This document shows, piece after piece, positions 1 to 64,000 of a DNA stretch of 64,000 nt. Under the pieces are notes generated by a model. It was not told the origin of the DNA. It saw nothing but the letters and a program-made list of their open reading frames with translations, and did not search any database. Location of the stretch: NCBI GenBank assembly GCA_964036045.1, contig OZ038385.1, positions 21,108,720 to 21,172,719 on the forward strand. The letters run 5' to 3'. The first letter of the stretch is position 1, and each line of letters opens with the position of its first letter. This stretch comes from Eutreptiella sp. 'Long Island Sound 2002'. Taxonomy: Eukaryota; Euglenozoa; Euglenophyceae; Eutreptiales; Eutreptiaceae. The translations under genes and the position numbers were made by a program.

Positions 1-699
1 TCTGCACATGTATGCCCGCATGTGACATGGGTTGAAGAGGATTGTTGAAAATTGTCCATTCATACCCCCACCCCATGTCACTCTACAATCCACTGCCACA
101 ATTACGTTTCCCCACCATCTGCGGGCAAACAATGTTGATAATTCCCTCCTAAGAAAAACTCAAACTCGTGCGTACACCCAAAAACATCGACCTGCGCACT
201 AACTTGGCCTGGATAGCAAACTTCCCCACCCACCGCTTTGCGCTTGGGACCAGGGTCCACTGACCCTTCGCCCAAATAGGACAGGCGGAAGGCAGAGGGG
301 GCACACCCTACTCGCAACACCACGGGCAAAACGTTTGGAACTGCAGTGCACCACTAATGCGTTACACTTCGTGACCTGGAGCCTGTTACCCGTCTCTCAG
401 CAAGCATTTCAAAGCTCCACAACGAAGTCCAGCCATCGCCCCCCTCAAGAGTGTTCCTCAACAGCCCATCGTGAAGGGAAAGCGGTTGCCCCTCTCCCTC
501 CCAGGGGGACACTGGTGGATTTTGCGTGTACAATTTTGGGTCCATGGGGCTTCTGATGGCCATTGCCATGCTGCACTGGCATAGAGTTTTGCTCAATTTG
601 CACGCCCGAATTGGAGAGAAGCATCCATCATCGTACACCTTCTGTGCTTCTGAGTGCTCACTGAGATTAGAGGCAGTGCTACGCAGCAGCAGCCATTAC
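1..699. other. Non-coding, probably intron of the thiolase gene
   Basis: No thiolase-like exon could be recognised on the minus strand. A short match to LHDGLL at about 460-475 is not followed by the residues expected in a thiolase, so I do not call it. Confidence 0.4.
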
Positions 700-952
700 C
701 TGGTGCCCCATCGAGCACTTGGCAGTAAATACGGCTGATTGCTCATGTTCTCCACACCACCAACCAATGCCACATCCATCAGGCCTGATGCAATGGAAAC
801 AGCTCCATCCTGAATGCAAGACATTCCGGAAGTGCAAACCCGATTGACGGTGATGGCAGGGACTGTATTAGGGATGCCAGCCATGAGGGCACCCACACGC
901 GCAACGTTGAGGGCGCTGACGTCTGGGAAGCAGCAACCGAATCTCACGTCAC
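700..952 (-). CDS. Thiolase exon 2, with the active-site Cys
   Basis: It codes for residues 52-136 including NRVCTSGM (Cys91). Acceptor TTTGCAG at 959-953; donor AG|GTAATGG at 700/699. It leaves in phase 2, so the next exon should start with one base completing an Arg/Ser codon. Confidence 0.85.
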
Positions 953-3333
953 CTGCAAATGCACATCATGATTGGGGTGAAAGGCACGGGTGACATTGAT
1001 ACTTGGCTCCTGGTGTGCAAAGAAGGCTTTTTCATGCACACAAATCTGGGGAATGGATACCACAACAGGTCCCACTGTGATCCCCCCCCCCTCTTGTCAA
1101 AGCTACGGAAAACCCCCAAATTAAACGGGTCCCTGCACTTACTGCAGCCTAGACAAGGCTGTAGCTTGCACACAGCACATGCAAATGGGAACTGGTGCGC
1201 TGGTGCAAGCAGCTCAGGGCCCCTCAAATGACCATCTGTTGGCACCATTGGGCACACAAGAACAACTCAAATGTCCCTCAGTCCACAAACATGACATTTT
1301 AGCCCTCTTATGCAGTTAAAGCAAAATTGGCACTGAATTAAATTTGGTTGGAAATCAATGCGGTAAAATTGGTAAGTAAAATTGGTACCGAATTAAAAAA
1401 CACTGTACCGGTACCACGGGGGCGGCCGCCAGCCAATGTGTGACCCCGAGGGGTGTTCAACAGTTTGGGGGGCTGTACGGGGGGGGGGGGGACCCCACCC
1501 CCCTCCGAAGGGGGGGGGGGGGGACCCCCCCCCTTGGTTGACCCAAACCTCAGGGGTCGGCGGGTCGGGCGGTCAGCCGCCGGGCCCCCGGGGGGGGTCG
1601 GTGGGTACCCCAACATAAATACCTCAAAATGATCCCCATGACACTGATCATTTTGAATATGCACAAGTGGGGTAAAAATTTTTTCAAAAAAAAATTGCCC
1701 ATCAACTCAGGCTCCCATCAGCCAAGGTCCGACCCGGAGGCCGGGTTGGGGCCAAAATCCTTTTTTGTGCTTTTTAGCCATTTTTGAATTCTCCACGAAA
1801 TTCGGAGTATTTTGAGTACAGACACATAGGGTCGAACAAAAAAATTTCCCCCTGCCCTATGCCTAAAACAAAATCTCCAGCGCCTCTGGCGCCGACAAAG
1901 CACATTGTTCCGTACGACAATTTTGGGGTCCGTAGAGGGGGGGGGCCCCCCCCCCCCCCCTTTGGGGTCGGGTCCCGACCAGGAGCGCCCCCACGTGACC
2001 GGTACCAAAAAAAAATATTTTTGGTCCCAAATCAATATTACGGTCCCTACAGCTGTAGCTTGGAGAAGACTGTAGCCTGGCCATAAATCAGCAATGGTCG
2101 CTACCCTCCAGACCCGTAAGACTGTAGCTTGGCCATAATGCGACGATGGTTGTCACCCTCCGGAATCACTCCGGGAAGGCTCACAGTGCATTGTCATGAA
2201 CACGGCGCCAGAGGCGCTGCCGCGGATTGTCAGTACAGTCACAGCTTGTTTGATTCTTGTCCGCATTGTCCATCGCACGCCTTAATGCAATGTGGGAAAA
2301 CCGTAGCTCGGCCATAAAGCGACAATACTCGTGACCCTCCAGAATCCAGAAAGGTTCGAGGGGGTGGAGGGGGGAAGGGGTACAATGGTGTTCTGCTCAG
2401 CCCCATTCTGCTCAGCAGTGGCACACAGGTGGTACAACCATTGGAGTCATGAACACATACCTGAACACATACCTGGCTTACATCCCCACCCCTCCAACTA
2501 ATCTAATCTGGGTGACGATTGTGGTTCACACGCATCTTGTTTGTGCACCTGTTGCAACGCCCCAACTCCAATGCCAGTGTCAGAAAAAGGATTCTTGTGC
2601 GTACAGAAGATGCTCGCGACTGAAAGAAAAATGGTTTGCATGGATGGATTCCTCTGGAAGGCTGACAATGTTTGACAGAACCCTACTCGGATGCACATAT
2701 CTGACACTATGGGGGACGGAACGCACATTCAACAAACCACAGCAGAGCAATAGCATTAGTGATAGTGCAGATGCTTCCCTCAACAGAGTTGTAGCGCACG
2801 GCAAAAGCATGTGCCAGAGAGTGAAGATGTTTCTTGCATATGCACACCAACTAGTGCAACCAGCAAAATTGCATGTTTCATGGATCATGGACTGTCCTCC
2901 CTGACCTCCTTTAGTACACCACCATACTGCCAAGGTAGCAGTGGGCATTCCACCCCTTCAAAAACCCGCCCCAACACCAAGGGAGCACTGGGCAGTCAAC
3001 CCCCTCAGTATATCGCCACACCGACTCCTTCAGTACACTGCCACACTGCCAAAGGGGCAGTGGGCAGTCAGCTCGTGCAGTACTACTCCACACTACCAGG
3101 ACCCCAGCGTTCCTCTGCCCCAAAGGGTAGCACAAGATGTGGGGACTGCACGGGTCATGGAAAAATTGCAAGCACACACCGATAAGACTGGCATCAATGC
3201 CAGCACGTCGAATAGCCTCCTGCATGACCGTTTGGGCAAGTACAGGGGTCGAAACATCCTTCAGGCTGCCGCCAAAAGTACCAATTGGAGTTCGGCACGC
3301 AGCAACAATGACAACATCGCGCAACTTGTTCAT
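700..3333 (-). CDS. Acetyl-CoA acetyltransferase (thiolase), first two exons, incomplete
   Basis: Thiolases condense two acetyl-CoA to acetoacetyl-CoA or cleave 3-ketoacyl-CoA. Exon 1 (3333-3180) encodes residues 1-51 and exon 2 (952-700) residues 52-136. The join splits a Gly codon (donor G|GTGTGT, acceptor TTTGCAG|GT). The text reads as a thiolase N-terminus: VVIVAACRTPIG at residues 7-18, an ARVGALMAGIP helix, then VNRVCTSGM with the predicted nucleophile at Cys91, and ENMSN..YLLPSARWG near the end of exon 2. Exon 2 ends at donor AG|GTAATG. I chose the Met at 3333 because the conserved domain starts six residues later. An upstream in-frame Met at 3450 would add a hydrophobic leader (MTVPWVHIFFGFLL), so organelle or secretory targeting cannot be excluded. 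The second half of the enzyme, with the catalytic His and second Cys, was not found in bases 1-699. Confidence 0.85.
1415..1992 (+). mobile_element. 570-bp dispersed element, copy 1
   Basis: It is nearly identical to 9632-10203 over its whole length, apart from homopolymer lengths and a few substitutions. Both copies begin CGGGGGCGGCC and end GGAGCGCCCCC, so the outermost 7-8 bases are inverted (CGGGGGCG). Copy 1 has the 10-mer ACCGGTACCA directly before its left end and again five bases after the right end, which looks like a target-site duplication. There is no coding capacity. It is G-rich on the plus strand, with internal hairpins such as GGCGCCTCCGGCGCC. Confidence 0.7.
2060..2340 (+). 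repeat. Degenerate repeat of a 45-bp motif, three copies
   Basis: The phrase TGTAGCYTGGCCATAA followed by a short spacer and ACCCTCC occurs near 2070, 2125 and 2300. The third copy is more diverged. Spacing is irregular, so these are dispersed relics rather than a true tandem array. Confidence 0.55.
3180..3333 (-). CDS. Thiolase exon 1
   Basis: It codes for the start Met through I51 plus the first base of G52. It contains the CRTPIG segment typical of thiolase N-termini. Donor G|GTGTGTGC follows directly at 3179. Confidence 0.82.
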
Positions 3334-5061
3334 AGTGAGAGTTGGAGAAGATTGCCTGAGGAGCAGGGGCACAGAGCAGGACAGTAGAAATCCGAAAAAA
3401 ATGTGGACCCATGGAACTGTCATGAAGCTCCTGATTGTCATGTGTGTCAAAATTTACCTGAGGCACCCTGGCCTGTTCGGTCCAGTTTCTCAGAAACCAT
3501 TCTAGACTGGACTTTGGACAGTGGCACTTGAACTGGTGTTTTCAATGACAAGCAGAAATATGTGTAATGGCAGCTTCATAGACCGTTGGATTTGCACCAG
3601 ACTCTTCGACACGGGTACTTAGATGGCACGGATGTCCCTTTAGGCTTTTCTCCCAATCAGGCGATTGCTTAGTGTGGCACATACCCAAGCCCTGGGGGTG
3701 AGTGGGTCCAAAGCCAAAAAAAAATTTGCACCTAAAATCAGCCACTTAAAAAAAAGTTGGTTTTCCCCTGAGGAGCTGGGTGGGTGGGTCGGCTGGGACT
3801 CGCCATGGCTCCAAACATATGCTCCCTATATCAGAAATCAAGTCATTTATGTCCTTTGACAATGTTGTGGTGTGTTGTGGTGTAGTGTCGCCCTGCATTC
3901 AGTGACCCTGTACTATGCACTCCAAAAGTTAAAGGACTCATGGAGGCAAGAATAACTGTGTATATGCCACTAGTGGTCCAATTATTTCCACACTTTCTCA
4001 TCTGTTTGGGTATTGCTGCTTGGAACTCGTGTGCATGGTAATCATCCACTCAGTCCAACAAACACACGCCAATCCAAATTGCCAAGGGGCAGAGCTCGGA
4101 CTGCTGTTTTGGCATGAAATCTGTTTGTTTACAGGGGTTGCCTCCATCATGCAACCTTGTGGCGCTTTTCCTGCGGACACACACACGCACACACAGACTG
4201 CTGGAAACAAGGAGCCGTCTCCCTTGTGTCTTGTGCCCTGCCCTTGCCTTTCCTCCGTCCCCTGCTGTGCCTCAGGAGACTTCTTGGCAACCGATCCAAT
4301 TTTGGCATATGTGTTTCCAGTTGCCGAAATTCTGTTAAGATCTTCCGGACAAAGCCAAGGGAAGATTTTGTTCATGCTCAAACTGCGAGGTTCAACAGAC
4401 AGTTCGGTGTTCTGCCCTGCGGGGGGGCTGGCCCAGAGGGCCAGTGATGTATGTACTGATGCCGCCAATGAACCACGGCTCCTGTCCCGGAGTCCCCGCC
4501 ACATAGCAACAAGATGAAAATTGCATGCGCCGTGTGCCCTACCACTCTCCACAGGCCAGTCCATGCATCCCTGTAAAGAGGGGGAAGGGGGGTCTGGGGG
4601 CTGCGAGTTCACCCGCAGACAATGAACCACTGGTCACTTGAGAAAGAAAGGTGCCTCCGACTGGTCATCCTATTTCCTAAGTTAGGGGGACCATGAACTC
4701 GTGGTCATACCCACCCTGCTGCCCTGTTCCACGGCGAGCCAACCAGCCAACCACAGAAGAGGAGAGTAACAACAACAAACCAATAACAATATTGCAGAGC
4801 CATGCTATACATGCGGCCACCCCGCGCCTGCTTCATCCACGAAGTACAACAGGGGCTAGACCTTGTCAGCCCAACTGTTCCCTAAGGGATTGCAGTCTAC
4901 CCTGGTGCTGCAGCTGACGTTGGTTCTGCCGTCTCATTCCTGAGGATTCCAATGTGTTTCCTATGAGTGGCGGCTGTCCGAGTGGACATTACCCGTCCAA
5001 ATCGTCCCACAGGTCCCTGTTGGTGATCTGTTTACGCAATAAAACCAATGTTTCATATACA

Positions 5062-5415
5062 GGGGGAATGTTTGCCCGGTGCATGCCCGGCGCGCTACCT
5101 TTGTATTCAGTATGTTATCTCTAGCCCCAAGTTTATCCTCACCTTGGGAAGTCCCCCAAGTAGACCGCACTAGACCGCAAACCTTCTCTGCAAGGCACCT
5201 TGTATAAGCCGAAATATGAGAATTCAACAACACAAAATGTCACTCCCACCACTTCCAACCACCACCCTTGCCATCGCCATGAACTGGGTGCAAAGGATGG
5301 GCCAGATTCTTAGACACAGCAAGAAGGTACTCCAAATTGTTTGGTGAGGTGGGGGCAAAAACAGGCACGGGTGGGTAATGTTCAAAAAAAGATGCCCGGC
5401 ACGCGCCCGGCACGC
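5062..5415 (-). mobile_element. Short copy of the GYGCCGGGC-bounded repeat family (copy C)
   Basis: Read on the minus strand, it starts with two 11-mers GCGTGCCGGGC (5415-5394) followed by ATCTTTTTTTGAAC. It then has a GTGACATTTTGTGTTGTTGAATT segment and GGTCTACTTGGGGGACTTC, and ends with GCGCGCCGGGC plus a variant 11-mer and AAACATTCCCCC. The same order of landmarks occurs in copies A (49086-49914) and B (62965-63640). The interior is shorter and lacks the Cys-rich ORF seen in copy A. Confidence 0.6.
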
Positions 5416-8400
5416 TAACGCTCCCCCACAGGGTCGCATGGACATGGTTATTATCGGTGACGACCGATAGCGGCTATGATGGCGGAACAGCCCGAAGCAC
5501 CGTGATACAAGCCATCAGTTCAGCACAATTGTTGGTCTGCACTAGGCACATTCTGCAGGTCCGACGGACCAAACCAAACCCCATAAACCCACCCCTAGTG
5601 ACTCCTCCGGAAAGGAACCATCGGTGTAAACCTACGGCACAAGATGCAAGGGTCTGGGTCCAGCTCCCTGAGCGCCGCCTGCGCCCTCTTCTTACCCGCC
5701 TTGTCCCATTGGAGTGGACGTGTCATGTGGGGGTCTGTGGACATCCCCCCCCCCCAGGAATTGGACGCTTCAATGTGTCTACCGCCGACCCCAACGGCAC
5801 AGGGATCTCCCTGTCAGCTGGCTAGCGCTGGATACCCTACATGTACAGGGGCACGGCTTGATGAGATAGAGACAGATCTGGCATCTGGAGCCATTGGGCA
5901 GGCGCGGAATGCAGGATACGAAGAAAAATATTCATGTCAGGCACTTCGGCTCTAAAGGCCGCCAAGCACCTAAAGGCCCACAGCACCCAAGCAGTATTCC
6001 AAAGATGTAGGCCAGGCAACTCAAATAAGGAAAATTCCAGGTAGTCGCTGACCCATAGGGACTCGTCCCGCAGCTGAGCACATCTTGGGGAATATGCACT
6101 GCAAAATGCGCAGGGGATGGCAAACCACAAGCATGTTTTCACCGGATGGTGCATGTCTTCATATCTGCATATCTTCATGTGTGTGTGGGTGTGTGTGTGT
6201 GTGGTTTTTTCTGGTTGCGTTTCGGTTGAATGCAGTTGGTGGACCACTTGCAATGTTCACTCCACCTCTGCCTCCTCTCTCGATTGAAACCCTGACAAAG
6301 CCCTACCCTTTAAAGAAGTAGACACCTGCATAGACAAATCAAGGGCGCTGTTGGAGCCCAACAATAATGAACATTGCCGCACATGGCTCAAGGCCCCTGC
6401 ACACTGTGCAGCGGTATGTCCAAAGCCCAAGGGTAACAAGTAAACCCTGTCCCTCGGGTTCAGGGCTTCTACGACCGCACCACAATCTGTAGGAGACATG
6501 CTCACACTGCCCTTGACTGAGGGCCTGGTGGTGGTTTACAATGGTGGTGTGCGACCACTTAAATGCGTTTTTGGTTCCTAGAGCAAGCCCCTGGTTGTGG
6601 GTGACCCACCAAAGATTTCACAAGCATGCCATGCGACTCTTTCCGTATGCCTTGCTCCAGTCCCATTTGTGCCTTCCACAAGCTTTCTGCTTGCCTACTG
6701 CTCATCCTGGGTACCCTTCCTCCACCATTTGTTCAAGCCTGTCTTGTCTAAGTATCTTGTGTTTTTTGGGAAGTGGTCGGCTGCGGACTGCATCTGTTCT
6801 TTCAGCATATATGCCTGTCCCTGTGGGTTTTAATGCCTTGATCACCAGTGCCTGGCAGTCTAATTTTCATCTGCCTACCTCTACTGAGGTTGGCATTCGC
6901 ATCAGCATGAAATCTTGGGCTCAGAGAGTCAGGGAGAGAAGTATGGAAATTTTCGGGGTAGGAAGATAGAATTTGCATGTCTCTGAGGGTTCAGAGATCT
7001 CTTTAGCTCGGCATCCCTTACATTTTCATTTGCAATTACGTGTACATGCACATTTATATATACCAGGCAATGCATATGTTGTAGAATTCTTTGTGCTCGA
7101 ATACCTGGATATGCTGGTTTGCAAATTGAATCTGGGTGGTCCTCTGCACAATTACCTTCATATCGTGACAAATGATAAATCACATGACGCCCATGTCCAC
7201 ACCGCAACCACACGGCAGTCCCACAGTAAACGTCTTTGGCGCAAATTGGATCTCGCCTCATCCAGGTGTGAGCGCTTCCAGAATCCGGGGTGTGCAAAAT
7301 GTCTAATTACAGAGGCGTAAAATGATGGAGCTTGCACATTGCAGAAGAGGGACCAGCAGATCCTCAAGCGGCCTATGCTGGCAAAAAATCTGTCATGCAA
7401 TTGAGTACGCGTCATTCTTTGCACACTGCACACAACCTGCAAAGCAAGAACTGAAGCAATCCTTGGGTCTGATTAGATCTTCATTTGGACTTGGGTGAGT
7501 GCTGGGACTGTCGGTCAACAAAAGAGTTGTGTGACGCTCAAACCCGCACTGCAAGCGGAAAGCAAAGGGGCCAGGTTAAACATGGTTAGTGGACCATTGA
7601 AATCTCTCTTCTTGCTGGAATTCCCCTTAAACAAGGCTGGTTCACAGCCCCAAATGCCACACAAAATTGAAAACATATGCACACAGCTGTTGTGTCGTGG
7701 GCGTACAACAGGGTGCAGCCCCATTACCTCACACAACATCGCACACTACCTCACACAATATAGAGTCTGTAAATCATCTTGACAGCTGTGTTTGATGCCT
7801 TACAAAGCGCATACAGATTGTTGAATTGAACCCCTGACCATGTTGTACGTCCAAAAACTGGGAAACATGGTTGTAAAAGATGGGTAGATTAAGTTAGAAT
7901 TTGGTTAAAAGCGGTTCAAATGTGCCTAGCAAATTGACCATGTGTTCACAACCTGGATACACCCCTTACAACCTGAGTATATACTGCACCGTGCCATCGC
8001 AACGTCTGGATGCACTCTTGGGTCTGTTGAGACCGACCAATAATCTGTATGGAGTAAAAGGCTTATGTTGAAACCATCACAAAAAGGCAGGTTTCATTGT
8101 TTAGCAGGGTCAAAGCAGATTGTGGGACTGTGATGCATGACTATTCGCATTCGCCTTACCAGATACTGAGACCACCAATCCCAATCCAAAGTCCAGTTGA
8201 ATCCAGCCCATCCAAATCACAAAATTCGCCGGGAATCAGCAGCCCACGAACCTCCTTGTTACTTCTTTGTCATCTGCAGTCAGAATAGGGTCGCACAGCA
8301 GTGGAGACACAAACTCTACCACCGTTTCCAGTAGAGTGTTTAAATTCGGCTTCGTGTCCCAAATATGCAGGCAGTGTCTTTCACGAGCAGGCAGTGTCTT

Positions 8401-9631
8401 TTCTGCAACAGACGGTGCTCATAAGTAGCAGACACTGAGAATTAGCGGGCAGTGTCTAAAATTAGCGGGCAGTGTCTACAAATGACTGGAGTGCTTTTTG
8501 AACGCCATCCCCAAATGGGCCAAACACCGCATGCTTTGTCTTTGGGCCAGTGTCGACCCACATCGCCATTCCATATCCTCAACCTCAGCCCTACACCACG
8601 AATCCAACTGGTTCACAGACATGCAGCCCTGACAGAACGCAGTTCGGAGCCTCACCGAAACACAACAAAGAGACTCCCGACCACTTCACGGTACAACAGC
8701 ACAAACCTCTTTCACTAGCTGCTTCTTGTAGTCTGCAAAATTGCCGTCAAATCTCTTGAGATTTCCGCCGCCTATAAAGACGATGCCAAACATATTGCAG
8801 CATGGGTGATCCTGTGGGCCACGTGGGTGGCCTTCACACCCCTGAGGCTATGCCCAGTGCCTGTGATGCTAAACACACCACAGCACAATGCAAACGAACT
8901 GCAGCTGTAATATGTTGCAGCAGCAGGGCCACAAACTTCCTGCGGCGGTGTTTTTTTTTGGGGGGGGGGGGGGGAAGGGCAGCCATGAACTGGGCCCAGC
9001 CACCTGTGGCCCCCACACACCACCCCAATGCCAAGTACACTGCGGCTGACAATTGCCTCACCCATTCGCATCATTGACTCCAATCCATCTTGGCATTTCT
9101 TTTTTTTCATTTTTTTTTTCAGCATGCCAATGGCGAATGGCGCGCTCCACTTTACTAATACAATTAACTGTTGCGTTGCGCTATACGAATTTCATTTTCG
9201 CGCAGCCACCAAATACCTTTTAATAACCTAACTTAATTTTTTTTGGCGATTTTTGGGGCAAATCTTAGTTTTTGTTTTGGTACTGGCACCAGGAAATAAC
9301 TCTTTCTTTGCATTTTTCTTGACCTTTCTGCACAAATTATTTTTCAGCGGCTCTTTGCAGGCCAGGCTCAGTTTGCAATGCTATGGTCCGGGGATGAATG
9401 CTTCCTGGAATTCCCTGGATACCTGCCATTATTTCTTGATGTTGCTAATTTGTGGTGGTCACTGGGTGGATGCTGTTAAATAGTGGTGGTAGAAAGACTC
9501 ATTTTTCTCTGTGCACGGAATTGATTCATTGTTTCGCACTTTTGCGGCCCATTTCACATTTCCAAACGCATGGTGCTGAAAAGTCAATCTCTTTGGTTGG
9601 CGGGAAATTCGTCTTGCCCCTCTGTTCGTGT

Positions 9632-10203
9632 CACGGGGGCGGCCGCCAGCCAATGTGTGACCCCGAGGGGTGTTCGACAGTTTGGGGGGCTGAAAGGGGG
9701 GGGGGGACCCCACCCCCCTCCGAAGGGGGGGGGGGGACCCCCCCCCTTGGTTGACCCAAACCTCAGGGGTCGGCGGGTCGGGCGGTCAGCCGCCGGGCCC
9801 CCGGGGGGGGTCGGTGGGTACCCCAACATAAATACCTCAAAATGATCCCCATGACACTGATCATTTTGAATATGCACAAGTGGGGTAAAAATTTTTTCAA
9901 AAAAAATTGCCCATCAACTCAGGCTCCCATCAGCCAAGGTCCGACCCGGAGGCCGGGTTGGGGCCAAAATCCTTTTTTGTGCTTTTTAGCCATTTTTGAA
10001 TTCTCCACGAAATTCGGAGTATTTTGAGTACAGACACATAGGGTCGAACAAAAAAATTTCCCCCTGCCCTATGCCTAAAACAAAATCTCCGGCGCCTCCG
10101 GCGCCGACAAAGCACATTGTTCCGTACGACAATTTTGGGGTCCGTAGAGGGGGGGGGGGTCCCCCCCCCCTTTGGGGTCGGGTCCCGACCAGGAGCGCCC
10201 CCG
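9632..10203 (+). mobile_element. 570-bp dispersed element, copy 2
   Basis: This is the sister copy of 1415-1992. The left flank ends GTGTCA directly before the element, and GTGTCA occurs again seven bases past the right CGCCCCCG, a weaker hint of target duplication than in copy 1. It lies 88 bases downstream (in gene direction) of the last GCN20-like exon I could place and may sit in its final intron. Confidence 0.7.
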
Positions 10204-10290
10204 GTGGTTGGTGTCAGTTGAGAGAGTAATTCTGATGCAAGAGCGTGCTGCGCTTGTGGAAATGGAGAGACGCTGCAGGATGCACCGCAC

Positions 10291-10462
10291 CTGCCACCCA
10301 GATCTCATCACAGACTTGGCTAATCAAGTGCTCGTCATGTGATATGATGAGCACACCACCGCTGTACATGTTCAGGGCCTCGATGAGCGCATCCACAGTG
10401 TCAATATCCAAGTGATTGGTAGGCTCGTCCAGAAGCAACAAATGCGGCTTGCAAAAGGTCAT
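10291..10462 (-). CDS. GCN20-like exon 18, Walker B and H-loop of cassette 2
   Basis: It encodes [19 protein letters not shown] and [19 protein letters not shown], then IWVA. Acceptor CCCGCAG, donor GCAG|GTGCGG. If unspliced, the frame runs on to a TGA about 70 bases further, which would give a non-conserved tail. Confidence 0.93.
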
Positions 10463-12486
10463 CTGCGGGGAAGAAGGACCAATGGCTTTGTTGCAGTTTG
10501 ATCAGGATAGCTTGCGATGGCCTCAGATTTTCCTCCAAACTTGATTAATCTAGTTTGGAAATGCAGGGGACATTGTCCATAAAGCAAGGGTTTGGGGGGG
10601 GGGGGGGGTAGGGGATCTGCAGAGGCAAATGGGAAAACTGGAAATACACATGGTACAACTGCAAACAGAATTACAAGGCAAGCATAACATTTGGACGAAA
10701 AAACAGTACTGACAGAATCTGTGGAAGGTTGACCTTGTCAATGTGGTCATCCAGTTTACAACCTTCTGGTCTTCACCCAGGTTGGACCATCACCCATCTT
10801 AAGAGCATGGTCCTGTTGATCCCCCAAATCACACATGATGAGCCATGTGCTAGCGCTCAAACACGTAACATGAATTCCAAGCAGGGGTGTCCTTCAGGGG
10901 AAAAAAAAACCTTCGTAACGCCAACAGAAACAAACATTCATGGGGACGCCCTCTGCTTAATGGTCAAGACATGGGCAAGACATAAGACCACAGAAACAGC
11001 ATTGAACAATGGTTGGTGTTTGGTGGCGGTTGGCAGCGGTTGGCGTTTGGTCGTTGGCGGTTGGCGGTTGGCGGCCCCTGGGCGCTGTCAAGGGTTGTCC
11101 TTAACAAAAAAAATTGTGGCTTCTTAGGGGGCATTTTCGCACAGCGCGGGCACAGCGCCAATTATTACGTTGTTTCTCCCGGGAACACCCCTGAAAACTA
11201 CCCACCTACAGAAGCGTGCATGATCCATTCAAAACAGCATCGGGGGTGCAGAATTCAGGACCCTGGGACCCGTGGCTACCGGTGGTGAAAAACAGCCGAC
11301 GTTTCGCACAGCGCGCGCACAGCGCGGGTACAGCACACGGTGCGCCCCCTTAAGGACACCCCTGGGTCCAAGAGATAGGGGGAAGAGTCGGAGGGGATCT
11401 ACCATGCTTGCCGCTGCCCTTGCCACCAGTCCAAGGCCCACTCACATGCATCGGTGGTCAAGAATTGCCCCCCACCGCACAGACTGTGTTGATAGGGGAG
11501 AACCTGAGCAAAAGCCACGCGCGACTTCTGTCCTCCAGATAACGTGTAAATGGGCTGCAATGCTTTTTCCCCTGCAAAACAATACAAACAGCCGTGGTGG
11601 CACAGAGACGAGCACCGCAGAATTCAAAATGACTGCCCAGTGCAGAAGCATCAAGAAATCTGTTCCACCTGCAAGCAAGCACGCACACGCGCGCGCACAT
11701 GCGTAAAATGGACAAACAAAGCAAAGCGGTTGTCTGAGCCTGATTTTGCCTCATGTTGGGAACCGCAAAAAGAAAACAAGATCACCAAAAGCGGTCAGAG
11801 AGAACTCCTCAGGAGCCACAGAAAGAGCAGCCCTAAACGTCTTTCGTTCTATGGAAGAGTACAAGCGGTGTGCAGACAGTTCTATCACCAGTTCAGTTAA
11901 GATCAGGGTTCCGATCAGTGACCTCTACAACCCCGAACAGAGCCCATCCATCTAAATTGGAGCCCGTGTTTGCCCACCAGTGTTGGATGTGCCCAACCAA
12001 CTCCCCCCCCCCCACACTCGCAATTTGGCCTGAGATATGTGCCCGTAGGGTGAGGCACAACTGGCCTGCGCGCAACCCCTAAAGTCATGTTAGCCGGTGG
12101 GGCGTTGTCACAGTGAAACCATGAGCGGCCCCCCCACCTCTCCAGACTACTACAGCAACTACTGATCGCATTACATCGGATCCTGCCAACCACTGCATGC
12201 ACACATCGTGAGTTGTGCCTGCACACTGAGGGGGCCAAGGCCACCGCATCTTGGGCGTGGTGTGCTACCCCCCATGAACTTCACGGGAGTGGGACCTCAC
12301 TGGGCTGTGGCGAGCACCGAAAGCTCTGGAAACCACTGTGACAACACAACTTGGCTCCCTGACCAAAATCAGGTTTGTATTGCTGTTCCAACCTGGTCCA
12401 GACCACACACACACACACACGGCCCCTTCATAAACGGCAGATAGGAGACATAAACCTCAGCTGTTGTGCAGCCAGTGCCTGTCAGA

Positions 12487-12522
<36 letters not shown>

Positions 12523-15500
12523 CAAACCAAACCAAAATTACAAAAAAAAAAGCGGATGGAGAGAACTCCTCAGGAGCTGCAGAGCAGCCCTGGACGTCTT
12601 TCGTTCTGTTAAGGTCGACGCCTGCTGGTGGCCGCGGCTTCAAGCCAACTCTCCAATCCCCTCCCCCCAGGGGATTCTGGGACCAGCTCCCTCCTTTTCA
12701 CATTCTCCGCAGTACCATGCAGTGCTAAGCCCTCCCGACGACGGGTGCATTGAACACTGTTGGTGCCAACCAACTGTGGGGCAATGCGCGACAGTGTGTC
12801 TGTTGTGGGTACAGTCAGCGCGATACTGCAGCAAAGAATGAAAAGAAATGGGTTTTCCGGGTCATGCCTTCACACACACAGGACCAGGACCACAGGAGCC
12901 CCTTTTCCAAATCCCTCTCCGGTTTCAGGGGCTTGGACCCCCTGTGTGACATTCCGTCTGGTTGTTGCTCCTTTACGGGGCCCTGGACAGTCACCCGTTC
13001 TTCCCTTCGCATGTTGCGTCGGGTTGCTGCTTTCTGTCAGCCGCTGCGGCCGGTGCTCTTGCTGGTGTCGTTTCCGCGTTCGCGGAGCCCAGTAGTGGGT
13101 GTGTTGGGGCTGTGCTGAATGTGGCATGGTGTGCCGTTTGCGCGTCAGCGGTGCCCAATAGTTGGCCTATTGAGGTTGTGCTGGATGTTGCCGGGGTCGT
13201 TTGACTGTTTTTGCTGTCCACGCGCCTCTGTCCACAGGCCGTCCATGACCTGCCTCGCTGTATTTCCGTGTGCGTGAGGCCCGGGTGCCCTGCTCCTCCA
13301 CGCGTTGTCCCCGCCGTCCACCATATGTCCCTTTCCCCTTCACGGCTGGTTTGCCCCTGGTGGGCTCCCGCTCCTGTTGCGCAAACAGCCCATCTGGGCT
13401 GTTTGCCCCCCCCCCCCAAGGATTGCAGCGCTGCCTGCCATGTGCGTTCACCGCATTTCATGTGTCTACGTTGGCAATGGGTTTTTGGCAGCACTGTAAT
13501 CTGCGAAAGAGGGCCAACACGTGTGGGGAATGAGTGTGTATGTGCGCGCCTGTGTGTAATCTAATCCTAATCTCCCAGCAGTCCGCTGAACCACGAGAAC
13601 CTCGGAACGCGGGACGAACATACAGACAAAGGTAGCCTTCTGTAATACCGTGCATTGGACGGTACCAAGGCAGGGTGATGCTCGGGGCGAACTCCACTCG
13701 GGCTCACCAAAACACACACAGACACACCCACACCGACACCACCACATATACCCACCAACCCACCCACACACATGCTTGTACATATGCCTTTGCAGGACTG
13801 AACATTCAAGCAGACCGCTCATGCCGATTGTCTGCCCCACTTCAGCCCAAGCCCAATAGCGTTCCCTGCAGCCAATCCCTGGTGCGTATGCCACTGTACA
13901 CATTGTTGGTCTCAGCTGATGCCCACGAATACCTGACAAACCAAAGCGACTTAATTGCCCCCGCAGTTCTCCTTCCTCACAAGACGGGAATTGAGACTTC
14001 ATGAACTCAAGGGGAGTCTGCTGCATCTTCAACTGTCCGACGTGGTGCTGCGTGAATCTTGCAATGCGGCACTTGCCGTTGCGGATCACACGGCCCTCCA
14101 TGGGCTCTGCAGAGGGAAAAGTGACTTGTGACAGTTCCCATGCAATAGAGGCGACCATTTCAGTGAGGGCGGACTCAACGGAGTCGAGGTGGGAGGACAA
14201 AGTGGGACGAAATGGTAGGGTGTGGCTCCCCTCGTGAGTAGTCCCATGTGGGAATGGAAGAGGGGACGCCTAAGATGCGAGGTTGCATGAGGCCATGCTG
14301 TAGAATGATGCCATGGAGATGTGGGATCATGCAGATGCATGCAAAAATGGGTCATCCTGCAACCCATTGGGATGGCATTCCCACCAGACCTCGGCTGAAA
14401 TCTCCTCTCAGGGGCCTGTGGGACTTTTTCTGCTGCGCTGGGCTCCTCTCGCCCTCTTTTGCCTGCGCTTTCCCGTGCTCTTTGACGGGCACAAAGCACA
14501 AAGCACAAAGCAAGAAGCATGGTGTCACAGTGACATATTTGGTCCGAATGCCCCTGCTGCATCCCAGGCCCCGCAGCTGAACACTGCTCCAGCAGTTTGG
14601 GCCTTCAAATCACATGAAACCGTGCAAACGTGAGTTTGGGGCTTTCACACGTGCCTTAGCCAGCTCGGGTGCTGCCTCGCATCCCAGCACAGTAATACTG
14701 TGGCAATGACCTCTCTTGGTCGATACTTGCATCCCATCACGGCTCTCCTGTACAATACCGCAAACCCCACCTCTCTGGGTGGGGGCTGCGGTCATACAGA
14801 GGCCGGCCAACGCTCAACTGCACAGTGTGCTGCAACACGCTCCACGCGTGTGCGGAGTGTCCAGTGTGCAGAGTGTGGAGCATTCGGCATGTACCGCTGT
14901 GCATTGCACACTGTGCTAGGTGCACAATGTGCAATGTGGTGGTGGTCGCAGTGTCTAGAGGTCAAAGTGCACAGCGCAAAATGCACATCTGCAGAGTACG
15001 CCGTGTAGCGTGCAGAGTGCGTGGTGTACAGTGTGCAATGTTCCCTCCCCCCCCCCCAGCTCGGCCCCAATACTTCGTCTTGACAGGGGAACGCGTTGGC
15101 ATACCGGAGGCGCAATGGAGGCGTACCGGGGACGCGGCAGCACGCTTGCATCCCAGCGTGGCTGTACTGTCACAATATCACCCACCCAACTTCTAGGCAA
15201 TACTTGCGTCCCAGAATGGCCGCCAAGAAGCCACGGCAGCACTGTTCGGCCGAAACAAAAGTTTTGGCCAAAGAGCGCCACGTGGGGCCTTGCCGACCCA
15301 GTGCCACAGGGTTACGCCTGGAAACAACATTTCGGCTCAAAATCAGAAAATGCCAGAACGCACGCACCCAAATTCTACCTCTTGTTTCATCTGGTGTAAC
15401 CGGCCGACACGGGTCGCCCGAAAGCAACCTTCATCCAACTGCTGAAAACCCATCGACCCGCAACGTCCTGCAGCACACCGTGGACAACAAAGCATACCCA

Positions 15501-18500
15501 GATCTCCACAAATCACGTTGAGGAACGTGGACTTCCCACTGCCATTATGTCCAACCAGAGCAATACGGGAGTCGTTATCGATTCCAATATTGACGTCTCT
15601 GTGAAGCGCGCCGATGAATGAAATCACCCAAGCGCCATCGCTGCATGGGCTATTTCCTTGGGCCATTCAATGTACTGCGTAAAGGTCCAAACTTCTCCGG
15701 CACAGCTTTCAAAGCTGTTGTGGAGACCTTATCTGCCTAATTGCCTCGCTGCGCGCGGCAGGTGATGATCACGTGCCTTCCCGTCTCGAAATTCATCCTC
15801 GCCTCTCGCGCTCGCTCCTCTTGCTCTACCCACACACACCTCGCCCTCTGCCTGCTCCTGCTTGCCAACCAACATTTGGTTGGGACTGCCAGTTGCACGC
15901 ACTGGTTTGAGTTTTTAGGAGGACATGGTCTACGTCCCTTGTCCCACACCACTGGGGAAACGTGTTTTTGCTGGGTGAGAGTGGGGCAGTGGTCTCTCTC
16001 CTCACAGGTGCTGCTTCTTAGGGATGCCCCTTAGCGTCCCTCCCATGCCGGCGCCGGCACGCTTCACATTCGGCGTTTTCCATGCCACCACCAATGCGGG
16101 AATTGTGCCACAGGGCTGGGAGGTTCCGGATCACCATGGATTGCCCCTCAGCGCTGTACAGCATTTCCAGGCATTTTGCGATTGCCCCCCCCCCCCCATT
16201 CCTGCGGTGTGCCAACAGCGACGGCATCGTGTGTGTGCGTGTGGTGTGGGTGGCTGTGCCGGTTGGTTGCGCGGGGGGAGGGCGCTCGGTAAGCGCCGGT
16301 GTGGGGGAAGGCGAGCATACATCAGCCCAAAAACTCCCCATGAAATCCGACCATTTTTTGACGGAACACAGATGTCACCAGTGAATGAAGGGGAAAAAAC
16401 CTGGAGACTGTGGTCTGGCAGGGGCAAGCCTGGGCCTGGCCTGGGAGGGGAGGGCAAACGGGGGTATACACGAGTAAGGGTCGCGAAAATCGTTCGAGCA
16501 GCATCGGAGAAGAGTTCCGACGGGCGGGCCCGGGATGGGGTGTGCCTCCACAAGCATGTTTGGCCTGTGGAAGGGGGTGTGAACCATCCAAAGCAGAGCA
16601 GGTTTGGCGGTCGGTACTGCCAGTCTAACGCGCACTTCGGATGTAGTTTACGGAGACGTACCTCAGGGCTTTGGACGGCCGAATGTTGCCCCTGCTCTCC
16701 GTGTCGTGGGGGGAGTGGAATATCTGTGCCACTGCTTACAACGGCGGCGATTGCCCACTTCCGTCCACACCCAGGCTTCACATTCGGCCTTTGCCAGACG
16801 GGCAATTTGGAGGGTGCTCCCCACCACTCTATGTGACAACGCCTAGGGGCTTCTGGAGCACCAGGTGCTATGCATCAGTGGCAACTTGCCCGTGGGGGTG
16901 TGCCCCGCAATGTTTTGGGGGTCATAAAAGGGGGGGTGGGGGTGGGAGGTCTCAGTGTGACGTGCTTTGCAGTCCATGCTGCAAACAGGGGTGGGAGGTG
17001 GGGGGCAGCGTGTCGGTGGTTTCCACCTAAATGCCCCCCTTGCGGCCCTCAGGCCCCAAGGGCAGCAGGTTCACACCTGAACAGAACACGATTTGCATTG
17101 TAGCCAAAAGTGACGTCGTGAATCTGAGGACAGATGTAGAGAAATCCTGTTGCCTTCGGCAAGGCACCTCAAAGAGGGACCGAATACTGTCCCTGTAGTG
17201 TCCCTAGAGGTGGTTGCACAGCACTAGCACACACTTAGATTGCACGGTTTACTATCCCGTGGCCGTAGCAAATCATACCGTGCCATCCGTTGCGCGTGGT
17301 CACGGTGTCGAAAATAGGTTTGGGAGTTTCAATTTTTGAGCTGTTGAGGCTGACAACTGCATGGGCAGGGCATATACCAGTCCCTTGGAAAGCACCCAGG
17401 TGTTGAAAACTGGTTTGAACCCATGCTAGCGGCTCATCTTTTTGGAGGGTGGCAGTCGTATTTATCGAGAAATTGTCCCGGTATCTTTTGCAGAGCACCT
17501 GGTCTAGCGCCCATTTTGCAGCTGATTTGGCAGTCAGCTCACGGTAGATGAGGACGAGGGGTGCCAATGGCCAAATGGGGCAAAAAACACAAAGAGAGTA
17601 AACAGGGTCCATAACATGCTTTACCTGGGACATTTCATCATTGTGGCAATGTACCAATCTTTCTGTGTACCAAACTCCCCTGTAGCATGGTGGGAAGAAA
17701 AAGTGCTCATCAGCAAGGAGCTGTTGTTGCAGCTGTTGAGGCTGAAAACTGCATTAGCAGGTCCGTGCACGCAACACTTGAGCATTTGGGCGTAGGACCC
17801 TTGCAATGCGGCAGGTGACGCCGTGCCATCACCTCAGCCCTTTTCATGATATCCTCAGCAAGTGCCTTAGCATGGTTGGCTGCATATTGGGGGGGGGGGG
17901 GTAGAGCAGAGTGCACGGGCACAAGGGGAATGCGCATGCTAACAGCACTAACAATGACACCTACGAAAATGGCTACGGACCTTAAAATACCATGGCATAA
18001 TTTGGCATGCTTTTGTTGTGCCAAATTATGCCGCTCCAAATTTCGTCTGTTCCAATTCCTCCCCGCCTCCCTGGGTAACCCCTGCCCTATCGCAGTCCCC
18101 AAAGCTGGGAGGTGGCAGACAGGCGGCTGCATCACCCCTGCCATATCGAAGCAGGGGGTGGCAGAGATGTGGCTGCATAACCCCTGCTGTATTGGGGGTC
18201 CCTTGGCAAAACTGCTGCATGCTTTTCAGCACATATTGGGGGTCCTGGATGGGGGGAGGGTCCGGCCTGCAAACACCATCTGTGATGGGTGGTGGTTTGC
18301 AGGGGTTTGGAACCAGAGGTGGTAGGGGTCGCCATGCACACAGCACTGAGCAGCAAACCGCCACACCTGCAAAAAGGGCGGAGCGCAAACGTCAGGTTCT
18401 GGCAATGAGAACTGGAAAGATGGGTCTTCGACAACAGCAGCAATAAAATCCATCTTCTCCATTAGCTGCAGTGGTGAAAAGCAGTGTCGAAGCCCAAAGA

Positions 18501-21500
18501 AGCATGCGGAGTCCGACACAGGGCCAGTCAAGAGAAAAACGCGGTACCGGCACCGATGGGTTCGGCAAAACAGGCTAACTGAATTAGGGGCTGACGCCCC
18601 GCTACCTGGAGCCTCCCAGTGACCCCCAGGAAATAGCTGTGTCTCCATCAATCTGACACACATGCAGGACTCTGCACCACCCAGCGTCCCGATCACCCAG
18701 CACTCAGCAATACCCCACAACACAGGGAGCACCTTGCAACGAGACTGAGCCATCTTGGCCCGTTTTGCATTGAATCTCCATCGGTCCACAAACGCCTGAA
18801 CGCACGGAGACGCGAGCAGAGCCACAGAGATGGGCTATGAGTCAACCCAACACCAAACGGGTGGAGCAATTGGAGGGCTTTGGACTATGCTTCAAAAGGC
18901 ACACTTTTTTTTTCCAAAAATGCACACACATCCCAATACGAACAGGCATCTCGATGCTCATTCCAAGCAGGATGTGGGAGCCCCTGGCTTCCTGTTCTCG
19001 TTGTCTGGAATTCCCATGAAGCTCGTTCAAGCCTCCAAGCCACATCGGCGATCAGCAGGTCATCGATCCCTGTGGTTGTCGACAGTGGTGCGTTACGTCA
19101 CGGTGGGCTTGCATGCGTGCGTGCAAGCACTCGGGCAGACCTGCCTTTACGTTCCCTACTTCCTGCTTTGTGGGTCACTGCTCACCGCAACCCCCCCCTG
19201 CCCCAGACACAGAGCGGACGACGCGCACGTTAGTGTTCTGAACTGGCACCAAATGAACAGCGTCAGATCAAATCCATTCTTTTTTGAAACTGTCTGGTAG
19301 AGTCAGACACAGCGACAACTGCGGCACCGGCACATCAGACATGTGGTCCGAGGTCATAAATGCGCCTCCTTGCACCTCCCTTGAAAATCTGAATTCCTCT
19401 AGATTGACACCAAGAGATCAAAACGACAAACTCGAGCAGCAAAACCAGCCAGTTGTGAACTTCTCGTGAAGTGGCAGGCCAAGCAAAGAAAGCAAGGGGG
19501 GGGGGGAGGAACACAGAGACGCACAACTTGGAAAGGACGAACAATGACACCCTGCTCACTTGAAGCCGATCATTGCAAGGTAGTGGATCATGGTCGTTGC
19601 AGAGACACACATGTAGGGTTCAGAAGAAAAAGTAATATCAGCCACTATCATTTGCACGAGAGACGAAAAGTATCATCACAACCCAGCACAATACAAAGAG
19701 CACCCCGAGATCGGAGCACGGCCTCCATAGCCCTTTAGTGCAACATGTCAAAGAGCCCCTTGAGGACAAATGGTACAATAAATGTGACGGTGAAAGCAGA
19801 CAAACACATGTTGGGCTCAGAAATGAAGAATCACATCAGCCAAAATCATTTGCATGAGAGACTAAAAGTATGATTACAACCCAGCATAGGGTGCGCTAAC
19901 CCAATTGGAAGCAGACAAACACATGTTGGGCTCAGCAGTAAAAATTGATATCAGTCAGAATCATTTGCATGAGAGACTAAAGGTATCATCACAACCCAGC
20001 ATAGGGTGCACTAATCCAATTGGAAGCAGGAAAAACTATATTGGGCTCAGTGGTGAAGAATGATATCAGCCAAAATCATTTGCATGAGAGACTAAAAGTA
20101 TCATCACAACCCAGCATAGGGTGCACTAACCGAAGTGGAAGCAGGAAAAACTATATTGGGCTCAGTGGTGAAGATTGATATCAGTCAAAATCATTTGCAT
20201 GAGAGACTAAAAGTATCATCACAACCCAGCATAGGGTGCGCTAATCCAATTGGAAGCAGGAAAAACTATATTGGGCTCAGTGGTGAAGAATGATATCAGC
20301 CAAAATCATTTGCATGAGAGACTAAAAGTATCATCACAACCCAGCATAGGGTGCGCTAATCTAATTGGAGGCAGGGAAAAATAGGTCGGGCTCAGCAGTA
20401 AAAATTGATATCAGTCAGAATCATTTGCATGAGAGACTAAAAGTATCATCACAACCCAGCATAGGGTGCACTAATCCAATTGGAAGCAGGAAAAACTATA
20501 TTGGGCTCAGTGGTGAAGAATGATATCAGCCAAAATCATTTGCATGAGAGACTAAAAGTATCATCACAACCCAGCATAGGGTGCACTAATCTAATTGGAG
20601 GCAGGGAAAAATAGGTTGGGCTCAGCAGTAAAAATTGATATCAGTCAGAATCATTTGCATGAGAGACTAAAAGTATCATCACAACCCAGCATAGGGTGCG
20701 CTAATCCAATTGGAGGCAGGAAAAACTATATTGGGCTCAGTGGTGAAGATTGATATCAGCCAAAATCATTTGCATGAGAGACTAAAAGTATCATCACAAC
20801 CCAGCATAGGGTGCACTAATCCAATTGGAAGCAGGAAAAACTATATTGGGCTCAGTGGTGAAGAATGATATCAGCCAAAATCATTTGCATGAGAGACTAA
20901 AGGTATCATCACAACCCAGCATAGGGTGCACTAATCCAATTGGAAGCAGGAAAAACTATATTGGGCTCAGTGGTGAAGAATGATATCAGCCAAAATCATT
21001 TGCATGAGAGACTAAAAGTATCATCACAACCCAGCATAGGGTGCACTAATCCAATTGGAAGCAGGAAAAACTATATTGGGCTCAGTGGTGAAGAATGATA
21101 TCAGCCAAAATCATTTGCATGAGAGACTAAAAGTATCATCACAACCCAGCATAGGGTGCGCTAATCTAATTGGAGGCAGGGAAAAATAGGTTGGGCTCAG
21201 TAGTAAAAATTGATATCAGTCAGAATCATTTGCATGAGAGACTAAAAGTATCATCACAACCCAGCATAGGGTGCACTAATCCAATTGGAAGCAGGAAAAA
21301 CTATATTGGGCTCAGTGGTGAAGAATGATATCAGCCAAAATCATTTGCATGAGAGACTAAAAGTATCATCACAACCCAGCATAGGGTGCGCTAATCTAAT
21401 TGGAGGCAGGGAAAAATAGGTTGGGCTCAGCAGTAAAAATTGATATCAGTCAGAATCATTTGCATGAGAGACTAAAAGTATCATCACAACCCAGCATAGG

Positions 21501-23160
21501 GTGCACTAATCCAATTGGAAGCAGGAAAAACTATATTGGGCTCAGTGGTGAAGAATGATATCAGCCAAAATCATTTGCATGAGAGACTAAAAGTATCATC
21601 ACAACCCAGCATAGGGTGCACTAATCCAATTGGAAGCAGGAAAAACTATATTGGGCTCAGTGGTGAAGAATGATAACAGCCAAAATCATTTGCATGAGAG
21701 ACTAAAAGTATCATCACAACCCAGCATAGGGTGCACTAATCCAATTGGAAGCAGGAAAAACTATATTGGGCTCAGTGGTGAAGAATGATATCAGCCAAAA
21801 TCATTTGCATGAGAGACTAAAAGTATCATCACAACCCAGCATAGGGTGCACTAATCCAATTGGAAGCAGGAAAAACTATATTGGGCTCAGTGGTGAAGAA
21901 TGATAACAGCCAAAATCATTTGCATGAGAGACTAAAAGTATCATCACAACCCAGCATAGGGTGCACTAATCCAATTGGAAGCAGGAAAAACTATATTGGG
22001 CTCAGTGGTGAAGAATGATATCAGCCAAAATCATTTGCATGAGAGACTAAAAGTATCATCACAACCCAGCATAGGGTGCGCTAATCTAATTGGAGGCAGG
22101 GAAAAATAGGTTGGGCTCAGTAGTAAAAATTGATATCAGTCAGAATCATTTGCATGAGAGACTAAAAGTATCATCACAACCCAGCATAGGGTGCACTAAT
22201 CCAATTGGAAGCAGGAAAAACTATATTGGGCTCAGTGGTGAAGAATGATATCAGCCAAAATCATTTGCATGAGAGACTAAAAGTATCATCACAACCCAGC
22301 ATAGGGTGCGCTAATCTAATTGGAGGCAGGGAAAAAGAGGTTGGGCTCAGCAGTAAAAATTGATATCAGTCAGAATCATTTGCATGAGAGACTAAAAGTA
22401 TCATCACAACCCAGCATAGGGTGCACTAATCCAATTGGAAGCAGGAAAAACTATATTGGGCTCAGTGGTGAAGAATGATATCAGCCAAAATCATTTGCAT
22501 GAGAGACTAAAAGTATCATCACAACCCAGCATAGGGTGCGCTAATCTAATTGGAGGCAGGGAAAAATAGGTAGGGCTCAGCAGTAAAAATTGATATCAGT
22601 CAGAATCATTTGCATGAGAGACTAAAAGTATCATCACAACCCAGCATAGGGTGCACTAATCCAATTGGAAGCAGGAAAAACTATATTGGGCTCAGTGGTG
22701 AAGAATGATATCAGCCAAAATCATTTGCATGAGAGACTAAAAGTATCATCACAACCCAGCATAGGGTGCGCTAATCCAATTGGAGGCAGGAAAAAATAGG
22801 TTGGGCTCAGTGGTGAAAATTGATATCAGCCAAAATCATTTGCATGAGAGACTAAAAGTATCATCACAACCCAGCATAGGGTGCGCTAATCCAATTGGAG
22901 GCAGGAAAAACTATATTGGGCTCAGTGGTGAAGATTGATATCAGCCAAAATCATTTGCATGAGAGACTAAAAGTATCATCACAACCCAGCATAGGGTGCG
23001 CTAATCCAATTGGAAGCAGGAAAAACTATATTGGGCTCAGTGGTGAAGAATGATATCAGCCAAAATCATTTGCATGAGAGACTAAAAGTATCATCACAAC
23101 CGGCCAAAGTGGAAGCAGACACACACACACGCACACACACACACGCACACACACACACAC

Positions 23161-23194
<34 letters not shown>

Positions 23195-26100
23195 ACACAG
23201 ACACTGGCTTCGGCGACGGAGAATAACTGCCGAGATACTGCTATAAAAAGTTTGGGCTGCACACCACAAGCTGAAAAATTTCCCTGCTACTCATAAACAC
23301 TTACCACAACCACGCAGAACCACTTTGCTCACCCTGCTATCATGGTTTCACAGAAAGGCATCACACCCTCACAAGAAATAGTAGATGCAATGAGGGAACA
23401 ATGGTGCATCAAATACCAGCAGGCACAGAAACACTGCATCCAAACATGCATACTATCCCGCAACAATTACCCAATCCCTCAGCAGCTGCTACCGTTGCTC
23501 CCTGTGCTTGCTGCATGTTTGTCACATAAAGGGTGGCCCTTGCAAAAAAAAAAAGCAATTATGAAATGCATTGCGAATTCTGTGTCCCAGCGGAATCCAA
23601 CAGTGCGCCGCAGAGCAAGCACCCTTGGACCTTTTGCCTGAGCGACATCCAATTTCATCATATGTCGAAAATGTGCACCAATCATGCAACTGAGGGCAAC
23701 CCAGGTTGAGATCTGTGTTTCATCATTACTCTTACAAAATCACATATTGTATTCAGAGACTACTACTACACTACACTACTGTTATACGACACAATTGTAA
23801 ATCATCATGTCATTGGACCATCTAGCTGTCAATTGCTGGCGCATGCAGCAATTAACAACAGGAAACAACACAGAAACACCTGTGTGCATGATCCGTCTCC
23901 AACCTAAAATGCACACTGCACTCCAAAAAATGGCATTCACATGGTGTCAGCCTGGCTAATTCTCCACACCACATCGTAATCAGCACAATCAGCATCCCCA
24001 AACGCTGAAAAAAAATGGAACCATGCAAATGCAGTATTCTTCATGCCATGCAAACCAAACAGAGCCGGCATCATCCAGGCATGGCGAGCGCACCAATCTC
24101 ACGGTGGCTGCCTGGCTCCCGCCAATCTAGAGTTGGCTGGCCAGCACTACAAAGACGCCTGAAATTGGAAATCACTTGGCGAAACACAACGGCCTCTGTT
24201 GGTTGAATCTCGGGAAACAGCAATGACCAAAAATCATGCTTTGCTGTCAGCAGGGGGGCAAAGCTGGCTGACACAGTACAATGCTGGAATCAGTGCAATA
24301 TGTCATCTTCAAGGCATTCAGAGTACTACGCAGTTGTAAATCATCATGTCATTGAGCCACCTAGCTGTCAACTGCGGATGCATGCGGCGCCCGAGCAGCT
24401 GGCATCATGAACCTCAGAGGCTGCAAACAACACCCAAAACATGCACAGCACTGCCAGGAATCTCCACGAGGCAAGATCCGCAAACATGATGATGATGTGA
24501 GTAGCAGGAGTTTGTAGGGGCAATCAACGTTGTGACAGGAACCGGATGGCCCATCCACACATATTTCTGGATTGTTGCCTGTTGTTTATTGGCTTTGCAC
24601 TCTTGCATTCTGATCGTTTGAAACACGTGCTCATTCTTCTTTCCTGTTTTGACCCTTGCACAGGGTGTGTGTGCGCGTGCGTGTGTGCTTTCATCCTTGC
24701 GCAGACAGCCTATTAGGGAGGAAGCGCCACTGTTTAGGGCTCTCTCTTGGATATCAGCAATTGAGGCATCTGGTCTGCTGCCCAGAGTTGACTGTGGGTG
24801 ACGAATATGAGTGCAGACTACCGTCCGGCACAGAGCCTCTGCGGGCGTGCTTTCAAACGGCCTCAGTATTTCATCCCCTGACACTCCCTGGGTGTAGGTA
24901 TTTAGGCTGAACCTCCGCCCACTGAGATCTCCCCTCCTCAAAACCCAACGCTCCACATCTCAACTTAAACAAGGCCACATCCACTTTCCATCAGCCCACA
25001 AACCTGCATGTGCTTACGCTGCTTCTCCTGCGCTTCATGGGTTTTCTGCTGGTTCTTCAAATTTTCGTACCTGCACAAAATTGACAGCGGCTTAGCCTTT
25101 TTCTGAAAGAATGGAGGACCCTCTGCACAAATGCACCAACAAACACGCATCCAAAATGTACCCTTGAGCTCAACAAAACCGCGGTGGCAGGATACGCCTT
25201 GTCCTCCCGTGCCAGCACAGGGGATAAGTGTAGTGTAGTGCAGTGCAGTGCAGACAACATGAGGGGGCCGGACCTGGTTAGTTCAAATTGATTGTAGTCC
25301 CCCTTGTAATAGGTCAACTTTTGGTTTGAATAATGGATGATGTCGGTGGCGATTGCATTCAAGAAAGACCTGCGGGCACGGGCAGGCAAACACTCTGGAG
25401 TATGAAATACGCAGGTCATCAGCATTAGGTAACTTTCTGGTGATCCAGCTCGGGGGGGAAATGCCACCCGCACCCAACTTTGGCATACGCTCAGCCCTGC
25501 CAGTCGCTTCCGTCCGCCACCAATAGCCTCCAACCGCTTTGAACCCGCCAGACTTTGCCTCCCAACCGCTGTTCTAACCGCCGGTGACCGCCTTTGCAAC
25601 CGCTTTTGAACCCCCTTTAGGCCCGTTTCCCCTCAAGCGCATCCCTGCCCGGCACCTCCACATGTATTGCCAGGACCCGTTGTGTGTTGGAGTGTTCGCA
25701 TGTCTAAGCCCATGGTGGTAGGGGTACGAGCTGCTGCCCTACAAGGTGTTGTCCCAAAGCAAATCTTCGGCACACAATCCCGGATCCAGACCACAAATAT
25801 ACACCTTGGTTTGTCGTGCGGGGTACCCGTTGCATCTTTTGTGTGGTCACCACCACCTGCACCAAACCCCGAAAACGCTCATCCGCGCGTGCGTGCGCAG
25901 CGATGACCCGGACAGGGGATACCATTCTGGTGAAACGCGAGAAAGGAAGCGCGATTGTGCAACGGAACACCAAGCCCCACTTGTGACGGTTGGCGAGAGG
26001 TCCGCTTGTGGGGTTGAGACGCTAACCGCCTCGGCCGAAGCAGAAATGGGCCTTTAGGGGGGGGGGGGGGGGCACAAAAAGCTCAAAATGATCAGCGCCA

Positions 26101-29100
26101 CGTGGGTATGATTTTGAGTCTTACATGTGTTGTGCACAGTGCGTTCGGCGCCAAAAGACCTGCAATGCCTAAAGCTGGCCAACTTCTCGAACTGAAGGCG
26201 CGCTGCAAGCCCCTTCGGGGGGGGGGGGGGGTGCCATCAAGGCTGAGTGAGTATGCCGTTTGGTACTTCCGGATGTAAGTGCGAGTTCGCCTTTTCGGAC
26301 TGGGGGAGGGAGGGGCTCGCATATGGAAATTGAGCCCCCCCTGCCTTCCACTGGTCCAGAGGGATGTAATGTGGGTAATGGCTGTACTCCAGAGTGGGCA
26401 GATTTTGGCTCATTTGTCTCGTCATGAGAGCTGTGATGCAACCCACTCGCCTGGGGCACTCCCTGTAAGGAAAAGCAACCTGGAGTGGGACACTACAACC
26501 AGGGTCTTCTCCCACGACAGCAGTGTATTCTCAAGCCAAAGCACTGCATGCAGATCCAGATGATTGGTAGGCTCGTCCAGCAGCAGAACGTCCGGAGAGA
26601 TATAGAGAGCACGCGCAAGGCTGATACGCATGCGCCATCCACCTACAAACAATGAAAAGCACCGCCGCTCCAACCATGTATGCTCCCTTTGACATGGCAA
26701 GCACGAAGTATCTGCACATTGATGCACGCAATTCAGAAGCTAACCCAGTCAAAGCATTTGCCGCAGCGGGACGCATACCTGAGAACTTGTTTGTGGATGT
26801 ATGGATCATGTCGTTCGTGAAACTCAGCCCATGCAGAATGGAGCATGCCTGTATGTCCGAAAACGGCACGCACGGGGCACGCACGGGCAATACGGGTGAT
26901 GCTGACCCTAGCCCAGGCTTCCCGGTGTGATATTCAACTGCAACTGGATGGGGGTCGTGACGCCGGGCGAAGCACAACACGAGCACCATCAAAAGCAGTC
27001 GGCTCAGCAACACCAACGCTGACAACGCACATGTCCGAGGCTGAACCACACACGCAGTTCAACCTTCGCCTCAGCCCCATGGGCGTCGATATCGTTCATA
27101 CGATCATAGATCTGATCCAAACGCGACACATCTGCGTCCGTGTTGTTCAAAAGGTCTGCCTCCTCTTGAAGGAGGGTGGTTCGCTCCACATCGGTGTCTA
27201 ACACGGCCTGTAGACAGACAAATGCATGCCCCTTGGGCACGAAGACAACAACTCTGGGTTCGTCAAGGGTATGCACCCGCACGCACTATGCGACACACCT
27301 GAAGGCAATAGGGCACGACCTGGGTCACCGAACTTCTTGTTAGGGGGAGGTGGCGAAGATACCAAAGAACAGGTCTTATATACCTGTCCCCAACTTCTGG
27401 CAGGGTGGGAGGGGGCGGGGGGGGGGGAGTAAGGCCATAACCAATGAGTTTGTGGGACCAGTGACCAAAGTGCGATGCACCGCAAGGAAACTGGCTTGCA
27501 TGATGCCAAGGGAACATGAGATTTTCCACAGCTGGCGGGCCCCATGATTGCAGACACTCCAAAAGCGATTGCGGTCTTGAGTGCAAAACATTGTGACGGT
27601 TCCAGACGAATTTGGCCGCAATGGCGCGGATGATTTCATTGGGCACTTGGTTGATTGCTCTATTTTCCTTTCCCACTGCTCGGATACGTAGGGTTTTTTC
27701 ACACTGTGGAGCGCTCACGAGTGTGGATCCACTCCACGGGCATCATGTTGGGGACCGCTGCAGGAGAAACGGCCCATCTGGTACGTCCTATTCGTCCTCG
27801 ATCGTCACCTTCGCAATATCTTTGCATATTGTTGATATGGTGGCGTTGTACGGTGGTTGACCCTGGAGTGTAACTCCATTAAGAGTGCATTTGTGTTGCT
27901 CTTGCACTTGGGCAACTGTGTCCATGCACAATATGTGTACGGTTCAAAAATTCAGCAGTTGAATCGTAAAAATTGTTTCTTCGGGATGTTTTCTTCTGGT
28001 CTTGTGTGTATTTTTGGGACAGGCATGCGTGTCTCTTGGGGGTCACTAGCTAGAATAGAGTGTGGCATTGTGTTGACACCCACATCTTGGTCCATCTTTA
28101 TGCGGACCTGTCCCAAAAATTAACAGTGGCCTCGAAACAGTGACGCAGCCAGTGATCAATAAAGACTGCGTGCCTATCCAGGTGCTGGATGCTCATGGTC
28201 CCGCTCTGAGCAGGCTTGGCATCATGTTGTACCACTGCCCAGCCGTGGGGACACATTCACTCACCCACCAAACTGGCCCACCTGCCAGATGCAACATGGC
28301 CTGCGATCCTGTACCGGAGCCGACCCAGCTGACCCATGCGGGTGGCCCTCCTCCCTATCCTTCGCAGGGGAATAGCAGGTGACCCTGGCCCCATCTGCAA
28401 TGATGCCTGTGCCCAATCAGTTCCTGACATGAATTACCCTCATTGATTACGACCCTGAATTCCAGCGGGCCACATGAATTTGTCTGCAACCCCTACTGCA
28501 CCACACGCGCCCGGCACCTTCCCCTGCTACCTCCTTCCAATTTCCTAACATGGATGGTCATTCTGCAGAGACACCAACAAATTCTTCCCAGCGATTGTGG
28601 AATTCTGGGGTAGGGTGTTGACTGGGACCCACACCTGTAAAGCTGTCCGCTCGTCTCCATGATACTCTTGCTCGATATGCAAAATCTGAAGGTACGGCGA
28701 GACTCCTTCCAATTCTCCCTCTGATAAATGCCGCAGAAGAGTTGTCTTTCCAACACCATTGCGCCCCACCAAACCATATCTGAAAGCACAGCAGTCATGC
28801 AACCAGACAATGCATGGATCACCTTGTCCTATTGCAAACAGCTACCACCACCTAGCACCCCTCAAATCTGGTGATGGACCACAACCTTGCTTTCTTCACT
28901 TCTCTGAGTTCCCAATTCACTGACAAAAGATGCATGGGCAAAACTGGGTACCAAATGAGGTTGAAACACACACATACAGACAACTCTATTCCATAATGGT
29001 GTGCATGACTACTGCTTGGGCTGCTTGGGTTTTCTTTGGCAGTGGATAGAGAAAGCGTCATACCTTTTGCCTGCAAAGATATCAAGGTCTGTGCCATCAA

Positions 29101-32100
29101 GCAACGTTGTCTTTCCCATGGCAATGTGAATATTCTTACACCTGCACAAAATGGTGGTACCAAGGTGTCCACCAGTGAACGGAAAATATTATGCCATACA
29201 ACATTACCACTGACTAAATATTGTTCAAAGGCTACAGGCCACCACATATGCTGCCAAAACGAGACACCTCTTCCCTTTGTTTACTTCCCTTCACTCCCTA
29301 TGAAGCCAGATGAACGAACCCGCGTCTTTGTTGCCGCACAGGGCGGCAGGAAAGAGAAAGCGCCCCCCTGCAACCACCCCTTAGGCCAGAGCCTCTGTGC
29401 GGTTGGGTGTTATGAACATTCCGTTCCCCCGGCCATGCTGCTCCACTGGGTGCATCTGGATGCGCTTGCTGGGTGACTCCGGGGGGCGGGGGGGTCCCCT
29501 CCGCGCTTGCCTCCTTCCCTCTCCTGACTTGGGGTCTGCTGCGTAGGTTGTGTGGGGTTCCACGATCCCTCTGTGGTGGGGCTGCCTCATCAGGCGGCTT
29601 TTGGCCACTGGGGTGCCCACTTCCCCTGGGTTTTCTGAGGCCTGTTTCAGTGAATGCTACACACCAAACAACAACACAAAAGGAACGGGCATGGAATCCC
29701 ATTTCTCCCACCCCTCAGTCTTCTGTCCCGACCCCCCTTCCTTCCTGATGGGCAACTTTTCGTCCCACCATGCTACAGGGGAGGTTGGCACACAGAAACA
29801 GCACCAAACTTCTGCTTGGGAGTTGCTGACCCTGGTCAGCCGATTTTGTCACTACTGGAGTAACGTGGAGTAACATGCAGGGGGTCCCTTTGTTCACACT
29901 AATCCCATGGTGGTGTTGTGCGCTTTCTGTATGGTCCCCCGTAGGGTCCTATCTTCTGGCCTATTTGGTGACACTACAAGCACATGGAAACCCGTTGGAA
30001 GCCATGTAGCACCGTTTGGAGCCACGCAGACATGATGACAAATGTCATGGAGGTATGATCCTAGCTGAATGCTGTTGCCATTGGCACAACGCAGACATAT
30101 GGGAAAACAAAGATTGCAATTGCTAATTTCTGGGAATGCTATGCGCTACTGAGGGGTGGCACTTGGTGATCTGACGAACCATGTCAGCAGTGGCGCGGTT
30201 GTCGCACTCTCACCCACCAAAATTTTTTTACCCATTGGCCCCAGTGATGAGCCGTTGTCGATGCTGGTCTCTCTCCAGTTGGTTGCCTTGAATGTCCAAC
30301 ACCACCTTCCTGGTTCTTTGCTTGTCAGATCTGTGATTTTTTCCTTCGCGGCAGCCACCATGATTCACAACGTGTGGGTTGTGAAATGTCCAAAAATCTT
30401 GCTGCGGATGATTACTTAGACGCATGTGATTGAAACTATTTCCTCTTTATGATTCTGCTCATATGAAATACTGTGCTGGAAGCAGAAAGCAAGCACCAGC
30501 AGACAACCAGCCAGAGCAGCAGGTGCAGTAGCGCTGGTGCCACTGGTCCATTTTGCTCCTTCGTGCACTCGCAGCAGCCCAAACATCAGCAGCAGGGATG
30601 GGTAAAATTTTGGCGCCACTTGGGGGGTCCCCGGGCCCACAATCATTTTTTGTGACTGGTCACCAAAAAAAACAAAAAAAAAAAGGGCCATAGTGGGAAA
30701 GTGCAAACCCAAAATTATTGTGACCAAATAAGGTGTCTCTGGTAGAATTTCTCCCCTGCCTGCCTGTACTGGTGGCTGGTGTACAGGTGTGGCTGCTGTT
30801 GGTGTCGCTGCTGTTACTGCAGCGGCCCTTCTTATAGGTGCTGGCAGTCAGTCCCAACAGTCCCAGCCCTCAGAGCCCTTGCAACCTGCCCCACAGACTC
30901 GTTCAGCTGCAGCCACTACTATGTTTGGGGAAGCAGCCCACCCTGTTTGAGGCCTTCAACACACCACCCCCCAAGGCTGCACCCACTGTTGAAATTGAGC
31001 CCCTGGCCAAGGCTTTGCTGTGCTTTCAGAAACAGCATGACATTCAGGGCTGAGGGCTGCCCAAAGCGGCCGGTTTTAGGTCACCTTCTTTTATGACCTA
31101 ATATCGTGAGTTCGTGACCTTTTTTGTGACCAGGGGGGGGGGAGAATCCAGGCCGGACCACACCCCCCAAGTTACATCCATCCCTGACCAGCAGGGAAGA
31201 AGTAGCAGTGTCGTACTGGGGCAGTTGCACAGGAGCACCCGGTTTTAACCTGACAGTCTGCAGTGTTAGCTGCATTGCGGCATGCTTCAAAACCCCCACC
31301 GACAGCTCCCAGAATCTGGCGCTGCGGCATGCTGCTACCATTGGTGCTTGATCGTGACCTTTTTTGTGACCAGGGGGGGGGGGATCCAGGCCGGACCCAC
31401 CCAAGTTACATCCATCCCTGACCAGCAGGGAAGAAATGACAGTGTCGTGATGGTGCAGTCGCACAGGAGCACCCGGTTTTAACCTGACAGTCTGCAGTGT
31501 TAGCTGCATGAGCCACTGGTTGTTGTGTGTTTGCAAGTGATGCGGAGCTTGCACCCACCATGCAAGCAGAATTGCAGCAGTTATTGTTATATTTGCGCTT
31601 GACAGAGGCCAGGCGTTCCCCCCAACCGTAGCAGGCAGGGCATGCAGGTGTCCCAGTGTGTATGTTAAAAGGGCATCCAAGATATGTCCACCTCCCGCTG
31701 GGTTTCAGCTCAGGGGTTGGCTGCCCAAAATTCGTTCAGGGACCCTATTGCAAACAAGGATTGTGGAAAAAGACCCCAAAGGGGGGGGGGCTGGCCCACC
31801 TTGTTTTGATCTTACGCATTCCATAAAATCTGTTGCCCTTAGCAAACCAACCGTGCAGAAATTGCAATGTTACCAAACCACAAATGGGGCCAGTGTTCCC
31901 CCGAATCTGTTTTGGTTCATTTTGCCTGAAAACAGCCCTTTCAGGGGCCTGTGAGTACTACTCAAAGGGGGCACCTCATGACAAAGGAGTATGCTATTTT
32001 CATTATTAGATGCCTGAATGTGATGCATCATGGCAATTTACATCACGACAACTGTGATGATAAATGTGAGCCCAACCAGCGCATGCAACAGATGCAGCGC

Positions 32101-35100
32101 CCAATCAACGCACGCAGCAAAAACTGATGCAGAAAACTGCAGCACCACGAATGGCAATGGAATCTGCGAGCACTGACTCACTTGAAGCCACTTGCCGCAG
32201 CTTCAAGCTTAATAGATGCTCGGTACAAACACAGCGCCTTCATGTGATGCATCACTTCAACCTGCATCACGAAAGCTGGTGATTTGGGGAATAACAAAGA
32301 TAAATGTGAGCCCAACCAGCGCATGCAACAGATGCAGCGCCCAATCAACGCACGCAGCAAAAACTGATGCAGAAAACTGCAGCAGCACGAGTGGCAATGG
32401 AATCTGCGAGCACTGACTCACTTGAAGCCACTTGCCGCAGCTTCAAGCTTAATAGATGCTCGGTACAAACACAGCGCCTTCATGTGATGCATCACTGCAA
32501 CCTGCATCACGAAAGCTGGTGATTTGGGGAATAACAAAGATAAATGTGAGCCCAACCAGCGCATGCAACAGATGCAGCGCCCAATCAACGCACGCAGCAA
32601 AAACTGATGCAGAAAACTGCAGCAGCACGAATGGCAATGGAATCTGCGAGCACTGACTCACTTGAAGCCACTTGCCGCAGCTTCAAGCTTAATAGATGCT
32701 CGGTACAAACACAGCGCCTTCATGTGATGCATCACTGCAACCTGCATCACGAAAGCTGGTGATTTGGGGAATAACAAAGATAAATGTGAGCCCAACCAGC
32801 GCATGCAACAGATGCAGCGCCCAATCAACGCACGCAGCAAAAACTGATGCAGAAAACTGGAGCACCACGAGTGGCAATGGAATCTGCGAGCACTGACTCA
32901 CTTGAAGCCACTTGCCGCAGCTTCAAGCTTAATAGATGCTCGGTACAAACACAGCGCCTTCATGTGATGCATCACTTCAACCTGCATCACGAAAACTGGT
33001 GATTTGGGGAATAACAAAGATAAATGTGAGCCCAACCAGCGCATGCAACAGATGCAGCGCCCAATCAACGCACGCAGCAAAAACTGATGCAGAAAACTGC
33101 AGCAGCACGAATGGCAATGGAATCTGCGAGCACTGACTCACTTGAAGCCACTTGCCGCAGCTTCAAGCTTAATAGATGCTCGGTGAAAACACAGCGCCTT
33201 CATGTGATGCATCACTTCAACCTGCATCACGAAAACTGGTAATTTGGGGAATAACAAAGATAAATGTGAGCCCAACCAGCGCATGCAACAGATGCAGCGC
33301 CCAATCAACGCACGCAGCAAAAACTGATGCAGAAAACTGGAGCACCACGAGTGGCAATGGAATCTGCGAGCACTGACTCACTTGAAGCCACTTGCCGCAG
33401 CTTCAAGCTTAATAGATGCTCGGTACAAACACAGCGCCTTCATGTGATGCATCACTTCAACCTGCATCACGAAAACTGGTAATTTGGGGAATAACAAAGA
33501 TAAATGTGAGCCCAACCAGCGCATGCAACAGATGCAGCGCCCAATCAACGCACGCAGCAAAAACTGATGCAGAAAACTGCAGCAGCACGAATGGCAATGG
33601 AATCTGCGAGCACTGACTCACTTGAAGCCACTTGCCGCAGCTTCAAGCTTAATAGATGCTCGGTGAAAACACAGCGCCTTCATGTGATGCATCACTTCAA
33701 CCTGCATCACGAAAGCTGGTGATTTGGGGAATAACAAAGATAAATGTGAGCACAACCAGCGCATGCAACAGATGCAGCGCCCAATCAACGCACGCAGCAA
33801 AAACTGATGCAGAAAACTGGAGCACCACGAGTGGCAATGGAATCTGCGAGCACTGACTCACTTGAAGCCACTTGCCGCAGCTTCAAGCTTAATAGATGCT
33901 CGGTACAAACACAGCGCCTTCATGTGATGCATCACTTCAACCTGCATCACGAAAACTGGTAATTTGGGGAATAACAAAGATAAATGTGAGCCCAACCAGC
34001 GCATGCAACAGATGCAGCGCCCAATCAACGCACGCAGCAAAAACTGATGCAGAAAACTGCAGCAGCACGAATGGCAATGGAATCTGCGAGCACTGACTCA
34101 CTTGAAGCCACTTGCCGCAGCTTCAAGCTTAATAGATGCTCGGTACAAACACAGCGCCTTCATGTGATGCATCACTTCAACCTGCATCACGAAAACTGGT
34201 AATTTGGGGAATAACAAAGATAAATGTGAGCCCAACCAGCGCATGCAACAGATGCAGCGCCCAATCAACGCACGCAGCAAAAACTGATGCAGAAAACTGC
34301 AGCAGCACGAATGGCAATGGAATCTGCGAGCACTGACTCACTTGAAGCCACTTGCCGCAGCTTCAAGCTTAATAGATGCTCGGTGAAAACACAGCGCCTT
34401 CATGTGATGCATCACTTCAACCTGCATCACGAAAGCTGGTGATTTGGGGAATAACAAAGATAAATGTGAGCCCAACCAGCGCATGCAACAGATGCAGCGC
34501 CCAATCAACGCACGCAGCAAAAACTGATGCAGAAAACTGCAGCACCACGAGTGGCAATGGAATCTGCGAGCACTGACTCACTTGAAGCCACTTGCCGCAG
34601 CTTCAAGCTTAATAGATGCTCGGTGAAAACACAGCGCCTTCATGTGATGCATCACTGCAACCTGCATCACGAAAGCTGGTGATTTGGGGAATAACAAAGC
34701 GAGCAGATGTACCGACCAATGGCTAGGTAACCATGTTTCCCGTTTACAACTCAGACATAAAAGAGTCCTCATAGTCATATCAGTCCACAAAGGACAGAAG
34801 AATCATCACTTCTCCACATTACTGTGCGAGAACCATTAGAATGACAGAGAAGCTTTTAAATTGCTGCATATGCCTTGAGAGTTGTTGCCACTGCTCGCTC
34901 TATGCCCTCATCGTACTCTCCGGTTCACTTTGGTAGCGATGTTTGATGCGTGAGCTGGCTGGATTGACTTTGCAATTCTGCTTGCACTTGTGGGTGCAAG
35001 CTGCCAAGGCCCTAGCCGTCCTTGTCTGGTTTCCTGCGCCTCCACCGTCGCTGTGGCCGCCGCTTTGCCAATGCTACTTGCCGGATGCAAACATTCACAT

Positions 35101-37098
35101 ACACTGTGGGACAAGCCAACACCACATCCAAACAACGCCATACACGTGCATGGAATGGCCACACCTGATATCGACACCTCCTTTCCATTCTCCTGTGCCA
35201 TGGTGAATCTTGACCGCTGTTTGTGAATTTGAGATACCTGACAACAGAGCAAATCGACGTATGATGGCGCAATGGCTTCGCTCATGAATTTGATGAGCCC
35301 TTCGATTTTGCCATGTCGAGGTGTCCCACTTGAAAGCACCGTTCCAAGTTGCGAACGTTGGAGGCGTCACTGCCGTTGTTGTCCGCACCTCAATGGATTG
35401 TTGAACAGTTGTCGGGTGAGGGGTTCTAGCTTTTAGAACCAACTACTTTCCCATCTGCCTCCCGTCGCTCCCGTCCGGCGCAGTATGTGGCATAATAAAG
35501 AGATTTCACGATGTATTCTCGGATGAAATGCAACGTAATGCAACGTAGTTCAGTGTGTGTGGTTCGTGCCATGTGCACTGAAATCATTTATTCCCCGCAA
35601 CGTGCTCAATTCGCTTGCACGGGACATTGTTTTGTGGGACACGTGCGTATTGAGCCTGTTGTTAAGGTCCAATCGAGCATGGGACATTGTTATGTGGGAC
35701 ACGTGCGTATTGAGCCAATTGTTAACGTCCAATCGAGAAATGCCGTATGGAGAGTGTCGTGTGTCGGCGTTTCTCATGCACCCAGAAAACAGGTCAACGG
35801 GTAGAAAAATTGGTTTTCACGACCGGTTAAGCGTGTTTGCCCTAAAGAAAAGGTCCAAGGGGTGTTTGGACCCCGAGTAGTCACCAGCAAGATCGGCAGC
35901 CTTTGTGGCACAACACAATCAACGTGCTTTGTGTTTTGCACACCCGGTATCGTTTCCGGCATGTGGTGAAGTGCCGAGCAAGAAAGTGGCGTATCCTTCC
36001 ACATCCTCATCCCTACCGTCTTCCACAAATGGGCAAAATAACTTGGAGGATAGCCCGTGGCTTGCCAAAATGACCTTGTGCGTATTTGATAAGGGCGAAA
36101 CCGAACGTAACAAGGGAAAGAGTGATAATGCAAGGTAAAACGAATCCTAGTCCCTCCTCATCAGCACCTCGTCTGGCAAGATATTGGTCGTACTCGTCCA
36201 ACAATTGGGCCTTTTTCTCTTCTTCTTTCTTTCGCCTTCGGTCCAACCTAGGAATAATAAGTAAGGGGACCTACCTCCACGCTTCTGCAAAGTGCCGCGA
36301 TTCGGTGCAACGTCAAAGGACACATTTACAACCATTATCAACTCGAGTAAGTGCACGTTCCTCATGGTTGTCGTTTTGAAACACGTTCTTACCAGATGGA
36401 CAAGTATTCGGATGAACGTTAATCGAACCACAAGGGTACAATCCGTTGGGCGGCAGGAGCGTGCTTCGTGACTCCACGGACCAGTGATTGCCCCCACCAG
36501 GCGTACCTTGCTTGTTCTCTCTTCTGATCCCAGTCCAAGTCCGCGTTGGTATTGACATCGATACTCGCTTGCGCGAAACCCCCCGTCCCGGTTCCCATCA
36601 CATGCATTTCTTTGATATTCTTCTCATATTGCCGCCCCATCTTAGCGAAACGTGGAAAGCGGTATCCAAGGCTTCGTTGGTGACCCACGTGGCCTCAAAC
36701 ACAACACCAATACCCGGACAACCAGTGCGAGACACATCGCACGGCGGGGGCAATGTGGCGAGGCGAGTCGTTCAACGGCTTCGATGTGATCATACCTGAA
36801 TCGGAGTCAACAACCTTGTTGTGGACTCTTGTTCTACTTCGGGAATCATATTCATGCCCTTCATTTTCGCCAAGATTTCTCGCACAACTTCCCGTGCGGC
36901 GTCCATGCCTTTGCGGCAACCACAATTATCTAGGAACATTCCGATCGTTTCGATCACGTTCGTCTCTGAAGAGCTCGTGTCCAAGCTTGTTTGAGCGTCC
37001 AAAATGTTGACCAAATACTTTCGAATCGGGAAATCGAGTAAACCGGCCTCATCCTCGCCAAGGACCTCTTCGAATATGGCATCGCATTGTTGCTCCAT
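10291..37098 (-). CDS. GCN20/ABCF3-type ABC protein, split gene of at least 27 kb
   Basis: ABCF proteins are soluble twin-ATPase proteins of the translation machinery. Yeast Gcn20 works with Gcn1 on ribosomes to activate the Gcn2 kinase. Placed exons: 37098-36796, 36640-36507, 36247-36168, 35216-35165, 29141-29064, 28779-28635, 27207-27064, 26848-26779, 26642-26480, 25369-25274, 25070-25004, 18795-18733, 18465-18391, about 15598-15498, 14106-13933, 11571-11504, 10462-10291. All introns are GT-AG, and phases agree at each join checked. The product has an ABCF3-like N-terminal domain, cassette 1 ([27 protein letters not shown]), the linker helices, and cassette 2 ([28 protein letters not shown]). 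Placed exons give about 660 residues; Gcn20 and ABCF3 have about 710-750. A short exon between 18390 and 15600 and the C-terminal exon are missing from my model. Confidence 0.9.
11504..11571 (-). CDS. GCN20-like exon 17, signature of cassette 2
   Basis: It encodes [20 protein letters not shown] plus AQ. Acceptor TTTTGCAG, donor CAG|GTTCTC. Confidence 0.94.
13933..14106 (-). CDS. GCN20-like exon 16
   Basis: It encodes [18 protein letters not shown], then QHHVGQL...PLEFM and LSRFGLSG, the region between Walker A and signature of ABCF cassette 2. Acceptor CTCTGCAG, donor TCAG|GTATTC. Confidence 0.93.
15498..15598 (-). CDS. GCN20-like exon 15 (numbering leaves one gap), Walker A of cassette 2
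   Basis: It encodes [16 protein letters not shown] then [18 protein letters not shown]. Two overlapping acceptors (CACAG or CACAGAG) fit, depending on the phase of the missing exon 14. Donor G|GTATGC. Confidence 0.9.
18391..18465 (-). CDS. GCN20-like exon 13
   Basis: 25 codons encoding [19 protein letters not shown] and SLPEPD. ABCF3 proteins have an acidic KFPDP-type segment here. Acceptor CTGCAG, donor GAC|GTTTGC. Confidence 0.8.
18733..18795 (-). CDS. GCN20-like exon 12
   Basis: It encodes [19 protein letters not shown] plus CK, matching FIDRFRYNA.RA...QS in GCN20/ABCF3. 21 codons, phase 0; acceptor GTTCAG, donor AAG|GTGCTC. Confidence 0.88.
19811..23104 (+). repeat. 115-bp satellite array, about 29 units
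   Basis: Unit boundaries recur every 115 bases, for example at 20041, 20156, 20271 and 23031. A diverged unit precedes it from about 19611. At least two unit types occur: one with AAAAACTATATTGGGCTCAG and TGGTGAAGAATG, the other with GAAAAATAGGTTGGGCTCAG and CAGTAAAAATTG. The second type starts at 19926, 20386, 20616, 21191, 21421, 22111, 22341 and 22571, often every second unit. The array lies in GCN20-like intron 11. Confidence 0.97.
23117..23202 (+). repeat. CA/CG microsatellite
   Basis: About 85 bases of (AC)n broken by GC steps, then (CG)n, directly after the end of the 115-bp array. Left-handed DNA is possible in such alternating purine-pyrimidine runs. Confidence 0.95.
23240..23250 (+). 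promoter_or_regulatory. TATA-like box before the nested ORF
   Basis: TATAAAAAG lies about 90-100 bases before the ATG at 23342. A chance match is possible in AT-rich intron sequence. Confidence 0.3.
23342..23641 (+). CDS. Hypothetical 99-residue ORF inside GCN20-like intron 11
   Basis: The ORF starts [17 protein letters not shown]. The first residues faintly recall the N-terminus of ADF/cofilin-type proteins (GI..S.E), but nothing after that supports the family, and it could be a first exon or chance. It is on the strand opposite to the host gene, with a TATA-like motif upstream. I cannot assign a function. Confidence 0.25.
   Translation: MVSQKGITPSQEIVDAMREQWCIKYQQAQKHCIQTCILSRNNYPIPQQLLPLLPVLAACLSHKGWPLQKKKAIMKCIANSVSQRNPTVRRRASTLGPFA
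25004..25070 (-). CDS. GCN20-like exon 11, inter-cassette linker
   Basis: It encodes [19 protein letters not shown] and HMQ, the coiled linker. Acceptor GTGCAG, donor CAG|GTTTGT. The following 6.2-kb intron contains the 115-bp satellite. Confidence 0.88.
25274..25369 (-). CDS. GCN20-like exon 10
   Basis: It encodes [17 protein letters not shown] and [16 protein letters not shown], the end of cassette 1. The donor reads AG|GTCCGG, a weak but possible 5' site; the next exon is in phase. Confidence 0.88.
26480..26642 (-). CDS. GCN20-like exon 9, signature, Walker B and H-loop of cassette 1
   Basis: It encodes [28 protein letters not shown] with the catalytic Glu, and VVVSHSR with the switch His. 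Acceptor TTTGTAG, donor CCAG|GTTGCT. Confidence 0.93.
26779..26848 (-). CDS. GCN20-like exon 8
   Basis: It encodes [16 protein letters not shown] and onward to FS. The signature SGGWRMR is split across the next intron. Donor TCAG|GTATGC. Confidence 0.9.
27064..27207 (-). CDS. GCN20-like exon 7, helical arm
   Basis: 48 codons, phase 0 at both ends. It encodes [19 protein letters not shown] and later [19 protein letters not shown], the helical insert of cassette 1. Confidence 0.9.
28635..28779 (-). CDS. GCN20-like exon 6, Walker A of cassette 1
   Basis: It encodes [19 protein letters not shown], then [17 protein letters not shown], a diagnostic ABCF3 sequence. Acceptor CTTTCAG, donor CAG|GTGTGG. 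Confidence 0.92.
29064..29141 (-). CDS. GCN20-like exon 5, first strands of cassette 1
   Basis: Acceptor TTTTGTGCAG, donor AAAAG|GTATGA. It encodes [19 protein letters not shown] and onward, matching the strand before Walker A in ABCF proteins. Confidence 0.85.
31112..31512 (+). repeat. Two direct copies of a 165-bp sequence, 240 bases apart
   Basis: The first copy is 31112-31275, the second 31352-31512. Both start TCGTGACCTTTTTTGTGACC followed by a G run and end in CTGCAGTGTTAGCTGCAT. The 240-base offset equals the period of the satellite that follows at 32.0 kb, although the sequences differ. Confidence 0.85.
32010..34700 (+). repeat. 240-bp satellite array, about 11 units
   Basis: Exact 240-base period, for example AATAGATGCTCGG at 32210, 32450, 32690 and so on. 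Variants alternate: GTACAAACAC or GTGAAAACAC, and GGAGCACCACGAGTGG or GCAGCAGCACGAATGG. The first unit is diverged, and the array stops abruptly at 34700 (AATAACAAAG then CGAGCAG). Because 240 is a multiple of three, each unit shows the same 66-residue plus-strand and 60-residue minus-strand ORFs. I regard them as by-products of the repeat. Confidence 0.97.
35165..35216 (-). CDS. GCN20-like exon 4, 52 bases
   Basis: It encodes [18 protein letters not shown] between acceptor AAACAG and donor ATCAG|GTGTGG. It is followed by a 6.0-kb intron that contains the 240-bp satellite. The call rests on phase and on continuity into the first cassette strand of exon 5. Confidence 0.6.
35621..35740 (+). repeat. 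60-bp direct duplication with CACGTG
   Basis: GGGACATTGTTWTGTGGGAC at 35621 and 35681 starts two 60-base copies, each with ACACGTGCGTATTGAGCC. It lies in GCN20-like intron 3. Confidence 0.85.
36168..36247 (-). CDS. GCN20-like exon 3, charged linker
   Basis: Acceptor ATTCCTAG, donor CGAG|GTGCTG. It encodes [19 protein letters not shown] and onward, a lysine/glutamate-rich segment like the one before the first cassette of ABCF3 proteins. Phases match exons 2 and 4. Confidence 0.72.
36507..36640 (-). CDS. GCN20-like exon 2
   Basis: The acceptor is TCGCTAAG directly before an in-frame ATG codon; the donor is AG|GTACGC. It codes for a polar linker ending [10 protein letters not shown]. The start choice rests on phase 0 continuity with exon 1. 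Confidence 0.65.
36796..37098 (-). CDS. GCN20-like exon 1, N-terminal domain
   Basis: It codes for 101 residues from Met at 37098 to Gln before donor CAG|GTATGATC. The helical, acidic pattern and the ending RLLTPIQ resemble the N-terminal region of GCN20/ABCF3, which in yeast Gcn20 is the Gcn1-binding part; that role is inferred from the family. The frame stays open to 37284, so a longer N-terminus is possible. Confidence 0.75.
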
Positions 37099-39669
37099 CT
37101 CAAAGAATCGATGGAACAAACCTAAAAATGCGCCCCTTAGCCAGCCGTGCGACAAAACCACACGCAACGCAAGAAAAGGGAGAAAAGCAAACACGAGCAT
37201 TGCACACAAATGCTTTGCGCAATCTATCAAACGGTCGTGTATCGCGTATTTTCTCGTACTTTCGTCTCTGCACTGCACATTCATCTTCAGCTGATAACAA
37301 TACTTAACATGAAAGGCTTTGTGTTTATGTAGTTGTCATCGAAACTTTGCAAAGCGCAAAGAAACACTTTTTTCCCCTCTCCTGAAGAATAGAACCCAAA
37401 GCAATCTAGCCCGAAGGAAACCTAAATCTGTTCCGCAAGACATTCTCTCAAGGCCTCGGAACGCTTCACTCGGGTCGCATTTGGTCGGAAGTATTAGAAC
37501 AGACGAAAAAGCGCACCGTTCCAAACGTTGCAACCAATAAGGACCGGATTCACAATAAATTGTTTTTGTTGCTATGTTAAATGAGATGCTTTATTCCCTT
37601 CGATTTCCTTATTGACAAGTAAAATGAGGAGTTTGGTGCCACGTTTGCATCGTTCCTTGATCGGACTTCATCGGAAACCTAGAGATGATGTAATGAAAAA
37701 TTCTAGTGTTCGCGGCGTTGAGAGCAAAAAAAAATGACAAATGAAAGGGCGGTGCAAGCACTTGTTTTACGTTATGATAAATGGATCCCATTTCTACTAC
37801 AACTGTGTGATATCAATGCATCTGAAATACGAAAACAACCGCGCACCCGTTAACCCCTAATAACTACAAAGTTGATGCTAACCAACCTGTTCATGTTTTC
37901 GAAAGGAGATTGGAGATGGATCACCATTGATATCGGTGACTCTTGCTGAGTCACCCTAGATGAAGTCGACTAATTTTCGGTGTCTTATCACACGAGAAAA
38001 AAACGTACACGACATTCGTTCAACTTGGATGAATTGTTGGTGTTGCGCCGTGAGTTTCATGGGAATCCAAGTACAAGTGTCAAAATCAACATAGTCGACA
38101 TGCAACGATCTCGTGCCTTCTAAGAAAACGCCTTTGAATGTTGCGACGGGTTTTACGCACCAGCGTTGGACTGCGTTGTCTCATTTGTGTGCAAGTTTGT
38201 TCAGGTTTCTGTGCAAATTGAGAAATTCGCTTGGGTTTGTGTTCGAAAAAAAGAGAGCGTCACCAAATGCACAGCCACGACGAGGAGCTGAGAGCATGCA
38301 CGGGCCTTCAATTTTCTCCCCTCCGGGAAATGACGAAGTGGCAGCCGGAAGATCGCCGGTGGAAGCGAAAAGGCAAAGATGAATCCGAGATCTTCGTCCA
38401 GGCATTGTGATCTGACTGGGGCATATCGAATGTGCGACTTGGGACCACCTGCCCAAAACGCTACAGCCCCGGCCGTTGTGCACAACGACCATGTGGTTTT
38501 GAGACCAACTACCCAACCCCCAACCTGATTTGAGACGGGCATGGGTGCATTGTTGACCGTGGATTTTACAAAATGCTGAATGGTACCATGTGTCCCAGTT
38601 TGAAAAGCATTCCTCTTCATTCTTCTTCCGGCTCCCAACCTCTCGTTGTTTATGAACAAGCATTCTGTATCACAATTTATTGCACCTTTCTTGGTGCAAG
38701 TTTGCCATTGACGAGACCGTCCCGCTGGTGTACCTCAAATTTGTGCCTCCCATAGTGCCCCAACGACCAAAATAGGTTTTGCGCGAATACGCAAAACATC
38801 GGAGACACGAGATTCTATCGACCTCGTTAGGCCAAGCCAACAATTGCAATTATTCATAAAGCATGAGATTAATGATAGGATTGAAGACACGAAATCTCCG
38901 TTTCCGGGAAGTTTGGGCTCTTTGATGCGCTCTCGTGTTAGTCGCAATCCTCTAAGGGTGGCACGATGGGGTTTTTTCCTTGTATTGCTCCTACCGTTGA
39001 TCATGTATGCCACCCTACCTCCGAAGTGTTTGGAAACTCTCCCGTGATGCAGCATCCATCATCCAAGAATTGATTATCAATATTTCGTGCAAACCGCTGC
39101 AACCGTTTTTCATGTGTTTGGGGTACACTTCGCTGCCTTGAACATGCAATCCAAGTGTATTATCGTTGTGGGCAAGTGGTGTTGCTCGAAGGCGAACAAA
39201 GTTAGCCGTGGGTTGGGCTCGCTCGGCACCAGGAGGCTCATGTAATTGTTGGCTTCTGCTCTAGCCGTAGAGGATATTTGCGTGGACTCTTGTTACGCGA
39301 GGGGACACAGCAGAAGTGTGTACTACGTTGTAATGTAATTGCCCTCATCCGCGTGGGTTTTGCTTGCCGTGCCCTCTTGGAAAGTGTAGGGTCAGCGGGG
39401 TGCCTATCCTTTTCTTATTTAAATGTCACAAGTGTAGTGCGTAGGATTGCCTTGTGTCACGTGCCTTGCACAATGCCTTGCACCCCTTCCCTTGACTTTG
39501 CACTCATCACATGGGCGGCCTGCCATGCATGCGGCTCATGTTGTTCGTTTCCTGTAGTTTTGCACGCCCATTTCATCAACGGGCCATGGTGATACTTTTG
39601 GAGACATGTGAGTGAAAATCGTGAAGCTAAAACCCTTGAAGTCCACAACGAAAAGACGGATTTTGCACC
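37099..39669. other. Region upstream of the GCN20-like gene, no assigned gene
   Basis: Rich in CpG compared with the rest of the non-coding window. It must contain the GCN20-like promoter. One short ORF at 38923-39047 (MRSRVSRNPLRVARW then a hydrophobic stretch, 41 codons) looks like a signal anchor and could be a first exon, but has no other support. Confidence 0.4.
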
Positions 39670-39836
39670 TAAAAGGGGGTTAATAGCCCGTTTTCTTTTG
39701 GCAGAAAAACGGGTTAACCTGTCCACAGTTTTGGCAGGGGGTTAACCCGTTTTACTGGTAGTAAAACGGGCTATTAACCCGTTTTTTGGGGCTTGGTAAC
39801 CCGTTTTACTGCCGAAAAAACGGGTTAACACAGAGT
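39670..39836. repeat. Hairpin cluster 1 (CCCGTTTT / AAAACGGG)
   Basis: Several inverted repeats share the arm TAACCCGTTTT. One has a perfect 10-11-bp stem, CCCGTTTTACT with loop GGT; another pairs AACCCGTTTT with AAAACGGGTT around a short loop. A related cluster lies at 40491-40603. Confidence 0.85.
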
Positions 39837-39856
39837 GGGACTATGAGGAGCGCCCG

Positions 39857-40198
39857 TTGACGCAAATGTCCTTGAAACGGGGTTTGGATGAGGCTCGCGA
39901 AGAGTATAGGAATGCGGCCTGGGCTGCCCCTCCCACACCAGCTAATGCGCCCATTTCGCAAGATTCGTCGGATGCACCAATGCCCTTCCCAAAGATGCGG
40001 CGGCCCAAATACCTACCTAGGCATGTGGCTTCTGAGTTCATTTGCGAAAAGTGCTCCCATGAGATCAATGTGTGGCGGCCTTTGCGAGGGAAGCACCGTG
40101 TATGTTGTGTGATGTGCAATGCTCCCTACCACAAATCTTGCATGGGTGAGGGTGCCAAGGATGGTAGCATACACGGCCCTTGTTGCCCAAGTGAGTAA
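39857..40198 (+). CDS. Small Cys-rich (PHD-like zinc finger) ORF between two hairpin clusters
   Basis: 113 codons from Met at 39857. The C-terminal half has a probable zinc-binding pattern: FICEKCSHEI, then CCVMCNAPYHKSCMG, then GPCCP (Cys pairs with a His between). The coding frame ends six bases into GTGAGT, a consensus 5' splice site at 40191, so this may be one exon of a longer gene. PHD/RING-type fingers bind histone tails or act in ubiquitin ligases, but the match is too short to choose. Confidence 0.45.
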   Translation: MTQMSLKRGLDEAREEYRNAAWAAPPTPANAPISQDSSDAPMPFPKMRRPKYLPRHVASEFICEKCSHEINVWRPLRGKHRVCCVMCNAPYHKSCMGEGAKDGSIHGPCCPSE

Positions 40199-40490
40199 TG
40201 ATAATATATTGTTCAGATTCGGATTCACCCTCTCTCATGTTTCTCCTTCTCTTTTGTGCACTCGGATTCGGAGGACAAATGCAACAAAACTAACTTTATC
40301 AGTATATATAAATGCTAATCAAAGGTGACTTGTCGAAACTATCCTGTATAGTGTATGTACAGTGGAGGCTTTTTTCCCATGCCGGCGGCAAAGTTTTTAC
40401 TCATGTCATCCAATATTTCACTTCTTCCGCTTTGCTTTTGCTCTGCCTCTTGCAATGTGTCAAGGGAAACTACTACCTTAACGTCGGTCT

Positions 40491-40603
40491 GGTTAACCCG
40501 TTTTTCTACCAAAAAAAAAACGGGCTACAATAACCCCCTTTTAAAAAAAAACGGGCTATTAACCCGTTTTACCGGCAGTAAAACGGGTAATAGCCCGTTT
40601 TAC
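40491..40603. repeat. Hairpin cluster 2 (CCCGTTTT / AAAACGGG)
   Basis: The same arm sequence as cluster 1, including AACCCGTTTTAC CGGCA GTAAAACGGGT and a second CCCGTTTT arm. Together the clusters bracket the PHD-like ORF. Confidence 0.85.
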
Positions 40604-41227
40604 ATATAGAAAGTGGCCATATCTCGACACCAGCGGGTCTGAATGTGTACTTGTGTTCAATTTTGCATAACGATCAAAATCGCGGGTTCAGATGTGTGAC
40701 TCAAAATCAACAAAATTGTGAAAGATTTATGGAATTCACAAATCTAGCGGCCGCGCGTACATTGACGACGCCAAAGCTTTGTAGGGCGATGCACCTTCGT
40801 GCATTTCATCGTGTTGGGGAATTCGCTTCCGCCCGTATTTGTATCCGCGAGCAACTTGCCGCACCTTGTGGCGCCTTTAGTGCTCGTGTGGAGGCTAGCT
40901 TGTTATTATCATTTTATAGTATGGGTTACCTCAAGCAATACGCGCCGCACGCCTCGTCAATTTTAGTGTCATCGTTTAGGGCTTAGGCTGCGGAGATTAC
41001 CCGTGGGCATGGTTGTGGTTGCCGCTTCACAAGCATACGCGCTTGCGTGCGTGAACTAACAAAGTGAACATTTTTGGTACAACATGGTATACGATATAAC
41101 ACAGTTCCACGTTGTGGAACACTATTGAGCCTTCTTGCTCGTTGCCTGTGGCACTGCCTTTGACGCACACATCCACGATATCATCGATTTTAGGGTGCAA
41201 CATGGCTCATTAGCAAGTTTCATTCTC
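40604..41227. other. Upstream region of the plastid-targeted protein gene
   Basis: No recognised gene. A 113-codon ORF at 40645-40986 has no recognisable features and may be chance. Confidence 0.4.
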
Positions 41228-42880
41228 ATGGGTATGGCTTCTCGTGTCTTGTGCCACCAAGTAGTGAGTGCAGCACGCCACAAGAGATTTGTGCTCTTTG
41301 TTGCATCGGTGGTGTTTTGCACGGCGGTTTTCTTTGCGTTATCGCGTCCAGTCGCCTCCTTTCCCACGGAGTTCTTCGTCGGCCATTCACATCCTACGAC
41401 TCTTTTGCGGTTGCCCCCGTTTGGCGCCGGGTTGCGTGCTTCAGAGTTCGTTCCCCGTGCTAAACGCCGGCGGCAATCCGACCATGCCGGGACGTCGCGG
41501 TTGCTCCGTGATGGACCTTTCGGGCCACCGCTTGATGCTCGTCGTCGCTGTTGGCGTGCATCGGGCGCTAGGAGGCCCACAAGCATGTCCATATGCGACA
41601 CGACCGATGGCAGTGTGGTTTTCGTTTTTTGGCATTGGCACACTCTTGTGCGCCCCCTTTCCGTCGTGGCGCCTTTGATGATGTTGGCCCTGGCACAATG
41701 GCCGTTGCGGCGGCGAAGAGCTCAGCACCGGCACAGCTCGCCGACAGCTTTGCATCAGCCGTTGTTGGCAGCGTTGCGCTCGAGGCCTTGCACGCATGGG
41801 CATCGCTGCACCGGGCCTTCATGCTACGTGCTCATGGCGAGCAATGGTCCGCTGAGCGGGCCGGAGGGTGCCGACAACCAGCGCTCTGCGCAGGCCTCCG
41901 GCCCTGGCCTAGCCTCCGCCGCCAACGCTGCGGCAGACCTTGTGTCATCCGTGAAGGATGCCGTGGAGGGCACGTTTGCAAAGGTCTTCCCGCCCAAGGG
42001 CCCAGCAGAGCGGCCGGGGCGGGGGTCTGCGGTTGACGCGCCGGAGGAGCTCAGCGAAGAGGCCATACAGAGGGTGGCCGACAACGTGCGGGAATTCGGT
42101 GCGGCACTAGCGGATGTGATCGAGGAAGAGGTGGCGTTGAAGATCGGCGCGGACCCCAATCGGTTGAGACGCGAGCGGCAAGACTTGCGGGAGCGCCTCG
42201 AGGCGGATTTGCAGACGCTGGCGTCGGGTGCCCTGGGCCCGCAAAAGGTGTTGGCGGGTGTGAATGGCTTAGTTGCGTCTGAAATGCGCAAAGTGATTGG
42301 GAAGGAGTATGAATTCGGTGATTTGAGTCGCGAGGTGGAGAGTCGCGTGCTCAAGGTCTTGACGGGGGCCGATGTCACTGGGGCTCTCGCCGGCGCTGCT
42401 CAGCCTGTGGGCCCTCTGCCTGCAGACGAGCGCCTGTCGCTGCGACAAGCGGCGCAGCGGGTGATTGCATTGCGAGTGAGACAGGGCACGCAGTTGGTGA
42501 ACGTTGCAGTCCGTGGCGCCCCGACAAGAGCGCGCCAGGGCGTGCGTATGGTGCAGGGGCTGTGGGGCTGGGGTTTGGGGACAGTCGGGAATGCAGTCGG
42601 GCCCAAAGACAAAGGCACGGAACTGCAGCTGGGGTATGCGCTGGGGAGGCGGGTGGGCGTGGCCCTGGGGATCCTGCTGCTCCGAGGGTGGGTTTTTGTT
42701 GTGGGGGTGCTGACCGGGGTGTTCCTGGGGCTGCCCATGGGGCTTTGGAAAGTGATCTCGAAGGGGAAGGTGGGAAAGGGCATGGGGTCGAAGGGCGAGG
42801 ACCAGGATATGCCGTTCCGGGAGCTTGAGGACCTGCTCCTGATCTGGGAGGACTGGGCTGCCCTGGAGCCCGAGCCCTGA
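41228..42880 (+). CDS. Predicted plastid-targeted membrane protein of unknown function
   Basis: 550 codons from the Met at 41228 (an in-frame Met follows at 41234). The N-terminus has a basic start and a hydrophobic helix (VLFVASVVFCTAVFFAL), ending SRPVAS|FPTEF with Phe45 after the predicted cleavage. That is the pattern of bipartite plastid leaders in algae with red complex plastids. An Arg-rich transit-like stretch follows. From about residue 200 the protein is Ala/Glu/Arg-rich and helical, with a strong hydrophobic segment near residues 476-508 (ILLLRGWVFVVGVLTGVFLG) and an acidic C-terminus. I recognise no family. Between 41600 and 41850 another frame (codons from 41593) looks more protein-like, so the true model may contain a small intron or the sequence an indel. 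Confidence 0.65.
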   Translation: MGMASRVLCHQVVSAARHKRFVLFVASVVFCTAVFFALSRPVASFPTEFFVGHSHPTTLLRLPPFGAGLRASEFVPRAKRRRQSDHAGTSRLLRDGPFGPPLDARRRCWRASGARRPTSMSICDTTDGSVVFVFWHWHTLVRPLSVVAPLMMLALAQWPLRRRRAQHRHSSPTALHQPLLAALRSRPCTHGHRCTGPSCYVLMASNGPLSGPEGADNQRSAQASGPGLASAANAAADLVSSVKDAVEGTFAKVFPPKGPAERPGRGSAVDAPEELSEEAIQRVADNVREFGAALADVIEEEVALKIGADPNRLRRERQDLRERLEADLQTLASGALGPQKVLAGVNGLVASEMRKVIGKEYEFGDLSREVESRVLKVLTGADVTGALAGAAQPVGPLPADERLSLRQAAQRVIALRVRQGTQLVNVAVRGAPTRARQGVRMVQGLWGWGLGTVGNAVGPKDKGTELQLGYALGRRVGVALGILLLRGWVFVVGVLTGVFLGLPMGLWKVISKGKVGKGMGSKGEDQDMPFRELEDLLLIWEDWAALEPEP

Positions 42881-44100
42881 CCAAAGCCACAGACCCTCTC
42901 ACTTACTTACTCACATCGGTATCACTCCCCACAGCCTCTGTAATCGTGCAGTGCTGTAGCTTCTTGTGGATGTGAGCAACGGTCGGGCCCCTCACCCCCA
43001 GCAGGTGCCACTCGAATGGGTCACCAGGCCCCTCCCTTCAAGGCGTCGATCGAACCCGGAATGCCAGATTCTCAGCTTCCTTTTTCGCTTTCTCAAAATA
43101 CAGTTTTCTTGGTTTCTTTGTTTTGCGGTCTCTTAAGTTCTTCTACAACAGTCGTAGGCTCCCACATGTCTAGCTCCCTCTACCGGTGTCAGAGTTCTCC
43201 CTGGACTCTGGCTTGCACATAGTGCAGGGTGAAGGGGATAAACCATTCCTCAGGTCTGAGGATAGCAGAACCAACGTGGGCATCTTGTGGCCAAAAATCT
43301 TGTGCCTTTGCATGGGCGCACACAGACTAGGAACAGCACATTCCATGACTGTGGGCCAATCGTGAAACCTGGCTCAGTCACCAGGGGTTTGCATCCTCGG
43401 AGTCGCATTAAGTTGCGAGTAACTTTGGTTATGTGTCACCGTGGTGGGGGGCCACCATGGACACCATGCAGGCAGGTGACCTCCACATAGGGGGACAGAT
43501 CGGATTGCTACATGGCAGACACAGTAGTGTCCATGGCTGTCACCCCACATCCAATTTCAACCAGAGGAAACCACTCTGCACCCCAATGAGGGAGCCACAG
43601 AGTTGCAGCACTGCGTTCTGATGTTGTCTATCACCAGTGCAAACAGTTGTTGAACTACGGTCCAATCATTAGATTGCACAATAATTGTGCGGGGTGCATG
43701 ATGACCACACACAACATGTCATTTGGGTGCATAGTAATTGGCAAGGGTGCTCGACTTCCGCTCGCTCCAACAACCTGCCACCGTGATGGGTTGTCCAAAC
43801 AGATGTCGACATTGTAGTTTGCCCATGATCAGGTCGTAGGGGTTCATGGAGGAGATGAACTGATCCACTGCCTGTTTGTTGTGCATGGCCTCAGTAGAGT
43901 CGACGTTGGAGCGCCGGGAAGAAGTTATGGGCAAAACAGTTTGCGGTTACTGCACCCTTACGTAGTACCAACACCCCACTACATGCGGATGTCAGCCTGT
44001 GTTGACGCTTTGCTATGGGGCCCGGACCTAAGGGGGCAAACTGTGTGCTGTGCGCACGCTGTTCGAAAAGTCGGCTGTTTCCACCACCGGTAGCCAGTTT
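42881..44100. other. No recognised gene
   Basis: TG/CA-rich sequence. On the minus strand, 43934-43719 keeps a frame that ends in a stop after ...LANYYAPK and has a faint transposase-like look (VDQFISSMNPYD), but no family motif. Confidence 0.35.
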
Positions 44101-44152
44101 TTGGGCTGTATGGTTGGCATGGGCACCCACATAGCATTGTTGCAGTGTACCA

Positions 44153-44356
44153 TTGCCATTGTGCATGGTTGTAGCATCACCCCCCCCTCCCCTGCTTGTA
44201 TGTACCATTTGGACAGAGGAACCGGCCCCCGAGGTTGATGACGAAGAGGACTATACCTATCTCTGCCAAGTTTGTGGCAAAAGGGACACCTCCGAATGCT
44301 CCACATGCAGTATATGTTTTTGGACAGAAATCATTCTGAGAACACGTGACATTTGA
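44153..44356 (+). CDS. Short Cys-rich ORF with acidic linker, probable exon or gene remnant
   Basis: It reads IWTEEPAPEVDDEEDY, then CQVCGKRDTSECSTCSICF. The layout (W-T-x-E, acidic linker, two Cys pairs) resembles the ORF at 49500-49718. A further Cys-rich stretch (CGFQRCSWDKHCINW) follows at about 44395 in another frame, as if it were a second exon. Function unknown. Confidence 0.35.
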   Translation: MPLCMVVASPPPPLLVCTIWTEEPAPEVDDEEDYTYLCQVCGKRDTSECSTCSICFWTEIILRTRDI

Positions 44357-45066
44357 ATTTCACAATTTTGAATTGATCACGCACGCTTCTGCAGGTGTGT
44401 GGTTTTCAGAGGTGTTCCTGGGATAAACACTGTATTAATTGGCGCTGTGTGTGTGGGTCCATTGTGTTCCATTATCTTGGACACAACCCTTGTGTAGTAT
44501 ACCTGTTGTTGTTGCACTATGAACGCTGCTGGCTGATGAGCACCACTGTGATCCTTGGGTGCTGTCCTGGGGTACCTTGCGGGTGTCTTATGAGAGGCCG
44601 TCCTATGTACCCTGCCCTACCCTGCGCATGCACTCAAAAGTGTATTTCACGTTCTAGGGCAGTGCTGCCCTGCCCAACTACAAACAAAGATAGCATCATT
44701 GCATGGCAAGGGTGGGTATTGATGTGGAAGGTGCTACTGGCGTGAGTGGATCACAAAGCGGCATGGTCCAGTGGCCACTGACTCCGCGGCTACCACTCGC
44801 TTTCAAAACCCCATGCTATGGCCCAGAGGGGGTTGGTCTCTGAGCGATTTTGGGACTCTAAGAGATGCCACGTGAGCCCAGGCCTTTAAATGATGGGACC
44901 AGGCCTTCAAATGGTGAGAAACAGCCAGGTGAAGTGCCTGCTTGCTGCTTTGTACTGCCCCCGTCTCTTTCTGAGGGTCTGTTCTTGTCTGTGGTTTGGC
45001 ATGTCTCGTACCCACCTGCCCAGCCATTGCACTGTCGAGCTGCCCCGGGCCGACCCCGTATCACGT

Positions 45067-46380
45067 ATGCCCACCCTCCTCGTCGCCGGGGTCATCGCGC
45101 TGGGGCTCGTGGGAACTCTGCTCATCCCCATGAGTCCCACCAGCACCGCATTGTTTGTCCCCACCACAACCCGCACCGCGGCTCTCAGCACCGCCCAAGC
45201 GGCGGCCTGGCGAGCCCGTGCGCTACCGGTGGCGAGCGGAGCGGTGCAGCACGCACCGCAGGCCGCACGCGCACACGCGTCCCCTGATGCCGCCCCTGCC
45301 CTCCCTCCGACGCTCTCCCGCGCCCCATCCAATGCGGTGGCCGCCGCCCTCGTGACCCTGGGTGCCTTCGTCCTGGGAGCAGCACTGGGGCGCCGCTTTG
45401 CGGCCACGGAGGTCGCGTTGCTGCCAGTGTCCGGGGAGAGAGGGGCCCTTCCCGAGGGCCCGGCCATGGGGCGGCGTGGCAGTCTGGGAACGCTGGTGGC
45501 GGGCGTGGCCATGGCGCAGGGCCTGGGATCGGCTGGTCCGGCCCATGCCAAGAAGATCAGCCTCGACGAGTACTCCAAGTCCCCTGAGTTTCCCTGGCGT
45601 GGGCAGCCCCACGAGGGCCTACTCTACTACGACTTGAAGCCGGGCAGTGGGGCCCCGCTGAAGCCGGGGCAGGCGACCAAACTGGAGGTGAACTTTGACT
45701 GCAAGTACAAGAGCATCATCGCGGTGTCCTCCCGGTCCGCGGTGACTCTGGCGCAGAACCGGACCCTCGAGAAGCCCCTCGTCTTCAAGTACGGCAAGCT
45801 GCCCGTGATGTACACCGTCCCGGAGCCCACCACCGAAGTTGTAGGGACGGGCATCCTCGTGGACCGCGACCCCATTGTGGACGGGCTCTTCGTTGTGCAG
45901 TTGGATTTGAACTCGCCAGCGCGGGAGACCGAACTGAAAGTTAACGACAAAGTTCTGACAGTGAATGGTGAAGACGTGGACAACCTCGGCAAAGAGAAGG
46001 TCCGCAAGCTGCTGGCAGGGGGCCCTGATGGGACGTTGGTCGACCTGAAGGTTCAGCGATTCGTCCGAGGGGGTGGCTTTGAGACCATCGATGTGCAGGT
46101 GAAGCAGCAGACTTATCAGCGCGTCATTGTGCAGCGCCGCAAGGAGGACTTTGCGAAGCTGGAGGGAGGGGGAGGGGGTGGAATGTTCAGTGGAGAGGAT
46201 CTGGCGCCGCCACCCAATGCCCTCTTTGTGCCCGAGCTGCTTGCCGGCATGAAGAAGGGGGGGGTGCGGCGCATCATCGTGCCTCCAGAACTTGGCTACG
46301 GTCCCGACGGCAAGAATGAGATCCCACCGGGGAAGGAATTCTACTTGGAAGTGGAGATCATCAACGCTGAAGCCCAGTAG
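45067..46380 (+). CDS. Thylakoid-lumen FKBP-type prolyl isomerase with an internal PDZ domain
   Basis: 437 codons from the Met at 45067. FKBPs catalyse cis-trans isomerisation of peptidyl-prolyl bonds, and lumen members help assemble photosynthetic complexes. Residues 1-28 form a signal peptide (MPTLLVAGVIALGLVGTLLI) ending TSTALFVP. A transit-like region follows, then a twin-arginine lumen signal (MGRRGSLG at 134, hydrophobic core, cleavage after AHA at 161). The FKBP fold begins near 170 (GLLYYDLKPGSGAPLKPGQ) and ends with ELLAGMKKGGVRRIIVPPEL, GYGPDG and IPPGKEFYLEVEI. Between these halves sits a PDZ-like domain (LFVVQLDLNSPARETELKV, DKVLTVNGEDVDNL). Upstream in-frame Mets at 44890 and 45001 exist, but 45067 puts the hydrophobic core at the N-terminus. 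No introns are needed. Confidence 0.9.
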   Translation: MPTLLVAGVIALGLVGTLLIPMSPTSTALFVPTTTRTAALSTAQAAAWRARALPVASGAVQHAPQAARAHASPDAAPALPPTLSRAPSNAVAAALVTLGAFVLGAALGRRFAATEVALLPVSGERGALPEGPAMGRRGSLGTLVAGVAMAQGLGSAGPAHAKKISLDEYSKSPEFPWRGQPHEGLLYYDLKPGSGAPLKPGQATKLEVNFDCKYKSIIAVSSRSAVTLAQNRTLEKPLVFKYGKLPVMYTVPEPTTEVVGTGILVDRDPIVDGLFVVQLDLNSPARETELKVNDKVLTVNGEDVDNLGKEKVRKLLAGGPDGTLVDLKVQRFVRGGGFETIDVQVKQQTYQRVIVQRRKEDFAKLEGGGGGGMFSGEDLAPPPNALFVPELLAGMKKGGVRRIIVPPELGYGPDGKNEIPPGKEFYLEVEIINAEAQ

Positions 46381-46670
46381 AGGGCGGGTCAGAGCGCCAT
46401 GGGGACTCTGGAAGCGGGGACTCGGGTGGGGTTGTTCTCAGCTCAAGTCCTGTTTATATAGGTGGCGAATCGTCCGACGCTTTCGGCCGCTTGCTGTGTC
46501 GCGTGGCCGTTTTGAATAGTGAGTGTTCATCACGCAATTTTAATTTCAGTTCAGGATCACCCCCCTCTCGCCACACCGGGAGCGGGGCTCTACCTTTACT
46601 TTATCTAGTCCTGTCGGGGCGCAAATGTTGAGCTTGTACATTCAAAGCTGGACAATGGATCGGTGTCCAT
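46381..46670 (+). other. 3' flank of the FKBP gene
   Basis: No AATAAA was found close to the stop. TTTATATAG at about 46450 is the only AT-rich spot. Confidence 0.3.
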
Positions 46671-47327
46671 ATGTCCCATAAAGGTGACGGTACGATGTCG
46701 AGACGCCTGGGCACGCAGTGCGCGCGTGGTGCACAAGCAGTGCCCACACAGCGCAGCGTGTTTGTACTGCGAGAACTGCTGGGACCTGATTTCAAGCCTC
46801 ACTCTGCTCCGGGTCTCAACCAGTATCGTGGGTCATTGGCAAATGTGGAAGCCTCTGGAGAAGATGACGAGTACGATGCATTGTGGCCTCGTGCCTGTTT
46901 TTTTGTGCTCTCAGGAGGTCGTAGTGTCTATGGGTATGCAATGCGGGTTCCGGGAGCAAATGTGCACGCAGTACGCACGCAGTGCACAGTTGTCCCCAAC
47001 AACATGAATGGCCATGCATATACTGATGGCAGTGGTAAGATGCCACGCAAGGGGTGGTGCAGGAAGCAGCATTCTGAAGCAACCCATGATGACGCCGAGG
47101 TGTCACCCCGTTGTGCATTATGTTCCTGCACAGGGTTTCCTGGGTTGTTGGTCGCTTCTGCATGTAAATCGTGCTTGTATCGCGTTTCACCACTGAGCTG
47201 CGTTGTGGCAGACATGTTCCTGTATGCATGGGCAGACTGCACTCACACGTTGTGCTGTGCCTGTGCTTCAGGACAACGACTCATCATCTCACCAGCCGTC
47301 TGTTATTGCATCATTGTTGTACTTTAA
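46671..47327 (+). CDS. Hypothetical ORF of 218 codons with Cys pairs
   Basis: An open frame with no recognised domain. The middle reads NGHAYTDGSGKMPRKGW; TDGSG is the usual first motif of RNase H folds, but no further catalytic residues follow. The C-terminal third has acidic HDDAEV followed by CALCSC and CKSCL, loosely like the small Cys-rich ORFs at 44153 and 49500. It could be a remnant or an exon set. Confidence 0.3.
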   Translation: MSHKGDGTMSRRLGTQCARGAQAVPTQRSVFVLRELLGPDFKPHSAPGLNQYRGSLANVEASGEDDEYDALWPRACFFVLSGGRSVYGYAMRVPGANVHAVRTQCTVVPNNMNGHAYTDGSGKMPRKGWCRKQHSEATHDDAEVSPRCALCSCTGFPGLLVASACKSCLYRVSPLSCVVADMFLYAWADCTHTLCCACASGQRLIISPAVCYCIIVVL

Positions 47328-47384
47328 CTTTGCGTTTGCCGTGCCATAATAAGCCGGTCGGCGCGGTCGTCTAGCGTGCTGCGA

Positions 47385-47520
47385 TGATTTGAAAAAAAGA
47401 TACTGGTGCGGTCATTTAGTCTTTTTGGATTTTTTTTTGGAATTGTTTTTGTGTTGGGAATTTTTTGGGAAATTTTTTCGTCGTTTTTTTATGAAATTTT
47501 TTTGAAAAATTTTCTTTCCG
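47385..47520. repeat. T-rich low-complexity stretch
   Basis: Runs of T broken by GGA/GAA over about 130 bases. Confidence 0.8.
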
Positions 47521-49085
47521 TTGTCAATCTGGTGCTGTTTCCAAAGAGTGCATCTCTGACTGGTTAGTCGCACCGGCAGTCACAGTAAGGGCTGAGCCAG
47601 GGTCAGAGTGAATATTGAGGCTGTGTCTTCTGTTGATATGACCCATGAGACCATCAGGTTGCAGACTCAGTTTCCCTATACCTGATTTTGGGCTGGCTGT
47701 AAGATGTTCGGCAGAGGCCATTTGTTGCCAATTCGGGGGAATGGCAGTGACGGACAGTGTCTAGTGTGACCTGAGTAGTGTTTTTGGTACCCATGAGTGA
47801 AAGAAAAGAAAACAATGAAAATGATGAACCCATGAGGATGCCATTTTATGTATTCTTGGGTCAACAAAAAATGTATTTGGGTTACACTTATTTTGGTACT
47901 TGGGTTTACAAGAAGTGTATTCGGGTTTCATAAAAAACAATTGTACTTGTGGTATATAAAGTAAGTAAGGAAGTATTTGGGTTGCACTTTTTTTCTTCAG
48001 CCGGTAAATCCTAAGAAAAGAACCCCAATTACAATCTTTCTGCATGGCACAAGATAATGGCCCCCATACGGTAGGGGATACACAGCCACAATGAACACAC
48101 TTTTCTGTTGTGGCTCTGATACGGCGGAGGATAGGAAGCCACATGACGCTTCTTCCACGTGGACCCTTTGGAGTCCAATGACTGCAAGGCTTATGTCGCC
48201 TGTTGACCCCTCGCTACTTTGGAGTCCTTGATATCGCATTTGCTGGAAGAATTTATCCATTACGCAATGTGCACCATCCATGCGGGGTGATGGAATGCCA
48301 CTATATCAAAGTGTCCAGAAACATACAAAATCAATCATAAATCACGGGGACTGTTCCCATCAGGAATGTAAAAGGGTCCAATGGTTCAAAGAGGCATCGG
48401 GGCCCTTCTTAATGAATGTGATAAAACTTCATTAATTCTACCATTTTCCGTGGATTGTTTTTTTCTAGGCGAAAATGGGGCTTAATTGCTTAATTGCGCT
48501 TAATTGCAGGACAAATACTGAGATAAAAGCATATTAAATGTTCAAAAGTGTGCAAAATTGACCAACTCCGGCCGGGGTTGAGACCCCTCTACCCCCCCCC
48601 CCCCGCCCGCCTGCTCAAGTTGGGGATGCTCTTGTTAGGACCAAGCAAAGTACTGAGGCCATCGCCACCCTGCTACAAGCCAATGGTGCCGCCTCCCAAT
48701 GAAGCCTTGACACCCTAGGCATTAAAGCCTTTGAGCTTGAGGTGCAAAGCCCCTCATCTCAGCCACAGCCGATGCGAAAAATGTGGAGGATAGCCATTCA
48801 CATATGTTAGCGGAAGGTGGTACAAGGTCCTAGAGGAGTATCCCAAAGATGCGCTAAGATTTCATTAATGAGCTCACCCGCCACATCAAACAGCAGTTTG
48901 AGGAGGATTGCATGGAAAACACGAGTCCAAGTGTGCATCTCTTGCGGGGTGCAAAATAAGGTGGAGTTTATAGCACTCAAGTAATTTTGAAATGTTCAAG
49001 TGTTTGTGCATAGACAATCAAGCTGAAGGGACATTGGCTGGAAGTGCCTAGGCGGGGGCATCCAGTATCCTGCTACCGGCGGAGC
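47521..49085. other. No intact gene; possible coding relic at 48780-48960
   Basis: Around 48820-48960 two frames join into protein-like text (KVLEEYPKDALRF, then after a shift NELTRHIKQQFEEDCMENT), suggesting a decayed gene or transposon. A C run lies at 48592-48604. The remainder is AT-rich and unassigned. Confidence 0.35.
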
Positions 49086-49914
49086 GTTAGTGCACCGGGC
49101 GCGCGCCGGGCATATTTTTTGACCTGCTCTTAGGGAGTGCACTAAGGGCACACTGTGCAACTATTTGGGTGTCTCGCCGTACTAGAGACCCATACTTTGA
49201 GATACTAGGGGCATCATTGTTGCCCCGAGCGTAGGTTTTGAATTCTGATTTTGTCCCCTTTGTTGGGGGCGCCCGAGAATGCAGGGGTTACATGCACTTC
49301 CGCCCTCTTTTGGGACCCTGAGAAGGCAGGGCTGAGGCAGTCAATTCTGATTTTGTCCCCTTGTTTGGGGACCCCCAAGAATGTAGGGGCCACGTAGCAC
49401 TTCCGCCCTCTTATGGGCCCCTAAGAGGCCCCAATGAGTTGCACTAGGCAGTCCGTGTTTTGTTGCATTTTACGCAGTTTTGCATTCGCAGGCAGGTGAG
49501 TCACCCCCCCCTATGTACCATGGGAGCATGTACCGCCTCATGTTTGGACTGGCGAAAGCAACTCGGCCACCACGCAAGATGAGGCAGAGGATGAGGCAAA
49601 AGTGTGTATGTTGTGTTCTCGGAAGCGTTCCACCATCAAAGTTTGTGATGAGTGTGAAGAGCACTATTGTACTGAATGTATTGACACCCACGCTTGTGGG
49701 ACCAATGTAGTTTGTTAAGTACAATACAAATGACATTTGGAGTTGTTGAATTCACAGCTATTGCCTTATTATGCAACATGCTTTGTTGGGAAGGTGTGCA
49801 GTCCAACTTGGTCCACTTGGGGGGCTTCTCCATGAGAGGGTAAATCTGGGGCTGAAGTCGGGATAGTTAATAGCAAAGTAGCGCGCCGGGCGTGTGCCAG
49901 GCATACGTTCCCCC
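49086..49914 (+). mobile_element. GYGCCGGGC-bounded repeat element, copy A, with a Cys-rich ORF
   Basis: The left end carries 11-mers GTGCACCGGGC and GCGCGCCGGGC (49090-49111) followed by ATATTTTTTGACC. The right end carries GCGCGCCGGGC and GTGTGCCAGGC (49881-49902) followed by ATACGTTCCCCC. The interior shares long stretches with copy B (62965-63640): ACTAGAGACCCATACTTTGA, TTCTGATTTTGTCCCC, AAGTACAATACAAATGACA, and CTACTTGGGGGGCTTCTCCA (one base different here). A partial internal duplication lies at 49239-49430. Copy A alone contains the small Cys-rich ORF. Confidence 0.7.
49500..49718 (+). CDS. Small Cys-rich ORF (B-box/RING-like) inside repeat copy A
   Basis: 72 open codons, probably an exon, since CAG acceptor-like sites lie just upstream. 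It reads WTGESNSATTQDEAEDEAK, then CMLCSRKRSTIKVCDECEE, then HYCTECIDTHACGTNVVC and stop. The spacing C-x2-C-x9-C-x2-C-x4-C-x2-C fits a zinc-binding fold such as a B-box. No start codon is evident. It may be the product of the element or a captured exon. Confidence 0.45.
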   Translation, partial: VTPPYVPWEHVPPHVWTGESNSATTQDEAEDEAKVCMLCSRKRSTIKVCDECEEHYCTECIDTHACGTNVVC

Positions 49915-49937
49915 ACTGACCACAGTTTGCCTATATT

Positions 49938-50095
49938 CAGTGCTGGTCTGGTTTGCACTACGAAAGCAGCAAGGCAAAACATTCAACAAACGGTGAGCAG
50001 GTGAGAACTGATTGAGTCTGGCATGGGGTCAGGATCATGCTGGCTATTCCAAAACCTGACATCATGCCCCCCTCCCCTCCTCTAGGCTCTGGGCA
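49938..50095 (+). repeat. Dispersed repeat (family at 49.94, 56.26 and 62.13 kb)
   Basis: It shares TCTGGCATG..GTCAGGATCATG and AAAACCTGACATCAT with 56265-56410, and the first block with 62133-62206. It lies directly after repeat copy A. Confidence 0.75.
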
Positions 50096-50479
50096 CTCCA
50101 AAGTTCACTGGTTTGGGAACGTCTGAATGTAAAGCGTGCCGGCGCCGGCATTGGGGGGGCACCACCGAAGCACTTGTGAGCAGAGGGCCAACCGTCCTAC
50201 TCTCACCCCCCCCCCCCCCAGCCCCCTTGGCGTGGGGTAACCCAATGTAAACAGTTTATTCCTAAAACAACCCAAACCGGTACATACACCCGGACCAACC
50301 AGCACATGTACACCCCCACTCATTGGCCCTGGCTGTCTTGTGTTTCGTCCCCGGTCCCCTCTTGATCCCCCCCCCCGCCCCCCTGGTGTGGAAGGAATGC
50401 ACGCCATCCGCATGTCTACACGGGACTTCCCACAGCCGTGGACCCGTGCCAGTCTCTCCCGATGTAGGTCCCTTAACCC

Positions 50480-53400
50480 ATGGCACTCAACACTGATGAG
50501 GTCGTCGTCGTCGGGCTCGCAGTGCGGGGCGCCGCAGGGATCGTCACCAAGAACGCCTTCTGGGAATCCCTGCACCACAGCGTGCCCCCCGTCCCGTGCG
50601 CCTCAACCCGCGCGGCCCCTGGTCCTGAAATGGCCCACGCTGCTGCGCCCTTCGATTTCCGGCCGTTTGGGGTCTGCACTGACGCCTTGGGGCTGCTCCC
50701 GGCCCGAAGTCGCTTTGTGCTGGAGGCCGTGTGTGACGCCCTGCTGGACGCGTACATTCCCCCGCGGACCCTGACATGCTCCCCCACAGCGCTGTACGTC
50801 ACCGCTGCCCTGGACCCACCGGGCCTGACGGCTCCGGGGTGTCCTGCTTCCCCCGCCACCATGGCCGAGAGCATTGCGGAGCTCTGGGGCCTGACGGTAC
50901 CTCCCACCACCATCGACCCCCGCAGAGACACCGGGCTCGATGCCCTCTCCCTGGCACGCCAGGCCTTGTGGGCAGGAAGCTGTGAACTGGGCATTGTCGT
51001 CGGTTGGGCGGGCACGGAAGCGGACCCAGGCCGGGGCCACTGCGCGGTGGCGGTGCTCCAATGCATGTCGACGGCTGTCGCGCGTGCATCCGCGAGTCGT
51101 GTCTACGCCGCTGTGCGCAGCCACAGCGCCTGTGGGCCTCCAGGCGACGGTGAGACTGGAGCGGCGGCCGCTGTCGCGCATGGGCTCTGGACGGCGGCGG
51201 GGATTCCACTGGAGGACGTCGCGTTTGTCCAGGTTTTCGGGGCCGCGCGACCGCCCATCCTGGAAGCGGCCCCGCCGCTGAGCGCCGCCCGGCCTGAGAC
51301 TTCCCAAAGGTATCCACCTCCGCCGATGGTGCACCGCGACCCGAGCCTGCACCTCGTGCCCGCAGTTGTCGCGCCCATCCTCGGGCTCATCAAAGCCGCG
51401 CTGCTCGTGCATCACGGCGTTAGCGAGGCAGTCCTGAAGCCGCTGGCGGTCCCCATGGCCGACCGCACGAGCTGCGTCGGGCTGTACGCCGAGAGCCTCA
51501 GTGGCCACAGGACGCTTGCGGTCTGTGTGCCCGCCGCTGCTGGAAGCTCGCCCCCCCCGGAGGAGCCCCCGGCGCCCCTTGTGCTCGTCCTGTCGTCCCA
51601 CGCGCGATCGGGGCTGGACACCCTCGACCGCGCCTGGCACACAGCGGCTGCTCGGCTGCCGCGTGCGCTTCTCCCGTCCGCCTGCCGCACGGCCTCTGCA
51701 CTCGACACCGCCCAGCGCCACCGGCGGGTCTACGTCGCGGGCCCCGGGGCCGGCCTGGTGGATGCGGAGGTCGTGTCGGGGGCGGTTGCCGACACGCGCG
51801 CGCCTCCACCCGTCGTCTTCTGCTTCGGCGGACAGGGGAGCGGAACGCCGGCCATGGGCCGCGGGCTCGGGGCGCAGTTCCCCGTGTTCCGGGCGTCGCT
51901 CGACCGCTTCATCGCGCTCTACGCCGAACTTTCGGGGGAGTCGCTTGCGGACGTCCACGGGTTCGGCCGCCGTGATCTGTCCGACGCTGCGGTGGCCTCT
52001 GGCGCGGTAGCCGTTCCCGCGATCACCTTCGCGCAGTGCGCCCTGGTGGACCTCCTCCGCACCTTCGGGGTTGTGCCAGACGCGTGCATCGGGCACAGCA
52101 CCGGCGAGATTGCCGCGGCCTACGCCGCGCGACGGCTCAGCGCAGCGGAGGTGGTTAAGATCTGCCACGCGCACGTCGGCGCGCAGGCGGCCATGCGACC
52201 CGGCGCAATGATGGCGTATGCGCGCGCGGCCGGGGACGCCGCGGCGGACATCGCAGCCGCGGGGCAGCGGGACGCCGTGTGGGTCGCGTGCGTCAACGGC
52301 CCCGCGGCTGTGACGCTCGCAGGTGACGTGGCAGCGCTGGAGGCGCTTGGTGCGTGCGCGCGCACCCGGGACCCGCCAGTGCTGTGCAAGCTGCTCAAGG
52401 GCGTGCCCGCATACCACAGTCCCCACGCCGATGCTGGAGCGGAGGTGTTCCGGCAGCGGCTGGTGAACGGAGAAGGGGACGAGGTGCAAGGCCCTGCGGC
52501 CGACGCGGGCCGGTGCGCGCTGGTGTCGGCCGCGACCGGCGGTGTCTATGCGCCGGGGGCTGGCGACGCTGCGGCGCACTGGTGCGCGGCGTCCCTCACG
52601 GGGCTAGTGCGCTTCCAGGAGGCGTGCGAGGCGGTGCCGGCCGCGCTGGGGGCCGCCCCCGCGGCCACGGTCGCCCTGGAGGTATCCCCGCAGGCCATCC
52701 TCGGCCACTACCTGAGCGAGAACCTGCCGGGGGTGCGCTACGTGCCGGCCCTGCGCCGTCAGGCGCCGGAGGGGCCGGCGTTCCTGGGGGCCCTCGCGCG
52801 GTTGTTCGTTGCCGGGGTGCCAGTGGACTGGGGCCGCGTGCCGCGCGGGGTCGGGGACCCCTCGCGGTGCGAGCTGCACATCCCGCCGCTGCCGTGGGCG
52901 GCGGCGGAGGTCACGGGAGCGGACGCGCGCAGCGCGCGGGAGCTCGTGGTGCAGGGGCTGCGGGAGGTGCTGGGCCTTGCGGCCGGCGCCGATGTGGACC
53001 CGACACGGGAATTCGTTCACATGGGGCTGGACTCCGTCATGGGGCTGCAGCTATCGCACTGGCTGTCCCTCCGGACGGGGCGGCAGTTCCCGCATGGCCT
53101 GCACCTGAGGTACCCCACGGTCGACGCCCTGGCGCCGGTCGTGCAGCCCCTCTGCTCTAGGGACGGCGAAGTCGGAGCGTCCCCCGGGAGGCAGGTCGCG
53201 TGTGCCGGGAAGCCTGAATGCGAACCGTTCCTGTCGTCGAGCGCCCCCGACAACTCGGATGTCGTGCTTATAGGCAGTGGAGGGCACACTAGAAGCGTGC
53301 TGATGGCGCTGCAAGCAGGTGGGCGCCGCTGCACAGGTATTTACACAAACCTCGCTGCACACGTCGGACGAGAGATTGTCGGTGTGCGTGTGGCCGGGCT

Positions 53401-55822
53401 ACTGAGTGATATTCCAGGTGACGCAGTACTTCACATAGCGCTCGGTGATCCGGCACTGAAGCGGCGTTTCCTGTCCGAGTTCCCAGGCCGGCAGTGGGCG
53501 ACAATCATTCATCCACTGGCTCGTGTACACGACAGTGCTGTTGTTGGCGAAGGCAGCTTCATTGGTGCAAACGCGTACGTCGAGCCGCTCAGCAGTGTTG
53601 GGGCACACACCATTCTTACTGCCGGATCTTTTGTTGCTCACGATTCAAAGGTCGGGTCGTTCACTCTCTTCGGGGGGAATGCATGCACTGGGGGGCTGGC
53701 CATTGTCGGAGACGACTGCATCATAGGGACGGGTGCAGCGGTTTCGCCGAGAACATCCGTTGGGAACGGCAGTAAGTTGGGGTCTGGGTCAGCGGCGCAC
53801 TTCGACATTCCTGCGGGATGTACTGCCGTAGGCACCCCAGCGCAATGGGTTGTTGCAAAGACCGGAGACAGTAGTGTGAACGCTGCCGAGCCCGCCAGCC
53901 CAGTCTCAATGCAGATCGCAACCGAGGCGCTCAGGGAAGTGCTCGGACTTACTTTGGGTGCTCCTATCAGTGGTGCAGAGAATTTGGAAGCGTTAGGGAT
54001 AACTTCCATCACAAGTATGGTGCTGTCCAATTCCTTGTATCGCCGCCTGGGTCATGCATTTTCGCCATCATTTCCGATCACACATCCAACTGTGAATGCT
54101 TTGGCGAGGTTGATCCAGCCATTCTGTCCGAAAGAGGCGGCATTTGATGCGGGTTCGGATGTTGCCATTTCATCTGCGCCAGAGAAGGGCAAGGAGCCTG
54201 AATGCGAACCGTTCCTGTCGTCGAGCGCCCCCGACAACTCAGATGTCGTTCTTATAGGCAGTGGAGGGCACACTAGAAGCGTGCTGATGGCGCTGCAAGC
54301 AGGTGGGCGCCGCTGCACAGGTATTTACACAAACCTCGCTGCACACGTCGGACGAGAGATTGTCGGTGTGCGTGTGGCCGGGCTGCTGAGTGATATTCCA
54401 GGTGACGCAGTACTTCACATAGCGCTCGGTGATCCGGCACTGAAGCGGCGTTTCCTGTCCGAGTTCCCAGGCCGGCAGTGGGCGACAATCATTCATCCAC
54501 TGGCTCGTGTACACGACAGTGCTGTTGTTGGCGAAGGCAGCTTCATTGGTGCAAACGCGTACGTCGAGCCGCTCAGCAGTGTTGGGGCACACACCATTCT
54601 TACTGCCGGATCCTTTGTTGCTCACGATTCAAAGGTCGGGTCGTTCACTCTCTTCGGGGGGAATGCATGCACTGGGGGGCTGGCCATTGTCGGAGACGAC
54701 TGCATCATAGGGACGGGTGCAGCGGTTTCGCCGAGAACATCCGTTGGGAACGGCAGTAAGTTGGGGTCTGGGTCAGCGGCGCACTTCGACATTCCTGCGG
54801 GATGTACTGCCGTAGGCACCCCAGCGCAATGGGTTGTTGCAAAGACCGGAGACAGTAGCGTGAACGCTGCCGAGCCCGCCAGCCCAGTCTCAATGCAGAT
54901 CGCAACCGAGGCGCTCAGGGAAGTGCTCGGACTTACTTTGGGTGCTCCTATCAGTGGTGCAGAGAATTTGGAAGCGTTAGGGATAACTTCCATCACAAGT
55001 ATGGTGCTGTCCAATTCCTTGTATCGCCGCCTGGGTCATGCATTTTCGCCATCATTTCCGATCACACATCCAACTGTGAATGCTTTGGCGAGGTTGATCC
55101 AGCCATTCTGTCCGAAAGAGGCGGCATTTGATGCGGGTTCGGATGTTGCCATTTCATCTGCGCCAGAGAAGGGCAAGGAGCCTGAATGCGAACCGTTCCT
55201 GTCGTCGAGCGCCCCCGACAACTCAGATGTCGTTCTTATAGGCAGTGGAGGGCACACTAGAAGCGTGCTGATGGCGCTGCAAGCAGGTGGGCGCCGCTGC
55301 ACAGGTATTTACACAAACCTCGCTGCACACGTCGGACGAGAGATTGTCGGTGTGCGTGTGGCCGGGCTACTGAGTGATATTCCAGGTGACGCAGTACTTC
55401 ACATAGCGCTCGGTGATCCGGCACTGAAGCGGCGTTTCCTGTCCGAGTTCCCAGGCCGGCAGTGGGCGACAATCATTCATCCACTGGCTCGTGTACACGA
55501 CAGTGCTGTTGTTGGCGAAGGCAGCTTCATTGGTGCAAACGCGTACGTCGAGCCGCTCAGCAGTGTTGGGGCACACACCATTCTTACTGCCGGATCTTTT
55601 GTTGCTCACGATTCAAAGGTCGGGTCGTTCACTCTCTTCGGGGGGAATGCATGCACTGGGGGGCTGGCCATTGTCGGAGACGACTGCATCATAGGGACGG
55701 GTGCAGCGGTTTCGCCGAGAACATCCGTTGGGAACGGCAGCAAGTTGGGGTCTGGGTCAGCGGCGCACTTCGACATTCCTGCGGGATGTACTGCCGTAGG
55801 CACCCCAGCGCAATGGAGCTGA
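50480..55822 (+). CDS. Polyketide-synthase-like protein: dead KS, AT, ACP, then tandem hexapeptide-acyltransferase/ACP units
   Basis: A single 1780-codon exon; start context ACCCATGG. Residues 8-330 have a ketosynthase shape (VVVVGLAVRGAAG at the start, PILGLIKAALLVHH near the end). The active-site Cys region reads TIDPRRDTGLDALS, and the EAHGTG and GH motifs read VQVFGAA and AVVAP, so Cys and both His appear lost. Residues 445-760 are an acyltransferase with GQGSG, GHSTGE (Ser540) and YHSPHAD (His646). A carrier follows, GLDSV with Ser852. From residue 912 a 328-residue unit repeats: Rossmann-type VVLIGSGGHTRSVLMAL, then a left-handed beta helix with VAHDSKVG (likely catalytic His) and GTPAQW, as in NeuD/PglD sugar acyltransferases, then a carrier with LGITSI (Ser1176, Ser1504). 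The third copy stops after its acyltransferase. No reductase, dehydratase or thioesterase is seen. Product unknown. Confidence 0.9.
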   Translation: MALNTDEVVVVGLAVRGAAGIVTKNAFWESLHHSVPPVPCASTRAAPGPEMAHAAAPFDFRPFGVCTDALGLLPARSRFVLEAVCDALLDAYIPPRTLTCSPTALYVTAALDPPGLTAPGCPASPATMAESIAELWGLTVPPTTIDPRRDTGLDALSLARQALWAGSCELGIVVGWAGTEADPGRGHCAVAVLQCMSTAVARASASRVYAAVRSHSACGPPGDGETGAAAAVAHGLWTAAGIPLEDVAFVQVFGAARPPILEAAPPLSAARPETSQRYPPPPMVHRDPSLHLVPAVVAPILGLIKAALLVHHGVSEAVLKPLAVPMADRTSCVGLYAESLSGHRTLAVCVPAAAGSSPPPEEPPAPLVLVLSSHARSGLDTLDRAWHTAAARLPRALLPSACRTASALDTAQRHRRVYVAGPGAGLVDAEVVSGAVADTRAPPPVVFCFGGQGSGTPAMGRGLGAQFPVFRASLDRFIALYAELSGESLADVHGFGRRDLSDAAVASGAVAVPAITFAQCALVDLLRTFGVVPDACIGHSTGEIAAAYAARRLSAAEVVKICHAHVGAQAAMRPGAMMAYARAAGDAAADIAAAGQRDAVWVACVNGPAAVTLAGDVAALEALGACARTRDPPVLCKLLKGVPAYHSPHADAGAEVFRQRLVNGEGDEVQGPAADAGRCALVSAATGGVYAPGAGDAAAHWCAASLTGLVRFQEACEAVPAALGAAPAATVALEVSPQAILGHYLSENLPGVRYVPALRRQAPEGPAFLGALARLFVAGVPVDWGRVPRGVGDPSRCELHIPPLPWAAAEVTGADARSARELVVQGLREVLGLAAGADVDPTREFVHMGLDSVMGLQLSHWLSLRTGRQFPHGLHLRYPTVDALAPVVQPLCSRDGEVGASPGRQVACAGKPECEPFLSSSAPDNSDVVLIGSGGHTRSVLMALQAGGRRCTGIYTNLAAHVGREIVGVRVAGLLSDIPGDAVLHIALGDPALKRRFLSEFPGRQWATIIHPLARVHDSAVVGEGSFIGANAYVEPLSSVGAHTILTAGSFVAHDSKVGSFTLFGGNACTGGLAIVGDDCIIGTGAAVSPRTSVGNGSKLGSGSAAHFDIPAGCTAVGTPAQWVVAKTGDSSVNAAEPASPVSMQIATEALREVLGLTLGAPISGAENLEALGITSITSMVLSNSLYRRLGHAFSPSFPITHPTVNALARLIQPFCPKEAAFDAGSDVAISSAPEKGKEPECEPFLSSSAPDNSDVVLIGSGGHTRSVLMALQAGGRRCTGIYTNLAAHVGREIVGVRVAGLLSDIPGDAVLHIALGDPALKRRFLSEFPGRQWATIIHPLARVHDSAVVGEGSFIGANAYVEPLSSVGAHTILTAGSFVAHDSKVGSFTLFGGNACTGGLAIVGDDCIIGTGAAVSPRTSVGNGSKLGSGSAAHFDIPAGCTAVGTPAQWVVAKTGDSSVNAAEPASPVSMQIATEALREVLGLTLGAPISGAENLEALGITSITSMVLSNSLYRRLGHAFSPSFPITHPTVNALARLIQPFCPKEAAFDAGSDVAISSAPEKGKEPECEPFLSSSAPDNSDVVLIGSGGHTRSVLMALQAGGRRCTGIYTNLAAHVGREIVGVRVAGLLSDIPGDAVLHIALGDPALKRRFLSEFPGRQWATIIHPLARVHDSAVVGEGSFIGANAYVEPLSSVGAHTILTAGSFVAHDSKVGSFTLFGGNACTGGLAIVGDDCIIGTGAAVSPRTSVGNGSKLGSGSAAHFDIPAGCTAVGTPAQWS
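53213..55822 (+). repeat. 984-bp coding tandem repeat inside the PKS-like gene (2.65 copies)
   Basis: Copies start at 53213, 54197 and 55181, exactly 984 bases (328 codons) apart, and differ at only a handful of sites, for example GGATCTTTT or GGATCCTTT, and AGTAGTGTG or AGTAGCGTG. Copy 3 ends at CAATGGAGCTGA, where copies 1 and 2 read CAATGGGTTGTT. Confidence 0.97.
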
Positions 55823-57130
55823 GGTGACTGTACTCCGAGGTACTCTAAACAGCGGCCCTAAGTGGTGCAACAGAGGTTTTTGGTGCACACATTGAAGTCT
55901 TCTGTTGTTACACAAAGCGGCAGCCTGTACCGATTCTGTACTGAGCACGGCGGCTGCTTTTGTGGAGGGCAGCTCAGTCAGGGCGGGGGGGGGGGGCAGG
56001 TGCCATTGATGATTTTTACAGCCCCCCCCCCCCCTGAGAAATGCATGCTGCTTACCCTGTACAATCTAGGCCACAACAATCACAGCAAAGGTGAGGTCAC
56101 AGATGCGTGTACATACGGATGGAAGGCAACTCGAACATCGGCAGAAGCACCGGGACGGTCGCCTAGTAAAAACCCGTGCTCTGTGCGAACTTGTTCATGA
56201 ACAATGGCTGGAATTGTCTATGGCGGGGACATCCAGTTCAGCCAACCGACCATTTGATGCCCTGCGAAGTGCTGGTCTGGTTTGCGCTGCAAGAGCAGCA
56301 AGGCAAAACAGTTTATGAGCAAAGGACAGCTGGATTGAATGGAACTGAATAAGTCTGGCATGTGATCAGGATCATGCTGGTTATTTCAAAACCTGACATC
56401 ATTGGCCCCCTGTGAAGCATCCAAGTCAAACGGAGGAAGGGACATGCCTGTGATCTGAACTGAGGCCCTAGCCAACCGGACGCCACAAGGCACGGCACAC
56501 TCAAGGCCCCAGCTTGCACTGGCGCTACACAACGCGAACAGTCGGTCATGAAGGTCATGTGGCAATGGCAGCTGGAGCCAACGCATAGCGGCGCATACCT
56601 AACCATTTGCAGCCCCCCACTCCCCTTTTGCGAGAGCAACGCCCCTCGTCAGGGCAGAGGTGTTGTTTCCATCGCTACGCCGACCCCCATGCCCGCAGCT
56701 TGCAGGACCTTAATGGGATGCCTTGTTTCCGCAACTGCTGGAACCGTGGAGTTTTGGCGGTTCCCTTTTCTGGTGGTCCATGAGAATCAAGTGTTTCCTT
56801 TGATTTGGGGGTTGGGGATGGCATTCCAGGGATGCTGATGACTGTCCTGCCACTTGGTCCCCCCCCCCCCCCCTTCAGTACATGATGCACCTCCATAGAC
56901 GTGGCTGTCTGGGCCTTGATGAGGCATTGCTTTGCTGCTGGTGTCTTTTTCACGGTGCATGCACTTGTGATTAACCAAAAAGAGTATACCTGTCCTTTGA
57001 ATGGAGTCAAAGTGGTCACAAAAATTTTCGGGACCTGCTACTTGTGTCTACGGGGGGGTTGCATGAACCGTGTGTGCACCGTGCGCACACCGTGCACCTT
57101 TTAGGGTATTGTTTGTTCCCCAGATCCACA
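55823..57130. other. No recognised gene; repeats and G/C runs
   Basis: It contains G and C homopolymers at about 55983, 56024 and 56862, and a second copy of the 49.94-kb dispersed repeat at 56265-56410. Confidence 0.5.
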
Positions 57131-57592
57131 ATGCCTGAATCAGAGTTGCCCTGGCTTGTCCCTGGGCTGCCTGTGTACTATCACCGCTCCACTGGGGAGA
57201 GGGTGCCAGCCACTATTGTTGGCCCTTGTCCAAGAGGTGGGCGGCGCATCTCTATTCGGTATAAAGTGGGAGGTCAAGAGGTCTTGGATGAGTATGCCCC
57301 AGAGGAGTTGTTGGAGTTTGCCACTGCAACTTCTTCTGCACCAAGCCGTGCTGAAAGCCCCGAGCCCCCCCAACTCCTGCGCGATGAGGCATTGATGGAC
57401 GCATTGGTGGAGCCCCCCAAACCTGGAGTGGATGCTGAAAGCCCCCAGCCCCCCCAACTAGAGTCAGGAGGGGTCGGTGAGCGGTGTAGGTCTTTGGGTC
57501 CCATCTCCCTCAAAAGCCTCCGACAGGCCCTAGGGCGTGCGTGGCATACACACACGCACGGCGGTATCTCCCTCTCACCAGCGCCTTGGTGA
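57131..57592 (+). CDS. Hypothetical 153-residue protein with an SH3/Tudor-like N-terminus
   Basis: The Met at 57131 follows a CCCCAG acceptor-like site, so this may be a later exon. Residues 10-60 (GLPVYYHRSTGERVPATIVG, RRISIRYKVGGQEVLDEYA, PEELLE) look like a small beta-barrel of the Tudor/SH3 or integrase C-terminal kind. Proline-rich repeats follow (ESPEPPQLL, ESPQPPQLES) with two DEALMD-type phrases. The phrase LHDEALTW recurs at about 57760 outside the frame. Function unknown; a mobile-element origin is possible. Confidence 0.4.
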   Translation: MPESELPWLVPGLPVYYHRSTGERVPATIVGPCPRGGRRISIRYKVGGQEVLDEYAPEELLEFATATSSAPSRAESPEPPQLLRDEALMDALVEPPKPGVDAESPQPPQLESGGVGERCRSLGPISLKSLRQALGRAWHTHTHGGISLSPAPW

Positions 57593-58521
57593 GGTTCGGG
57601 GATCGTCAGCAGTTTGGGGGGCTGTGAGACCAGACAGCCGGGGTTGGACCCAGTCGTGCTTGTGAGGGAAGGACACACTGGCCGTGGGAAACCGCCTCCG
57701 GTGCAAGCCATGACACCCCCCCCCCCAAGCCCCCCCCCAACTAGAAGATCAACCCTACACGATGAGGCATTGACCTGGGACCTGTAACAAGAATCAGACT
57801 GAAAATTAGAAATTTCTGGTATTCCAGCGAGGGCTGCAAGGTGCAGAAATTAGGACTCTGGGACCTGTGACAAGCATCAGACTAAAAATTGAAAATTCCT
57901 GGTATGCCGGAAAGGGCCGCAGGGTGCAGAAATTGGGGCCATCGGTGTGGTTCTGTGGGGGCCGTTCAACAGGGTAAAAGTTGGGTGAACATTCCAAAAA
58001 CCGTACAACAACACCCCCTATGTGATTCATGTACATACTCTCAATTTCATTATCCTTCATTTCATTTTGTTCTTTTCAGAATGGTACATTGTCCTCTTGT
58101 TTTGTGTTACAGAGTCTCAATACCACAATGAATGCACGTAGTCTGGATGACTATGTGCCAAATCTATGTAACATACAGAAGATCTCACCAATGGATCATT
58201 TGATAAAAGAGCTTCGTAAAGCAGCCCCCAAGGATTCCACAATTCACAACGCCCCTTGTCAGAGCAACAGGAGGTGTTGTGTCCGTCATCCTCCAGTGCT
58301 TTTACTGTTGTTCTCACAAGTGGGGGAGGGGCGGGGGTGCAACTGACAGCCTCTGGGTGGGTAACAGGCAATGAGGCCCTTCAAGAGGCAGGGGAAAATG
58401 GGTTGTGCCGGTCGTTCTGTGCGTTTTCTGCGGAACGTGTGGGGCATCCTGCCGTTCGTTGGGACCACGACTGTGAGAGGCCTCCCTAGTGGGCCCCACA
58501 ACGGGGGGGGGGGGGGCACGT

Positions 58522-58924
58522 GGAGATATGACCCGGGTCCTCCGCCATCAAGGGGGGAGGGGGTTGCATGCTCTGTGCGCACACAGTGCAAAGTTTTGGT
58601 ATATCAATTTACACGGGCATTCCTGCATGTTTCTATGCCACATGGCCAAAATACACTTTTTTTTTTTGCACTACTCACCATCGTGATTTTCAGAGGGGCT
58701 CTCCACCAGGTACAACCTTCAGCAACGACGCCTCTAGGGGATCCATGTGGCATGGGGGTTGGGGTCTGGAATGACGTGGATGGGCCACAGTGCACCACCC
58801 AAGTTTCGCGACCCCCCCCCCCCTCCCATCCATGGGAGGGGCGTGAAGTGGCAGAAGCAACAGTTGTGAGTAGGGGGACAACTGTGCCACTCTCACACAG
58901 AATTCCCCCCTGGCTGCTAGGTAG
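58522..58924 (+). repeat. 400-bp duplicated segment, copy 1
   Basis: It is the same as 60653-61046 from GGAGATATGACCCGGGTCC to CCTGGCTGCTAGGTAG, except for one 9-base length difference. It sits directly upstream of the RNase H relic. Confidence 0.95.
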
Positions 58925-58959
58925 CCCCGTAAACTCCAATCGGCAGAAGAGCTAGAGAC

Positions 58960-59420
58960 TGAGCGGAGCAAAAAAGGCTACCTGCTTGTCTTCACCGATG
59001 GCTCTTCGGAAGATGAGCCACGAGTCGGCTGCATCACTGGATACGGCATAGCCACTGACAGTGGCACCCGAGTGTCAAATTTTGTCCCAGTGCATGTGCG
59101 CCAAACAAGCAATGCTACCAAGCTTTACGCTACAGTACGGGCACTAAAAACCGTCACTGACCCCAAAATTGCCATATGCATTGATTCCGAGTATGTGCTA
59201 CTTGGAGCATAGGGAGCTGTGCACAGGTGGAAATGCCGTGGCTGGCGAGAATCCAGCGGTAAGGTAGCATGCATTGACTTGTGGGAATCCCTCCTTCAAG
59301 AAATTTCCAAGCCAGTCAGGACCTCCTCTCGGTCAAGGTACCGTCCCATGGGGATGTCCCAGGCAACGAGGAAGCAGACCGATTGTCCAAAGTGGGGCGC
59401 ATGTCCCACCCACTTTTCCC
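58960..59420 (+). pseudogene. Broken RNase H domain, probably from a retroelement
   Basis: One frame reads LVFTDGSSEDEPRVGCITGY, then LYATVRALKTVTDPK and ICIDSEYVLLGA, followed by an in-frame TAG at about 59209, then HRWKCRGWRESSGKVACID. After a frameshift near 59315-59335 it continues VKVPSHGDVPGNEEADRLSK. TDGS, the IDSEYV Asp and the H..N.EAD end motif belong to RNase H. The usual Glu before LYA is Lys here. The stop, the shift and the lost Glu argue against a working enzyme. No reverse transcriptase is seen nearby. Confidence 0.75.
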
Positions 59421-59719
59421 CACAAAAGCCACCCTGGCGCTACAAATCATTTGCACCTCTACCACACCCAAGATGAAAAAGGTCACCTCAAAGAATCTCA
59501 CCACACGCCACTGATGCCTAGGGCACTTGATTTTTCCTTTTTCGCCATCCTGTCCCCTGAGCCAACGGTGGTGCCGCATGGTAGCACACACGCACAATGG
59601 CACGAGTTGGGACTACTCGATGGATTGTTCCTGTGAGGCGCACTCGCAATCACGGGTTGGCCCCCAACATCAAGATTGACAAACTATGTATTCGGTTATC
59701 ACTATATACCTGTAAGAGA

Positions 59720-59800
59720 CATGGACGGTCTAGTAGTATGCGCCGTCGACCAGCAATCGTCGTCGTCGGGGGTTCGAACCCTAGTTCCCCCGCCCGTCCA
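59720..59800 (+). ncRNA. tRNA-like sequence or tRNA-derived SINE head
   Basis: GGTCTAGTAGTATG (59727-59740) resembles box A, and GGTTCGAACCC (59771-59781) matches box B of tRNA genes at suitable spacing. TGGACGG (59722) can pair with CCGTCCA (59794), but the T-arm is then too far from the acceptor for a normal tRNA. No clear anticodon arm. A tRNA pseudogene or SINE is likelier than a working tRNA. Confidence 0.35.
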
Positions 59801-60652
59801 GGGGCCCGTTGGCGAGGTCCCCGCTACCGCCCCCTTCAACATCCCGCTCCACCATCGGTATCGCTGATGGATGGGTGGCGTGTCTCGTCATCATATTTTA
59901 CGTATGTATCTCATTTTCCTTAAAAAGCCACGGCACCCACACACGTGCAACAACGCGCTTTGCCACCGGTACTGCCGGCGGACAGGGGGCGCATCCCCTC
60001 ATCATATTCTTCTTCGGCTTGCGGGTACCCTCAAGCTAGAATCGGACCGGTGACTCTTGGGTGGTGTTCGGTTGCACGGCCAATGCACAAAGGAAGCTAG
60101 AACTACTTGTGCATGCGTCAGTTTTCACAGACCTTTTCAGGCAATCAACATAGGTATCCACTGTCACTTTTCCTGCAACACAGGGGCTGTGCCTATGGCC
60201 CCCTCCCATCAATTTTGATTGTGTTCTTTGTGGCTCTACTTCAGCAACTCAGAGGCTGGGCTTGTGGCCCCCTCCCTACAACCTTATGAATGTACTCTTT
60301 CAATTACACTGTGTCGTTTTTTTGCTAGCACCACGTTTTATTGTTTTGAGCACACACACACACACCATAGTCTAGGACTCAGTGACTGCATGGCTGAATG
60401 AGTGCCGGTGTTTACCGACAGAAACTGAGCAGGACAGTAGACGCGCATGAAGACGATGAGTATATTATAGGGCTAGTGTGTATATTATAGGGCTGTCGCT
60501 TTCCCCCATGGCGCCTGCAACTGAATTTCCGTGACATGTTTCTGGCCCCAGGTCCATATAACTATGAAATCACTTGTTCATAGACATATGCCGCCTGTAC
60601 AAAGCATCTCAAAGACATTCAAACTGTTGCACTGGAATCATGATTGAGTCCC

Positions 60653-61046
60653 GGAGATATGACCCGGGTCCTCCGCCATCAAGGGGGGAGGGGGTTGCAT
60701 GCTCTGTGCGCACACAGTGCAAAGTTTTGGTATATCAATTTACACGGGCATTCCTGCATGTTTCTATGCCACATGGCCAAAATACACTTTTTTTTTTTGC
60801 ACTACTCACCATCGTGATTTTCAGAGGGGCTCTCCACCAGGTACAACCTTCAGCAACGACGCCTCTAGGGGATCCATGTGGCATGGGGGTTGGGGTCTGG
60901 AATGACGTGGATGGGCCACAGTGCACCACCCAAGTTTCGCGACCCCCCCCCCCCTCCCATCCATGGGAGGGGCGTGAAGTGGCACTTGTGAGTAGGGGGA
61001 CAACTGTGCCACTCTCACACAGAATTCCCCCCTGGCTGCTAGGTAG
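60653..61046 (+). repeat. 400-bp duplicated segment, copy 2
   Basis: Sister of 58522-58924; the downstream sequence is unrelated (no RNase H relic). Confidence 0.95.
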
Positions 61047-62009
61047 GCCAACAGGCTGCCCACCTCTGGCAGGTTTTCTGAACCCGCCACCTTCAGCCCC
61101 GACCCAACGGGTGGATGACAAACCCCCACATCCACGGGTGGAAGATTCCCTCCTCAAAAGGCGAACACATGCGTGCACCTGGACGTACCCACCAGCATAC
61201 TCCTTCAGCCTTTATGGCGCACCCCCCCCCCTGCCCCCATCCTCATCTTGTGTTGGCTGACTCTCATTGACACTGCCTCCCATTCGAGGGGAAGAGCCCT
61301 ACTGCCTTTCAGTGGGGTCTATTGGGGGACGAAGAATGATTGCAGACTACTGGCGAGTGGGACTGTCCCCGGTCTGATGGCAGCGTTGTTTCAAATCCTG
61401 AGCTAACTTCTGTGCTGGCCATAAGGGCGGGGGTGGGGGTGGGGCAGAAAAGGTTCAGTAAGTATGCCGACTGGGCACACGGCAGAAGGGCACCTTTCCG
61501 TGTAGCGCCATGGAGACAGAGCAGGCCAAGGCAAACGAAGACAAAGGTCACAGCGCGGGGGGGTGATTCCCTCTGAATTCGAACTGCAAGCCTTGCGGAG
61601 GTGTTGGGGAGGCCTATCCTGGAGCTGTCGGAATCTGACCTCCAGCCAACCAAGAAACATTCGACAGCCACGAGTGGGTGGCGAATTCAAGCATTAGGTG
61701 CAGCTGAGGGCCCAGTTGACAGATTGCACATACAACTAACTCCATTTGACTGGATATGGGTGTACAAAAAACGAATTGCCAAACATTGCTGCATATGCAC
61801 ACCAGGACGTGCATGTGTGCAGCGCCTTGTCGACCTGCATGCGGCCGTGAACAGCCCCCCCCCCCCCCCCTTATGAGCGCCCTAACCCTGACCCTTGTGG
61901 TTGCATGCAGGCAGTGAGTATCTGGCAGTGGCTGCCGCTGTATCTTCCTAACCAACAACAGTCTCTAGGCCTATGGCCATCAGCGGAATGAACTATACCA
62001 ACACCTATA

Positions 62010-62133
62010 TGCTGTACATAGCCGAAGCACACCAATACTGTTGCAGTGGAAATGATGATTGAGCCTTATGAGCTGTACATAGCCGAAGCACACCAATACT
62101 GTTGCAGTGGAAATGATGATTGTGCCTTATGAG
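62010..62133 (+). repeat. 61-bp tandem duplication
   Basis: CTGTACATAGCCGAAGCACA occurs at 62012 and 62073. A diverged relative lies near 60590-60650. Confidence 0.9.
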
Positions 62134-62599
62134 CGCAGGACAACTAATTGGAGTCGAACTGAATATGTCTGGCATGAGGTCAGGATCATGTTGGTTATTT
62201 ACAAGTGTGCCAATCTGCCTACCACCTCGTTTTGCATTCCCTACATTTAATGGAAATCTCCGCAGTGTTTATGGCACTTTTCGCACCCGCGCGCCCCATG
62301 TTTGCGGCTCTACGTGTGCGCACAGTGCACCCCAAGCTTTTCTTTATTGCCTCGACTTATTTGAGTCTTCAGTCGTGGGATAGAGTTGCGGTTTTGAGCA
62401 GCATCACGGCATAGAATCACTGCTATGTGGCAGTATTGTGTGGCTGCCACAATGTGTAGCTGTGCTACCCCTGTTGTGGTGCTGCGGGTTTGTGTTTCAA
62501 AGTCAAGCCATCCCCCATGCATCAAAGTGCGATGCCTTGCTACCATGCACAGCATGCAGAACTTCGCGGCATCTCACCACCTTTGCACCAAGGGGCCAC

Positions 62600-62633
62600 C
62601 GCCGTAAACGTTTACGGCGCTGGCGCCGTAAAC
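62600..62633. repeat. Perfect palindrome and hairpin of GTTTACGGCG
   Basis: CGCCGTAAAC is followed by its complement GTTTACGGCG, then CTGG, then CGCCGTAAAC again. Looser relatives lie at 63692-63715 and 63740-63763. Confidence 0.9.
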
Positions 62634-62964
62634 TGGAAGGGGTGTGGGAGATAAACGAGTGGATTGGCTGGGAGAACTGAAACCCCCCCAAGCAGGAACA
62701 AAGACTTCACCTCCTTTTTTGTGTTTTTCTTTCTTCACAGGTACAAACCAGACCACAAAATAGGCACAATATAATTTGGACTGTAACAGCCTGCCTTAGG
62801 TAGGCTAGGTGTTTTGCATGCGGGTTGGGTGCAAGGCAGAGATGGACTCGTGGGATGGGGGACGGAGAGTTTGCATAAACCGCAAATGGTTAGGTAAGGG
62901 CTAGCAGGTTAGGATGGGAAATGCAGGGGTGGGTGAGTCTGTCAGTGTCCATGGGGGAACGATA

Positions 62965-63640
62965 GCGCGCCGGGCATCTTTTTTGACCCGTGCCCCACCA
63001 GTGGCCTTTTAGGGAGTGCACTAAGGGGGCTCACTGAGCGCAGTGCAACTATTTGGGTGTCTGGCTGTACTAGAGACCCATACTTTGAGATACTAGGAGC
63101 ATCATGGTGACCCCTAGCGTAGGTTTTGACTTCTGATTTTGTCCCCTTTGTTGGGGAACCCCGAGAATGCAGGGGTGACGTAGCATTTCCGCCCTCTTTT
63201 GGGCCCCAACCTTCCGGTACTATTGAGGAAACCGGGACAATCTCTGAATCCACGCTTTGTTGCGTGGCCCCTCAAGTTGGGGTTAGGGACTCACAATCCA
63301 CGCTTTTTTGCGTGGCCCCTCGAGTTGGGGTTAGGGACTCACAATCCACGCTTTTTTGCGTGGCCCTTTGAGTTGGGGTTAGGGACTCACAATCCACGCT
63401 TTTTTGCGTGGCCCCTGCGTGGCTTTTGTTAAGTACAATACAAATGACAGTTGGAGTTGCTGAATTCACAGATATTGCTTTATTTTTCAACATGCTTTGT
63501 AGGGCAGGTGTGCAGTGCAATGTGGTCTACTTGGGGGGCTTCTCCATGAGAGGGTGAATCCGGGGCTGAAGTCGGGATGGTTAATAGCAAAGTAGCGTGC
63601 CGGGCGCGCGCCTGGCGCGTGCCGGGCAAACATTCCCCCC
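62965..63640 (+). mobile_element. GYGCCGGGC-bounded repeat element, copy B
   Basis: The left end has one GCGCGCCGGGC (62965-62975) then ATCTTTTTTGACC. The right end has three 11-mers (63595-63627) then AAACATTCCCCC. Where copy A has the Cys-rich ORF, copy B has a 48-bp hairpin minisatellite. Flanking blocks match copy A. Confidence 0.7.
63250..63415 (+). repeat. 48-bp minisatellite with a hairpin in each unit
   Basis: CCACGC-TTTTTT-GCGTGG (first unit TTTGTT loop) starts at 63250, 63298, 63346 and 63394. Units are joined by CCCCTCGAGTTGGGGTTAGG-type sequence. The 48-base period keeps frames open, producing repeat peptides that I regard as chance. Confidence 0.95.
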
Positions 63641-64000
63641 ATAGTGAAACTGACTGCTACCCAAGAGGTAAGGTATGTGCATAGCCTTACTGTTTACGGC
63701 GCCAGAGCGGTAAACTTTTGCGTTACCATTGCCATGAAATATTACGGCGCCAACGCCATAAACACTCAAGAACCAACTCCAACAGAATAAGGACAATTTG
63801 CCCCCACCCCTAACTTCTTGTTGCCTAGCATTTTCCCCAACCTGTGGTCAATTCCCTTCATTTGCTGTGCAAGCACCATGAATATTTACGGTACCATACC
63901 TCTTCTTCCACTTGGTATGGCAGTGGCAGGGCTGCCCCATCCGGGTAGCACCTTCCCTACGGGATGGTGTTCTGTGGTGGTGGGTTGTCCAGGCCCATCC
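63641..64000. other. No recognised gene
   Basis: Only the loose TTACGGCGCC inverted repeats at 63692-63763 stand out. Confidence 0.5.

Follow-up and report, generated by a model that had tools for sequence, protein, structure and literature searches.

The window analysed here, i.e. the whole stretch of 64,000 nucleotides, contains a single uninterrupted open reading frame at 50480-55822 (+), which runs from ATG to TGA and encodes a protein of 1780 amino acids (P0001). An in-frame stop lies two codons upstream of the ATG at 50480, and the frame itself begins at 50477. Simulated 200 times with a first-order Markov model and read in six frames, the ORF region (50480-55822) gave a longest stop-free run of 289 codons on average and of 490 at most. 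The domain order can be read directly from the profile matches as KS-like, AT, ACP1, NeuD1, ACP2, NeuD2, ACP3, NeuD3, stop. Searched as a whole, the protein is matched in Pfam by ketoacyl-synt (residues 6-178, E 8.4e-7), Acyl_transf_1 (residues 446-780, E 4.7e-29), PP-binding (three times, E 1.3e-27), Hexapep (six times, E 4.4e-29) and PglD_N (three times, E 3e-11), and in NCBIfam by TIGR03570 NeuD (three times, summed E 1.3e-112). The Pfam and NCBIfam searches of the whole 1780-residue product confirm the order given by the first-pass annotation, and the Pfam search that it had proposed finds the AT, ACP and hexapeptide domains alike. An antisense ORF of 658 amino acids (50603-52579) has no Pfam match and was taken as a by-product of the high GC content.

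Judged from its letters, the window is eukaryotic and intron-bearing. A bacterial window was rejected because of the scarcity of long frames (only 6 of at least 250 amino acids), the presence of minisatellites, two of them long (28.6 copies of a 115-nt unit with 92% matches at 19811-23101, and 11 copies of a 240-nt unit with 98% matches at 32059-34699) and a thiolase exon at about 952-700 (-), which has splice-like AG and GT borders and matches Pfam Thiolase_N with 7.6e-21. Nothing in the window reaches an Rfam gathering score, and no tRNA was found. Seventeen other frames (two of them overlapping in one frame) were scanned with Pfam, compared with 141 stop-to-stop frames of at least 110 amino acids in total. 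Among these 17 only the frame at 44890-46380 has clear domains, one sub-threshold match to an ABC transporter was obtained, and no candidate partner in the synthesis of sugars or polyketides came to light. A tblastn search of the window with P0001-P0127 revealed no second PKS: all 14 matches outside the ORF, produced by 13 of the 127 queries, fall in one thiolase exon. The 496-residue ORF at 44890-46380 (+) encodes a PDZ domain followed by the C-terminal part of an FKBP-type isomerase (Pfam), and its product shows weak NCBIfam matches to Ctp/DegP proteases under the cut-offs. Downstream of the P0001 gene, a pair of 300-nt direct repeats (58522-58821 and 60653-60952) is 100% identical at a distance of 2131 nt, and a second pair of 74 nt, at 58854 and 60976, is 93% identical.

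The N-terminus of P0001 (residues 6-207; 50495-51100, +) is formed by a degenerate KS N-terminal domain, matched by Pfam PF00109 with 33.3 bits when the piece is searched alone. The column of the KS catalytic cysteine is occupied by Arg149 (codon 50924-50926). Of the 119 listed PKS relatives, 110 have Cys here; Gln is found in 4, Arg in 3, Ala in 1 and a gap in 1, and for some of these nine the alignment is questionable (e.g. P0012, which has Cys in another alignment). These residue counts, as well as those given below for the AT, rest on local pairwise alignments of P0001 with the best 119 of 694 PKS matches, the match to itself being excluded. The KS C-terminal domain PF02801 is matched in Pfam neither with the whole protein nor with the piece, despite a GLIK-like motif that is still visible by eye at residues 302-305. 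Phe253 faces the His of the HGTGT motif and His291 faces the second KS His, each in 4 of 12 alignments, the remainder being out of register or gapped. Searched alone, the KS piece gives no sequence match in the PDB better than E 0.094. The label "KS-like" used previously implies more than is found, since PF02801, the active-site Cys and, for the piece alone, any PDB sequence match better than E 0.094 are missing. The loss of the Cys, along with a C-terminal half unrecognised by Pfam, led to rejection of a standard chain-extending PKS. Having no working KS, P0001 should not extend a chain, and the earlier view that it is not a chain-extending synthase is borne out as far as the sequence tells (Arg149 and the unrecognised KS C-terminal half).

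The next domain, the AT (residues 446-780; 51815-52819, +; Pfam 4.7e-29), was named in the first-pass annotation and keeps its catalytic pair. Ser540 (52097-52099) corresponds to Ser in all 119 listed PKS relatives, and His646 (52415-52417) corresponds to His in 113 and to Tyr in 6 of them. A different position distinguishes this AT: 118 of the 119 listed relatives carry an Arg within the stretch aligned with residues 561-569 and P0001 carries none. His565 (52172-52174) stands in a column where the listed relatives have Arg in 96 cases, His in 3 and another residue or a gap in 20. Such an Arg normally binds the carboxylate left free in malonyl-type substrates; starter-loading ATs, e.g. those of avermectin and erythromycin, do not have it. 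Its loss could alternatively mean that the AT is weakened; His is found at exactly this column in 3 of the 119 relatives. Among the matches listed for the PKS region, the best protein match is a Streptomyces type I PKS, which covers 56% of this query with 33% identity.

The order of remnant KS, AT and ACP together with the missing AT Arg resembles starter-loading modules. P0001 could accordingly be the starter module of a split assembly line, in which an unusual starter is loaded by the KS remnant, AT and ACP and handed over to a downstream KS of another protein, and the NeuD domains have a decorating role or are bystanders. We consider this improbable: the protein ends in three NeuD domains that keep their catalytic His, it has no recognised docking region, and no partner PKS is seen within the window.

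The carriers noted in the first-pass annotation number three, each with its phosphopantetheine Ser. ACP1 (residues 823-885; 52946-53134, +; Pfam PF00550, 1.9e-8 on the piece) has a GLDS motif with Ser852 (53033-53035). ACP2 (residues 1149-1212; 53924-54115, +; PF00550, 7.9e-9) and ACP3 (54908-55099, +), the latter in the second copy of the 984-nt unit described below, have a GITS motif with Ser1176 (54005-54007) and Ser1504 (54989-54991), respectively. For one such unit, PP-binding scores 36.1 bits and passes the Pfam cut-off of 20.8. As the Ser is preceded by Thr in place of the usual Asp (GxDS), ACP2 and ACP3 may be poor substrates for phosphopantetheinylation.

Each carrier is followed by a NeuD-type domain, resembling bacterial sugar acyltransferases. 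NeuD1 (residues 928-1122; 53261-53845, +) has its catalytic His at position 1054 (53639-53641), NeuD2 (54245-54829, +; second copy of the unit) at position 1382 (54623-54625) and NeuD3 (55229-55813, +; third, partial copy) at position 1710 (55607-55609); only Trp, Ser and the stop follow NeuD3. The hexapeptide repeats of one unit pass the Pfam cut-off (Hexapep, 46.3 bits vs 27), and the PglD_N score of 17.8 is below its cut-off of 23.4. With TIGR03570 (cut-off 160.8), a single domain scores 133.6 bits for the window unit and 123.7 and 137.5 bits for the two carrier-fused relatives P0121 and P0128 described below, i.e. all are below. Of eight free-standing NeuDs three were scored, and all three are above it (P0122 with 204.3, P0124 with 182.3 and P0129 with 184.5 bits). 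The 374.3 bits obtained for the whole of P0001 arise solely from summing three copies. The assignment "NeuD/PglD-type" therefore holds at the level of a NeuD-like superfamily, but not for the curated TIGR03570 subfamily. By these scores the carrier-fused NeuDs look like a divergent branch outside it.

The residues kept and lost in these domains are directly visible in the alignments. In PglD the catalytic His is His125, and the enzymes of this family are trimers with active sites between the subunits, according to PMC8040287. The corresponding His is aligned in all 11 sequences (window and relatives) and is present in every one of the three copies in P0001; the His-Asp pair is retained in the window NeuD, P0121 and P0128. 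Another pair, Asp35/Asp36, is described in PMC8040287 as binding the ribose and the base of the nucleotide sugar in PglD. At this position all three carrier-fused NeuDs (window, P0121 and P0128) have Thr-Asn, and the free-standing relatives keep the first Asp in 6 of 8 and the second in 3 of 8. With this replacement, something other than a nucleotide sugar may serve as the acceptor. The three catalytic His support the acyltransferase part of the earlier description of these domains as sugar-acyltransferase-like; Thr-Asn makes UDP- or dTDP-sugars of the ordinary kind less likely as acceptors. Loss of the Asp pair, as well as single-copy scores under the curated NeuD and PglD_N cut-offs, would also fit beta-helix domains that act as scaffolds only, trimerising the enzyme and performing no chemistry. 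Such a role is highly improbable, given that the catalytic His-Asp is kept in the window, P0121 and P0128 and that the NeuD N-terminal domain is the part most conserved in comparison with P0121.

All three NeuDs as well as ACP2 and ACP3 are contained in a tandem array of a 984-nt unit (53211-55816, +; 2.65 copies), the copies of which are observed directly to be about 99.5% identical. The copies occupy 53211-54194, 54195-55178 and 55179-55816, the third being partial and devoid of its ACP. The "tandem" NeuD/ACP units of the first-pass annotation are indeed repeated; the description is to be corrected in that they are near-identical copies of one 984-nt unit. Six interior sites differ between the copies and all six differences are synonymous (a K/E difference concerns the base just before the unit and hence is not an interior site). 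The chance of this result is 3e-4 to 7e-4 for single-base changes with kappa from 1 to 4. Copies 1 and 3 share the variant at two sites, copies 2 and 3 at two and copies 1 and 2 at one, and the sixth site falls beyond the partial third copy. Such a mosaic fits exchange between the copies and is unlike base-call errors, although six sites are few.

The composition of the gene changes at the border of the array. GC3 is 0.78-0.89 in the KS, AT and ACP1 parts vs 0.53-0.57 in the NeuD and later ACP parts, and the change is located at about residues 900-960. The drop from about 0.9 to about 0.55 within one gene, near residue 920, coincides with the join of ACP1 and NeuD1. The KS-AT-ACP1 half and the NeuD-ACP half probably have different histories. 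In view of so sharp a contrast, the fusion could be recent and the whole protein untested by selection.

The near-identity of the copies in DNA, the KS that is already degenerate and the jump in composition near residue 920 might be taken to mean that the array is a recent tandem duplication with no function in its copy number, that the gene is decaying, or that the array is an artefact of assembly. Taken together, we regard these explanations as quite improbable: the frame of 5.3 kb stays open, and the six of six synonymous differences along with the mosaic sharing of variants argue, as far as six sites can, against an assembly artefact and for real protein-coding copies.

The pairing of ACP and NeuD is directly observed to recur in two database fragments, P0121 and P0128, and is therefore no accident of P0001. 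P0121 (471 amino acids, from an ENA contig of 2424 bp) contains, in this order, the final part of an ACP, a NeuD and another ACP, and is 59% identical to the unit over 91% of its length. P0128 (290 amino acids, from a JGI contig of 2162 bp) consists of an ACP lacking the first helix and a NeuD, after which it ends; its identity with the window is 40% over 288 columns. Each of these fragments has one NeuD, so three copies may be unnecessary in the relatives. Identical residues between the window and P0121 number 65 of 74 in the NeuD N-terminal domain, 80 of 124 in the beta-helix and 23 of 71 in the ACP. The highest identity in the N-terminal domain suggests that the acceptor side is the most constrained and that the transferase is under strong constraint. 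A by-eye guess that the tail of P0121 is the start of a ketoreductase was dropped as unsupported (residues 346-430, phmmer and blastp, no match below E 0.04, with 13 sequences only).

At E <= 0.001 the unit retrieved seven proteins; a profile search retrieved six, one of which was shared with the first set. Apart from the two fragments, none of these relatives shows an ACP in its Pfam domain list. A NeuD part is found in none of the best 119 of 694 PKS matches (phmmer, E up to 1; the matches compared have 979-3115 amino acids, and proteins of up to 8000 amino acids were considered). The whole architecture of P0001 is seen in no other listed protein, and a fusion of NeuD, PglD or hexapeptide domains with a PKS was not found in the open-licence literature at the level of titles and abstracts. 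Viral contigs gave no relative with A1 or P0128 as the query. A5 gave four viral loci, with a NeuD frame lacking an ACP by eye in L002 and L004, and in genome contigs a single Listeria locus, at 27%, was matched by A1. In the IMG/VR contig L004, the ORF of 298 amino acids at 1925-2821 has, by eye, a NeuD part followed by a helix-turn-helix-like tail and sits downstream of an ORF resembling, again by eye, a NeuB-type synthase.

The position of the NeuD domains is relevant to how acyl groups might leave the protein. Release domains sit at the C-terminal end, where the NeuDs of P0001 are also found, and P0128 has the order ACP, NeuD, stop. P0001 might therefore be an off-loading station: some other PKS or FAS would build the chain, the ACPs of P0001 would receive it and the NeuDs would release it onto an amine or an alcohol, with the AT being secondary. 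That P0121 runs on beyond its second ACP, into a region with no assignment, is likewise counted in favour of this possibility. It is unlikely nonetheless, as P0001 has an AT of its own with Ser and His kept and tblastn reveals no second PKS in the window.

We judge it an even bet that P0001 is a non-extending, carrier-dependent acyltransferase, which derives from a type I PKS loading half and transfers acyl groups from ACP via NeuD onto an acceptor. The flow of acyl groups that we infer is as follows. The AT (Ser540/His646) would accept acyl-CoA as the donor of a monocarboxylic acyl group and load this group onto the phosphopantetheine of ACP1, possibly also onto those of ACP2 and ACP3. The NeuD left-handed beta-helix domains, with His1054, His1382 and His1710 as the presumed bases, would receive the acyl group from the adjoining ACP and acylate, on an amine or hydroxyl, an acceptor held in their N-terminal domains; the nature of both the acyl group and the acceptor is likewise inferred. 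The KS would be a remnant, structural at most, and no extension by P0001 is expected. It is possible that the three fused NeuD copies make a trimer within one chain, with each copy having its own ACP before it. This suggestion arises from the trimeric organisation of NeuD/PglD enzymes, the active sites of which lie between subunits (PMC8040287).

A bolder form of this proposal is tentative and, on balance, rather doubtful: P0001 would be a eukaryotic acyl-tagging megaenzyme with a dead KS, in which the loading half feeds an intramolecular NeuD trimer and the acceptor is not a nucleotide sugar, and ACP-NeuD proteins would represent a carrier-dependent branch of NeuD distinct from the acetyl-CoA-dependent one. 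If the proposal of loading followed by transfer is right, the gene shows a PKS losing chain building and becoming a dedicated acyl-transfer machine, and the carrier-dependent NeuD branch becomes testable from one cloned gene. The three-copy array also offers a direct test of whether one chain can encode a beta-helix trimer beside its carriers.

Like the NeuD, PglD, VioB and PerB sugar acetyltransferases (TIGR03570), the NeuD domains of P0001 consist by sequence of an N-terminal domain and a hexapeptide beta-helix with the catalytic His-Asp and a C-terminal GxPA; the best PDB sequence matches of this part are VioB (7txp), perosamine N-acetyltransferase (4ea7) and a pilin glycosylation protein (4m98). 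Unlike these enzymes, the domains are fused to carriers and to the loading half of a PKS, are present three per chain and have Thr-Asn for the Asp pair. With the KS-AT-ACP (loading) modules of type I PKSs P0001 shares the order KS-like, AT, ACP and the Ser and His of the AT, but it differs from type I PKS modules in a KS devoid of the Cys and of a recognisable C-terminal half, in an AT lacking the Arg, in the absence of reductive domains and in its termination by NeuD. LpxA and LpxD are sugar acyltransferases, beta-helix trimers with acyl-ACP as the donor; they are free-standing and the ACP acts in trans. The beta-helix of P0001 gives weak sequence matches to them, far under the curated cut-offs (42-49 vs 207-242.5 bits).

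With the multimodular type I PKSs of algae P0001 has in common eukaryotic type I PKS parts and duplicated units. Algal PKSs are often multimodular, with module duplication at 89-98% similarity in one example, and some of their terminal KS domains have a mutated active-site His, as reported in PMC4661987. Nearly all of the noniterative algal PKSs in that paper depend on an AT in trans, in contrast to P0001, which carries its own. The words hexapeptide, NeuD and acetyltransferase are absent from the main text of PMC4661987.

By analogy, the closest working counterpart of P0001 is the Pls/PosA family of amino acid polymer synthetases (TIGR02353), which likewise has a carrier and three left-handed beta-helix domains in one chain. 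The two differ in that Pls/PosA is equipped with an adenylation domain as well as six membrane helices, whereas P0001 has an AT and its ACPs alternate with NeuD-type beta-helices. Neither the 12 Pfam families that match P0001 up to E 10 nor the best 25 of 45 NCBIfam families include an adenylation domain, and TIGR02353 gives a weak local match to the beta-helix of one unit (31.6 bits vs the cut-off of 423.1). In PosA/Pls, according to PMC10522769, the three tandem left-handed beta-helix domains were modelled as an approximate three-fold unit with a carrier domain in the chain. This model provides a precedent for three fused beta-helices forming a three-fold unit beside a carrier, as would be the case in P0001.
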